Below are positions 1 through 49,784 of a DNA stretch of 49,784 bases, piece after piece. A program made the position numbers and the translations under genes. The stretch is from contig JAOAFA010000003.1 in NCBI GenBank assembly GCA_026416535.1, forward strand, positions 1 through 49,784, given 5' to 3'. Position 1 is the stretch's first letter. Each line of letters starts with the position of its first letter. This DNA comes from Deltaproteobacteria bacterium. GTDB lineage: Bacteria > Myxococcota > SpSt-1050. The notes below the pieces were generated by a model, which saw nothing but the letters and a program-made list of their open reading frames with translations, ran no database searches and was not told the origin of the DNA.

Positions 1-1
1 A

Positions 2-430
2 CATATCGAAATCGTTAAGAAAAGTGTTAAGATTCCCGTAGTAGGAAATGGGGATGTCAGGTCAAGAGAGGATTTTTTCAGGATGAAAAGAGAGACAGGG
101 TGTGACGCCGTTATGATAGGAAGAGGACTTTTGGGCAGACCGTTCCTTATAAGGGAAATCCTAGATAAGAATTTTATACCGACTCCTAAGTTTGTGAGAG
201 ATATTTTGTTAAGGCATGTTCGAATAGCAGTTTTAAACTCTAAATACCCAGAAAGAGAAGTGTTAAAAATTCGAAAGCATATAATCTGGTATACAAAGGG
301 GCTTAAAAATTCTACCACCTTTCGTTCTGAGTTGATGAAGATTACGGATCCGGTTCTTTTGATTGATAAGATAGATGAGATTTTTAATGTTTCTGGGGTT
401 GATAATTGCTGTGATGAGATAGGCATATAA
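2..430 (+). CDS. dus: tRNA-dihydrouridine synthase, C-terminal part
   Basis: This is the 3' end of a gene that enters the window in an open frame. The readable part begins before the first internal Met (base 83) and ends at TAA 428-430. It shows the C-terminal half of the FMN-binding TIM barrel: IPVVGNGDV, then TGCDAVMIGRGLLGRPF, the phosphate/FMN-binding strand of Dus enzymes, followed by the small helical domain. These flavoenzymes reduce specific uridines in the tRNA D-loop using NADPH. The GCDAVMIGRG signature is diagnostic of the family, but the catalytic Cys loop lies upstream of the window, so the Dus subfamily (DusB-like is likely) cannot be fixed. It converges on the histidine kinase gene, 47 bases away. 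Confidence 0.9.
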   Translation, partial: HIEIVKKSVKIPVVGNGDVRSREDFFRMKRETGCDAVMIGRGLLGRPFLIREILDKNFIPTPKFVRDILLRHVRIAVLNSKYPEREVLKIRKHIIWYTKGLKNSTTFRSELMKITDPVLLIDKIDEIFNVSGVDNCCDEIGI

Positions 431-477
431 GTTTTGCCGTATGGATTATTTTTTATTGTTGCCTTAGTAACTAAATC

Positions 478-2418
478 TTATATGGGGATTGATATTAAAA
501 AGGTGGCTCCGCCTTGTGAGTTATTTTTACAATCTATTTTTCCTCCGCTCTCTTTTATTATCTGAGCGGCTATAGAGAGACCTAATCCTATACCACTCTC
601 TTTTGTTGTGTAAAACGGGTCAAATATATGTGGTATGATGGATTCATTAATACCTCTGCCATTATCTGAGATATTAATCTCTGCTATTCCATTAGATATG
701 CTTGTAGCAATTGTAATTTTACCCCCATCTACTAGGGATTCCATGGCGTTGACAAATATGTTTATTATTGCTTGTCGTAATTGATTATAGTCACCTTTTA
801 TTGTCACTTGCTGCTTTGAAGGTTGGAAGAGGATTTCTATATTTCTATTTTTGCATTCTGTTTCATATAATTCTATAATCCCACTAATGAGACCGTTTAT
901 GTCAATGTTTTCAATCTTAGGTTCTGATATTTTGGCAAATCTTAAGTACTCATCTGATAGCTTTACAAGATTTTCTATCTCGGATTGTATAAGATTGAGT
1001 TTTTTGATATGGTCATCCTTGTTAAATCTATCTTCTAATATGTCTTCTCTTATAAATTCAAGATTCAGTCCTATAGTTGAGAGAGGATTTTTTATTTGAT
1101 GAGTAAGTTGGGCTGCCATTCTACCGATGGTAGCAAGACGTTCGCTCTGGTTTAGAAGCCTTTTGGTTTTGATAATCTCGGTTCTATTTTCTATTATCAT
1201 TATTATACCTTTAATCTCGTTGTTTTCTCCCACAAATGGAGAGATTATTATATCAAGTATGAGATGTCCATTATTAATCAAAACCTGAATCTCTTCTATT
1301 AGTTGCATTCTCTTTTCAAACAAGGCCACATTTATTGAATTTCTAACATCTTTATTTTCAAGCTGTGGAAAGATTTGAAAGAAGTTTTTATTCAATTCCA
1401 CATCTGAAAGACCCAAAAGTGCCTTTGCTGCTGGGTTAAACCTGATTGTCTCAAGTTTTTCATTTAAGACTATGATAGCAATTTTAATGCTATTGATGAT
1501 CCCTTCATTAAATGATTTTAGGTAATCAAGTTCTGCATTGAGTTTTCTAAGGTTTGCGGTCAGGGTTAAGAGTTGATTTCGGTTCTCTTCCGTTTCTTTC
1601 TGTATCTTTAAGAATTCTGAAGTGAGGTTGTTAATACTATTTATTAAGCCCGATATTTCATCTTCGTCTGCAACTTTTATAGGTTCAAACTGATGTCTAA
1701 GTATCATTGAGTCCAATTTTGAAGAGAAGTTTATAATCTTTTTTAGTCTATTCTCTAAGTTGATCAATACAATTATGGAAACCACGAATACAAGTATGGT
1801 AAAAACGATGAGTTGCCATTTTATCGTACTCTCTTCGTCCTCTATTTTTTTTATTAGCAATCTGATCAAACCCTCGATTTGCATCATTAGAAGTTTTTGT
1901 TCTTTTTTTAAGATGGCTTCGGCATTTTCTACTGGAATAAAGTAGTCTATTGGCCCAGGATATATACCCAGTTTTATTGATTCAATAAGTTTTTCAATTG
2001 TCTTATTGTATTGTTCTGTCTTTTGTTCCAGAGATTTAATCCTATCAATCAGTTGGTTATATGATTTTTCTTCATTTGAGTTTAAAAAGACACTCTCTGA
2101 TGATGCCAGTAAGTTCTTAATCTTTGCTATGTATTCATTACTGTAATTTTTGAAAGAGAGCAGGTGAAATTCTATAGCAGCAATTTTCTCCTCTTTTTCC
2201 TCTATTTCAAGTGCATTTTTGATATCTTCTATTTTGGTGTATTTGGGACCTTCTATTCGTTGCGCAAATCTGTATAGAGGCATGTATGTATTTGTAAAAA
2301 CAGAGGCATTTTTACTGATTCGACTTAGACCTATTATAGCTACAATTAGAACAAAAATATAGAGTAGATTTATAGTGAGAAAACCTATGAAGATTCTAAA
2401 GCCAAGTGAAAACTTCAT
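478..2418 (-). CDS. Membrane sensor histidine kinase with PAS domain (NtrB/AtoS-like)
   Basis: 646 residues. TM helices at about 9-31 and 201-220 flank a predicted all-helical sensor region (about 32-200) with no recognisable ligand fold. A linker with HAMP-like and coiled-coil character (221-300) follows, then a PAS-type domain (about 301-415). The HisKA domain has phospho-acceptor H440 in LTHQIKNPL. The HATPase domain has the N-box near N557, G1 DNGRGI (585-590), F-box FDPFYTTK and G2 GIGLGLSI. All catalytic boxes are intact, so it should autophosphorylate. It follows the lipoprotein gene by 11 bases, so the two are probably co-transcribed and the lipoprotein may feed its sensor. No response regulator is adjacent. 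The NtrC-type regulator at 26895 is a possible but unproven partner. The ribosome site is weak (purine-rich GAAGAAG), which suggests translational coupling. Confidence 0.9.
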   Translation of the reverse strand: MKFSLGFRIFIGFLTINLLYIFVLIVAIIGLSRISKNASVFTNTYMPLYRFAQRIEGPKYTKIEDIKNALEIEEKEEKIAAIEFHLLSFKNYSNEYIAKIKNLLASSESVFLNSNEEKSYNQLIDRIKSLEQKTEQYNKTIEKLIESIKLGIYPGPIDYFIPVENAEAILKKEQKLLMMQIEGLIRLLIKKIEDEESTIKWQLIVFTILVFVVSIIVLINLENRLKKIINFSSKLDSMILRHQFEPIKVADEDEISGLINSINNLTSEFLKIQKETEENRNQLLTLTANLRKLNAELDYLKSFNEGIINSIKIAIIVLNEKLETIRFNPAAKALLGLSDVELNKNFFQIFPQLENKDVRNSINVALFEKRMQLIEEIQVLINNGHLILDIIISPFVGENNEIKGIIMIIENRTEIIKTKRLLNQSERLATIGRMAAQLTHQIKNPLSTIGLNLEFIREDILEDRFNKDDHIKKLNLIQSEIENLVKLSDEYLRFAKISEPKIENIDINGLISGIIELYETECKNRNIEILFQPSKQQVTIKGDYNQLRQAIINIFVNAMESLVDGGKITIATSISNGIAEINISDNGRGINESIIPHIFDPFYTTKESGIGLGLSIAAQIIKESGGKIDCKNNSQGGATFLISIPI

Positions 2419-2429
2419 TATGTGTTGTT

Positions 2430-3686
2430 TTACTTCTTCTCTATGGGCAGACCTACTAAGATGGCAGCAACATTATCATTTTGGTTGTATATGAAGCCTA
2501 AACAGATGTCATACTTTTTCAATCCCAGATCTTTTGTCTTTATTACATAGTAGTAGATTGTGGCGTCTCCTTGTTGGAGCGTCTTTGGCATTCCATATTT
2601 CGAGTTAAAGAAAGATTCGATATTATTCTTTGATGCCCCTAATGTCAGGCTTGTTCCTTTTAATTTGCCAAAGTAAGGGGGGTAGAGAGTGATAGTCTTG
2701 ACATCACCTGAATTTGTTTGTGAATCTATGGCTGTAAATCCAATGGAGAGATAATTATAGTAGATAAGTTTGTTGGTGGTGTCTTCAACCATGACATCTT
2801 CCGGCCCAAGTATGTTTCTCATTTCTGATATTTTTGTTGCAGCGCTCATAAATAGTGCGATGTCAGCAGTTATGCCCAGGACCTTGGTGTTCTCATAATC
2901 TATTTCCGAAGATGGAACAACTCTTTGAGGTCTATATATTGTAAATCCCGTTATTATTTGGGAGCTATCGGTGGCTATATTTATACCCTTTTTGAAATAA
3001 AAATTAAGTGTATATTCTTTCCCTTCGATACTCATTGTTGACTGATGGTCGGAGTTCCCAAATTCGCCCTTCGCCTTTGAGAGAGGATCCTTAGTACTTG
3101 TTCCTCCCTCTGTCTCACCATAGAAGTCGTTTGAGATTATAATTCTAATGAGTTTATCACCGTCAGATAGGTTCTTAGAGCCGTCTGTATCTCCAAATAG
3201 TAGATCAAAGTGAAGTTCGTCTACTCTCAAATAATATGGTACTCTTGAATCTGGAACCGACATCTTAATGTCTTTTACAGTGTTATAAGTATTGTCAATC
3301 CTTATTTGTCTTGGCTTTCCATTGTAAGTTATGTCGATTCCAGAGCCAGCAATGATTTTGGCTGGGGGCAATGGATTTACATCAGTAATTACGTCTTCAA
3401 CCTCTACTCCTATGTCTGTTATACCACCATCCGGCTGAGATGTGTCATTTTCTGGTTTATCAGGTAAAATATCTGATATAACATCTGATGGCTCTGTATC
3501 AGATATCTCGATGTTGTCTTGGGTTGTATCTGGTATAATGAATTCATCTCTTATCTCAATAGTATCTTCTGTACCTATATCGGTTTTTATTTGTGTATCA
3601 TCGGGTTGACTTGTATCCTCGCTGCATGATAGATACAATAGTGTCCCCCATACAGCAAAACAAGTTAGAACGAGGATCTTTCTCAT
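2430..3686 (-). CDS. Asp/Thr-rich linker lipoprotein of unknown function
   Basis: 418 residues. The N-terminus is a lipoprotein signal: MRK, a hydrophobic stretch, then the lipobox YLSC with Cys21. Residues about 22-110 form a low-complexity linker very rich in D, T, I and P. Tethers of this kind are common after the lipidated Cys in Myxococcota-like outer-membrane lipoproteins. The remaining 300 residues look globular and beta-rich. I recognise no catalytic motif or named family. Repeated phrases about step size or slope (for example KTITLYPPYFGKLKG) hint at a fold but give no function. Start: AAGGAGGT stands 7 bases before the ATG. It lies directly upstream of the histidine kinase, so a role in sensing at the envelope is a reasonable guess only. 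Confidence 0.8.
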   Translation of the reverse strand: MRKILVLTCFAVWGTLLYLSCSEDTSQPDDTQIKTDIGTEDTIEIRDEFIIPDTTQDNIEISDTEPSDVISDILPDKPENDTSQPDGGITDIGVEVEDVITDVNPLPPAKIIAGSGIDITYNGKPRQIRIDNTYNTVKDIKMSVPDSRVPYYLRVDELHFDLLFGDTDGSKNLSDGDKLIRIIISNDFYGETEGGTSTKDPLSKAKGEFGNSDHQSTMSIEGKEYTLNFYFKKGINIATDSSQIITGFTIYRPQRVVPSSEIDYENTKVLGITADIALFMSAATKISEMRNILGPEDVMVEDTTNKLIYYNYLSIGFTAIDSQTNSGDVKTITLYPPYFGKLKGTSLTLGASKNNIESFFNSKYGMPKTLQQGDATIYYYVIKTKDLGLKKYDICLGFIYNQNDNVAAILVGLPIEKK

Positions 3687-3708
3687 TGTGTTACCTCCTT
3701 GTAAGCTT

Positions 3709-3726
3709 ATTTATTATATAATAAAT
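3709..3726. promoter_or_regulatory. 18-bp perfect palindrome over a TATAAT, upstream of the lipoprotein-kinase pair
   Basis: ATTTATTATATAATAAAT is self-complementary over all 18 bases. It contains a perfect TATAAT on the minus strand, about 25-30 bases upstream of the lipoprotein start and just beyond its AAGGAGGT ribosome site. The -35 is poor (TTTTGC-like). It could be a -10 region doubling as an operator. AT-only palindromes also arise easily by chance in this AT-rich DNA. Confidence 0.35.
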
Positions 3727-3843
3727 TCTAAAAAAGCAAAAGTATTATGTCAGTTTTACTTTTCTGTTGATAAAATAGCTACTCTTTGGTCATAAATTTA
3801 CTAAATTTGAATATATAAACGACAAAGAATGCCCTTTAAATTG

Positions 3844-3871
3844 TTGGGTTCGAGTTTTTAGTTTGCATAAT
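3844..3871 (+). promoter_or_regulatory. Possible promoter of the helicase gene (TTGGGT-N16-CATAAT)
   Basis: TTGGGT (3844-3849), a 16-base spacer, and CATAAT (3866-3871). The -10 box ends 10 bases before the ATG at 3882, so transcription would begin almost at the start codon. There is no Shine-Dalgarno sequence before either ATG (3882, 3900). The -35 box is poor, so this rests mainly on its similarity in spacing to the clearer promoter at 24440. Confidence 0.3.
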
Positions 3872-3881
3872 TGAATTGAAA

Positions 3882-5906
3882 ATGTATAATTGCATATCTA
3901 TGTACAGAATTCCAGACAAGGACAGTGTATATAAAATAAAATATCCTGGAACTAAATCCGATATAACAGTGAAGTTTGAGGAGCTGTTAAATGAAGAGCA
4001 GTTAGAGGTTGTAACGTCTGATCTAGGACCTTCTATATGTATTGCAGGAGCCGGCTCCGGGAAGACAAGGGTAATTACTTATAGGGTTGCTTATCTTCTT
4101 TCAAAAATGAATTTGAGGGGCAAGGTCGTTTTACTTACCTTTACGAATAAGGCCGCCAAGGAGATGCTGTCTCGCGTAGGTCAGATCGTTTCAAACTATC
4201 ATTCATTTGTAGTTGGGGGGACTTTTCATCATATTGCAGTTGCTTATTTAAGAAAATTTGCAGAGGTGCTTGGATTTAAAAAGGAATTTACTATTTTGGA
4301 TAATGAGGACTCACAGGAGCTCATCGAGCTTACTTTAGACGAACTTTCTCTGAAAAGAGATTCATTTATACAGGCCAGTGTATTGTTGGATTTATATGGT
4401 TTGATGATAAATACATTAAAAAGCGCAGAAGATATAATCCTTGAAAAGAGACCGTATCTTCTTAAATATGCAGATGAGATTACAAGGGTATTTATAAGGT
4501 ATAATCATAAGAAGGAGACTCTGTCTCTGATGGACTTTGATGATATATTAAAATTCTTCTTTATCCTTCTTTCTCAACACAAAGAGGTTAAGAAGTCAAT
4601 AACAGAGGAGATTTCCTATGTTCTTGTAGATGAATTTCAAGACACATCGCCTATTCAGGCAGAGATAGCTTATTTACTTGCATCTGAGACAAATAATATT
4701 ATGGTTGTTGGAGATGATGCCCAATCAATCTACTCATTCAGAGGTGCATGTGTCGACAACATGCTCAATTTCCCTAAGAGGTATAAGGATTGCAAGATAT
4801 TTAATCTGAAATTTAATTATCGCTCAACGGAGAATATACTTTCAATAGCTCAGGATATTATTTCCAGTAATAAAGAACAATTTAAAAAAGAATTGAAACC
4901 AATTCGAAGAGAGGGAGATAAGCCGTGGCTTGTCTCTGCCGAGGATTCAGAAGAAGAGGCACGGTTTATCTCATCACGAATAGCCGAGCTTATCAATGAT
5001 GGTCATAAACCGTCTGAGATTGCGGTCCTATATAGGGCGCATTCTCATTCTATGGAATTGCAAATGGAGCTGTCAAAGGCAAATATCCCATTTGTAATTA
5101 GAAGTGGACTCAGGTTTTTTGAGCAGGCTCACCTAAAGGACCTAACCGCCTTTTTGAGGATTCTTTACAATACAGATGATGAGATCTCTTTTAGAAGGCT
5201 TGTTAAGATGTTCTCCGGGATAGGGAATTCGGCTGCTAAGACTCTGAGAGATAAATTTTTGGCTTCAAAGATGGACATATTTGAGTGGATTAAAAGTGTA
5301 AAGGATCCACCCTCGGGTAAAGCGAAGATTGGCTTTGAGGAATTTAAAAGGATTATGATAGGTGTTGAGAAGTTAAGAGATGAGAGACCATCGGAGATTT
5401 TAGGTCTATTTGTCAAAGAGTTCTATTCGGACTTCTTAAAGCGACATTATCCGGATGCGGTAGAGAGATTAATAGACGTAGAATTCTTTGTTGATTTTGT
5501 ATCTCGTTATAACAACTTATCGGAATTGTTTTCAGAGTTGTCTCTTATAAGTAATCTGGAGGTAGAAAGAGGCAAAGGTGCTGAGAAGAGCATTGATGAT
5601 TATGTGGTCCTCTCAACAGTGCATCAGGCGAAGGGGCTTGAGTTTAAGAGTGTCTTTATTATGGGATTAGCTGAAGGGATGTTCCCATCACAGTATTCTA
5701 TGAGTAAGGATCGCGAGCTTGAGGAAGAAAGAAGATTATTTTATGTTGCAATAACCAGAGCCAAAGACCATCTTTATCTCTCTTATCCAAACTCAGTTAT
5801 TAGACAAGATTCAAACCTGTTTATAAAACGTAGATCTCGTTTTTTGGATGAGATTAGAGATATTGATAAAAAGGTAAAATTGATTTCTATTGAATATGAG
5901 GAGTAA
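3882..5906 (+). CDS. UvrD/PcrA-type superfamily 1A DNA helicase
   Basis: About 674 residues. This is an ATP-driven 3'-5' helicase of the UvrD/Rep/PcrA group, used in repair and replication restart. Motifs in order: Q-motif-like LNEEQLEVV; Walker A AGAGSGKT (about 55-62); LTFTNKAA (Ia); Walker B VDEFQDTS (about 250); VGDDAQSIYSFRGA (III); NYRST (IV); STVHQAKGLEFKSVFI (V); and RRLFYVAITRAK (VI). All are intact. It is slightly shorter than typical UvrD (about 720), mainly at the C-terminus, and I see no Tudor-like PcrA tail. Start: a TTG at 3876 and ATGs at 3882 and 3900 are in frame, none with a Shine-Dalgarno. I favour 3882 because of the adjacent promoter-like boxes. The M64 peptidase gene follows after 9 bases, an odd functional pairing. 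Confidence 0.92.
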   Translation: MYNCISMYRIPDKDSVYKIKYPGTKSDITVKFEELLNEEQLEVVTSDLGPSICIAGAGSGKTRVITYRVAYLLSKMNLRGKVVLLTFTNKAAKEMLSRVGQIVSNYHSFVVGGTFHHIAVAYLRKFAEVLGFKKEFTILDNEDSQELIELTLDELSLKRDSFIQASVLLDLYGLMINTLKSAEDIILEKRPYLLKYADEITRVFIRYNHKKETLSLMDFDDILKFFFILLSQHKEVKKSITEEISYVLVDEFQDTSPIQAEIAYLLASETNNIMVVGDDAQSIYSFRGACVDNMLNFPKRYKDCKIFNLKFNYRSTENILSIAQDIISSNKEQFKKELKPIRREGDKPWLVSAEDSEEEARFISSRIAELINDGHKPSEIAVLYRAHSHSMELQMELSKANIPFVIRSGLRFFEQAHLKDLTAFLRILYNTDDEISFRRLVKMFSGIGNSAAKTLRDKFLASKMDIFEWIKSVKDPPSGKAKIGFEEFKRIMIGVEKLRDERPSEILGLFVKEFYSDFLKRHYPDAVERLIDVEFFVDFVSRYNNLSELFSELSLISNLEVERGKGAEKSIDDYVVLSTVHQAKGLEFKSVFIMGLAEGMFPSQYSMSKDRELEEERRLFYVAITRAKDHLYLSYPNSVIRQDSNLFIKRRSRFLDEIRDIDKKVKLISIEYEE

Positions 5907-5915
5907 GGAGTTTTC

Positions 5916-7442
5916 ATGAGAAGTATTGTTTTTTTAGTTCTTCTTTTGGTATCTTTTTTTGAGTCATTATATGCAGGTGATATTATTGAAATGATCATTG
6001 AGTATGAGAGAGGGAAGATAGATATTGTCTCATATATTAGAACTCATGGTTTTGCAGAAAAAAGGTATGGGGGGGAGTACACATTGTCAGTGCTTGATGA
6101 CCAGTCGAGAGAGATTTTTTTTACCACATTTAACATCCCTCTTTTCATAGATGTTCCGCCGGATCCATATACTGGTGAATCATTTCAGATAAAGATTGAA
6201 AAGAATTCTGCTGTTGTTAGGATACCCTTTGACCCAAAGATCTCCAAGATTAAAATCAATTCGATTGTATTCAATGTTAAACTGCCGCCATTTGCTACTT
6301 CTTTGTCGCCGCCACCTACTGAGGTAATACTGGGGAGTTGTTCTGGAAATAGTTGTTTTGACTTCCTGTTTGTAGCTGATAATTATGGTAGTGACTTGAG
6401 TCAGTTTAAGACTGATGCACGAACTATTGCAAACTTTTTTGGTTCCATTGAACCTTTCAAGTCCAATCTTAATAGAATAAGGATAATTAGGGTTGATAAT
6501 ACCTCCTCTCTTGGTTGCTATAATAATTGTAATGGGATTCAAAGATTAATTTGTTGTGATGCAAATAAGGTCTTTTCTGCGGTGGCGGGATTGAGTTATG
6601 ATGAAATCCTAGTTATAACCAATATGAACGAATATGGTGGGTCAGGTCATAAAGACAGTTCGCAATGTGGTGACGAATATACCTATGCCGTTACATTTAG
6701 GGATATAAGTTACTATGCAAAGGAAGTCGCTGTTCATGAAGTCGGACATTCTTTTGGTGGATTGTGGGATGAATATGAATATGGTATAGATGGATATGGA
6801 GAAGGTCCGAACTGTGTGTGGGATTCTGAGTGTACCAAATGGGCGGGTGTTCCGGGGACTGGATGTTTTGCTGGATGTTCATATAATGGTATGTATAGAC
6901 CTACTGAGAATAGCTGTTTGATGAGAACGTTGAGTCCGACGGGAGGATATAAGTTCTGCCCTGTATGTAAGGATGTAGTAGATATGAAATTAAGGGAATG
7001 TTTTTCGAGTAACTGTTCTCCAAGTTGTTTAAACAAGGAGTGTGGAGATGATGGATGTGGTGGGAGTTGTGGAACATGTAATAGCCCTCCTCATGATATT
7101 TGCGTAGATGAACAGACATTGAGGGCTTATTCTACTTTTGGTACTTGCGTGGCTGGTAGGTGTGAATATTCATACACAGATAAAAAATGTAGTTACTTGT
7201 GTGAAGGAAATAGATGCATCCCTGTGCCGTATACAGATGTCGGCTTTGAAATTGTAGATACCGCTGAAATCAAAAATGATGAAAGGGATATATCCGTAGA
7301 TATCTTGGAAAGAAAAGACAACATAGTTGTTGCTACTGATAGTAGATTCTATGATAGTGAATTCGGAGATGTAGGGGGAGAATTAAATGGATTTACTTCA
7401 GACGATGAGTTATCAGGTTGTAGCTGTCTCTTTATTGAATAA
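5916..7442 (+). CDS. Secreted M64 (IgA-peptidase-like) zinc metallopeptidase with Cys-rich tail
   Basis: 508 residues with a signal peptide (about 1-20, SLYA/G). An N-terminal beta domain is followed by the peptidase domain from about 145. The zinc motif is HEVGH (H274, E275, H278) followed by WDEYE (D285), the HExxHxxxxxxD pattern of family M64. The downstream NSCLMR segment is also typical of that family. Residues 362-435 are Cys-rich: CGDDGCGGSCGTC, then a TLRAYSTFGTC...GRCEYSYTDKKC block, a tail arrangement seen in Myxococcota secreted proteins. The protein ends in SGCSCLFIE. That resembles the Cys motif of MYXO-CTERM sorting signals, but the usual membrane helix and basic end are missing. 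An AAGGAG ribosome site precedes the start, 9 bases after the helicase stop. The substrate is unknown; M64 founders cleave IgA, but environmental members need not. Confidence 0.85.
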   Translation: MRSIVFLVLLLVSFFESLYAGDIIEMIIEYERGKIDIVSYIRTHGFAEKRYGGEYTLSVLDDQSREIFFTTFNIPLFIDVPPDPYTGESFQIKIEKNSAVVRIPFDPKISKIKINSIVFNVKLPPFATSLSPPPTEVILGSCSGNSCFDFLFVADNYGSDLSQFKTDARTIANFFGSIEPFKSNLNRIRIIRVDNTSSLGCYNNCNGIQRLICCDANKVFSAVAGLSYDEILVITNMNEYGGSGHKDSSQCGDEYTYAVTFRDISYYAKEVAVHEVGHSFGGLWDEYEYGIDGYGEGPNCVWDSECTKWAGVPGTGCFAGCSYNGMYRPTENSCLMRTLSPTGGYKFCPVCKDVVDMKLRECFSSNCSPSCLNKECGDDGCGGSCGTCNSPPHDICVDEQTLRAYSTFGTCVAGRCEYSYTDKKCSYLCEGNRCIPVPYTDVGFEIVDTAEIKNDERDISVDILERKDNIVVATDSRFYDSEFGDVGGELNGFTSDDELSGCSCLFIE

Positions 7443-7849
7443 TTAAGCTCTGTTATGTAAAATACGGTTTATGTTTTGTCTATTTCGAGTTACACAATCA
7501 TAGTTTAACACTTCTATAATTTTATAGGGGAATATGATCTTTGTTGATCTCTTGCATTGTAGAAGACATAAGATTACAGCTAAGTAAATTCCTATCAGTT
7601 ATCTTACTTGTTACTGCATATATTTTGTTTCCTCTATTTACCTGAGTGAGGGCTGAGGAGTTGGGCGAATGATAAAAATATGGATGTCATCATAGGATGT
7701 AAAAGAGCCTTTTTAGAAGAGAGTTGTTAAATGCATTTTACATTTATTATAAGAGGGTGCAAAATATTGCTCTACTTCTGGTTGTTGATTTTTTGCAGTT
7801 TATATAATCGCTATTTTGTGGTATTAGAATTTCCATTGGAGGAGTCAAA
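7443..7849. other. 407-base intergenic region without a gene
   Basis: I see no ORF with a ribosome site and no RNA gene. It holds a small palindrome (CTATAA-TT-TTATAG, 7514-7527) and, near its right end, a promoter-like pair for the downstream lipoprotein. Nothing resembles a strong terminator for the peptidase gene. Confidence 0.6.
7782..7808 (+). promoter_or_regulatory. Probable promoter for the GH57-like lipoprotein (TTGTTG-N15-TATAAT)
   Basis: A perfect TATAAT (7803-7808) lies 15 bases after TTGTTG (7782-7787). The predicted start of transcription, about 7815, gives a short leader holding TTGGAGGAG, a good ribosome site before the ATG at 7850. The -35 box is only a partial match and the spacer is short. 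Confidence 0.4.
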
Positions 7850-9760
7850 ATGGACAGATTTGTAATTTTGTTGATGGCATTCACAACGGTTTTTTTGAGT
7901 TTAAGCTGTTCTGATAATGCCAAGAAACCTGCCGATGTTTCTTCAACAGATGATGCAGGTTTTGTTGATGTTGGGGTTGATGTGTCAGTTGATGATGTGA
8001 TTGAAAAGGTAGAATCTTGTAGACCTCGAGAGATAAAAGAGGGTATGCATTATCAGGATAAATTTTCACTTTCCCTGTTTCATTACAATATACAGTATAT
8101 TGCTGGGGGTGGTGAGAAATATGAAAATGCAATTATAAAAATAGGATTTGAGCCGATACTGGATATTTTGTTAAGGCATCCTAACTGGGTATTTACTATT
8201 GAGATGCAGGGATATATGCTTGAGATTATGGCTGAGAGATTCCCTAAAATATTTAGTAAATTGAAACAGCTTGTCAAGAATTGCCAGGTTGAATTTGTGT
8301 CGTTTCATTATTCTGATCAGTTGTTTTTGGCTTATCCTGAGATAGATATGCAGTGGTCGTTTGATTTAAATAGGACCGTATTTGAGAAATATGGACTATT
8401 CCCGTCGGGTGTGGTCTTTACTCAGGAGGGACAGTTTGGTGAAGGGATGCTCAAGTTTATGAAAAAAAACAATATGAATATAGGGCTATATCCTAAAAAT
8501 CTTTTCAAGTATTTTCAAGGAAAGTTAGATGTAGCTCCATTTTATTCCAAGTATGACGTGGATGTAGTGGTTGTTGGGGCTGGTGTTAATTCGGATAATA
8601 TTGTAGTTGATTGGTCATTCTTCAATGATGGGGAACTACTGGCGACTGGTGGGTATTCCCCGTACTTTGTTGACACAGGTAATTATAAGGTAGATGAAGA
8701 ATCAATTAGGAGATATGAAGAGGAACTTACTAATAAGGAAAAAGAGGGGTATAAGATTACTTCGATAGGTAATTATTTGGCAACAGTAAAGGCAAGGGGT
8801 ATCGCCCCGATACCATTGCCTCCGCTTTTGGATGGGACATGGCAACCGGATGATACCAGTAACTTTCATAGATGGATGGGAGATACCAAGGGTCAGGTCG
8901 ATAGGGATAATAAGGTGTTGTCGTCAAATTATGATGCACGGAAGTATGTCCTCTCTTTTGAAAATTTAATAGAGTTTGCAAAGATCCGTAAGATAGATGT
9001 CAGTGAGTATGAGAAGGATCTGACTAAAGTCAAAAGACTCCTTGCTTATGCAGAGGTCTCTGACTCTACTGGATGGTATCCTAAGCAGATTGAGGTTGAG
9101 TATTCACTTAGTAACGCAAAAAGTGCGAAGGAAATTTCAATAGAGAAAATAAAATCACTGGGGAAAAAATTGGATATGAAAAAGACTATAAGGATTGACA
9201 ACTATACTAAAGAGATTTCAGAGATAGATACACCAGAGGTCTACGAGATAAGGGATAAGTGTGACGAGCAGCATTTTAAGGAGATTAATTCGGAGTTCTA
9301 TTCCTATGAAGTATTTTGTAAGAAAGTTGACGATTTTAGAACAGATGTAAGAGTGTTATTTACGCCAAAGAATACTAGTGCGTCAAGGAGTGCAACGATT
9401 ATATTTCCGTTTGAATTAGAGGAGATTGAGTATGTCCCTGCGTTAATGGATAATGAGGATTCAGATGCTGCCATAGTCTCTTATCATAGATCTGGTTTTG
9501 CAAGGACAGAACTCAATACCTCATTGGCTACGGGGTTGATAAAGATAGGAGAAGATAGATATCTTATTAAGCATTGTGAATACTTCCATATATCACCTTT
9601 CATTAATTTTGAGACAAAAATGCTTTCATTTATTGATAACTCACCTGAGGCGAGTGGGTTTGAGTGGAGGTATTCTATAGTTAGAGGAGATAAAAAGAGG
9701 GCCCTAAGTGAGATGCAAAAGATAAACACGAAGCCGGTAGTCTATGTTAGTAGTGATTAG
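7850..9760 (+). CDS. Lipoprotein with a GH57/GH38-type glycosidase-like domain
   Basis: 636 residues. Lipobox SLSC with Cys20, then a short Asp/Val-rich tether (21-55), so it is probably outer-membrane anchored. From about 70 it reads like the (beta/alpha)7 barrel of GH57/GH38-type enzymes: FSLSLFHYNIQY, helices pairing FTIEMQGYMLEIMAERFPKI-like with VEFVSFHYSDQ, then VVFTQEGQFGEG with a candidate nucleophile E193. A WQPDDTSNFHRWMGD segment follows further on. Family members hydrolyse or rearrange alpha-glucans or other alpha-glycosides. GH57 enzymes are more often cytoplasmic, so a lipid-anchored one is notable. The C-terminal third is beta-rich, like the accessory domains of these families. 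A polysaccharide deacetylase-like fold is the main alternative. No sugar transport genes adjoin it. Confidence 0.6.
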   Translation: MDRFVILLMAFTTVFLSLSCSDNAKKPADVSSTDDAGFVDVGVDVSVDDVIEKVESCRPREIKEGMHYQDKFSLSLFHYNIQYIAGGGEKYENAIIKIGFEPILDILLRHPNWVFTIEMQGYMLEIMAERFPKIFSKLKQLVKNCQVEFVSFHYSDQLFLAYPEIDMQWSFDLNRTVFEKYGLFPSGVVFTQEGQFGEGMLKFMKKNNMNIGLYPKNLFKYFQGKLDVAPFYSKYDVDVVVVGAGVNSDNIVVDWSFFNDGELLATGGYSPYFVDTGNYKVDEESIRRYEEELTNKEKEGYKITSIGNYLATVKARGIAPIPLPPLLDGTWQPDDTSNFHRWMGDTKGQVDRDNKVLSSNYDARKYVLSFENLIEFAKIRKIDVSEYEKDLTKVKRLLAYAEVSDSTGWYPKQIEVEYSLSNAKSAKEISIEKIKSLGKKLDMKKTIRIDNYTKEISEIDTPEVYEIRDKCDEQHFKEINSEFYSYEVFCKKVDDFRTDVRVLFTPKNTSASRSATIIFPFELEEIEYVPALMDNEDSDAAIVSYHRSGFARTELNTSLATGLIKIGEDRYLIKHCEYFHISPFINFETKMLSFIDNSPEASGFEWRYSIVRGDKKRALSEMQKINTKPVVYVSSD

Positions 9761-9775
9761 GTTTGAATATTTAGT

Positions 9776-9803
9776 TTGACACAGAATTTAATTAAATTAT
9801 GAT
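9776..9803 (+). promoter_or_regulatory. Promoter for pfkA-nadE (TTGACA-N16-TATGAT)
   Basis: A perfect -35 TTGACA (9776-9781), a 16-base spacer, and -10 TATGAT (9798-9803, five of six). Transcription would begin near 9810, giving a leader of about 24 bases with GAGAGGAG before the ATG at 9834. This is the best plus-strand housekeeping promoter in the window. Confidence 0.7.
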
Positions 9804-9833
9804 AGAAGACTTTATAGAGAGGAGTGGGCTTGT

Positions 9834-11177
9834 ATGAGATCTGATATGTTCATCTATCAAAAGGTTATTGATAATCCTGATGAATATTCCTTCGAGATAG
9901 AATCACTTGGTGAATGTACTATTGATAATCCTATAAAGAGAAGTGAATATGTATCTGATGATGATAAGATAGTATTCCCCTCCCAATTAAAAAATATTAT
10001 AAAATTGGCTAATCATAAAAATTTTCCGGCTTTTCAAAAGGCTGGGCCAAGGGCGAAGATATTTCATGATCCCAATTGGTCAAAAGCGGCAATAGTGACC
10101 TGTGGCGGGCTTTGTCCTGGACTAAACGACGTAATAAAGGGATTAGTGAAGGTATTGGAATGTGATTATAAGATTAAGACAATCTATGGAATAAGGTATG
10201 GTTATAGAGGACTTAATCCGAGATACAAGCATGAACCTATGCTTTTGACATCTGAGAATGTAGATAATATACATGAGAGGGGTGGTAGTATTCTAGGTTC
10301 ATCGAGAGGTAGTCAGCCTGTCGATGTAATGGTAGATACTTTAATAAGGAAGGATATAAATATCTTATTTTGTATTGGAGGAGATGGGACGTTGAAGGGG
10401 GCTAAAGCCATCTGGGAAGAGGCAAAAAGAAGAAGCTTGAGTATTAGTGTTATAGGTATTCCTAAGACTATTGACAATGATATATCTTTTGTGGAGCGTT
10501 CGTTCGGTTTTGAAACGGCAGTCTACAGAACGTTTGATGTTATTTCTAGTGCACACAATGAGGCTGAAGGTGCGTATAATGGGATCTCTATTATAAAACT
10601 AATGGGGAGAGATTCGGGGTTCATTGCCGCCTCTGCAACCCTTGCGAATTCTGTAGTCGACATATGTTTAATCCCAGAAGTTGATTTTGATATGGAAGGC
10701 GAAAATGGCTTAAAGAAGGCTGTAGTGCGATGTTTGGAGAAGAATGGACATTGTGTAATTGTTGTTGCTGAGGGGGCTGGACAGAAGTTTTTTGGTGGTG
10801 AAAAAGAATTTGATGCGTCTGGAAATATCAAACACAAAGATATAGGAGTTTTTATAAGGGATGAGATATCTAATTATTTAAAAGAGCTTAAGATTGATTT
10901 TTCATTAAAGTATTTTGATCCCTCTTATATGATTAGAAGTTCGCCTGCCCAGGGCACGGATGCCATTTTCTGCCTTTTGCTTGCAGAAAACGCCGTTCAT
11001 GCCGCAATGGCTGGTAAGACAAATTGCCTAATCGGGACATGGAATAACTTCTTTACTCATGTGCCTATCTCACTCGCAGTTATTGAAAGGAGAAAGATTC
11101 ATCCCGAAGAGGCACTCTATAAAGCTATGCTCTCCGCCACCCGGCAAGAGGAGTATTTCTATCCACAAAAAGATTGA
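9834..11177 (+). CDS. pfkA: 6-phosphofructokinase, long ATP-type (group X/trypanosomal-like)
   Basis: 447 residues, longer than the 320-residue E. coli type because of an N-terminal extension of about 80 residues. It phosphorylates fructose 6-phosphate, the committed step of glycolysis. Motifs: GGLCPGLND (91-99), YGYRGL (122-127), GGSILGSSRG, GGDGT (182-186), PKTIDND (210-216) and MGRDSG (257-262). Phosphate-donor reading: Gly185 in GGDGT favours ATP, because PPi enzymes have Asp there (GGDDT). Lys211 in PKTIDND is shared by PPi enzymes and by the long ATP-dependent group that includes trypanosomal PFK. The combination of G and K therefore points to the latter. The nadE gene follows with its likely start 5 bases after the stop. 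Confidence 0.93.
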   Translation: MRSDMFIYQKVIDNPDEYSFEIESLGECTIDNPIKRSEYVSDDDKIVFPSQLKNIIKLANHKNFPAFQKAGPRAKIFHDPNWSKAAIVTCGGLCPGLNDVIKGLVKVLECDYKIKTIYGIRYGYRGLNPRYKHEPMLLTSENVDNIHERGGSILGSSRGSQPVDVMVDTLIRKDINILFCIGGDGTLKGAKAIWEEAKRRSLSISVIGIPKTIDNDISFVERSFGFETAVYRTFDVISSAHNEAEGAYNGISIIKLMGRDSGFIAASATLANSVVDICLIPEVDFDMEGENGLKKAVVRCLEKNGHCVIVVAEGAGQKFFGGEKEFDASGNIKHKDIGVFIRDEISNYLKELKIDFSLKYFDPSYMIRSSPAQGTDAIFCLLLAENAVHAAMAGKTNCLIGTWNNFFTHVPISLAVIERRKIHPEEALYKAMLSATRQEEYFYPQKD

Positions 11178-11182
11178 TCTCT

Positions 11183-12829
11183 ATGAAAATAGCAATTGCA
11201 CAGATAAATACAGTTCCTTCTGACTTTGAAGGTAATTTTGCTAAGATTAGATCTTATGTGGAAGATGCAGAGAGGAGAGGGGCTGATATCATAGTCTTCC
11301 CTGAGCTTGCCCTATCAGGATATCTTAATCAGGATATTATCTATACAAGTGAGTTTGTTCGGAATAATCAAATGTATTTGAAGAGAGTTGAAAAAATTGC
11401 AAAGGAAGTTGTGGTGGTAATAGGGCATATCTCGGTTGAAAGAAATATGGGTCACTCTAACAGGCGAGATTTATCATCTCTTAAATTTGGTGGTTCTTAT
11501 AAGTATTTTAATTCTGCCTCGGTTTTTTACAAGAAAAAGCGGATCTTCCTGTATTGTAAAGAAAAACTACCGTCTTTCGATGTTTTTAATGAGGAAAGGT
11601 ATTTTTCAATCAGAGATCAAAAACAGACATTCTATATTAAGGGTAAGAGAATAGGGCTCAATATCTGTGAGGATATATGGTTTGAGAGGGGACCTTATGA
11701 ACGTCAAGCATCGGAGGGCGCAGAAGTAATAATCAATATTAGTGCTTCGCCATTTTATGTAGGAAAACCAGAGATAAGAATAAAGATGATTCAAGAAAAG
11801 GCAAGGAAGTTTGGTGTATTCACGGTATATGTAAATTCAGTAGGAGGACAGGATGAACTCATTTATGATGGGAATTCTTTAGTGTTTGATTCACAGGGTA
11901 GACTTATAGCAAAGGGAAGTGCCTTTGAGGAGGAATTATTGTTTGTTGATTTAGATTTTAAATATAAGATAAATCCCAAATTTGATAAATACGAGATGAT
12001 ATTTAATGGCATAATATTGGGGATAAGGGACTATTTCAAGAAAAACAGTATTAAGAAGGCCATTGTAGGATTATCCGGTGGAGTAGATTCAGCTCTTGTC
12101 TCCACTTTGTGTAAAATAGCTCTTGGGGATGAGAATATCATAAACGTCTTTATGCCATCCGATTTTACCTCAGATGAGAGTAAGAAACTCGTTGATGAAT
12201 TTATTAAAAGGCAAAACACGAGGCTTGTTATAATACCGATATCCAATGTTTATAATGCCTTGAGAGAGGAACTTAAGCATTTGAAAATAGATTCATTTCT
12301 CCCTTATGAGAATTTGCAATCCAGAATTAGAGGAAATATTTTAATGTTTATTGCTAATTCATGTGATGGAGTTGTTGTTGCCACAAGTAATAAGAATGAG
12401 ATTGCCCTCGGATATAATACCTTATATGGGGATACGGTAGGGGCACTCTCACCTATAGGAGACCTTTATAAGGATGAGGTTATTTTACTGTGTCGGTATA
12501 TAAATAAGAGGTATGGCAGTATTATACCTGAGGGAATAATAGATAGAGTTCCTACGGCAGAATTGAGAGATAATCAAAAGGATGAAGACGATTTGCCACC
12601 ATACTCCATTACAAACAGATTACTTTTAGAGATGATAGAGATGAATAGGTCGGATAAAGAACTGGTTAGAATGGGATTTGATAGAGAGGTTATAGAGTCC
12701 GTTCATAAGGCAATAAAGAGATCAGAATTCAAAAGGTACCAAATGCCTCCAATAATCAAACTAAAGCCCAAATCCTTTGGGTTTGGGAGGAGAATACCCA
12801 TAACTCATAATTTTCCTTTTGCTAGGTAA
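11183..12829 (+). CDS. nadE: Glutamine-dependent NAD+ synthetase
   Basis: About 548 residues, a two-domain enzyme. The N-terminal nitrilase-type glutaminase has Glu41 (FPELALSGY), Lys128 (KEKLPSFD) and Cys162 (NICEDIW). The C-terminal NAD synthetase has the PP-loop SGGVDS at 298-303. It amidates deamido-NAD using ammonia channelled from glutamine, the last step of NAD synthesis. I start it at the ATG at 11183, because MKIAIAQINT matches the family N-terminus. An in-frame TTG at 11174 overlaps the pfkA stop. There is no strong Shine-Dalgarno, so translational coupling to pfkA is likely. The C-terminus (GFGRRIPITHNF) is that of complete family members. Confidence 0.95.
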   Translation: MKIAIAQINTVPSDFEGNFAKIRSYVEDAERRGADIIVFPELALSGYLNQDIIYTSEFVRNNQMYLKRVEKIAKEVVVVIGHISVERNMGHSNRRDLSSLKFGGSYKYFNSASVFYKKKRIFLYCKEKLPSFDVFNEERYFSIRDQKQTFYIKGKRIGLNICEDIWFERGPYERQASEGAEVIINISASPFYVGKPEIRIKMIQEKARKFGVFTVYVNSVGGQDELIYDGNSLVFDSQGRLIAKGSAFEEELLFVDLDFKYKINPKFDKYEMIFNGIILGIRDYFKKNSIKKAIVGLSGGVDSALVSTLCKIALGDENIINVFMPSDFTSDESKKLVDEFIKRQNTRLVIIPISNVYNALREELKHLKIDSFLPYENLQSRIRGNILMFIANSCDGVVVATSNKNEIALGYNTLYGDTVGALSPIGDLYKDEVILLCRYINKRYGSIIPEGIIDRVPTAELRDNQKDEDDLPPYSITNRLLLEMIEMNRSDKELVRMGFDREVIESVHKAIKRSEFKRYQMPPIIKLKPKSFGFGRRIPITHNFPFAR

Positions 12830-13003
12830 TATGTGGTTTTGATGTGCTTAATATGTATGGGTATTTCAAAGAATAAAGTTCAGCTTTTTAGGCCACTATT
12901 ACAAGGTCGTGCTTGTTGGTTTTGTAATTTTTGTTGGCAATTTTATGTTGCCATAAGGGTTATTTAATGTTACTCAATTCGGATAGTTGTTTTTGGGTTG
13001 GGT

Positions 13004-13147
13004 ATGAGATACATCAAGAGTATAGTAGGTTTATGTTTGGTATTGTGTGGGTTAGTAGTTTTGTTTGGAGGTTGTGGGATAAAGGCACCACCAAGACCTA
13101 AGGACCCAAAGTCTATGGAGGTTGGTATATGTTCAAGGGTTCGATAG
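13004..13147 (+). CDS. Small LptM/YifL-like lipoprotein
   Basis: 47 residues: MRYIKS, a hydrophobic stretch, then the lipobox FGGC with Cys24, immediately followed by GIKAPPRPKDPKS. A Cys-Gly-(Ile/Leu)-Lys-x-Pro start of the mature part is the hallmark of the short lipoproteins typified by E. coli YifL (LptM), which lies beside dapF in the diaminopimelate region. LptM assists assembly of the LptDE lipopolysaccharide translocon in enterobacteria. The same role here is inference. The frame overlaps the dapA start by 19 bases, and the dapA ribosome site GGAGG lies inside it, so the two are probably coupled. It has only a weak ribosome site of its own. The family link rests on a very short motif. 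Confidence 0.7.
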   Translation: MRYIKSIVGLCLVLCGLVVLFGGCGIKAPPRPKDPKSMEVGICSRVR

Positions 13148-14010
13148 TAGCAATAGTTACACCGTTTAATAATGGAAGGGTAGATAAGAAGGCTTTGTCC
13201 GAGCTTGTTAAGTGGCATATCAAGAATAAAACAGATGCTATTGTAGTCAATGGGACTACGGGTGAGGCACCGACTCTCTCGAGGGAAGAACAGAAAGAAA
13301 ATATCTACACAGTTATTGAGGCCTCCGAATCCAAGATCCCGATTATTGCAGGTGTGGGCTCAAATAGCACGGAACACACAATTGAGAATGCAAAAACAGC
13401 AATATCGTGTGGAGTAGATGGTCTATTGGTAGTAACTCCCTATTATAATAAACCTTCTCAGGAGGGTCTGTATCAACACTACAAGAGAATCTCCGAACTT
13501 TCTCCCACCCCAATAATTTTATATAATGTGCCAGGCAGAACAGGGGTTTCTTTGAAAACGGAGACGGTTTTAAGATTGGCCGAATTAAAGAATGTGGTGG
13601 GGTTGAAGGAGGCAGGTGGAGATTTTAAAATGGTTATGGATTTAGCAGCAAGTTTAAAGAATTTTTCCATATTATGTGGTGATGATGCCCTTAATCTACC
13701 TATGGCTGTAATAGGGGCCTGTGGGGCAATAAGTGTGACTGCCAATGTCGTTCCGAATCTTTTGTCCAAAATGTACAAACTGATAGAAAGGGGTGATTTT
13801 GAAGGGGCAAAGAAGATTCATCTGAGATTAAGATATCTAAACTCAATCTTATTTATTGAGTCCAACCCTATACCAGTGAAGGCGGTTTTGTCTTTGATGA
13901 AGAAAATAAAAAATGAATTGAGATTGCCTCTTACTCCTATATCAAAGGATAATATGAAGAAAATCAGGTCCATAATTGATAAGCATTATTCGGAGATTTA
14001 CAAACTATAA
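13129..14010 (+). CDS. dapA: 4-hydroxy-tetrahydrodipicolinate synthase
   Basis: 293 residues, the usual length. It condenses pyruvate with aspartate semialdehyde at the head of the lysine/diaminopimelate pathway. TIM-barrel landmarks: NGTTGEAPTLS with Thr43-Thr44, TPYYNKPSQEG (Tyr105/106), YNVPGRTG with the catalytic Tyr132, and the Schiff-base Lys160 in VGLKEAGGD. The start is supported by GGAGG 10 bases upstream. It lies inside the end of the small lipoprotein gene and is followed after 15 bases by dapB. Confidence 0.96.
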   Translation: MFKGSIVAIVTPFNNGRVDKKALSELVKWHIKNKTDAIVVNGTTGEAPTLSREEQKENIYTVIEASESKIPIIAGVGSNSTEHTIENAKTAISCGVDGLLVVTPYYNKPSQEGLYQHYKRISELSPTPIILYNVPGRTGVSLKTETVLRLAELKNVVGLKEAGGDFKMVMDLAASLKNFSILCGDDALNLPMAVIGACGAISVTANVVPNLLSKMYKLIERGDFEGAKKIHLRLRYLNSILFIESNPIPVKAVLSLMKKIKNELRLPLTPISKDNMKKIRSIIDKHYSEIYKL

Positions 14011-14025
14011 TGGAAGGAGAGAACT

Positions 14026-14835
14026 ATGGTTAAAATTGTAGTAATAGGTGCAATGGGAAGGATGGGAAGACTTATTATACAGACAATATTGGAGGATCCC
14101 GAAACAGAACTATGTGGTGCCGTTGAGATCTTCGGTCACAAGGATATTGGGAAGGACGTAGGTATTCTATGTGGGTTCGGGACACTTGGTATGCCTCTAT
14201 CTGATAGTCTTGAGAAAGTCATTGCTGGTGCTGATTGTATTATCGACTTCTCAACACCTAAGTCTACCTTAGAAAATATCTCGATCGCAGCAGAGAATAG
14301 TACACCATTGGTTATAGGCACCACCGGTTTGTCCGGGAGAAAGGAGATGAAGCAGATCAGAATTTATAGCAAGAAGATACCTATCTTGATCTCCCCAAAT
14401 ATGAGTATAGGAATGAATATATTATTTAAGGTTGTAGGTGAGATAGCAAGGCTTACCAAAGGTAGGTTTGATATAGATATTCTTGATATACACCATCGAA
14501 CAAAAAAGGATGTTCCGAGTGGAACTGCCCTAAGGCTAGCCGAGAGTATAGCTACGGCTAGAGGATTAGATATTAAAAAGAGTGTTCATTTTATGAAACA
14601 TGAAGCAGATTTTACAAGAGAATCAGATGAGATTAAGATTATATCATCGAGGATTGGCGATATTGTAGGTGAGCATACAGTATTCTTTGGTGGGAAAGGC
14701 GAATGTATAGAGATTACTCACAGGGCATCAAATAGACAGAACTTTGCAGAGGGGGCCATACTAGCAGCAAAATGGTTGGTAAATCAAAAAAAAGGTCTTT
14801 ATAGTATGGCTGATGTATTGGGTTTTAATGGTTGA
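14026..14835 (+). CDS. dapB: 4-hydroxy-tetrahydrodipicolinate reductase
   Basis: 269 residues. It reduces the DapA product with NAD(P)H, the second pathway step after aspartate semialdehyde. The Rossmann motif GAMGRMG (8-14), the DFSTP segment, GTTG (98-101) and the signature HHRTKKDVPSGTA are all present. The last holds the catalytic pair His156/Lys160. Ribosome site AAGGAGAG before the ATG. The stop overlaps the TTG start of the EamA transporter. Confidence 0.96.
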   Translation: MVKIVVIGAMGRMGRLIIQTILEDPETELCGAVEIFGHKDIGKDVGILCGFGTLGMPLSDSLEKVIAGADCIIDFSTPKSTLENISIAAENSTPLVIGTTGLSGRKEMKQIRIYSKKIPILISPNMSIGMNILFKVVGEIARLTKGRFDIDILDIHHRTKKDVPSGTALRLAESIATARGLDIKKSVHFMKHEADFTRESDEIKIISSRIGDIVGEHTVFFGGKGECIEITHRASNRQNFAEGAILAAKWLVNQKKGLYSMADVLGFNG

Positions 14836-15686
14836 TAGATAGTAAAACATACCTGCCTTTTGTCATAATAATTGGGATTGTATCTGTATCTTTTGCCGGC
14901 CCTGTCACAAGCCTTATTGAGATGCCTCCTCCTGCTATTGCCTTTGTCAGACTATCTTTGTCGTTTTTTATTCTGCTACCTTTCTTTATAAAAAGGTGTA
15001 TATCGGGCTTTGTCCCGACAAAGAGGCTTTTGAAATTTTCGTTTTTATCCTCTATTTTTTTAGCACTACACTTTGTTTTTTGGATAGCATCTCTTCACTA
15101 CACCAGTGTGACAAGTTCTGTGGTTCTTGTGACGACTAATCCTCTGTTTGTCTCGGTTCTTTCATTTTTCTTACTTAAGGAAAAGGCAGGTAAGAGGGTG
15201 ATGTTTGCAGTATTGGTTGTGATTGTAGGTGGAGTAATAATCTCCTCTGGTGAAGAGGTTAGTAACCTGAGATTGAAAGGTAATCTATTAGCCCTTTGTG
15301 GTGCAATCATGGCTTCATTATATATAATAACTGGCAGAAGGGTAAGGCAGGAATACTCCCTTGTTGAGTATACTACCATACTCTACTTTTTTGCATCTCT
15401 AAATCTATTTTTAGTTGTCATGTTTTTCAAAATAAAGGTCTGTGGTTATCCATTGGATTATTATTTACTTGTTTTATTCCTTGCAATTGTTCCGCAACTA
15501 CTTGGTCATAATGCATTTAATTGGGCGCTAAAGTATCTATCTTCTACAAATGTGGCTATGTTGATATTATTTGAACCTATTGGTGCGACTATATTATCTT
15601 ATCTGATGTTTGGATATATCCCATCCTTCAATGAGGTTATAGGCTCTATCTTTATTTTAATAGGAATATTGATATCTGTAATTTGA
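14832..15686 (+). CDS. EamA/DMT-superfamily membrane transporter
   Basis: 284 residues with about ten predicted TM helices in two homologous five-helix halves, the EamA (RhaT/YdcZ-like) layout. The first half shows the typical AIAFVRLSLSFFILLP and SVVLVTTNPLFVSVLSFFLLKEK phrases. The second shows NAFNWALKYLSSTNVAMLI-like text, with the conserved Glu-Pro (FEPIGATILS). These carriers export or import small metabolites such as amino acids. Starting by TTGA overlap with dapB suggests one transcript and hints at amino-acid export, but the substrate cannot be read from sequence. Confidence 0.88.
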   Translation: MIDSKTYLPFVIIIGIVSVSFAGPVTSLIEMPPPAIAFVRLSLSFFILLPFFIKRCISGFVPTKRLLKFSFLSSIFLALHFVFWIASLHYTSVTSSVVLVTTNPLFVSVLSFFLLKEKAGKRVMFAVLVVIVGGVIISSGEEVSNLRLKGNLLALCGAIMASLYIITGRRVRQEYSLVEYTTILYFFASLNLFLVVMFFKIKVCGYPLDYYLLVLFLAIVPQLLGHNAFNWALKYLSSTNVAMLILFEPIGATILSYLMFGYIPSFNEVIGSIFILIGILISVI

Positions 15687-16092
15687 GAAGCCACAAGAAA
15701 TTGATTTGTAAGATTTGAGAGTAGGGGAGGTCCTAAAAAAAATGTGTATATAAATAATGCCAGTGGGAAATACAATCTGAAGAGTATTTATTTTCAAAAT
15801 TGAGATCTCCATTGGGGCCATGTCAAATTCTAATCAGGTATTTAGCTAAAAAGTTTTTATGTCAAAGAGATAGATTGTGAGAGGCAGTATGGCTAGAATT
15901 AGGTATTTTTTGGGAGTAAGAGTAATTTGTTAAATAACATCATTGAGGAGAAGAGTAAATAAAAGCTTGAGGGAGGGTTGTCAATATGAATAGATTTTGC
16001 TTTGTCAGACTAGATCTTTTAATCACATAACACACGACATTTAATTTTGAATTTTGAAAAAGTAGATAAAATATGATAAGGGGAAAGTTGGT
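15687..16092. other. 406-base intergenic region with a possible 14-codon leader ORF
   Basis: No gene of ordinary size and no RNA gene is visible. One short frame at 15986-16030 (MNRFCFVRLDLLIT) has a good GGGAGGG upstream and may be a leader peptide or chance. An AT-rich stretch (TAAAATATGAT) at about 16067-16077 could hold the hypA -10 box. The -35 is not convincing. Confidence 0.4.
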
Positions 16093-16440
16093 ATGCATGA
16101 ACTTAGTATTGCCCAAAGTATTGTTGAGTGCTTGAGAACGGAAATTGGTGAGAAGACGTTTAGTAAGATTGAGGTGATTAGGATGGAGATAGGGAGGTTA
16201 GCAGGGGTCTCGGTTGAGTCGCTGGAATTTTCACTTAAGGTGCTCTTAGGTAAGAGGAGTGAGATAAGGATTCTTGATGCTAAAATAGTTGAGCCTGAGG
16301 TTAGATGTTATAGTTGTAAAAAGGTATATCTTCCTGAGGACATGATCTGGATATGCCCCTTTTGTGGAGATGTGCGCGCAGAATTAATAAAAGGGAATGA
16401 AATAAAAGTTATTGATGTGGAGGTAAATGATGAGAGTTAA
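16093..16440 (+). CDS. hypA: Hydrogenase/urease nickel incorporation protein HypA
   Basis: 115 residues, the normal length. The N-terminus MHELSIAQSI contains the nickel-binding His2-Glu3 of HypA. The zinc site is C72-x2-C75 and C88-x2-C91. With HypB it delivers Ni2+ to the large subunit of [NiFe]-hydrogenases and, in some bacteria, to urease. The last codons overlap hypB by 14 bases. No hydrogenase or other hyp genes are present here, so the client enzyme must be encoded elsewhere. Confidence 0.95.
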   Translation: MHELSIAQSIVECLRTEIGEKTFSKIEVIRMEIGRLAGVSVESLEFSLKVLLGKRSEIRILDAKIVEPEVRCYSCKKVYLPEDMIWICPFCGDVRAELIKGNEIKVIDVEVNDES

Positions 16441-17080
16441 AATAGTAAAGGATATTCTTGAGGCAAATGACTCTATTGCACGTGAAAATCATGAATATTT
16501 TAAAAAATGTGGGACCACTGTTTTTAATCTTATGAGTGCCCCCGGGGCCGGTAAGACGACTTTACTTAAAACTGCCCTGAGGCTATTGAAGAGGGATTAT
16601 AAGGTAGGTGTTATAGAGGGTGACATCGCTACTACATTGGATTCAACACAGATTGGGAAGATTGGTATCCCTGTGGTGCAGATAAATACTGGAGGGGCAT
16701 GTCACCTAGATGCAAATATGATTAAAAGTGCGATCCCGGGCCTTGGGAAAAAGAGATTTGATATCATTATTATAGAAAATGTTGGTAATCTTGTCTGTCC
16801 TGCCGAATTTAAGGTTGGAGAGGATTACAAGATCATGATACATTCTGTCACGGAGGGAGAGGATAAGCCATTGAAGTATCCATTAATGTTTAAAGAGTCT
16901 TCACTTCTCGTAATTTCGAAGATTGATCTATTGGAGTACCTTGATGTTGATCTGGAAAGATTAAAGAAGTATGTCAAAGAACTAAACCCCCAAATTGATA
17001 TAATCGAGGTTTCTTCTAAAAACGGGTATGGTGTTGACAATTTTATAAAATGGATAAAGTCACATTTGCGAAAAAGATAG
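16427..17080 (+). CDS. hypB: Hydrogenase nickel incorporation GTPase HypB
   Basis: 217 residues, a SIMIBI-class GTPase. Walker A APGAGKTT (38-45), the GDIATT switch I and GTPase motif SKIDLL are clear. The G-domain metal site is formed by Cys92-His93 (GGACHLDA) and Cys124 (NLVCPAEF). It lacks the His-rich N-terminal nickel store found in some species. GGAGG in the hypA end serves it. Two adjacent ATGs (16427, 16430) are possible starts, the second better spaced. It works with HypA in nickel insertion. Confidence 0.95.
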   Translation: MMRVKIVKDILEANDSIARENHEYFKKCGTTVFNLMSAPGAGKTTLLKTALRLLKRDYKVGVIEGDIATTLDSTQIGKIGIPVVQINTGGACHLDANMIKSAIPGLGKKRFDIIIIENVGNLVCPAEFKVGEDYKIMIHSVTEGEDKPLKYPLMFKESSLLVISKIDLLEYLDVDLERLKKYVKELNPQIDIIEVSSKNGYGVDNFIKWIKSHLRKR

Positions 17081-17865
17081 GAATATTTTCGTTGTTGATA
17101 TTCCTCCCTGATCTTAATATTAGGCCGTTTAGCAAGAATTTTGTATTTACGAATTTTGTTGATGAGAGTCTTCTATGGCGGATCTCGAAAATAAGTAGAA
17201 GTTTTGTAACATTCAATGTAAATGATAGGTGGATTGAAAGTGGTTTTGTCTCATTATTGAAAACTATACCAAATATAAAATACAACATTGTTATTTCTGG
17301 TGATACAAGTAAGATTAGAATAAAAAACATAAAGCAATTAAATCCTCAAAAAGTTGGATATGTTGTAAATGAATTTGTTGATTTGCAAAAGGTTGACGAG
17401 CTAAATATGTTAAAGCCTCACAGTGTCTTTCTTATTTTTAAGAGGATTCCCGAAGATTTTGAGCTCTTTGCTATCACACAGGGTAAGATTAGAGAGATAG
17501 TGGTCATACTTGACGTCCAGTCAGCCGTGGAATTTCTAAGTGGCATCGAGAAATTCAATGGTTTTAGGGTGATTTTAAAGCCAGTTCAAAAAGAGGCATT
17601 TGAGAATTTATGTAGAAGTTATATCACAAAAGATTTGATTAAGATAGTATTTGACTCGAGGATACTGGATATAGAACATTCTTTTGATGATATAGTCAAG
17701 GATTGTAAGGATAAGATAATCTATGAAATATCCTCATCTACTTATTACAATAATTACATAAAATTCATAAAGTCCAATATTACAGAATTAAATATTCATT
17801 ATGATACGTACGCGAAGTCAAGGCGAGATGATGTAATTGAGTGGATATTAAAGACAGATCCTTAA
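17050..17865 (+). CDS. Hypothetical protein overlapping the end of hypB
   Basis: 271 residues, not recognised. It overlaps hypB by 31 bases in another frame and converges on the patatin gene 25 bases away. The sequence alternates predicted beta strands and helices (for example KYNIVISGD, REIVVILDV, FRVILKPV, LIKIVFDS, KIIYEISS), suggesting a compact alpha/beta protein. No metal-binding, nucleotide-binding or membrane motif is evident. The N-terminal hydrophobic run (IGIFSLLIFLPD) is not followed by a cleavage site. An in-frame TTG near 17092 might be the real start, because the ATG at 17050 has no ribosome site. Coupling to hypB suggests, but does not show, a role with nickel enzymes. Confidence 0.6.
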   Translation: MDKVTFAKKIGIFSLLIFLPDLNIRPFSKNFVFTNFVDESLLWRISKISRSFVTFNVNDRWIESGFVSLLKTIPNIKYNIVISGDTSKIRIKNIKQLNPQKVGYVVNEFVDLQKVDELNMLKPHSVFLIFKRIPEDFELFAITQGKIREIVVILDVQSAVEFLSGIEKFNGFRVILKPVQKEAFENLCRSYITKDLIKIVFDSRILDIEHSFDDIVKDCKDKIIYEISSSTYYNNYIKFIKSNITELNIHYDTYAKSRRDDVIEWILKTDP

Positions 17866-17890
17866 TATTCTAGGTCCTCTGTCGATATCC

Positions 17891-19129
17891 TTAGGCTGAG
17901 GCAGTTTCTTTTGTTTTCTTAAGCCTTCTCAAGAATGGGACTGATGATAATATGTTAACAACAGAGTTTAGGTTAAATTGTGCCCTTTTCATCTGATCAT
18001 ATTCTTGATTTAACAGTCTCGTGCTTATACGAATTCCATGTCTTGAAAATTTTTCTCTAAGTTCATCAAAATTTTTTTCAATAAGTTTTCTAGTGTTTAG
18101 GAACCCATATCTCGCCAGTATAATTTTTGTTGAATACCTCATTACGTTATAAGAGAATAATGTAGCGTCCTCCCTCTCGGGCTGAATAATAATTATATCT
18201 ATGTCAGGATACCTCTCAGTTAAGTTTCCATAGATATCATCAATCCTCTTTTGCAATATTATTCTTAGTGTCTGTGAAAGTATGTCTACAACACCCTTTT
18301 GACTTAAATATGCTGTTCTACCAGTGATGAGCCTAATTGCCATTTGCTCGGGGTTATTGTATATTGGTATTACTGGGTTAATGCACACGATAAGTTTTGC
18401 ACCGTGTTTGACCGCGAGGTCTATGTATAAGTTTCTATCAATACCACCGTCTACAAATTCGATATTGTTTATAACCGTTGGACTGTATAATCCCGGGAGA
18501 GAGATCGAGGCACTGACTGCTTTGGAGATCGGAATGTCTCTGTATTTTTCCTCTCCAAATATTATAGTCTCCCCTGTGTTAAGATCAACGGCCGGTATGT
18601 AAAGTTCATTTTTTAGTTTTCTGAAGTCGTTTGTATAATTTTTGAGGCTGAATACAAATCTGAGATACTCCTCGATCTTTTGTGTGCTAAATATCCCGCT
18701 TGGCAAGAGCTCGGTGAGGGAGAATAACATGTCAGTAAATCTCATATCCTCTTTCATTCTAAGATAATTTAGGATGGCGTACATAATTGTGTATGGTGCC
18801 ATTTTTAATCTTCTTTTGAACTCCTTCATGTTTGGGTAAAAGATATACTCCCTCTTGAGCACAGGAATTTCGGCAGATGTTTCAATAAGCGATTTAAACA
18901 TCTCTTCTGCTGAGATACCATTTGCAAGACAGGCTGCTACAAAGGATCCGGCACTAACTCCAGTATATATATCAAAGTCAGTAATCGAGAAATTTTCAAA
19001 GATATCATTTAGTGCCCTTGCAGCGCCTATTTCAAATACCCCTCCAGTGAATCCGCCTCCCGCTAAAACAAGCGCCGTTTTCCCCTCTCTTTTATCCCAT
19101 GTTTCTCTTGAAAAATCAGTTATCTCCAT
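17891..19129 (-). CDS. Patatin-like phospholipase
   Basis: 412 residues. The patatin domain has the oxyanion loop GGGFTGG (24-30), the nucleophile elbow GVSAG with Ser59, and the catalytic Asp227 in VDGGID. This is a complete Ser-Asp dyad. Such proteins are acyl hydrolases acting on phospholipids or other acyl esters. No signal peptide is present, so it should be cytoplasmic or peripheral. The C-terminal 120 residues are helical and end in a basic tail. It overlaps the PhaR-like gene upstream by 14 bases, so the two share a transcript. Patatins are known on storage granules in some bacteria, so a granule role is plausible but inferred. Confidence 0.9.
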   Translation of the reverse strand: MEITDFSRETWDKREGKTALVLAGGGFTGGVFEIGAARALNDIFENFSITDFDIYTGVSAGSFVAACLANGISAEEMFKSLIETSAEIPVLKREYIFYPNMKEFKRRLKMAPYTIMYAILNYLRMKEDMRFTDMLFSLTELLPSGIFSTQKIEEYLRFVFSLKNYTNDFRKLKNELYIPAVDLNTGETIIFGEEKYRDIPISKAVSASISLPGLYSPTVINNIEFVDGGIDRNLYIDLAVKHGAKLIVCINPVIPIYNNPEQMAIRLITGRTAYLSQKGVVDILSQTLRIILQKRIDDIYGNLTERYPDIDIIIIQPEREDATLFSYNVMRYSTKIILARYGFLNTRKLIEKNFDELREKFSRHGIRISTRLLNQEYDQMKRAQFNLNSVVNILSSVPFLRRLKKTKETASA

Positions 19130-19673
19130 CTTTCTTTTTCTTTTCTAATCTCTCTATTAATGAATCGAGCCTGCTCTCAAGTCTAAGAACTCGTTCATTG
19201 ATCCTATCCAATTCTTCCCTTATTCTTTTCACTGATGGAAAAGTATTAATGAACTCGTTAATATTTAGCTTGAATTGTCTATCTAATTTCTCAAAAGAGT
19301 CTTTTAAGAAAGAGGTTATCTCTACAGAACCACTTGCCTCATGGTCATTTGTAGAACTCGTATTGTTGGTAGTCTCTTTTAAAAATTTTGGGAGGACCTT
19401 TTTGTGATAGTATTCTGTTATTGTTTCGTGCCCGCTTTTGATGAGTTCTTTAAGGGTATTTATTGAGAGCGTAGAGCGGGACTTTTCCTCATTGAATAGC
19501 ACGTGAGCCAAAACGGCAGAAGTTATATCTTTGTTGGTCTGATTGTCAACAATTTTAACATCCACACCGCTTCTTATCATCTCGGATATGTCATTCAGAG
19601 TTACATATTTACTTTCTATAGTATCGTATAGCTTTCTATTTGAGTATCTTTTTATTATCTTAATTGTGTTCAT
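19116..19673 (-). CDS. PhaR-type polyhydroxyalkanoate synthesis regulator
   Basis: About 185 residues. The first 65 residues match the PHB/PHA accumulation regulator DNA-binding domain: IKRYSNRKLYDT, then SKYVTLNDISEMIRSG, VKIVDNQTNKDIT and VLAHVLFNEE. In known PhaR proteins this domain binds DNA and PHA granules to control phasin expression. The rest is charged and helical, ending in a coiled coil (about 150-180). I take the ATG at 19673 because AGGAG stands 6 bases before it. The TTG one codon upstream is too close to that site. A good promoter (19710-19737) lies upstream. No PHA synthase or phasin is present, so polymer metabolism is inferred from the family only. Confidence 0.88.
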   Translation of the reverse strand: MNTIKIIKRYSNRKLYDTIESKYVTLNDISEMIRSGVDVKIVDNQTNKDITSAVLAHVLFNEEKSRSTLSINTLKELIKSGHETITEYYHKKVLPKFLKETTNNTSSTNDHEASGSVEITSFLKDSFEKLDRQFKLNINEFINTFPSVKRIREELDRINERVLRLESRLDSLIERLEKKKKDGDN

Positions 19674-19709
19674 CAACCTCTCCTAAAAAGCCAATGAATA
19701 CTGATGAAG

Positions 19710-19737
19710 ATTTTATTTAGCTTTGCCTAATTGTCAA
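19710..19737 (-). promoter_or_regulatory. Promoter for the phaR-patatin pair (TTGACA-N16-TAAAAT)
   Basis: Read on the minus strand: a perfect TTGACA (complement of 19732-19737), 16 bases, then TAAAAT (complement of 19710-19715, five of six). The predicted start is about 30 bases before the PhaR-like ATG, with AGGAGAGG in the leader. Confidence 0.7.
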
Positions 19738-19778
19738 TCAATTTTTACGCATTGCGTCAAAATATCTTTGCCAAAAAT

Positions 19779-19806
19779 TTGACGAGATGTTGTTATGTGG
19801 TAAATA
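19779..19806 (+). promoter_or_regulatory. Probable promoter for the PilZ gene (TTGACG-N16-TAAATA)
   Basis: TTGACG (19779-19784), a 16-base spacer, and TAAATA (19801-19806). It would give a short leader carrying GGAGGTG before the ATG at 19829. It is divergent from the phaR promoter, which shares its 16-base spacer. Confidence 0.5.
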
Positions 19807-19828
19807 TTAGATTGTCCGGAGGTGCAGG

Positions 19829-20266
19829 ATGAAACTAAATCTTGTAGATAGAAGACAAACTAAGAGAAGTAATTATACCCCTTCGACAGGTAGGCGGATA
19901 TTTCCAAGATTTGATGCCCCTGTGGATTGTATTTATATATCTGACAATCAGACGTTCACAACCAGGTTTATTAATCTCAGTTTGCGGGGTATATATATTG
20001 ATACCAGGACCCCCGATGTGCCTGGTACTAGGGTGAGAATTAGGCTAATATTACCTAATTCAGAGATGCCACTTGATGTGGAAGGAGAGGTTGTCTGGGC
20101 AACTAACAACTCAATGTTTTCACCCTTGAAGGTTAGGGGTATGGGGATTAGGTTTACTAAGATGGATGATTTTTCTCGAAGAAAGATAGCAACCTATCTA
20201 CTTTCAAGGGCAGGTCTCCCCGCATTCCCTAAAATAAAAGACAAATATTTCAAATTTATGGATTGA
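19829..20266 (+). CDS. PilZ-domain c-di-GMP-binding protein
   Basis: 145 residues, essentially a single PilZ domain. The binding motifs are RxxxR (Arg23-Arg27 in RIFPR) and NxSxxG (NLSLRG, 49-54), followed by the beta-barrel strands ending in VRGMGIRFTKM. With both motifs intact it should bind cyclic di-GMP and act as a cytosolic effector, for motility or polysaccharide output by family precedent. There is no output domain or membrane segment, so its partner must be another protein. It is monocistronic, with its own promoter-like boxes and a strong terminator just downstream. Confidence 0.9.
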   Translation: MKLNLVDRRQTKRSNYTPSTGRRIFPRFDAPVDCIYISDNQTFTTRFINLSLRGIYIDTRTPDVPGTRVRIRLILPNSEMPLDVEGEVVWATNNSMFSPLKVRGMGIRFTKMDDFSRRKIATYLLSRAGLPAFPKIKDKYFKFMD

Positions 20267-20299
20267 TTTGCCCTCCGGACCTTCCCGGGTCCCACAATT

Positions 20300-20337
20300 G
20301 GGTCGAATGAGTCCCTCCATTCGACCCTCTTTTTTTA
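20300..20337 (+). terminator. Intrinsic terminator after the PilZ gene
   Basis: A perfect 10-bp stem GGGTCGAATG / CATTCGACCC (20300-20309 with 20318-20327), an 8-base loop, then TCTTTTTTT. The T-run serves the plus strand. The opposite side lacks a comparable run, so it should not end the minus-strand gene whose stop codon lies at 20335-20337. Confidence 0.93.
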
Positions 20338-21597
20338 GTTCGATACATCAATGATCACTGTGTCTGGTCTCGAGGTTACATATCCGTCATTGACAGTCAG
20401 AAGGAAAATTAACTTGCCGGAAAGTCTTGGTGCGGTAAAATATGGAAATGGAGTCTCACTGTCTTTGAGCTCCACTGAATTTCCGTAGACCTGTTTCCAT
20501 TTATATTTTATTTTTCTTGGATAACTCACAGAGCTCTTTGTCCCATTTAGTTTTACCAAAGATAATGGTTTTACTCTCTGATCTGCCCCGGCGTTGGCTA
20601 TTGGGGGTGATATACCTTCTGTCTCGCCTGTGATTATCTTGAAGAAAACAGGTGGTGAAAATAAATCGTCAACTTTTACAAATGCTGAAAAAATTAATTC
20701 ATCTACAAATTCTGATGTTCTGATTTGAGCACCTCTTAAGGTTTTTCTTAACTCTACGTCACCACCAGATAATTGATACCAAACAACCTCTGATTTATCA
20801 TATTTTTCAATGTTTCTGATCTTCAATTCTACGTCAGAATTGACATTTGCTAATATCCTTTCTTCTTCCGGTTGAAACCTTGGGGCTATTATTACGGATT
20901 TGGATTCCTTGTTTGTGTGGATTAGCTTTATGTTGCGACTCGATCTGAGTCCATTTTCAATTACCTCGAGGAGGAGTATTTGAGGTATAGAAGATTCCTT
21001 TGTTAGTAATACGTATGTCTCCATGCTTTGATTGTTTTCTATCTTGAGGTAGTCATTGTATTCTGGTATGGTTGTCCAAATATACTTCATATCTTTTCTG
21101 TTAGATCCTTGTGAGTAGATTGCAGAGATCTTATGTGAGTAATTTGTGGGTATTTTGATATCACCATCGGCATCTGAATATGGTGCATAATTTTCTACTG
21201 TATCTACGATTCTTAACTTGATTGTATCTTCATATTGATGTCTTTTACCTTTTGCTCTAATTCTCAGGACAATCTCTTCATATTCAGGAGGGGCAATGAA
21301 GCTGGTATTATTTGAACTATTGTTCGAAAGATGGACGGTTGGGCCCTCTATCTGTGACCATTCAAAGCCGGTTATTTCATCTTGACATACCATGGGATGG
21401 ACGATGACTTTTAAGTTTACTATTTGTCCCGGAATCACTTCTTTATCAGGGGGCACAAGAAATACTGGATGTAAGAGACAATCTCTATTCTCATGTCCAG
21501 TCTCAATATCCGTTGAATAAATCACCTCTGTTGAATAGCATCCTAAAAGTATGTATTTTGATATCAATAGGCTCAGTATTATCTTCTTCATAGCCAT
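20335..21597 (-). CDS. Lipoprotein with Ig/PKD-like domains
   Basis: About 420 residues. Lipobox LLGC with Cys20 (counted from the first Met). The mature part reads as a string of beta-sandwich domains. The C-terminal one is clearly PKD-like: ANAGADQRVKPLSLVKLNGT, then IKYKWKQVYG, FTAPRLSG and LIFLLTVNDGYVTSRPDTV. The first domain (about 50-130) repeats the pattern with FEWSQIEGPTVHLS and FIAPPEYEE. Such domains mediate adhesion or protein contacts at the cell surface; no enzyme motif is visible. Start: two in-frame ATGs (codons 1 and 3). There is no strong ribosome site. The gene follows alaS by 89 bases on the same strand. Confidence 0.75.
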   Translation of the reverse strand: MAMKKIILSLLISKYILLGCYSTEVIYSTDIETGHENRDCLLHPVFLVPPDKEVIPGQIVNLKVIVHPMVCQDEITGFEWSQIEGPTVHLSNNSSNNTSFIAPPEYEEIVLRIRAKGKRHQYEDTIKLRIVDTVENYAPYSDADGDIKIPTNYSHKISAIYSQGSNRKDMKYIWTTIPEYNDYLKIENNQSMETYVLLTKESSIPQILLLEVIENGLRSSRNIKLIHTNKESKSVIIAPRFQPEEERILANVNSDVELKIRNIEKYDKSEVVWYQLSGGDVELRKTLRGAQIRTSEFVDELIFSAFVKVDDLFSPPVFFKIITGETEGISPPIANAGADQRVKPLSLVKLNGTKSSVSYPRKIKYKWKQVYGNSVELKDSETPFPYFTAPRLSGKLIFLLTVNDGYVTSRPDTVIIDVSN

Positions 21598-21686
21598 ATT
21601 CTATGTGTTATTTATCACAGGATCTCCTCTTAGTCATCAAATAATAATGGCTATGCTATGGCTCTGAAAAACTTATCAGACTTTTA

Positions 21687-24323
21687 CTAAATATTAGATA
21701 TGGCTTTTCTTAGTGATGTTATTACTTTTTCTTTAATAAGGTCTATTTTAGATATATCGCTTCCACCTCCTTGTGCCATATCCCTTCTTCCACCACCAGT
21801 ACCCCCAATGACCGTGGAGACATCTTTTACAATAGAGTTGGCATCGACTCTGTCAGTTTTATCTTTTGGCACGTTCATAACGAGTGAGATTTTATCATTT
21901 ATCTTTGAGTATAAAAATATTATTGTATCTTTTTCTCTCTCACGTATTAAATCCATCTTTTTTCTGAGATCTGATACATCCTTTGCTTTAACCTCGGAGA
22001 TTATAGCTCGGAGACCTTCGATCTCTATTGCAGATGATATTATGTCTTTAATGTAAAAAGAAAATAGTTTGTCTTCATAGTTTGTAATCTCTTTCTCATA
22101 CTCCGCAATCTTGTTCTTTAGCTGCTCTATTGTTTCAACGATTTTATCTTCACTGACCTTTAGGAGTTCAGTGGTTTTTTTGAAGAGTTTCCTCTCTTTC
22201 CCTATGTGTTTTAAGGCATTTATTCCACATATGGCCTCGATTCTTCTAATGCCTGAGGCAATAGCTGATTCTTTTAAGATATAGAATAGACCTATTTCTC
22301 CTGTGTATCTTACATGAGTTCCGCCACACAGTTCGATGGAATCACCCATACTTACAACCCTTACCTTGTCACCATATTTTTCTCCAAAAAGTGCAATGGC
22401 ACCTTCATTGATTGCCTCTTTTGTCTCTTTTATTTCTACTTTTACCTCAAGATTTCTTATAATCTGGCTATTTACATCTTCTTCAATCTTTTCTAAGATA
22501 TCATCCGGTATCTGTTCAAAGTGTGAAAAGTCGAATCTCAGCCTATCTGCCTCTACGAGAGAGCCTGCCTGTTTGATGTGGTCTCCTAAAATCTTTCTTA
22601 GAGAGCTGTGTAGGAGGTGTGTTGCAGAGTGTGCAGCACGAATTCTTGACCTTCTATAGGAATCAATTTTCAAAAGTAGGTTATCACCCAGCTTTAGTTT
22701 CCCAATTTTTAGAATACCTTTGTGGATGATGATATCATCTATCTTTTTTGTATCTTTAATTTCAAATAAGATGTTGTCCCCTTCTATTGTGCCACAATCT
22801 CCTACTTGTCCGCCTGACTCTCCATAAAAAGGGGTTTTATCAAATACCAATTCAGCTTCGGCCCCTGTGTCGATGCTCTCTGTGAGGGCACCTTTGTGGA
22901 TTATTCCTATGAGCTTGCCGTTATCTTGATCGTGTGCATAACCGGTAAAGACTGTTGAGATGTTTCTGTTTTTTAATTCTTTGTAGACATGTCCGACCTC
23001 ACTCTCTCCGGATCCTCTCCATTCGGATCTCTCCCTCTGTCTCTCCATCTCTCTCTCAAATCCAAGGGTGTCGATAACAAATCCATTCTCTTTAGCTATT
23101 ATTGACGTAAGATCAACTGGAAAGCCATAGGTGTCGTATAACTTAAAAACAATTTCTCCGGCAATAGTATTTATATTCTCTTTTTTGAGTCTATCAAATT
23201 CGGTTTTAAGTATGTCAAGTCCTTTTTCAAGAGTCTCTCTAAATCTCTCTTCTTCGTACCTGGTTGCTTTTATTATTAGATCTAAGTTTTGTTTCAATTC
23301 TTGGTAGTATCCACCCATTTTTTTTACGACGGCCTCACATATTTTATAAAAGAATATCTCCCTAATTCCGAGTAAGTGCCCGTGGCGGATTGCTCTCCTT
23401 ATTATTCTTCTCAGTACATAGCCTCTGCCCTCGTTCGAGGGGAGAACACCGTCTGAAATTAGAAATGTAGCAGCCCGTGAATGATCGGCTATTACTCTCA
23501 AGGATATGTCAACCTTTTCACTTGTGTGATATTTAACATTTGCGATGTCTGATGTTGTTTCGATAATCTCTTTAAATATGTCTGTATCAAAATTGCTAAG
23601 TTTGTTCTGAATGACGGCCGTTAGTCTTTCAAGTCCCATTCCTGTATCTATGGAGGGCCTTGGGAGAGGACTCATACTGCCGTCAGTATGTCTTTCAAAC
23701 TGCATAAAGACCAGGTTCCATATTTCGAGGAATCTGTCACAGTCACATCCTACATTGCACTCGGTCCTCTTACATCCAACGTCTTTGCCCTGATCATAGA
23801 TGATCTCACTACACGGACCACACGGGCCTGTATCTCCCATGGCCCAGAAATTGTCCTTTTCCCCCATCTTAAATATTCTAGACGGTTCTATATGAGCTAT
23901 ATCTTGCCAAAGTTTAAATGCCTCTTCATCGTCTTTGTAGATGGTTACATAGAATTTACTCTTATCGAGCTTAATTACTTCTGTTAGGAATTCATATGCA
24001 AATGCTATGGCCTCCTTCTTAAAGTAATCTCCAAATGAGAAGTTCCCCAACATCTCAAAAAATGTGTGGTGCCTTGCTGTATATCCTACATTTTCAAGGT
24101 CGTTATGCTTTCCCCCGGCCCTAATACACTTTTGAGACGTAGTTACCCTTTTAAGGTTAGTTCTCTCTTTACCTGTGAAGATGTCTTTGAATTGGACCAT
24201 CCCAGCATTAGTAAATAAAAGTGTTGGGTCATTATGTGGGACGAGTGGACTAGAAGGAAGTATCCTGTGTCCTTTTGATTCGAAATATCTTAAGAAAGCC
24301 TCTCTTAACTCGTATGAAAGCAT
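21687..24323 (-). CDS. alaS: Alanyl-tRNA synthetase
   Basis: 878 residues, the standard length. It charges tRNA-Ala and edits mischarged Ser/Gly. The aminoacylation domain starts LREAFLRYFESKGH and includes the motif GDTGPCGPCSEI. The editing domain has the zinc ligands His565, His569, Cys666 and His670, almost the same numbering as E. coli. The C-Ala domain ends with GGTGGGRRDMAQGGG. The open frame extends 41 codons further upstream. I reject that extension: MLSYELREAF is the family start, and GGAGG stands 7 bases before the ATG at 24323. Confidence 0.97.
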   Translation of the reverse strand: MLSYELREAFLRYFESKGHRILPSSPLVPHNDPTLLFTNAGMVQFKDIFTGKERTNLKRVTTSQKCIRAGGKHNDLENVGYTARHHTFFEMLGNFSFGDYFKKEAIAFAYEFLTEVIKLDKSKFYVTIYKDDEEAFKLWQDIAHIEPSRIFKMGEKDNFWAMGDTGPCGPCSEIIYDQGKDVGCKRTECNVGCDCDRFLEIWNLVFMQFERHTDGSMSPLPRPSIDTGMGLERLTAVIQNKLSNFDTDIFKEIIETTSDIANVKYHTSEKVDISLRVIADHSRAATFLISDGVLPSNEGRGYVLRRIIRRAIRHGHLLGIREIFFYKICEAVVKKMGGYYQELKQNLDLIIKATRYEEERFRETLEKGLDILKTEFDRLKKENINTIAGEIVFKLYDTYGFPVDLTSIIAKENGFVIDTLGFEREMERQRERSEWRGSGESEVGHVYKELKNRNISTVFTGYAHDQDNGKLIGIIHKGALTESIDTGAEAELVFDKTPFYGESGGQVGDCGTIEGDNILFEIKDTKKIDDIIIHKGILKIGKLKLGDNLLLKIDSYRRSRIRAAHSATHLLHSSLRKILGDHIKQAGSLVEADRLRFDFSHFEQIPDDILEKIEEDVNSQIIRNLEVKVEIKETKEAINEGAIALFGEKYGDKVRVVSMGDSIELCGGTHVRYTGEIGLFYILKESAIASGIRRIEAICGINALKHIGKERKLFKKTTELLKVSEDKIVETIEQLKNKIAEYEKEITNYEDKLFSFYIKDIISSAIEIEGLRAIISEVKAKDVSDLRKKMDLIREREKDTIIFLYSKINDKISLVMNVPKDKTDRVDANSIVKDVSTVIGGTGGGRRDMAQGGGSDISKIDLIKEKVITSLRKAISNI

Positions 24324-24439
24324 TATAAGACCTCCAATGATGGTGTCCTCAACCGGAATTGATAACCACACCTCAAAAAAATACTTTGTGATTATATTCA
24401 CATTTGCCTTCTGTTCAAGAGAATATTTTTCTATTTTTG

Positions 24440-24467
24440 ATGACAAATCAAATTTTTTTTGTATAAT
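24440..24467 (+). promoter_or_regulatory. Promoter for the glycosyltransferase (ATGACA-N16-TATAAT), probably leaderless
   Basis: ATGACA (24440-24445, five of six to TTGACA), a 16-base spacer, and a perfect TATAAT (24462-24467). The ATG follows 11 bases after the -10 box, so the mRNA should start at or within a few bases of the start codon. No Shine-Dalgarno is present. Confidence 0.6.
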
Positions 24468-24478
24468 TTTTCCTAGTT

Positions 24479-25837
24479 ATGGAAAAAAAGGTTCTTATAG
24501 TAAGTTTTGAGTGTGTTCCAGATGCAACCTATACATCTACAAAGGTGTTGATGTTAACTGACTGTTTGACAAGGGTGCTCAACGTAGATGTTTTGACTTT
24601 GAAATATGAGGGTTTGGCTCATTTGGAAAAATGGCTTGGTGCAAGGATATACAGAGTTCCTGTTGAGAATATGAATTTTAAAGAGAGAATCAGTACATTT
24701 CGAAGGGCGCTCTCAAGACAACTTGAGGGGGGTATGTATGATTTGGTTCATTTTACAGATCCTTTTGGTGGATTAGTGGTAAGTAACCTAAAAAATGATT
24801 ATGGGTTTAATACTATATTTGACATCTATTCCTTGCCATCCTGGGAGCTTAAGCATTCAGGTGTTTCACAAACCTTTTATAATCAGATTAGAGAAGAGGA
24901 GGGTATATGTCTTGAGAAAGCTGACAGGATATTTGTTCCATCGGTAGCTATGATGGATTTTTTCAGGCAGAAAGGTCATCAGGATAAGCTTAGGTTTATC
25001 CCCGGGGTTGTGAAGCTGAGAAAACCCATAGAGAAGGTAAAGGAGGATAAATTCAATATTCTATATATCGGTAGCTTTTCTGAATGGGAAGATATTGATA
25101 CTATGTTTAAGGCTATTAGGAGGCTTAAGAAGAGTCATGACATACAGGTTATTGTGGTAGGTTTTACAGTTCCAGAGAAGCTGGGAGATATCGTCTCAAA
25201 ACTTCAAAAGTTGGGGATTGATGATGTGTTTAGATTTGAAGGTCCTAGATATGGATCGGAATTAGAGAATATTTATAAAACAATTGATGCCGCTATTGTG
25301 CCTTTAAACGATTCTAATAGGAATATAGTTGGAGGAGTAATCCCACTTAAGCTATTAGATATAATGTCAGCTTCTATTCCAGTTGTATCTACGCGAACAC
25401 CGGCTCTTGAGGGAGTATTTAAAAATGGAGAGGATATTCTCTTTTATGGATTTGGTGACTCGGATATGCTTTACGCACACTTGCTTGCATTATCTGAGCA
25501 TCCTACTCTGTGTGAATTGGTAGGGAAGAATGCAAGAAAGAAGATTGAATTGGAGTATTCCGGGGAACCTTGGCGTAAGCGAATGTTAGTTTATTACTCT
25601 GAGTTATTGGATATAGACATAGAGAATATCTCTGTTGCAGGTGAATGGGAGGAGAGTGAGACAAGGGAGATGATTGTAAAAGAGCTCCAACATGTGGTCT
25701 CGCGCCAGAGAGAGACAACTACGAGTACAACGAATAAAAAAATGAAGAAGAAGTTATCATCCTCCGATTTGTCAAAGAAATCCAAGAAGATTAAAGTTGA
25801 TTCATCTGTAGAAGATACCTTTAAGATAAAGCGATAG
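24479..25837 (+). CDS. GT4-type glycosyltransferase with basic C-terminal tail
   Basis: 452 residues, GT-B fold. The N-terminal Rossmann half (1-185) includes YDLVHFTDPFGGL, and ADRIFVPS marks the hinge. The C-terminal half starts KFNILYIGSFSEWEDID, with VIVVGF, then VPLNDSNRNIVGGVIPLKLLDIMSASIPVVST, the nucleotide-sugar-binding stretch of GT4 enzymes. The usual ExxxxxE motif is altered here: the second Glu position is not obvious, so donor type is unclear. Residues about 407-452 form a Lys/Ser/Thr-rich tail (KKMKKKLSSS, KKSKKIK) unlike the rest, perhaps a membrane or polyanion contact. It is divergent from alaS. No other glycan genes adjoin it. Confidence 0.85.
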   Translation: MEKKVLIVSFECVPDATYTSTKVLMLTDCLTRVLNVDVLTLKYEGLAHLEKWLGARIYRVPVENMNFKERISTFRRALSRQLEGGMYDLVHFTDPFGGLVVSNLKNDYGFNTIFDIYSLPSWELKHSGVSQTFYNQIREEEGICLEKADRIFVPSVAMMDFFRQKGHQDKLRFIPGVVKLRKPIEKVKEDKFNILYIGSFSEWEDIDTMFKAIRRLKKSHDIQVIVVGFTVPEKLGDIVSKLQKLGIDDVFRFEGPRYGSELENIYKTIDAAIVPLNDSNRNIVGGVIPLKLLDIMSASIPVVSTRTPALEGVFKNGEDILFYGFGDSDMLYAHLLALSEHPTLCELVGKNARKKIELEYSGEPWRKRMLVYYSELLDIDIENISVAGEWEESETREMIVKELQHVVSRQRETTTSTTNKKMKKKLSSSDLSKKSKKIKVDSSVEDTFKIKR

Positions 25838-25887
25838 GTTCTTGCTAAAAGCTGATTATTATGTTTGTAATATAGTTTATACTTTGT

Positions 25888-25930
25888 AAATCTATAATCT
25901 ATGTGGGATTCGTCCTTATCTTATAGATTT
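25888..25930. repeat. Perfect 10-bp inverted repeat
   Basis: AAATCTATAA (25888-25897) and TTATAGATTT (25921-25930) are exact complements with 23 bases between. It follows the glycosyltransferase stop by 50 bases but is not followed by a T-run, so it is not a standard terminator. It could be a protein-binding site or a weak 3' stem. Confidence 0.5.
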
Positions 25931-26319
25931 GGTCTTGATGATATAATTTATTTGTTTCCTTGTAGGTTAAGTTAACTACCCAACATTTTTTAGATTTGTG
26001 TTGGGATATTAATAGGTAGTAATAAACCTAATTGATTCACAATTATCCATCGCTCAAATTTTGATGTTGTATTAATAAATTCAAAAGAGTTTTCTTGTTT
26101 GTGCTGTAGACAGATAGATTGACAATTGAGTTGATACACCTTTACTACCTTATCTGTCAGGTATGGGGTTTATATTTAAGGTATATAGCATCAGATGATG
26201 GGTTATGTTTGGGGAATGATTTTTTTAGAAGTCTTTTTATACATTTTCTAGAATGACTCAAGGGATTTGTGTCGTCAAGGATAGCTAGACCATAAGGAGA
26301 TAAATAGAGATTATTTTTA

Positions 26320-26348
26320 TTTACTAATTTTAGATTGGGGATTATAAT
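26320..26348 (+). promoter_or_regulatory. Probable promoter for the PEGA-like/NtrC pair (TTTACT-N17-TATAAT)
   Basis: TTTACT (26320-26325), a 17-base spacer and a perfect TATAAT (26343-26348). The predicted leader of about 40 bases carries AGGAGGTG before the ATG at 26396. Confidence 0.5.
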
Positions 26349-26395
26349 ATAAGGAAGTCCTAAGGATATTAGGGTTGTATCTAGGAGGTGAAACT

Positions 26396-26857
26396 ATGAA
26401 AAAGATCATTATCTTTGCTGTTGTTTTGCTATGTATTGGTGTTTATGCATTTGCGGAAGAGAAGAAGTCTAATAAACCTGCTAAAAGTGTTAAAACAGGC
26501 ATAAAGTTTGAAGTGATCCCGGCAGAGAATACAATTGCATTTATTGATGGAAAGAAAATAGGAGAGATAACAAAGATTGATGTTGTGCCGGTAAAACCAG
26601 GGAGGCATACGATAAAGCTCGTTCATAATAAAGATGAGGTTGAGGTGGATGTAGTGGTAGTTAAAAATCAGATACTGAATTTCAAATATGCTTTCGAAGA
26701 TTCGGGTAAAGGTATAGGTGGATTTGGGTCTGAGGAAAAAGAAGAGGATAGAACCGATAAGACGGAGAAAGGGGATAAGAAGGAGGAAAAGGATGAAGGT
26801 GGGGAACTTAATGAGGAGATAGAACATCTAGGTAGCGGTAGCGTGGGGACAAGATGA
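26396..26857 (+). CDS. Small secreted PEGA-like protein with acidic tail
   Basis: About 153 residues. MKKIIIFAVVLLCIGVYAFA is a signal peptide cleaved after AFA. Residues about 38-90 read like one PEGA-type beta domain: FEVIPAENTIAFIDGKKIGEI, then VKPGRHTIKLVHN. The last 50 residues are highly charged (E/K/D-rich). I start at the ATG with AGGAGGTG upstream; a longer frame from TTG at 26375 would place that site inside the gene. It lies 37 bases before the NtrC-type regulator and shares its promoter. It may be periplasmic or surface exposed. Function unknown. Confidence 0.75.
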   Translation: MKKIIIFAVVLLCIGVYAFAEEKKSNKPAKSVKTGIKFEVIPAENTIAFIDGKKIGEITKIDVVPVKPGRHTIKLVHNKDEVEVDVVVVKNQILNFKYAFEDSGKGIGGFGSEEKEEDRTDKTEKGDKKEEKDEGGELNEEIEHLGSGSVGTR

Positions 26858-26894
26858 ATTTCTCTACCATAAAAAACCCCTGATTTTTAAGGTC

Positions 26895-28256
26895 ATGACA
26901 CAGGAAAAGTATAGGATATTAATAGTTGATGATGAGAAAAACATTCGTAGAACGCTTTCTATGATATTGTCAGAAGAGGGTTATTATATAGAAGAGGCAG
27001 ATACAGCTAAAGAGGCTCTTGATAAATTGAGAAAAGATGATTTTGATCTGATTCTACTTGATTTAAAACTTCCTGATGATGATGGGGTGAGACTGATAGA
27101 TGATATCAAATCTATTAGTCCTTCGACTTATATTATTATGATTTCGGGGCATGGAAGCATACAGAATGCTGTAGAGGCGATTAAAAAAGGGGCTTATGAT
27201 TTTTTTGAGAAGCCACTTGATAGAGAGAGGATCCTAATTTCAGTAGGTCATTGTATTGAGAAGAAGAGACTTGTTGAGGAACTTGCGGTGCTTAGAGAGA
27301 TGAATAGAGATGAAGAGATAATAGGAAAGTCGGATAAGATTCTTGAGGTATTAGAGATAATCAAAAAGGTTTCATCGACAAATGCACGTGTATTTATTAC
27401 AGGAGAGAGTGGGACAGGCAAGGAGCTGGTGGCAAAGTACATTCATCAAAACTCTAAGAGAAGGCAGTTTCCATTCATTAAGGTTAATTGTGCGGCGATT
27501 CCTTCCGAACTTATAGAGAGTGAATTGTTTGGATATGAGAAAGGGGCCTTTTCGGGGGCAAATGAGTCAAAAAAGGGTCTGATAGAGCTTGCCGATAAGG
27601 GCACACTGTTTTTAGATGAGATTGCAGATATGAGCCTAGCTGCACAGGCTAAAATATTGCGTGTAATTCAGACAGGAGAATTTTCGAGGTTGGGAAGTGA
27701 AAAATTTAGGAGTGTTGATATAAGAGTAATAGCTGCTACAAACAAGGATATAAAGAAATTGATTTCAGAAGAGAGATTTAGAGAAGATTTATTTTATCGG
27801 TTAAACGTTGTCTCAATTAATATGCCGCCATTGAGGGAAAGAAGTGAAGACATACCACTCTTTGTTGATAGATTTATTGAGTCAGTCTGTCGTGAAAACG
27901 GTCTTGTTAAGAAGAGGATTACCGATAGGGCACTTAAAAGACTTATGGAATACAGTTGGCCCGGAAATGTTAGAGAATTAAAGAATGTGATCGAGAGCCT
28001 TGTCATACTTTCTGAAGACATAATAGATGAGCCGGATATTCCTGAGTATATATTAGAAGGAGATGATGAACCCCTCCCCTCAGGTACATTAAAGAAGACA
28101 AAAGAAGATATAGAAAGGAGAATGATTCTTGATGCACTTGAAAAATCTGATTGGATTATTGCCAGGGCAGCAAGGATTTTGGGGATAGAAAGGACGACTC
28201 TTCATAAGAGGATCAACGCCTTGGGGATTAAGAGAGAAAAAAGGATAAATAACTAG
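26895..28256 (+). CDS. NtrC-family sigma-54-dependent response regulator
   Basis: 453 residues. Receiver domain with phospho-acceptor Asp56 (LILLDLKLP), the acidic pair VDDE near 11-14 and Lys in EKPLD. The AAA+ domain has Walker A GESGTGKE (170-177), the sigma-54 contact loop GAFSGA (217-222, Ser replacing the usual Thr), Walker B LFLDEIAD and FREDLFYRLNV. A C-terminal Fis-type helix-turn-helix follows (ARAARILGIERTTLHKRI). It should activate sigma-54 promoters when phosphorylated. No kinase is adjacent; the NtrB-like kinase at 478-2418 is a candidate. The target genes are not evident here. Confidence 0.95.
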   Translation: MTQEKYRILIVDDEKNIRRTLSMILSEEGYYIEEADTAKEALDKLRKDDFDLILLDLKLPDDDGVRLIDDIKSISPSTYIIMISGHGSIQNAVEAIKKGAYDFFEKPLDRERILISVGHCIEKKRLVEELAVLREMNRDEEIIGKSDKILEVLEIIKKVSSTNARVFITGESGTGKELVAKYIHQNSKRRQFPFIKVNCAAIPSELIESELFGYEKGAFSGANESKKGLIELADKGTLFLDEIADMSLAAQAKILRVIQTGEFSRLGSEKFRSVDIRVIAATNKDIKKLISEERFREDLFYRLNVVSINMPPLRERSEDIPLFVDRFIESVCRENGLVKKRITDRALKRLMEYSWPGNVRELKNVIESLVILSEDIIDEPDIPEYILEGDDEPLPSGTLKKTKEDIERRMILDALEKSDWIIARAARILGIERTTLHKRINALGIKREKRINN

Positions 28257-28711
28257 GATTCTTTGCTATTATCTCCTTAGTATCAGGTGGATTATTGAAT
28301 ATGGAGCTTGTGGTTCATGATTTATATCTTTAGGGTGGTAGGACTATGGAGAGGATTTAGTTAATGTGTGTGTGAAGTAAAATTTTGTGAGTTGCGTGAT
28401 AATAAGATTTTGATTTCATTCTTGGTATGCAGGAGGATTTTGGAGATCGTTTTTGGGTTTTATTTTGCCAGAATTTCACAACAGTATAAGACACCCAGTT
28501 ATGTCGAGATTCTGAGATTTATGTGTGAATTTGGTAAATTTTATGGTAATATAGGTAAAGTATGGACATTACTGATGAAAAGTTTGTTTTTCGTTTTCAT
28601 AATACTGGGTTTATCTGAGAAATTTCAGGTTTTAGGAGGTTAGGAAAAATTTTTGAGGTTGTTGAAGGTTTTTTTGAAAGATACTATTCCTCTAGTGAGG
28701 AGGATTCAAAA
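28257..28711. other. 455-base region before the giant lipoprotein
   Basis: A 91-codon frame (28368-28643, GTG start) exists but lacks a ribosome site and resembles no protein family, so I do not call it. No sigma-54 (-24/-12) element is clear despite the neighbouring NtrC-type regulator. A promoter-like pair lies at the right end. Confidence 0.5.
28659..28687 (+). promoter_or_regulatory. Possible promoter for the giant lipoprotein (TTGTTG-N17-TACTAT)
   Basis: TTGTTG (28659-28664), 17 bases, TACTAT (28682-28687). A leader of under 20 bases would carry GAGGAGG before the ATG at 28712. Both boxes are imperfect. Confidence 0.35.
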
Positions 28712-31700
28712 ATGGAAAAGTTTAAAGTGTTTTTTTTACTATTTCTTTTATTTGTGTTTGTATTGGGTTCTTGTGGTAGGAGTACCCCAGATGTGTGTAT
28801 GTATAATTCAGAGTGTCCAACAGGTTATAGCTGTGTAAATAACAAATGTATTGCCAATAATAGTCAGTGCAATTCTGATGATGATTGTGCCCCCAACCAC
28901 AGGTGCATTAATGGAGTGTGTTTAGGTGCAGGGAATTGCATAAAAGATTCCGATTGTAAGATTGATGAGAGGTGTATAAGCGGATTTTGTAAAAAGAAGG
29001 AGCGTCAATGCATGGTTAATGTTGATTGCCAGAGGGGTTATGTGTGTATAAATAATCAGTGTATCTTGGGCAAAGTATGTACAGGAGATGTGGATTGTCC
29101 ATATAGATATAGCTGTATAGATGGAGTATGTAGAGAGGATGAATGTTCGTTGACAAAGTCTTGCCCATATGGGTATGAATGTGTAGAGAATCAGTGCCTC
29201 CCAAATGACGACTGTAAAACTGATAGGGATTGTCCATACGGATATTCTTGTATCTCCGGTGTATGTAAAAGGTGTGATTGTCATACAGACTCGGAGTGTA
29301 AAAAGGGTGAATTTTGTTATGATTGTAAGTGTTATCAAAAGAACAGCTGCTATGGTAAAGAGTGCTCAATAGATCAACAGTGCAAATATGGGTATTACTG
29401 TGATTTGAAACTTTGCAAATGTATGCCCTTATTCAAAGAATGCTCAAATGATTGTCAGTGTGATTTCTCGATGGTATGTGTAGAGAATAAATGTCAATTC
29501 GCCGATAAGTCTAATATTTGTTGTAATAATCCTAATTGTGAGAATGGCAGTAGATGTGTTAGGGAAGATGGGACATATTCTGTGTGCAAATCGGAAAAGT
29601 GTCCCAACGATTGTTTCTGTATAGGGAAGGGGAGCTGTGATCCTATTACTAAGCATTGCACCTTTGATGATAGTGAAAATTATTGTTGTGCTGATTATAA
29701 CTGTCCTGTAGGTGAATCCTGTCTTAATCCGGATGGGAGTTATGCACAGTGTCCAGGAGAGTGTGAAGAAGATAGAGACTGTCCTTATGGTTATGTCTGC
29801 AAAGAGAAATATTGTAAGTTTGCAATGCAGTGTCGAAGTGATAGTGAATGCGAGAGGGGGTTTGAGTGTATAGAATATCTCTGCAAACCTAAGGAGGGCT
29901 ATTGCAAGGAAAACTCTGATTGTCCTAAAAATTACTATTGTAAAGAAGGTAAATGTCTTCCATTCTCTTGTAAGAATGACTGTGATTGTAGCTATATCGA
30001 GAATTGTGTAGATGGGATGTGTAAGGAGCTCGGTAAACCTAATATATGTTGTTCTAATCCATATTGTCCTGTTGGGAAGGAGTGTATTAATGGTGATGGG
30101 ACAATGGGAGTATGTAAGGCAAGGCTTTGTAAGACTGATTGTGATTGTAGTCCTAATATGGGTTGTGTTTCAGATTCAACTGGTATGCAAGCCTGCCAAG
30201 TTGTAAACAGATATAATCAGTGTTGTTCACATATGCGTTGTGCTCCAAATGAAAAGTGTATTAATCCGGATGGTACTTGGGTTACCTGTCCATCTGAATG
30301 TAGATCGTCAGCAGATTGTCCCTTTGGGTTTGCATGTGAATACGGTAAGTGTGTGTTTAAGGGTGAGTGTGCCAGTGATTTGGATTGCAAATATCCGTAC
30401 ATATGTGATATGTATAAGTGTGTATTAAAGAAGGAATGCATTACTGATGCTGATTGCCCCGTCGGTTATAATTGCATAAACAATCAATGTAAAGCTAAAG
30501 GCTGTGAAAGTAATGAAGACTGCTATAGTGGATATGTCTGTAGAGAGGGGTATTGTATTTCTTATTCTCAATGCAAAGTAGATTCAGACTGCCCTAGTGA
30601 TTACTACTGCTCGTTTGGAACTTGTAAGCCTAAATTTGCTTGTAAAACTGATTCAGACTGTCCATTTGGGTATCAGTGTTTTAATTCCAAGTGTGAGCCT
30701 CTTCCTGAGTGCGAAGGTGATGTAGATTGTCCAGAGGGCTATATTTGTAATCTAATAGATCACACATGTATTAAAATTATTAGTTGTAATTCGGATAGGG
30801 ATTGTCCAATTTATCATGCCTGTGTTGGTGGGGTCTGCCAAAAGTTTACACTTTGCAAAAATGATGTTGATTGTCCGAGTGGTTCATATTGTAAAGATGG
30901 GGTGTGTCAGTTTATCCCTGATTGCAAGACTGATGATGAATGTAAACCAGAGGAGAGGTGTGAATTTGGTTATTGTGTAGTAATATATTGCAATTCTGAT
31001 GCAGATTGTAAATACAACTGGCATTGTTATAATCATAATTGCTTCCCAACATTTTATTGTGAAAAGGATGGTGATTGTCCATTTGTTGGGATGAGATGTG
31101 TAAATAGAGTATGTACGGCGACAGAGTGTAAAATTGATGAAGACTGTAAACCCGGGTATGAATGTATTCAGGGGAAGTGTATTAAGCTTCCTCCAAACAA
31201 TTGTAAGACGGATAGGGATTGTAGAACTGGATATATATGTAATTTTGGTTATTGTAGTAAAAAGCCTGAGTGTATATTAGATCAAGATTGTCCAGCTGGT
31301 TACAGATGTAAAAAAGGAGTGTGCGAGAAAGCAGGTTGTTTGAGTGATGTTGATTGCCCTATAAACTATAGATGTCTCGATGGGCAATGTCAGCAAGACA
31401 TGGGTTGCAGAACAGATAGTGATTGTCAATATGGTTATCTTTGTATAAATGGTAAGTGTCAACAGAATATCTGTAAGACAGACTGCGATTGTCCTGAGTA
31501 TTTAGGATGTGGAGGGAATATTTGTGTTCCTATTTCGAGTAGAAAAAACGCCTGCTGCAGTATGCCGTGGTGTGATACCAATATTGGTTGTGTTAATAAG
31601 GACGGGACGTGGAGTAAGTGCCCGGGTAGCTGCAAGCAAGATTTAGACTGCCCAAATAACTACAAATGTATCAATAATCAATGTGTATATCAGCCTCAGT

Positions 31701-34132
31701 GCAAGACAGATTATGATTGTCAGCCAGGTTATAGATGTATTAATAATCAATGTATAAGGGAGATCCAATGTAAAGTAGATTCGGAGTGTCCCCAAAATTA
31801 TAAGTGTGTTAGTAATAAATGTATCTTTTCTCCACAATGTGAAAGAGACTCTGATTGTCGATTTGGGTATAAGTGTGTAGATTACAAATGTATTTATTCC
31901 GGACAGTGTAGGACGAATAATGAGTGTCCTTATGGCTATGAATGTATTAATTATTCATGCGTCTTTGCAGGAGAGTGCCGGTATGACTTTGAATGCCCGC
32001 AGGGACATAAATGTCAGTCTTACTATTGTGTCCCTACCGGGTGTACAACTGATAGGGATTGTCCAGATGGTTACATATGTAATAAAGGTAATTGTCAGTT
32101 TACAGGTCAATGCCACAATAATTCAGACTGTCCTGCAGGTTATGCATGTAGAAATTATTATTGTCAGTTTGTAGGTGAGTGTACGAAGGATTCGGAGTGT
32201 CCGAATAATTATAAATGCGTAAATTTCTTTTGTTCTTATCAAGGAATGTGTCTTGTAAATTCTGATTGTCCGTCGGGGCATGTTTGTCAAAATAAACAGT
32301 GTGTCTTCAGTGGCGAGTGTAAGACAAATTATGAATGTCAGAGTGGTTATATCTGTAGAGATTTTAAGTGTATATTTGGGGGTGAGTGTAGGAATGATAC
32401 CGAGTGCCCGCTGAATTACAGGTGTATTTCATATAAGTGTATATATCAGGGTCAGTGTACAAAAGATTCTGACTGTAGCCCGGGTTATGTGTGTACAAAT
32501 GGTTCTTGCTCGTATGCCTATCAATGTAGGACAGATCAAGAATGTGGGGTGGGTTATAAGTGTATTAACAATAAATGTCAGTATTTAGGGCAATGCACTA
32601 AGGATTCTGATTGTGCACCCAACATGAGGTGTTACAATTATAGTTGTATATTGAAGCCAGAATGTGAGAAGAATTCTGATTGTCCATCTGGTAAGATATG
32701 CGACTTTTATACCCATACTTGTGTAACAAATAAGTATTGTCAATCTGATATAGATTGTGGATCAGGATCTATATGTATTAATAATCAGTGTAGTCAACTA
32801 ATTCCATGCAAGAGCGATGGAGATTGTCCGTATGGAAATTATTGTAATCAAGGGATATGTACCTTCGTCCCAAGTTGTATAAAAGACTCAGATTGTAAAA
32901 CGGGTTTTAGGTGCGACTATGGATATTGTCAGCCAGGAAGCTGTGTTAAAAATTCAGACTGCAATTACAATTGGCTTTGCCATTATGGAATATGTTATCC
33001 GCCATTATATTGTTCTACAGATAGGGATTGTCCATTTGAGGAGCAGGTCTGTAAAAATTATGTCTGTACTGTTCCCACTGGCGGTTGCCAGAAGGATTCA
33101 GATTGCCCCCCACAAGAGGCTTGCCTTGGAGGGGTTTGTTATTATATATGGCCTCAAATGTGCAAAACTGATGCTGACTGTAGTGGTAATACAAAGTGTT
33201 CATTTGGTTATTGCGTGCCAAGTAATGGCTGTGAGACTGACGCTGATTGTCCCTCGGGTTATAGATGTTTCCTTGAGGCTTGTGAACCAAAAGATCAGTG
33301 CTATAGCAACTTAGATTGCAAAAGTGGTCAGATTTGTATCAATGGTAAGTGTTCAGTGCAAAATGGATGTGTCATAGATGCAGATTGTAATCCAGGATAT
33401 GAATGTATTAATGGTCTTTGCACGTTTGCCGGTCAATGCAGAATCGATTCCGATTGTCCTAAGGGCTCAATATGTATGAATTATCAGTGTATTATTAAAA
33501 AGCAGTGTTCTAAGGATGGAGATTGTCCGTATGGTCAGATTTGTGACCTGTTTATGAGTATATGCTCGCCTGAGGTAAAGTGTAATAATGATGGAGATTG
33601 CCCTCCGCTCTCTTTCTGCTTTGGTAATACTTGTATGAGCACAAGGCTTTGTAATACAGATGCAGATTGCTCTGCTAATTCTTATTGTTCGTTTAATGTT
33701 TGCTATCCAAGACCGGAATGTAAGATGGATTCTCAGTGTAAAGTTCAAGAGAGATGCGATGGTGGTAGGTGTCAGCCCATAGGTTGTTCATCTGATTCTG
33801 AATGTAACTGGGATTTTACTTGTAGAGCCGGCAGATGTATTCCACCATTTTATTGTGAGAATGATATCGATTGCCCATTTTATGGTTTACAATGTATAAA
33901 TAGGGTATGTACTAATCCAGGAGGATGTGTGAAAGATTCAGAATGTCCCAAAAATCAATATTGTCTTGCTGGTGCCTGTTACTTTATGCCGCCAATTAAC
34001 TGTCTTACTGATAGGGATTGTTCCGTGGGAATGATTTGTGAATTTGGATATTGTCAGTATGAGCCTCAGTGTTTTAGCAATGTGGATTGTGGCCCAGGTG
34101 AATGGTGTAGAAAAGGGACATGCACCCAATAA
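28712..34132 (+). CDS. Giant lipoprotein of 70 tandem four-cysteine modules
   Basis: 1806 residues. Lipobox LGSC with Cys21; from Cys29 to the last residue the protein is cysteine modules only. I could partition all of it by hand into 70 units. The common unit is 22-25 residues, C-x5-C-x5-C-x4-C plus 3-7 residues, with consensus CxTDxDCPxGYxCxxxxC. It resembles Dickkopf-type/EB-like cysteine-rich repeats that turn up in Myxococcota proteins. Five units (starting near residues 244, 297, 420, 473 and 921) are long, 53-57 residues, with a CC pair and a DGTW/DGTY segment. There are nearly 300 cysteines by hand count, so folding would need extensive disulfide formation after export. No catalytic domain. 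It is probably an outer-membrane, surface-displayed fibre or adhesin. The OmpA-family gene follows after 75 bases. Confidence 0.9.
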   Translation: MEKFKVFFLLFLLFVFVLGSCGRSTPDVCMYNSECPTGYSCVNNKCIANNSQCNSDDDCAPNHRCINGVCLGAGNCIKDSDCKIDERCISGFCKKKERQCMVNVDCQRGYVCINNQCILGKVCTGDVDCPYRYSCIDGVCREDECSLTKSCPYGYECVENQCLPNDDCKTDRDCPYGYSCISGVCKRCDCHTDSECKKGEFCYDCKCYQKNSCYGKECSIDQQCKYGYYCDLKLCKCMPLFKECSNDCQCDFSMVCVENKCQFADKSNICCNNPNCENGSRCVREDGTYSVCKSEKCPNDCFCIGKGSCDPITKHCTFDDSENYCCADYNCPVGESCLNPDGSYAQCPGECEEDRDCPYGYVCKEKYCKFAMQCRSDSECERGFECIEYLCKPKEGYCKENSDCPKNYYCKEGKCLPFSCKNDCDCSYIENCVDGMCKELGKPNICCSNPYCPVGKECINGDGTMGVCKARLCKTDCDCSPNMGCVSDSTGMQACQVVNRYNQCCSHMRCAPNEKCINPDGTWVTCPSECRSSADCPFGFACEYGKCVFKGECASDLDCKYPYICDMYKCVLKKECITDADCPVGYNCINNQCKAKGCESNEDCYSGYVCREGYCISYSQCKVDSDCPSDYYCSFGTCKPKFACKTDSDCPFGYQCFNSKCEPLPECEGDVDCPEGYICNLIDHTCIKIISCNSDRDCPIYHACVGGVCQKFTLCKNDVDCPSGSYCKDGVCQFIPDCKTDDECKPEERCEFGYCVVIYCNSDADCKYNWHCYNHNCFPTFYCEKDGDCPFVGMRCVNRVCTATECKIDEDCKPGYECIQGKCIKLPPNNCKTDRDCRTGYICNFGYCSKKPECILDQDCPAGYRCKKGVCEKAGCLSDVDCPINYRCLDGQCQQDMGCRTDSDCQYGYLCINGKCQQNICKTDCDCPEYLGCGGNICVPISSRKNACCSMPWCDTNIGCVNKDGTWSKCPGSCKQDLDCPNNYKCINNQCVYQPQCKTDYDCQPGYRCINNQCIREIQCKVDSECPQNYKCVSNKCIFSPQCERDSDCRFGYKCVDYKCIYSGQCRTNNECPYGYECINYSCVFAGECRYDFECPQGHKCQSYYCVPTGCTTDRDCPDGYICNKGNCQFTGQCHNNSDCPAGYACRNYYCQFVGECTKDSECPNNYKCVNFFCSYQGMCLVNSDCPSGHVCQNKQCVFSGECKTNYECQSGYICRDFKCIFGGECRNDTECPLNYRCISYKCIYQGQCTKDSDCSPGYVCTNGSCSYAYQCRTDQECGVGYKCINNKCQYLGQCTKDSDCAPNMRCYNYSCILKPECEKNSDCPSGKICDFYTHTCVTNKYCQSDIDCGSGSICINNQCSQLIPCKSDGDCPYGNYCNQGICTFVPSCIKDSDCKTGFRCDYGYCQPGSCVKNSDCNYNWLCHYGICYPPLYCSTDRDCPFEEQVCKNYVCTVPTGGCQKDSDCPPQEACLGGVCYYIWPQMCKTDADCSGNTKCSFGYCVPSNGCETDADCPSGYRCFLEACEPKDQCYSNLDCKSGQICINGKCSVQNGCVIDADCNPGYECINGLCTFAGQCRIDSDCPKGSICMNYQCIIKKQCSKDGDCPYGQICDLFMSICSPEVKCNNDGDCPPLSFCFGNTCMSTRLCNTDADCSANSYCSFNVCYPRPECKMDSQCKVQERCDGGRCQPIGCSSDSECNWDFTCRAGRCIPPFYCENDIDCPFYGLQCINRVCTNPGGCVKDSECPKNQYCLAGACYFMPPINCLTDRDCSVGMICEFGYCQYEPQCFSNVDCGPGEWCRKGTCTQ
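30710..31270 (+). repeat. Super-repeat copy A (modules 23-30)
   Basis: Residues 667-853 of the giant lipoprotein. The eight modules have lengths 25-23-23-22-23-23-25-23. Landmarks are an expanded first module (CNLIDHTC), a Trp-containing fifth (YNWHC), FPTFY, the NRVCT module, LPPNN, and a last module ending FGYC. Confidence 0.85.
32663..33229 (+). repeat. Super-repeat copy B (modules 50-57)
   Basis: Residues 1318-1506. Lengths are 25-23-23-22-23-25-25-23. It matches copy A landmark by landmark: CDFYTHTC, YNWLC, YPPLY, KNYVCT, IWPQM, and a last module ending FGYC. Confidence 0.85.
33506..34069 (+). repeat. Super-repeat copy C (modules 62-69)
   Basis: Residues 1599-1786. Lengths are 25-23-23-22-23-24-25-23. 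Landmarks: CDLFMSIC, NWDFTC, IPPFY, INRVCT, MPPIN, and a last module ending FGYC. Four plain modules (58-61) separate it from copy B. Confidence 0.85.
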
Positions 34133-34207
34133 GAGCTAAGGCAATATCTTATCCATGAATAATTTAATTTTGATAGGATATTCAATATAAAAGGAGGCAA
34201 CATAGAT

Positions 34208-36154
34208 ATGTCAAGATTCTTCAATATCTTGTGGGGTACACTTCTTGTTATTGCTTTGTGGACGCATGCATATTCTAAGGATTTAAAAAGGGTCTTTATC
34301 GCACAGGGAGGTAATAACCCGTCTAATGAAAATGCAATCGTGGGATCCGGGGGGAATAGCGAGGCAAGGGACATGGGACATCCTAAGTTATCTACAGGCG
34401 GGGCTCTCTTTGGTGAAACAGGCCTTTGGAGAGTAACATCTGCTGAACCTCTACCTGATTTGGGACTTCGTCTGAACATTCATGGTGAGTGGTTTTATAT
34501 GAGCGAGTTCTTGATAAAAGGTGATACAACTTTTAGGAGAGTCGGAGATTTCTCTCTTAGTCTTGTGCCATTTAGTAACCTTGAATTGTCTGGGCTATAT
34601 CAGATTATTACAACATATAATGACAGGATTCCTCCAAAGACTCACATAGCTACCGGTAACATATCTTTGGGATTGAAGTATGGTTACCCTCTCCTAAGGT
34701 ATTTATCAACTGGTGCACATGTGGTCTTTACTCTGAATTCAAAGCCAGGAGAATCTATGTATTCAATGGATGCAACTGGATATACATTAAGATCAATTAC
34801 GACATTTGATCCGAGGAGTTTAGGTCTGGGATTTATTAGATTACACTTAAATTTGGGTGCATATCTTATTCAGGATAAGCCATTGGGGGAGGATTTAAAT
34901 GTGTATAGTCATTACCTATTAAATGTCAATGAGCAAAAGCAATTTTTATTTGGTTTAGCGGTGGATTTCCCGTTAAGGGATGAGAGGTTATTACCGTTTA
35001 CTGAGGTGAGTTTTGGGTATCCTGATGGACCCGGGTATGTCTCAGGCGGTGTCAAATATCAACCGTTCGAAAGATTTGATTTGTCCATCGATCTTATTAC
35101 GGAGTTTGGTATTTTCAGAGGTTCTCCTCGTTATGCCCCTACAACTCAACATTATAATATAGTTGCTGGTGTTAGCTATGGTATTAAACCGTCTTATGAG
35201 GTGAAGGTAGTCAAAGAGAGGATTGTGGAGAAGATCTGTGATGAGTCATGTAAGAGAGATTTACAGGTGGTGGAGAGTGGGTTTGTAAAGGGATTTGTTT
35301 ATGAGGAAGGCACAAGTAATGCTGTTGGAAATGCCATCGTTGTTATGGAAGGGACGGGTCTGACGAATCTTGCGACAGATCCTGTATATGGCGATTTTAC
35401 AACACCGCCACTAAATCCTGGGAGATATAATTTTAACATCTTCAAGGATGGCTTTGAGCCCTCTATGACAGTAGTTGAAGTCCGTAAGAATGAAAAGTCT
35501 ATTGTAAAGGTATATCTCAGGAGGAAAATCATAGAAGGGATGCTCGATGTTAGCGTAGTTGATTTTAATGGTGAGAAGGTTGGAAATGCCGAGGTTTATG
35601 CAATAAGTGGAGATAGACAGGTTGAACTAAAGAAGACTGAAGAGGGATCTTATAAATCAAGGCTACCGGCCGGTAAGTGGTATGTGATCGCAAGGGCAGA
35701 GAATAAGCTATCGTCTGGCAAAGTAGTTGAGGTGCAGTCTGATTCTAATTTGAGGCTTGAGTTTCAGTTGAAGGATAGACCCAAAGAGATGTTAATTGTT
35801 GTAGAAAAGGATAGAATAGTCCTTAAGAAAAAGATTCAGTTTGCAAAAAATTCGGCTAGGCTCGTGGGCAATTCAATGACTATCCTAGATATGGTGGCTG
35901 ATGCCATTAATTCGAATCCGAAGATAAAAAAGGTTAAGATAGAAGGGCATACCGATGATACAGGTAGTCGTGAGAAAAATGTCAAACTCTCCCAGGAAAG
36001 GGCAGAGGCAGTGAAGGCCTATCTCATAAAACAGGGCGTGCGAGAAGAGATCCTTGAGGCGATAGGGTATGGACCTGATAGACCTATCGCCTCTAATAAG
36101 ACACTGAAAGGGCGGGAACAAAATAGAAGGGTAGAATTTATTATAGAAGAGTAA
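34208..36154 (+). CDS. OmpA-family outer-membrane protein with beta-sandwich linker domains
   Basis: 648 residues with a signal peptide (about 1-23, HAYS/K). Residues about 75-340 alternate short amphipathic strands and read like an outer-membrane beta-barrel. Two beta-sandwich domains follow: a carboxypeptidase-regulatory-like one (about 359-435: GFVYEEGTSNAVGNAIVVMEG, LNPGRYNFNIFKDGFE) and a similar one (about 448-520). The C-terminal OmpA domain (about 538-648) has FAKNSARL, IEGHTDDTGS, LSQERAEAVKAYL and REQNRRVEF, the peptidoglycan-binding signature. GGAGG precedes the start. Its place straight after the giant lipoprotein suggests a shared transcript and a possible role in anchoring or exporting it; that link is inference. 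Confidence 0.88.
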   Translation: MSRFFNILWGTLLVIALWTHAYSKDLKRVFIAQGGNNPSNENAIVGSGGNSEARDMGHPKLSTGGALFGETGLWRVTSAEPLPDLGLRLNIHGEWFYMSEFLIKGDTTFRRVGDFSLSLVPFSNLELSGLYQIITTYNDRIPPKTHIATGNISLGLKYGYPLLRYLSTGAHVVFTLNSKPGESMYSMDATGYTLRSITTFDPRSLGLGFIRLHLNLGAYLIQDKPLGEDLNVYSHYLLNVNEQKQFLFGLAVDFPLRDERLLPFTEVSFGYPDGPGYVSGGVKYQPFERFDLSIDLITEFGIFRGSPRYAPTTQHYNIVAGVSYGIKPSYEVKVVKERIVEKICDESCKRDLQVVESGFVKGFVYEEGTSNAVGNAIVVMEGTGLTNLATDPVYGDFTTPPLNPGRYNFNIFKDGFEPSMTVVEVRKNEKSIVKVYLRRKIIEGMLDVSVVDFNGEKVGNAEVYAISGDRQVELKKTEEGSYKSRLPAGKWYVIARAENKLSSGKVVEVQSDSNLRLEFQLKDRPKEMLIVVEKDRIVLKKKIQFAKNSARLVGNSMTILDMVADAINSNPKIKKVKIEGHTDDTGSREKNVKLSQERAEAVKAYLIKQGVREEILEAIGYGPDRPIASNKTLKGREQNRRVEFIIEE

Positions 36155-36160
36155 AGATGC

Positions 36161-36178
36161 GTGAGGACAGAACCTCAC
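36161..36178. repeat. Small hairpin after the OmpA-family gene
   Basis: GTGAGG (36161-36166), loop ACAGAA, CCTCAC (36173-36178): a perfect 6-bp stem starting 6 bases after the stop codon. There is no T-run, so it is at best a weak or Rho-assisted terminator, or a 3' stabilising stem. Confidence 0.4.
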
Positions 36179-36322
36179 TAAAATAATATGGAAAAATCAA
36201 TGTGGGTGCTGTAGATGTTTGGTATTTTTACAGAGTTGAGTGAGGGTAATGTTGCTGCTGTATGGAATATATTTCTATCTAATATTGTTATCCATTAAGT
36301 GATTTTTTAGGAGTGCAAATAT

Positions 36323-39300
36323 ATGATGTTCTATCTTGGCTTTGATTTTGGATCTGCTTTTAATAAAGCGGTTTTATTGGATGAGACTGCAAATATTGTT
36401 GTGAGTTTTTATGAACGTTCAAGTGATGATACCGTGACCTTCATAAAGATGGTATTAAGAAGTGCTGTTGAGAAAATTGGCAAGGATAGTTTTATTTTTG
36501 GATTTACAGGTATTAAACCAGATTTTGAACATCCACTTAATGCTTACTATTGTGGGGAGATTGTAGCGGTAGCCAGGGGTTCAACATTTTTACATCCAGA
36601 GGCATGTTCGGTAATAGAGATAGGGGGGCATTCACTAAAATATTTACTTTTGTCAAAAGATAAAAAGGGGGAGATACTCTCGTTTTTCACAAATGATACA
36701 TGTGCAGCGGGTACGGGTTCTTTTATAGAGCAACAATCAAAAAGACTCGAGATCTCTATTGAGAGGCTCTCTGAGATTAGTGCATCTGCACCGAGATATG
36801 CAAGAATAGCTGGCAGATGTTCCGTATTTGCGAAGTCAGATATGATACACCTTCAGCAGAGGGGAACACCTGTCGAGGAGATTGCCTATGGTCTGTGTAT
36901 AGCTGTTGTTAGAAATGCCATATCAACCCTTCTTAAAGGTAGTGATGTGCCTACACCTTCGGTTATTGTGGGTGGTTGTGCCAAGAATGAAGGGATTGTG
37001 AGGGCATTCAACGAGCTGGTCTTTGAAAAGAAGGGGTGTAGGATAATCAAGTCATCACAACCCGGGCTTGAGGCAGCCATTGGCTCTGTATTATACCTTA
37101 TCGGTGCAGACACTAAGGTAGTGAATTCTGTGGATGTGTTAGACTACTTTTCGTACCTCTTTTTGAAAAAGCGAGATGTGATAAGGAATGTTCAGTATAG
37201 TGCCTTAAGAAAGAGAGAAGCTGAAAATGAGATGGAAGAACCAGATCATGTCTTTTATGAAAAGATGGAAGGGTATTTGGGGGTAGATGTAGGCTCTGTT
37301 AGCACCGATTTTGTTGTCCTTGATAGGAACCTGAAGGTTATTTCGGCTGTATATCTCCCAACAAAGAGTCGACCTGTTGAGGCGATTTATGAAGGTATTG
37401 AGATTATCAAGTCGAGATTTAGGGGCGGACTTGACGTTTTAGCATGTGGAACTACTGGGAGTGGCAGGTACCTTGCTGCTAGACTACTATGTGCTGATGT
37501 AATAAAAAATGAGATTACTTGTCAAACATTGGGTGCACTCCTTTTTTTCCCTGATGTTGATACAATATTTGAGATAGGAGGACAGGATTCTAAATTCATC
37601 GCGGTAAGAGATGGAAATATCGTGGATTTTCAAATGAATAAAATTTGTTCTGCGGGCACAGGTTCTTTTCTAGAAGAGCAGGCGTCAGAGCTTGGAGTAA
37701 GGATAAAAGGGGAATTTTCAGAGTATGCATTTAGGTCCTCATCTCCCCTTGATTTGGGTTCTAGGTGTACAGTATTTATGGAGACGGAGGTTGTGAATGC
37801 CATTAAGCAGAATCTTTTACTTACAGATATTGCTGCCGGGCTTGCCTACTCAATTGCAAGAAATTACCTTGATAAGGTAGCAAATCAGAAAATGATAGGG
37901 GATAATATCCTATTTCAAGGTGGGGTTGCATCAAATAAGGCAGTAGTTGCTGCCTTTGAAAATCTTTTAGGAAAAAGTGTTAAAGTCAATCCATATAATA
38001 GGATCTCCGGTGCTATAGGTGCGGCTTATGCAGCTAAGATGGAGACAAAGGGAGAGTCTTCCTTCAAGTGGCCTAATGTAAAAGAGATCCCAAAGCTAAG
38101 GTCCTTTGAGTGTAGAAGGTGTTCGAACAATTGTGAGGTGAACATAGTTGAGACGGGAGGTTTAAAAGCCTATTTTGGTGATACATGTGAGAAGTATACT
38201 AGTGGGGATTTAAGAGGGGGAGAGAGTATAAAACTACCTAATCTTGCAGTTGACTATATGGAGATGACGAGGGTATTCTTTGAGAAGTATGAGACAAGTA
38301 AAAAGACGATAGGTATCCCGCGTGCCTCTGTTTTGTATGCGTATTTACCGTTTTTCTCTGTTTTCTTTGGTTCGTTGGGATTGAGACCTGTGTTGTCAGA
38401 ACCATCCGGGGAGAAGACACTTATGGATGGTTTGAAGAGGTTAACCGTAGGTGCATGTCTTCCAGTAAAGCTGACAGCAGGACATGTGTCTAATTTGATA
38501 GAAAAGGGGCTAGATCTGGTATTTTTACCGGCGATGTTTCTACTTGATGGGGAGAAGGGTCGTAATTTGTATGCCTGTCCATATACGCAGGCGATCCCAT
38601 TTATGATAAACGCAGAGAGTGAATTTACAAGGATTTTGAGTCCTGTTGTGTCTCTTTCTGATAAGAAGGCATTTTTAAGAGAGTTTGCAAAGTATAGAAG
38701 GTTGATTTCAGTAGATGATAGAGATATGGAAAAGGCTTATGACCTGGCTTTAAGTGCTCAGGTGGAATTTGAGGCCAGATTTAGAAGGCATGTGCTGAAT
38801 GCAATTGCTCGGAAAGAGTACAAGTATATGTTTGCCATCCTTGGTAAGCCATATAATACGTTTGATCCATATATAAACCTTAATCTATTTGAACGGTTAA
38901 GAAGGATGGGTATCCTGGCTATACCCTCTGCATACCTAGATCTCGACATTGATGATATTATTACAAATTTGCCTTGGAAATTTTCCTCAGATATCTATAA
39001 ATATGCGGTAGCTCTTAATAATGATGAAAGGGAGATTTTTCCTGTGATAATATCCAATTTCGGTTGTGGGCCTGATGCCTTTACTTTCAAACAGCTTGAG
39101 GAAGTATTAAAGGGCAGGACACATCTTTTGCTTGAATTTGACGAGCAGAGAGGGGAGGCAGGTCTTATTACAAGACTTGAAGCGTTTTGTGATCAAATAA
39201 AACATACTAGGAGAAAGGTTGTAAGTGATTTGGGTAAAAAGCCCAAAGAGCAGAAGATTAAGAGGGAGTTTCCATCACCAGATAATGTAGAGATAGTTAT

Positions 39301-40465
39301 ACCATACTTTGCTAATCAAGTTTTTGCATTTTCGGGTTTATTTAAGTACAAAGGGTATAAAGTGAGGGTATTGAATTTACCTAACGAGAAGATTCAATTG
39401 CTCGGTGAGAAGTATTCACTTGGAAAGGAGTGCCACGCTTATTCTCTTCTCTTAGGTGATTTAGTAAATGTTGCAATTGAGTCAAAAAAGTCTTCAAAAG
39501 AGATTTTGTTCTATTTACCGGGTACTCAGATTCCTTGTTTAATACACCAATATGGAGATGGGATGGCCGTGCTTTTGTCTGAGATTGGGGTAAGGAATGT
39601 GACCGTTTTATTTCCCAATGGTGATCAGCTCATGTCATACATGGGATTTGAGGCATTGGAGAGATACTACAAAGGTCTCTGGGCAATCGAACTCTTAGAA
39701 AAGGCTGTTTGTGAGATAAGACCTTATGAATTAGAGAAGGGACTAACGGACATGGTTCATCGCACTAACCTCTCATTAATGGAGCAGGCAATAGCCTATG
39801 GTGATATATATGATGCCCTTGATGCCGCACTTAAAAATCTCTCTCAGATAAAAACCAGGAAGGGCGAGAAGAGACCTCTTGTTGGGGTTGCAGGTGATGT
39901 ATATACGCGAGTCAATCCCGTTGCAAATTTTGATTTATATAAAAGGATAGAGGAGGCAGGATGTGAGGTTTGGCCCTCACCCTTCCAGATCGACCTATTG
40001 GATTTCGGGATTTATAGGAAATTCTATAACAGTCTTGTTGAGTTTAACCTTCAGGAGATATTAAGACATGGTGCCCTAATAATGAAGAAGGAGCTTGAGG
40101 AGTTTAAGATATCACGTATAATAGATGGTAGAATAAAGAGGGCACAGGAGCCTACATACAATGAGATGAAAAAATTAGTAACTAAGTACGTCTGGAATGA
40201 GGCTAATGAGTTGTTGTTTTTAAATATAGCAAAGATAGTTGATTTTGCAGAGAAAGGGGCAGATGGGATTATAAATGCAATCTGTTTTAACTGTATGGTT
40301 GGAAATGCCTCGAATGCCATCATTGATAAAATAAGAAGAGATTATAGCGATATCCCGATTATAACAACTGTTTATTCCAATACCGATGACCCGCTGAGAG
40401 ATGCGGTACTTGATACATTTTTTTATCAGGTAAAAAGTAGATTTAAAGGTAGGGGAGTAGGATAA
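36323..40465 (+). CDS. Large acyl-CoA dehydratase activase-like protein (BadF/BcrA-type plus DUF2229)
   Basis: 1380 residues. Two ASKHA-type ATPase domains of the BadF/BadG/BcrA/HgdC family lie in tandem: residues about 3-260 (FDFGSAFNKAVLLDE, CAAGTGSF with Cys127, GRCSVFAKSD) and about 314-580 (VDVGSVSTDFVVLD, GGQDSKF, CSAGTGSF with Cys442, SRCTVFMETE). In known activators such cysteines hold the [4Fe-4S] cluster that injects an electron into 2-hydroxyacyl-CoA dehydratases. A Cys-containing linker (RRCSNNCEV) is followed by the DUF2229 part (about 650-880) and a C-terminal HgdB-like part with ICFNCMVGNA. AGGAGTG precedes ATGATG. No separate dehydratase subunits are near, and the substrate is unknown. 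Confidence 0.9.
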   Translation: MMFYLGFDFGSAFNKAVLLDETANIVVSFYERSSDDTVTFIKMVLRSAVEKIGKDSFIFGFTGIKPDFEHPLNAYYCGEIVAVARGSTFLHPEACSVIEIGGHSLKYLLLSKDKKGEILSFFTNDTCAAGTGSFIEQQSKRLEISIERLSEISASAPRYARIAGRCSVFAKSDMIHLQQRGTPVEEIAYGLCIAVVRNAISTLLKGSDVPTPSVIVGGCAKNEGIVRAFNELVFEKKGCRIIKSSQPGLEAAIGSVLYLIGADTKVVNSVDVLDYFSYLFLKKRDVIRNVQYSALRKREAENEMEEPDHVFYEKMEGYLGVDVGSVSTDFVVLDRNLKVISAVYLPTKSRPVEAIYEGIEIIKSRFRGGLDVLACGTTGSGRYLAARLLCADVIKNEITCQTLGALLFFPDVDTIFEIGGQDSKFIAVRDGNIVDFQMNKICSAGTGSFLEEQASELGVRIKGEFSEYAFRSSSPLDLGSRCTVFMETEVVNAIKQNLLLTDIAAGLAYSIARNYLDKVANQKMIGDNILFQGGVASNKAVVAAFENLLGKSVKVNPYNRISGAIGAAYAAKMETKGESSFKWPNVKEIPKLRSFECRRCSNNCEVNIVETGGLKAYFGDTCEKYTSGDLRGGESIKLPNLAVDYMEMTRVFFEKYETSKKTIGIPRASVLYAYLPFFSVFFGSLGLRPVLSEPSGEKTLMDGLKRLTVGACLPVKLTAGHVSNLIEKGLDLVFLPAMFLLDGEKGRNLYACPYTQAIPFMINAESEFTRILSPVVSLSDKKAFLREFAKYRRLISVDDRDMEKAYDLALSAQVEFEARFRRHVLNAIARKEYKYMFAILGKPYNTFDPYINLNLFERLRRMGILAIPSAYLDLDIDDIITNLPWKFSSDIYKYAVALNNDEREIFPVIISNFGCGPDAFTFKQLEEVLKGRTHLLLEFDEQRGEAGLITRLEAFCDQIKHTRRKVVSDLGKKPKEQKIKREFPSPDNVEIVIPYFANQVFAFSGLFKYKGYKVRVLNLPNEKIQLLGEKYSLGKECHAYSLLLGDLVNVAIESKKSSKEILFYLPGTQIPCLIHQYGDGMAVLLSEIGVRNVTVLFPNGDQLMSYMGFEALERYYKGLWAIELLEKAVCEIRPYELEKGLTDMVHRTNLSLMEQAIAYGDIYDALDAALKNLSQIKTRKGEKRPLVGVAGDVYTRVNPVANFDLYKRIEEAGCEVWPSPFQIDLLDFGIYRKFYNSLVEFNLQEILRHGALIMKKELEEFKISRIIDGRIKRAQEPTYNEMKKLVTKYVWNEANELLFLNIAKIVDFAEKGADGIINAICFNCMVGNASNAIIDKIRRDYSDIPIITTVYSNTDDPLRDAVLDTFFYQVKSRFKGRGVG

Positions 40466-40466
40466 A

Positions 40467-40539
40467 TGGCGACGCCCAGAATCGAACTGGGGACGCGCGG
40501 ATTATGAGACCGCTGCTCTACCGACTGAGCTACGCCGCC
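40467..40539 (-). tRNA. tRNA-Met (anticodon CAT, elongator type)
   Basis: The complement folds as a complete cloverleaf of 73 bases. The acceptor stem is GGCGGCG/CGTCGCC with one G-T pair. The D arm is GCTC/GAGC, the anticodon loop CTCATAA, the T arm CCCAG-TTCGATT-CTGGG, with discriminator A and no encoded CCA. G1-C72 pairing excludes the initiator tRNA. A tRNA-Ile with a modified CAT anticodon cannot be wholly excluded. The anticodon stem ends in a T31-T39 mismatch. It lies 36 bases after the ROK gene on the same strand, and its 3' end is one base from the convergent activase stop codon. Confidence 0.95.
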
Positions 40540-40575
40540 ACCTCTGGGAGTTTTGTAGTTAAAATAAAATTTTGA

Positions 40576-41538
40576 TTATGTCAAATTTAATTTTTCTTTT
40601 ATTAGTAGTGCAGCACCTATCATCCCTGCATCATCTCCTAATGCGGCCTTTTTTATCTTTAAAACCGAACATGAAGGGGATGTAGCGTATCTTCTGATAT
40701 CCTCCATTATTGCATTCAATAAAAGGGGCGTATTAACAATGGCCCCTCCTCCTAATACTACACAATCTGGGTTGAATATGGTAACTACATTTGCAATAGA
40801 TGAGGCAAGGAGGAACCTGATCTCACTCCATATTGCTGAACACAGAGCATCTCTCTTTTTATATCCTTTCTCTACAAATGAAAAGTTAAGTCTTTCTAGC
40901 TTTCCACTAACTGCCTTATTTAAAAATCCTTTTTTATCAATTTTGGCGAGCTCTATTAGTCTTTGTCTGACCGAATTGCCACCTGTGTAAGCCTCAAGGC
41001 ATCCATGTGAACCACATCCACACATCCTCCCTCCTTCTCTAAGTTTTATATGACCAAGCTCACCTGCCACATTTGATGACCCATCATAAGGTTTGCCATC
41101 AATAATTAAGGCACTTCCAATGCCTGATCCAACATATACACAGAACATATTCTTGCTTCCTCTTCCTGCCCCGATAACGAATTCACCATACGCTACAGCT
41201 GTCAGGTCGTTTACTATGAATAGAGGGGTGTTAATATTTTTTTTCACAAGGTTTGCAAATGGAACATCCCTCCAGCCGAAGTTTGGTCCTATTTTTACTG
41301 TTTGTCCATCCGGAGACAAAAGTCCTGCCAGTCCAATACACACACCTGCCAGATTATCTTTTATTGTTGTATTAAACTGTAGGTCCTCAATTAGTCTTGA
41401 AGTTTGTAGGGCGACTTTTCGGGGGTCCTTCGAGGGTTCTGTCTTTTCCTTACTTATCTTAATAACTTTATTGTCTTCCCTCAAAAGAGCCGCCCTTATA
41501 TTAGTACCACCAAGATCAATGCCAATATAGTATTTCAT
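40576..41538 (-). CDS. ROK-family sugar kinase (glucokinase-like)
   Basis: 320 residues, the typical ROK kinase length. The ATP-binding start is IGIDLGGTNIRAAL. The catalytic Asp111 sits in VNDLTAVAYGE and the phosphate loop is YVGSGIGSALI. The ROK zinc site is His163 (GELGHI) with Cys173, Cys175 and Cys180 (CGCGSHGCLE). There is no N-terminal DNA-binding domain, so it is an enzyme and not a repressor. Glucose or another hexose is the likely substrate. It is the third gene of a minus-strand cluster after manC and the mutase (7-base gap), and so probably feeds hexose 6-phosphate to them. Confidence 0.9.
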   Translation of the reverse strand: MKYYIGIDLGGTNIRAALLREDNKVIKISKEKTEPSKDPRKVALQTSRLIEDLQFNTTIKDNLAGVCIGLAGLLSPDGQTVKIGPNFGWRDVPFANLVKKNINTPLFIVNDLTAVAYGEFVIGAGRGSKNMFCVYVGSGIGSALIIDGKPYDGSSNVAGELGHIKLREGGRMCGCGSHGCLEAYTGGNSVRQRLIELAKIDKKGFLNKAVSGKLERLNFSFVEKGYKKRDALCSAIWSEIRFLLASSIANVVTIFNPDCVVLGGGAIVNTPLLLNAIMEDIRRYATSPSCSVLKIKKAALGDDAGMIGAALLIKEKLNLT

Positions 41539-41545
41539 AAGAGCC

Positions 41546-42907
41546 TTATTCGATCCTATCTTTTAACTCTGCTAATTTTTTGATAAACATATCTTTTATT
41601 TCGTTGAGTCTGTTCTCAGACTCTGCTTCAAATCTCAAAACTAATGCCGGTTGCGTATTGGATGCCCTTACCAACCCCCACCCATCGTCGAAGGTAACTC
41701 TTACCCCATCAATGTCAATGACTGAGTATTTTTGGCTCTTAAAGTATTCTTTTAACTCCTCAACAATCTTAAATTTTTTTTCATCCGGCATATCAACTCT
41801 TATTTCCGGCGTAGACTTCATTTTGGGTATCTCATATATAATCTCATCGAATCTTTTCTCGGACCTGGTTAAAAGCTCTATAAGCCTCATAGAGGCGTAT
41901 ATCGCATCATCATAACCAAAATATCTATTTGCAAAGAATATGTGACCGCTCATCTCTCCGGCAAGTTCTGCTCCCAGCTCTTTCATTTTTGCCTTAATCA
42001 GAGAGTGACCTGTTCGCCACATGACCGGGTTTCCACCTGCCTTTCTGATCTCGTCATATAGAATTTTTGAGCACTTAACTTCAGCAATAAATGTAGAACC
42101 CGGTCTCTCTTTTAGGATTTCTTTTGCAAATATTATCATTAATTGGTCACCCCAAACGATGTTGCCATTTTTGTCAACTACACCCAGTCTGTCGGAATCA
42201 CCATCATATCCGACTCCGATTTCACATCCTTTCTCTTTAACTACCTTTATTAAGTCTTGCATTGCTTCGGTGAGTGTAGGATCAGGATGATGGTTGGGGA
42301 ATCTACCGTCCATATCACAATATAGAGGTTCAAATTCGATCCCAATCTTTTTGAGTATTTCAGTGGCAACCGGTCCTCCAGTTCCATTTCCTCCATCAAC
42401 CGCTACTTTGAATCTCCTGTCCCCGAGTCTTATGTTGTTTGATACATAGTCCACATATCTTTGAGTCACATTTGATGTAGTTGAACTTCCACTGCCTGTT
42501 ACAAATTTACCCTCTGTAGCGATATGGTATAGTTTTTGAATTTCCTGTCCATAAATTGTACTTTTCCCAAGAGCTACCTTAAAACCGTTGTACTCCGAGG
42601 GGTTATGACTTGCGGTAATCATAACTCCCCCATCTGTATTTAGTTCAAATAGAGAAAAATAAAACACAGGTGTGGGCACAATGCCAATGTCTACAACATT
42701 TAGACCACATTCACAAAGCCCTTTTATGACTATCTCCGAGATATGGTCTGAAGATAGTCTACAATCCCGCCCGACAGATAGCCTCTTTGCGCCGTTGTTT
42801 GATAGGTATGTGCCTATTGCTCTTGATAATATATAGACATCATCATCTTTTAGGTCCTTTTCCACGATTCCTCTTATGTCGTATTCCCTAAATATTCCTC
42901 TGTTCAT
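41546..42907 (-). CDS. manB: Phosphomannomutase/phosphoglucomutase
   Basis: 453 residues, four-domain alpha-D-phosphohexomutase of the ManB/AlgC type. The active Ser100 lies in TASHNPSEYNG, the Mg2+ loop is DGDSDR (235-240), the sugar-binding loop GEMSGHIFF is near 313, and the phosphate-binding loop near the C-terminus is VRASNTQPALVLRFEA. It converts mannose (and often glucose) 6-phosphate to the 1-phosphate. It lies directly downstream of manC (36 bases), giving the two steps to GDP-mannose. The ROK gene follows. Confidence 0.93.
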   Translation of the reverse strand: MNRGIFREYDIRGIVEKDLKDDDVYILSRAIGTYLSNNGAKRLSVGRDCRLSSDHISEIVIKGLCECGLNVVDIGIVPTPVFYFSLFELNTDGGVMITASHNPSEYNGFKVALGKSTIYGQEIQKLYHIATEGKFVTGSGSSTTSNVTQRYVDYVSNNIRLGDRRFKVAVDGGNGTGGPVATEILKKIGIEFEPLYCDMDGRFPNHHPDPTLTEAMQDLIKVVKEKGCEIGVGYDGDSDRLGVVDKNGNIVWGDQLMIIFAKEILKERPGSTFIAEVKCSKILYDEIRKAGGNPVMWRTGHSLIKAKMKELGAELAGEMSGHIFFANRYFGYDDAIYASMRLIELLTRSEKRFDEIIYEIPKMKSTPEIRVDMPDEKKFKIVEELKEYFKSQKYSVIDIDGVRVTFDDGWGLVRASNTQPALVLRFEAESENRLNEIKDMFIKKLAELKDRIE

Positions 42908-42943
42908 CCTAACTCCTTTCTTCTTTTGGTGTAAGCATAAGCA

Positions 42944-44017
42944 TTATATTAACTCTTTTTTTCCGACTTTTTCTAATTCATCTACGACCTTTTTGACATC
43001 CTGACATTTTTCTAATGGTGTTACAAGTATTGCATCGTCGGTAGAGATCACAGCAATAGAATTCATACCGATAATGGCTACAGTCTTATTCTCAGATCTT
43101 ACTATACAATCTTGACAATCTATGAGGATATTTTCTCCAATATTAACGTTACCATAGCTATCTTTTGATAGGATATCTCTAACAGCGCCCCAGGAACCGA
43201 CATCACTCCATTTAATATCAGCAGGAATGACTCTAATCCCTGAGACTTTCTCCATTATACCATAGTCAATAGATATTGATTGGATTTCTGAGAACATCTC
43301 CCTAGCCTTTTCTGGTTCTTTGGTGAGAATATCTCTGACCTTTAATATTACCTCCAGCGTATTAGGCATGAGCCTGTCCATTTCTTGAAGAATCTTTTTT
43401 GCTGTGAAGATGAAGATACCAGCATTCCAAAGATACCTTCCAGTAGACAAATATTCAATAGCCTTTTGTCTATTAGGTTTTTCAATAAATGCCTCAACAC
43501 CATGAATGTCGATTCCTTCTATGTTTGAAATAAGCGCTCCTTTTTTAATATAGCCAAACCCTGTCTCCGGTCTATCAGGAGTTATACCTATGGTAATGAT
43601 ATTGCCATCAAGAGCAACATGATACGCAACCTTGAGGACTTGAACAAATAATTCTTCGTTTTTTATATAGTGGTCTGAAGGAAGAACAGCAAGGACGGCA
43701 TTTTCATCGTGTTTGGATATTACTGCTGCTGAAAGTCCTATGGCAGGTGCAGTGTTTTTTGGCATAGGTTCGAGTATTATATTTGATTCGGATATTTCGG
43801 GTATCTCATTTATAATAAGTGGGGCATAATCAGGGTTGGCTACATAAAATATATTTGTAGGCTCAAACATTCTCCTCAATCTTTTGTGGGTAAGTTTAAT
43901 AAGAGAGTCAGTTCTGCTGTCGAGTCTTAGGAATTGTTTTGGTAGTTTCTTTCTACTGAGCGGCCAGAATCGTGTCCCTGAACCACCAGCCATAACAAGT
44001 GCATAGTAGTTATCCAT
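42944..44017 (-). CDS. manC: Mannose-1-phosphate guanylyltransferase
   Basis: About 357 residues. The nucleotidyltransferase signature is MAGGSGTRFWPLSRKKLPKQF. Further family marks are PKNTAPAIGLSA, VLPSDHYI, FGYIKKG, FIEKPNRQKA, LWNAGIFIF and IKWSDVGSWGAV. It makes GDP-mannose from mannose 1-phosphate and GTP. It is a single-domain enzyme, without the fused isomerase of bifunctional ManC/AlgA. The start at 44017 is chosen because AGGAG stands 8 bases upstream; a TTG at 44041 extends the frame but has no such site. It heads the manC-manB-ROK cluster. Confidence 0.94.
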   Translation of the reverse strand: MDNYYALVMAGGSGTRFWPLSRKKLPKQFLRLDSRTDSLIKLTHKRLRRMFEPTNIFYVANPDYAPLIINEIPEISESNIILEPMPKNTAPAIGLSAAVISKHDENAVLAVLPSDHYIKNEELFVQVLKVAYHVALDGNIITIGITPDRPETGFGYIKKGALISNIEGIDIHGVEAFIEKPNRQKAIEYLSTGRYLWNAGIFIFTAKKILQEMDRLMPNTLEVILKVRDILTKEPEKAREMFSEIQSISIDYGIMEKVSGIRVIPADIKWSDVGSWGAVRDILSKDSYGNVNIGENILIDCQDCIVRSENKTVAIIGMNSIAVISTDDAILVTPLEKCQDVKKVVDELEKVGKKELI

Positions 44018-44522
44018 CGACCAATCTCCTATTAAAGTCAAAATTAGGTGGGTGCTAATGTAGATTTATTCTATCATAAAATCAAGTAAAATTTGGGACT
44101 AATCTTGTTTAGGACTCTAATTAAGGAATTGTCACAGTTCATCTCTTCCCATTTTTGAATCAAATATCCCCCTTGAACTAAAAAATAGGTTGTTTCAATT
44201 TTTGGTCCCAATTTTGAACCTTTTGTTTGTGCTAGACTCAGATTCGTAAAGAAGTCCTAGGGTAATTATAAAAATTAGGGTGATTCGAGTAGGTAGTAAA
44301 TAATTTACCTGTTGAGTATGTAATTAAGTATGTTAGGGATGTAGTCCACTTTCTTTGCGGTCTATCTCAGATAAAGGAAATAGGATTGAAAGGAAGGAAT
44401 TAGTTAATGTAAAAAAGACTTAAAGATTGAAAGATTGTGCAGAGACTTACCCCTTTTGTTTATTTGTATTTACTATGGAGCATTTATATGTTATATGAAT
44501 TCAGCTTAGGAGGTGTAAAGGT
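44018..44522. other. 505-base divergent intergenic region
   Basis: It lies between manC (minus) and the secreted operon (plus). There is no ORF or RNA gene I can support. It contains a near-direct repeat: CCCATTTTTGAATC (about 44147-44160) and CCCAATTTTGAACC (about 44206-44219). An inverted relative, AAAATTTGGGAC (about 44089-44100), also lies here. A promoter-like pair for the plus-strand operon sits at the right end. Confidence 0.45.
44469..44497 (+). promoter_or_regulatory. Possible promoter for the five-gene envelope operon (TTTACT-N17-TATATG)
   Basis: TTTACT (44469-44474), 17 bases, TATATG (44492-44497). TTTACT-N17 also precedes the PEGA-like gene at 26396, hinting at a shared promoter style. 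The leader would hold AGGAGGTG before the ATG at 44523. Confidence 0.35.
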
Positions 44523-45374
44523 ATGCTAAAGAGAGCACTACTAATGACAGTGATAATAATTTTCTGTGTGAGATCGGTTTTTGGGAGTAGCTTTGAAGGT
44601 ATTGAGGACCGAATAAGGAATTCGGATGCAATTATTACTGCTGAGATTACCAAAATAATTGAGGGAGGGGTAATGATTAAGGTTGGTGAGGTTATAAAGG
44701 GTGATAAAAGTGTTAAAAATATTAAAAGGCTAGGTGGAGACATATTTAACGAAGGTAATAATAATCTATTTAAGGTAAAGGAAAAGGTTATTCTTTTCAT
44801 CGGTGAGATTCATGATGACATAGGTGTCCTATATGGACAAGAAAAAGGTAAGTTGCCATTTAATCCAAGTGAATTCAAGGGTTATAAATCCTCTATTAGT
44901 CTTTTGATCGAGATTGACAAATCGGAAAACAAGGCGAAGAAGACGGAATTGCTAAAGAAGCTAATAGCCTCTTCGGAGATTGGTAAATATATTGGTCTGG
45001 GGGAGATATACTTGAGATCTAATGACTATAACATTGAGGGATTGAAAGGTATTGTAAAACCTTTGCTCTCAAGTAAGAATCCAGAGATCAAAAAGCGGGC
45101 TATTATGGCCTTTTGTAGAATATTTGATGTCAAGGCTAAAGGATATAGTAGGGATAAGGAGCTTATGCAAGAACTCGTTAAGGCTCTTGAGGATCCATCT
45201 AAAGACGTTTATACAAATGCCATAACCCAACTTAGAAATAGAACTAAGACTGATATGGGTTTTGATCCTGAATCTGATAATAAGGAGAAGAACAAGAAGG
45301 CTATTGAAAGATGGAAAAATTGGATAAAGGAGGGTATGCCAGAGAAGACTCTTGAGACCGAGTTTGAAGAATAG
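44523..45374 (+). CDS. Secreted protein with helical (HEAT-like) repeats
   Basis: 283 residues with a signal peptide (about 1-21, VFGS). The first mature part (22-110) is beta-rich and resembles bacterial domains reading like DAIITAEITKIIEGG and FKVKEKVILFIGE; I cannot name it with confidence. Residues about 150-250 form helical repeats of HEAT type (LLSSKNPEIKKRAIMAFCRI, ALEDPSKDVYTNAITQL). AGGAGGTG precedes the start. It is the first gene of a five-gene run with gaps under 20 bases. Probably periplasmic; the role is unknown. Confidence 0.7.
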   Translation: MLKRALLMTVIIIFCVRSVFGSSFEGIEDRIRNSDAIITAEITKIIEGGVMIKVGEVIKGDKSVKNIKRLGGDIFNEGNNNLFKVKEKVILFIGEIHDDIGVLYGQEKGKLPFNPSEFKGYKSSISLLIEIDKSENKAKKTELLKKLIASSEIGKYIGLGEIYLRSNDYNIEGLKGIVKPLLSSKNPEIKKRAIMAFCRIFDVKAKGYSRDKELMQELVKALEDPSKDVYTNAITQLRNRTKTDMGFDPESDNKEKNKKAIERWKNWIKEGMPEKTLETEFEE

Positions 45375-45392
45375 TGCTTTTAGGAGGGGAAA

Positions 45393-45827
45393 ATGAAAAA
45401 CTTATGGGTTGGCTTTTTTCTTATCGTGCTACTGTTTGGCTCTGCGTCCTATGCACAAACTAAGGATAAAACGAAGAAGTCTCAAGAAACAAAGATAAAA
45501 CAGGTACCTCCCAAAGATGATACCCATGATTATATCAGGTGCCCAGAAGAAGATGTCTACAAAAGATACTTAGAATTAAAGCCAAGATATCTGGAGATAC
45601 AAAAGAAAATTGGGGAGATAGAGGCAAAGATAAAAATGAATGAAAAGAACTTAGAAAAACTAAAAGAAATGTCTGACAATGAAATAGACAAGGATGTTAA
45701 AGAGGAAAATATAAAAATAATAGAAGATGAAAACTCAAGATTAAAATTAGAGAAGAAGAAGATGGAAGAAGAGGGAATTGAATTCTACAAGATATATGAA
45801 CCAATAAGACATAAGTGTGAAGATTAA
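45393..45827 (+). CDS. Small secreted coiled-coil protein
   Basis: 144 residues. Signal peptide to about residue 21 (SYAQ), a Lys/Thr-rich stretch, then a long charged coiled coil (about 60-130). The coiled coil lies between two cysteines (RCPEED and HKCED) near the ends of the mature chain, which could form a disulfide. AGGAGG precedes the ATG. No family recognised. Its stop codon is one base from the start of the first PEGA-anchor gene, so the two are translationally coupled. A periplasmic spacer or partner of the PEGA proteins is a guess. Confidence 0.7.
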   Translation: MKNLWVGFFLIVLLFGSASYAQTKDKTKKSQETKIKQVPPKDDTHDYIRCPEEDVYKRYLELKPRYLEIQKKIGEIEAKIKMNEKNLEKLKEMSDNEIDKDVKEENIKIIEDENSRLKLEKKKMEEEGIEFYKIYEPIRHKCED

Positions 45828-45828
45828 A

Positions 45829-47046
45829 ATGAGGACATCGTTTTATACCTTTATAGTCATTCTTGTCTGTGAAATTTGCTATTCCTCAGATAGGGTTGCT
45901 TATTTTGTGATCACAGAGGACAAAAGGCTTTCGGCTATTGCCCAGGAGTCGGAGTATTTTGTTAAAAAGTATATTGAAAAGAGATTGTATGTTCCTGCTG
46001 AGGTCTCGAATCGTGAACTTGCTGTTTTTGAAGATGAGATGTATAGGCAGAATCAAGAGGCTGCAAGCTCCTTGATTGAAGGTAAAAAACTATATGAAGA
46101 ATTTAAGATTGATCAGTGCTTCTTTGTGTTTCAGAAGATTATTAACAATTTGGAAAAAGGCTCTGCCGCCTTTGAGAAGTCAAAAGATTACCAACACGCA
46201 CTGATGTATTTAGGGAATATATATCACTTAAAGGGGGAGATAACATCTGCTAAAGAGACATTTATAAAACTTTTGATGTATAGTAGTAAATATGTTCCGG
46301 ATGCAAGTTATTTTCCACCTGATATCATTGAAACGTTTGAGCAAGCGAAGGCCGAGATAAAGAATCTTAGGAGAGGGACATTGCAGATAATACCGAAGCC
46401 AGAGGATGCTCAGGTATTTTTGGATGGCTCTTTTTTGGGGGCCGGAGTGTTTAAGGTTGAGGATGTATTTGTAGGTGAGCATATTGTGGGTATTAAGAAG
46501 AGGGGATACCTACCTTACGTAAGGAAGGTAGTAGTCCAGCCATCACTTGTAGAGATTGTGAGCCCGGAGTTAGTCGATTTCAAGGAGATTTCTGAGAGGT
46601 ACGAAGAGATATCTAAGATAAGAGAGGCAGATATCTCAGGCGAACTCTTGCCAGTTCTCAAAAAATACCGCAAAGACACAAATTCCGCCATTGTTGTTGT
46701 TGTGTTTGTGTCTGGGAAGGTTGAGAATTTCTCTTTAACTGGTTATACATACTACAATGATAAACTTGTTGCTTATGGTGATACATCAGTTACAATATCG
46801 AAAGATGATTCGAGAAAGAAGATATTGAAGGCAAAGGTAGAAGAACTTTGTAACAAGATTCTCCATGAAAATATTAAAGCCCAAAAACCTATTGACAAGA
46901 TATCACATAAGAAGTTTTATACATCCTGGTGGTTTTTAGGTATAGTGGGTGCAACCCTTGTAGGTGCTACCACACTTGGTTATATTCTGCTTAATGGGGG
47001 GGAGGAGAAAGAAGACAAAAGTGGAGCGCTGATTATATCATTTTAA
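45829..47046 (+). CDS. TPR-PEGA envelope protein with C-terminal WWF anchor, paralogue 1
   Basis: About 405 residues. N-terminal signal peptide, a helical TPR-like part (about 70-155) ending in PDASYFPPDIIETFE, then a PEGA domain (about 182-236: GTLQIIPKPEDAQVFLDGSFLGAG, GYLPYV). An alpha/beta domain follows. The C-terminal anchor KKFYTSWWF leads into a TM helix (about 366-387), then an acidic tail ending ALIISF. PEGA domains are thought to bind surface-layer or cell-wall material. I start at ATG 45829, one base after the upstream stop. A GTG at 45817 is the alternative. First of three tandem paralogues. Confidence 0.8.
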   Translation: MRTSFYTFIVILVCEICYSSDRVAYFVITEDKRLSAIAQESEYFVKKYIEKRLYVPAEVSNRELAVFEDEMYRQNQEAASSLIEGKKLYEEFKIDQCFFVFQKIINNLEKGSAAFEKSKDYQHALMYLGNIYHLKGEITSAKETFIKLLMYSSKYVPDASYFPPDIIETFEQAKAEIKNLRRGTLQIIPKPEDAQVFLDGSFLGAGVFKVEDVFVGEHIVGIKKRGYLPYVRKVVVQPSLVEIVSPELVDFKEISERYEEISKIREADISGELLPVLKKYRKDTNSAIVVVVFVSGKVENFSLTGYTYYNDKLVAYGDTSVTISKDDSRKKILKAKVEELCNKILHENIKAQKPIDKISHKKFYTSWWFLGIVGATLVGATTLGYILLNGGEEKEDKSGALIISF

Positions 47047-47065
47047 TGATGTGAGGATATTGAAT

Positions 47066-48409
47066 ATGAAAAAAGTAGTTTTTTTGTTATGTATCTTGTT
47101 AACCACAACATTGTTTGCACAGACAGGTGGGCACATAAAGAAGAGGATATTTGTAGTAACTACGTCCACTGATAGCTTCTCTATCAAGGCGGCGAGTATA
47201 TATCATTACCACGCAAAGCGCATCTTACAGTCTTCAAAGGATTATCAACTTATTGAGGCTGAGCTGGCATTAGAAAATGGAAATATAACTCCAAATAAAA
47301 AGTTATGCGCGGAGGCAAATACGTATTATACTACTGGGAAAAAGCAGTTTGAAAATATGGACCTTGAGGCAGCAGAGAAGAGTATGAGTAAGGCTCTTAA
47401 TAATTTCTGGAAGTGTCCAGCTTATATTGGGAGTGGCGCAGAATATCTTGAGACATTGAAGATGATGGGTGCTATCTATGTATTAAATGGTGATGAGAAG
47501 ATGGGAAGAAACATGTTTAGAAGCGCTCTAATCTTCAATCCTGAGACCACAATAAATAAGGACCTATTCCCTCCAAATGTAGTAGATGTATTCGAAAAGG
47601 TAAGATTGGATATATCGGCAGCGAAGAAGGGGTATCTTAGTGTTTCTACGATTCCACAGGGGGCAGAGGTTTTTATTAATGGTGTCTTTGCAGGAATCTC
47701 GCCGATATCAAGGAAGGAGGTAATAGCCGGTAATCACTTTGTCAGTATCGAGAAAGATGGCTATTTGAACGATGGAGGTAGGGTTGATGTAAAGGCGAAC
47801 GATGAAGAGATGTTTCAGGCACAGTTGATCCCGACGAAGAGATATGCAGATTATTCACAGATTCTTGCCCTCCTACAAACAGACGTAGGTCTTGACCCAA
47901 TTGGAGAGAGTATAAAATCACTAGCTGCTATTACAGGTGCAGAGATTATATTCGCCAATATTGTTAGAAGAGACGGAACAGAGATTGTGGTAGAGGCTTA
48001 TCTATTTGACATTGCATCAAAGTCTAGACTTTATAATACTATAAAAAGGTTTTCATATCCCATTAAGGATCCTGAGTCTGAACTTACACCATTTGTTTTA
48101 GAGTTTCTCTCTGGGAAGGCTTTGTCAAAGGATATCCAACCTGTGTCATCATTACAAAGTCCAATAAAACCCGTGGAGAGGGAGATCCCAGAGTGTAGGA
48201 TGGATGCAGATTGTAGAAACGGGTTTATATGTGGTAAGGATGGCAAGTGTGTTGCAAAAGAGGATAAAGAGAAGAAGAAGTTTTATAAGCAGTGGTGGTT
48301 CTATTCGGCAGTGGGTGGGGCGGTTGTGCTTATAACAGGCTCCACCCTACTTTTATGGCCATCGAGTGATACAGCAACCAGGGAGGGGATTATAAATTTC
48401 AAATTTTAA
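47066..48409 (+). CDS. TPR-PEGA envelope protein with a cysteine module and WWF anchor, paralogue 2
   Basis: About 447 residues. Signal peptide (1-19, LFAQ), TPR-like helices with KDLFPPNVVDVFEKV, and a PEGA domain (about 189-245: YLSVSTIPQGAEVFINGVFAG). Next come an alpha/beta domain and one four-cysteine module, CRMDADCRNGFICGKDGKC (Cys377, 383, 389, 395). The anchor KKFYKQWWF and a TM helix (about 412-431) lead to the end INFKF. The module is the same kind that makes up the 1806-residue lipoprotein and is absent from the two sister genes. I start at ATG 47066, preceded by GTGAGG; an in-frame GTG at 47051 is less likely. Confidence 0.8.
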   Translation: MKKVVFLLCILLTTTLFAQTGGHIKKRIFVVTTSTDSFSIKAASIYHYHAKRILQSSKDYQLIEAELALENGNITPNKKLCAEANTYYTTGKKQFENMDLEAAEKSMSKALNNFWKCPAYIGSGAEYLETLKMMGAIYVLNGDEKMGRNMFRSALIFNPETTINKDLFPPNVVDVFEKVRLDISAAKKGYLSVSTIPQGAEVFINGVFAGISPISRKEVIAGNHFVSIEKDGYLNDGGRVDVKANDEEMFQAQLIPTKRYADYSQILALLQTDVGLDPIGESIKSLAAITGAEIIFANIVRRDGTEIVVEAYLFDIASKSRLYNTIKRFSYPIKDPESELTPFVLEFLSGKALSKDIQPVSSLQSPIKPVEREIPECRMDADCRNGFICGKDGKCVAKEDKEKKKFYKQWWFYSAVGGAVVLITGSTLLLWPSSDTATREGIINFKF

Positions 48410-48417
48410 GATTAGGT

Positions 48418-49719
48418 ATGTGCTATTCAAAAGTGTCTATATGCATAGTTTTATTGGTGTTACTCCTGACCCCAGGTTTGAAAGCGAAGACTAATATCAA
48501 GACAACTGTCTCTCTTATATATTTTCCAGAGATAGAGAGAAATGAAGCAGACATAATGACATTTATCAGAGTAGCACAGAAAAACCTGCTCTCATATAAA
48601 GGGTTTGAATACATTCCCCTTGAGATTTTATTAGATAAAAAGGGGTTTCAGGCATTCTTTTCTGATTTTAGAAGGGCGCTTAGGCATGTTCAGGAGGGCA
48701 GACTGCACTATGAAAATATGGATTTTGAAAACTCGCATTCATCCTTTGCAAGGGCTGTTCAGTTGTTTGAGAAAAATAACATATTTGTCAATAAGCAGAA
48801 CCTCTATATTGAGGCACTAACTTACCTTGGGGCCATTGCAGTGCTTTCAAACAAGATTGATCTAGCCTATAACTATTTCAGACAGATAGTTACGGCTGAC
48901 CCAAAATATAAGCCTGATGCTTCTCTATTCCCACCCCAGATCATAGAAGTATACAATAAAGTTTCAAGAGAGATTCTCAATACATCAAAGTGCGTGGTTA
49001 AGTTTGTTACTGAGCCAGAGAATGCACAGATCTATCTCAATGGAGAATTTGTAGGTTTTTCCCCTATTGATAAGACAGGTCTTATATGTGGTAATCATTA
49101 TTACTATGTACTTGCTGCCGGGTATCGTCCTTCTTTTGGTAGTTTTCAGGTCACGCAGGATAAAATTGTAAAGGAGGTATTTGAGACACTCAATGCGACA
49201 GATAATTTGAGTCTTCTTGATAAGATTCAGACATCTACCAAGCAGTTAATTAATTCAGATGATTATCCACCTGTTCTCTCCTTTTTGTCAGATATAGATC
49301 AAGTTATTATAGTGTATGTAACTGGCTCAAGGGCAAAGCCACTACTTGTCGGAATTCTCTACGACAATATTGGTAAGAATAAGATAAACCTACACTCCGT
49401 ACAACTAAATAAACCGCTATCTGACTCCCCAAAAGAGATAGATAACTTTATTACGTCCGTGTATTTGGAAATAGGGGGGAAGAGGATAATTACTCCAGCT
49501 ATGTCACATCTTACCTCAGAGGAGTATTTACCGTCTTCAATGGAGAAAAAGGTGGGAAAGACTGAGACACCTAAGCCGTTATATCGACATTGGTGGTTTT
49601 GGATGACTATTGTGGGTGCTGCCGCGTTACTTATAACAATTCCCGTAGTTCTCATAAACACGGCCGACTCGAACCAGAGAGATCCCAATGACCACCTGGA
49701 CCCGTTCCTCAGAAGATAA
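48418..49719 (+). CDS. TPR-PEGA envelope protein with WWF anchor, paralogue 3
   Basis: 433 residues. Signal peptide (about 1-23), TPR-like helices ending in PDASLFPPQIIEVYN (about 167-180), a PEGA domain (about 190-248: KFVTEPENAQIYLNGEFVGFSP), an alpha/beta domain, then PLYRHWWF and a TM helix. The tail is polar (SNQRDPNDHL) and lacks the aromatic end of its sisters. It begins 8 bases after paralogue 2. The alignment of PD(A)S-FPP, PEGA and WWF in the same order makes tandem duplication clear. Confidence 0.8.
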   Translation: MCYSKVSICIVLLVLLLTPGLKAKTNIKTTVSLIYFPEIERNEADIMTFIRVAQKNLLSYKGFEYIPLEILLDKKGFQAFFSDFRRALRHVQEGRLHYENMDFENSHSSFARAVQLFEKNNIFVNKQNLYIEALTYLGAIAVLSNKIDLAYNYFRQIVTADPKYKPDASLFPPQIIEVYNKVSREILNTSKCVVKFVTEPENAQIYLNGEFVGFSPIDKTGLICGNHYYYVLAAGYRPSFGSFQVTQDKIVKEVFETLNATDNLSLLDKIQTSTKQLINSDDYPPVLSFLSDIDQVIIVYVTGSRAKPLLVGILYDNIGKNKINLHSVQLNKPLSDSPKEIDNFITSVYLEIGGKRIITPAMSHLTSEEYLPSSMEKKVGKTETPKPLYRHWWFWMTIVGAAALLITIPVVLINTADSNQRDPNDHLDPFLRR

Positions 49720-49784
49720 TATTCAGAAAAAATTCAAAAATAAAAAAGCGTACAGAATTTTTGCAGGTTAGTTATATATTATTA

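Follow-up and report, generated by a model that had tools for sequence, protein, structure and literature searches.

TraA, the kin-recognition receptor that mediates outer membrane exchange in Myxococcus xanthus, has as its partner TraB, which combines a barrel with an OmpA domain and is encoded in the same operon, and the cysteine-rich stalk of TraA has been modelled as disulfide-stiffened β-hairpins (PMC3325183, PMC12045341, PMC6626042) and proposed to serve as a presentation stalk (PMC12045341). Drosophila Dumpy is a giant extracellular protein of small disulfide modules, in which DPY modules (PF21164, 1OIG) alternate with EGF modules and which additionally carries a ZP and a transmembrane domain. 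Min-23, derived by design from a plant inhibitor as a fragment of it, is a 23-residue two-disulfide unit that folds autonomously (PMC6259850, PMC2659701); its scaffold tolerates turn replacement and can bear new binding specificities (PMC6259850). Bacterial modules of the kind described below are catalogued as DUF7107 (Pfam PF23416) and Myxo_Cys_RPT (NCBIfam TIGR04201), the models of which cover one or two modules.

The window analysed here comprises 49,784 bases and amounts to one entire contig of a draft genome of 2.96 Mb, from an uncultured bacterium that its relatives place in Myxococcota: contig L072 bears that name and belongs to G008, which falls in the same phylum. The window contains on its forward strand the gene of a lipoprotein of 1806 residues (P0001; 28712..34132), which we refer to as the array protein. 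An earlier, sequence-only reading of this DNA had already given its coordinates, strand and length correctly. A hydrophobic signal sequence precedes the lipobox LGSC, which ends at the invariant Cys21 (28712..28774; LGS-C, then CGRS); this is the cysteine that the same reading had taken to be lipidated, and the motif including its cysteine is kept in the relatives. Cysteine makes up 17.4% of the chain (315 residues, 314 of them beyond the anchor), Pfam assigns cysteine-module families only, and the sequence finishes in a module with no terminal hydrophobic helix at the C-terminus.

The Pfam model DUF7107 matches the array protein in 28 stretches with 219.9 bits (E = 3.3e-66), well above its curated cut-off of 24.6; TIGR04201 reaches 23.9 bits (E = 3.2e-5), just below its cut-off of 25. 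Among related arrays, L068 and the octad-bearing L070 pass this second threshold, L070 clearly, and L069 narrowly fails at 24.7. Of 58 related genomes, 52 contained DUF7107, whereas all 14 controls lacked it. The module itself is therefore not novel: the module-profile search and the mapping of relatives by phylum, both proposed in the sequence-only reading, lead to a unit that is already catalogued and ordinary in the phylum Myxococcota. The octad described below, the fixed order and the length of 75 modules lie outside what the models describe. We found no paper naming DUF7107 in the literature searched, and a literature search for other giant cysteine-rich bacterial arrays returned nothing relevant. 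In the same genome, several DUF7107-type modules lie between the lipobox and the OmpA domain of the Pal lipoprotein (L003:1180-1947, reverse strand), and short matches like these recur across many related genomes. A further cysteine-rich protein type (L004:259-2034, L005:2-757) has alternating modules (C..SCDC..., ...CPCG...) and a weak DUF7107 match.

Starting at residue 29 the array protein parses into cysteine modules only, with 75 four-cysteine modules in all: 63 regular units with the spacing C-x5-C-x5-C-x4-C (a 64th match of the regular expression being mis-registered over an irregular stretch), five A units (C-x3-C-x-C-x5-C-x4-C), five B units (CC-x4-C-x5-C-x9-C) and two modules within the irregular stretch. 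Each A and each B unit has one extra cysteine and every B immediately follows an A; the bookkeeping closes at 75 × 4 + 5 + 5 + 4 = 314 cysteines. Along the forward strand, seven regular modules (residues 29-187; 28796..29272) are followed by the irregular stretch (residues 188-237; 29273..29422), the 12 cysteines of which fit two modules plus four extra cysteines. The five A-B odd-cysteine pairs occupy residues 244-292 (29441..29587), 297-347 (29600..29752), 420-468 (29969..30115), 473-526 (30128..30289) and 921-970 (31472..31621). The last module (34070..34129) is marked in the alignment by the highly conserved C-terminal end PQCFSN[VI]DCGPGE.C.KGTC. The 70 units counted by hand in the sequence-only reading equal this parse when each A-B pair counts once, and its description of a single-theme chain holds in that only cysteine modules follow Cys21, but it passes over three module variants and a threefold eight-module super-repeat.

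We next compared the module with solved structures. A single-module profile derived from 50 modules had one match below E = 0.1, namely 1OIG, the DPY module of Dumpy, at E = 1e-6 and with identical cysteine spacing; the Pfam DPY model PF21164 gave 23.3 bits on the array protein, below its cut-off of 27. AlphaFold (AF2) modelled five modules from 49 aligned segments with a pLDDT of 88.7 and a pTM of 0.43, each module consisting of a short 3-10 helical turn followed by a β-hairpin. Foldseek superposed single modules on DPY at 1.3 Å and on squash inhibitors, including MCTI-A and EETI-II (43-47% identity over about 20 residues), at 0.5-0.6 Å over 19-21 residues; given how short these matches are, their E-values are weak. 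By these models and matches, the module has the two-disulfide cystine-stabilised β-sheet (CSB) core shared by DPY and the squash-inhibitor knottins, in agreement with the disulfide-type modules envisaged earlier, and the fold match predicts that every module is bridged by two disulfides, C1-C3 and C2-C4. For an A-B pair (pair 5), AF2 yielded a pLDDT of 66, which is too weak for placing the extra disulfide. Calcium sites at the conserved DxD need not be invoked: in squash inhibitors the matching region forms a short 3-10 helix (PMC2659701), and the AF2 model has a short helical turn at this DxD. Matches of a two-module profile to the LDL receptor disappeared with the single-module profile and were taken to reflect composition.

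With TraA the array protein shares the kind of repeat and the principle of an envelope-anchored, cysteine-rich stalk; it differs in being anchored N-terminally, in having about four times more cysteine, and in lacking both a PA14-like or variable domain and MYXO-CTERM. The exchanger_TraA model NF033759 did not match P0001, nor anything in its own genome in a search in which no positive control responded. For want of PA14, MYXO-CTERM and a model match, we rejected membership of the array protein in the TraA family. The DPY module has the four-cysteine spacing and fold of the array module, and Dumpy likewise is giant and extracellular; in contrast to the alternating architecture of Dumpy, the array has DPY-like modules head to tail, no EGF modules and a bacterial lipid anchor. 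In so short a module, this likeness fits common ancestry or convergence. Compared with Min-23, the 23-residue two-disulfide unit to which single modules correspond, the array strings together about 75 copies of the core, which lack both the third disulfide and the inhibitory loop of the parent inhibitors.

The array was compared with relatives from the phylum Myxococcota, namely G001 (locus L066) from the same genus and G002 from another family. L066, the nearest named relative, stems from a draft genome labelled Bdellovibrio sp. (Tomsk sample), a label that we distrust. Aligned module by module, the two arrays of the genus form 74 collinear pairs, 70 of which are reciprocal best matches; paired modules share 72% of their non-cysteine residues, versus a background of 24%, and all 314 of 314 cysteines are kept. 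Between these genes dN is about 0.15 and synonymous sites are saturated. The array of G002 is collinear over modules 42-74, that is, 33 consecutive distal modules. The distal part (residues 1043-1806, 764 residues; 31838..34129) aligns one to one with its orthologues at 85% identity in G001 and 65% in G002; conservation increases toward the C-terminus and is clearly lower in the N-terminal third than elsewhere. Turn and linker residues are only 16% identical between modules, versus 53-62% to the positional orthologue in the other family. Because turns and linkers are alike by position rather than between modules, the modules are not interchangeable. The array thus is a repeat of non-interchangeable modules whose order has withstood divergence at the genus level and, in the distal part, at the family level, and these sequence comparisons support the view that module order and the distal part are under selection. 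This fixed order across genera and families was overlooked in the sequence-only reading, as were the A-B odd-cysteine pairs and the octad.

The octad is a higher-order block of eight modules and about 187 residues, the successive modules measuring 25-23-23-22-23-(23 to 25)-25-23 residues; it occurs three times: at modules 26-33 (octad I, residues 667-853; 30710..31270), 54-61 (octad II, residues 1318-1506; 32663..33229) and 66-73 (octad III, residues 1599-1786; 33506..34069). Octads II and III sit in the most conserved distal part, III adjoining the C-terminus one module before the end. When module order was shuffled 1000 times, the best block pair was equalled or exceeded once. The octad profile also stood well above controls in other families: it scored 158-197 bits in the arrays of L059, L068, L069, L070, L071 and L072 (the latter from G008), versus a maximum of 124 bits for 25 control profiles with permuted module order; on the long arrays of the f5 family it scored no higher than these controls. 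Across 195 genomes from this phylum, the octad gave a clear match in seven (G000, G001, G002, G008, G011, G183, G189) and a marginal one in G005, and in most octad proteins a copy is separated from the C-terminus by no more than a few modules. A 1913-codon open frame from another family (L085, G189:C29, 2925-8666) consists in its later part of a cysteine array with an octad at the very C-terminus, and a CGRT lipoprotein (L071:7608-10163, forward strand) has one octad followed by a PAF-acetylhydrolase-like α/β hydrolase domain.

Most long arrays, with or without the octad, begin with CGR[S/T] at the lipidated cysteine: this start opens those of L066, L067, L068, L069, L070 and L086 as well as those of the f5 family. 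Among 41 lipobox-like open reading frames in the loci examined, 11 have a CGR[S/T] start and 10 of these 11 are long cysteine arrays; two further ones (L070, L086) were spotted by eye. The sole non-array lipoprotein with this start in the sample is a 1240-residue protein of G002 that is not cysteine-rich (L054:10772-14494, forward strand; CGRS), and octad proteins with other anchors also occur (e.g. L072, L087). The common start may have been inherited from a shared ancestor instead of acting as a sorting signal.

Downstream of the array gene, at a distance of 75 bp, lies a gene for a possible partner of 648 residues (34208..36154, forward strand), for which the domain search found an N-terminal half without family match, a CarboxypepD_reg-like domain and a C-terminal, peptidoglycan-binding OmpA domain; its match to TraB is confined to the OmpA domain. 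The adjacency is kept in G001; in G002, the two orthologous genes are found on separate contigs with other neighbours, that of the OmpA protein being followed by the different CGRS lipoprotein L054. With the linkage lost one family away, the case for an obligate partner is weakened and a functional link to the array is weak. The OmpA gene is followed by that of a 1380-residue CoA-activase-type protein (36323-40465, forward strand) with BadF/BcrA ATPase domains and DUF2229. Upstream, 455 bp from the array gene, an NtrC-type regulator is encoded; we rejected sigma-54 control by it, as no -24/-12 site occurs between the two genes, and the total of such sites in the window is not above chance. A VKOR-DsbA fusion carrying the thioredoxin motif CPFC is encoded elsewhere in the genome, which supports the envelope oxidation system implied by the sequence-only reading.

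Because TraA is the nearest characterised use of such a repeat and its cysteine-rich region has been proposed as a stalk, a stalk with an octad tip is the most likely reading: the array protein would be a disulfide-stiffened outer-membrane lipoprotein that holds its octad-bearing tip away from the anchor, a proposal to which we give an even chance. C1-C3 and C2-C4 disulfides together with a cross-link within each A-B pair would be formed in the periplasm with the VKOR-DsbA fusion, and the resulting chain, plausibly stiff and extended, would by rough estimate be a semi-rigid rod of the order of 100 nm. Since such a rod would be longer than the periplasm is wide, it would probably project from the cell surface; we infer both surface exposure and a binding partner. 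The more variable N-terminal third would mainly serve for spacing, and the octad-containing, conserved distal modules would form a working tip for binding to another protein, to a neighbouring cell or to the matrix. This mode of action would be like that of the TraA presentation stalk, with a stalk several-fold longer and without the TraA recognition domain. Pfam recognises no known binding domain at the tip. More tentatively, we propose the octad as a position-specific unit not recognised before, which would act as the conserved working tip in a class of giant disulfide stalks that have a CGR[S/T] anchor and occur in Myxococcota. Such stalks would be bacterial counterparts of the giant DPY-containing fibres of insects and would serve in cell-cell or cell-matrix contact. 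Long f5 arrays have the same anchor but no clear octad, so an octad tip would not be universal.

Two main alternatives to the stalk remain, a periplasmic tether and a many-ligand scaffold. Gram-negative lipoproteins may also face the periplasm, and Pal is periplasmic in well-studied bacteria; that the same modules occur on this genome's Pal, several of them ahead of its peptidoglycan-binding domain, argues against a stalk and for an array that runs along the outer membrane or links it with peptidoglycan or the OmpA-domain neighbour, the gene of which also follows in G001. We nevertheless consider such a tether doubtful, as the OmpA linkage is lost in G002 and a rod of about 75 modules would far exceed the width of the periplasm. 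A Dumpy-like extracellular scaffold, the whole chain of which would be functional, could draw on the conserved turn and linker that each module has of its own and on the new binding specificities that Min-23 accepts upon turn replacement (PMC6259850); it appears unlikely, however, given that conservation is uneven and lower in the N-terminal third, which favours a spacer and a tip. A metal or redox buffer of the envelope, suggested by a cysteine content of 17.4%, is very improbable in view of the fixed cysteine spacing, the match to disulfide-bonded DPY and knottin modules, the strict order and the envelope oxidant in the genome. Squash inhibitors have an N-terminal reactive loop and a third disulfide. 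Neither has a counterpart in the array, where the two-disulfide core alone matches, and a multi-headed protease inhibitor is thus harder still to credit despite the Foldseek matches to MCTI-A and EETI-II. Lastly, repeats may collapse or expand during assembly, but the mis-assembly considered in the sequence-only reading, or any other assembly or gene-calling artefact, has practically no probability left and is refuted by the collinear orthologues: a DNA-level tandem repeat was looked for in the array gene and not found, and the separately assembled G001 has the identical module order, as has G002 in the distal part. The same two observations rule out a recent tandem duplication, and the missing DNA repeat implies that the module copies are old.

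A cysteine-rich bacterial array that resembles mere filler can therefore have each of its beads under its own selection, and the octad offers a concrete unit for further study. If the array is a long surface stalk, the stalk theme of TraA extends beyond a single receptor to a whole family of giant stalks, and the protein would be a natural concatemer of a Min-23-type mini-scaffold. With 157 disulfides per chain if all 314 cysteines pair, it also is a stringent test case for oxidative folding in the envelope.

The VKOR-DsbA fusion adjoins, on the reverse strand of G000:C94 (763-1992 in L060, 584-1462 in L061), a gene for a 292-residue cysteine-rich protein ending in GCSCNQLM, and the two, an oxidant and a likely substrate of it, may belong to one operon. 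Several exported-looking proteins of the genus (L002 1-1821; L061 584-1462; L066 228-2210) have a short GC[ST]C tail, with only a few residues left ahead of the stop; these tails resemble the cysteine motif of MYXO-CTERM but are not followed by a membrane helix. A 486-residue tandem thioredoxin-like protein (L062:646-2106, forward strand) lacks CxxC in both domains, and a 529-residue lipoprotein (L064:487-2076, reverse strand) has two thioredoxin-like domains with SQCPYG motifs and an acidic DNNGKVDCDDDG linker.
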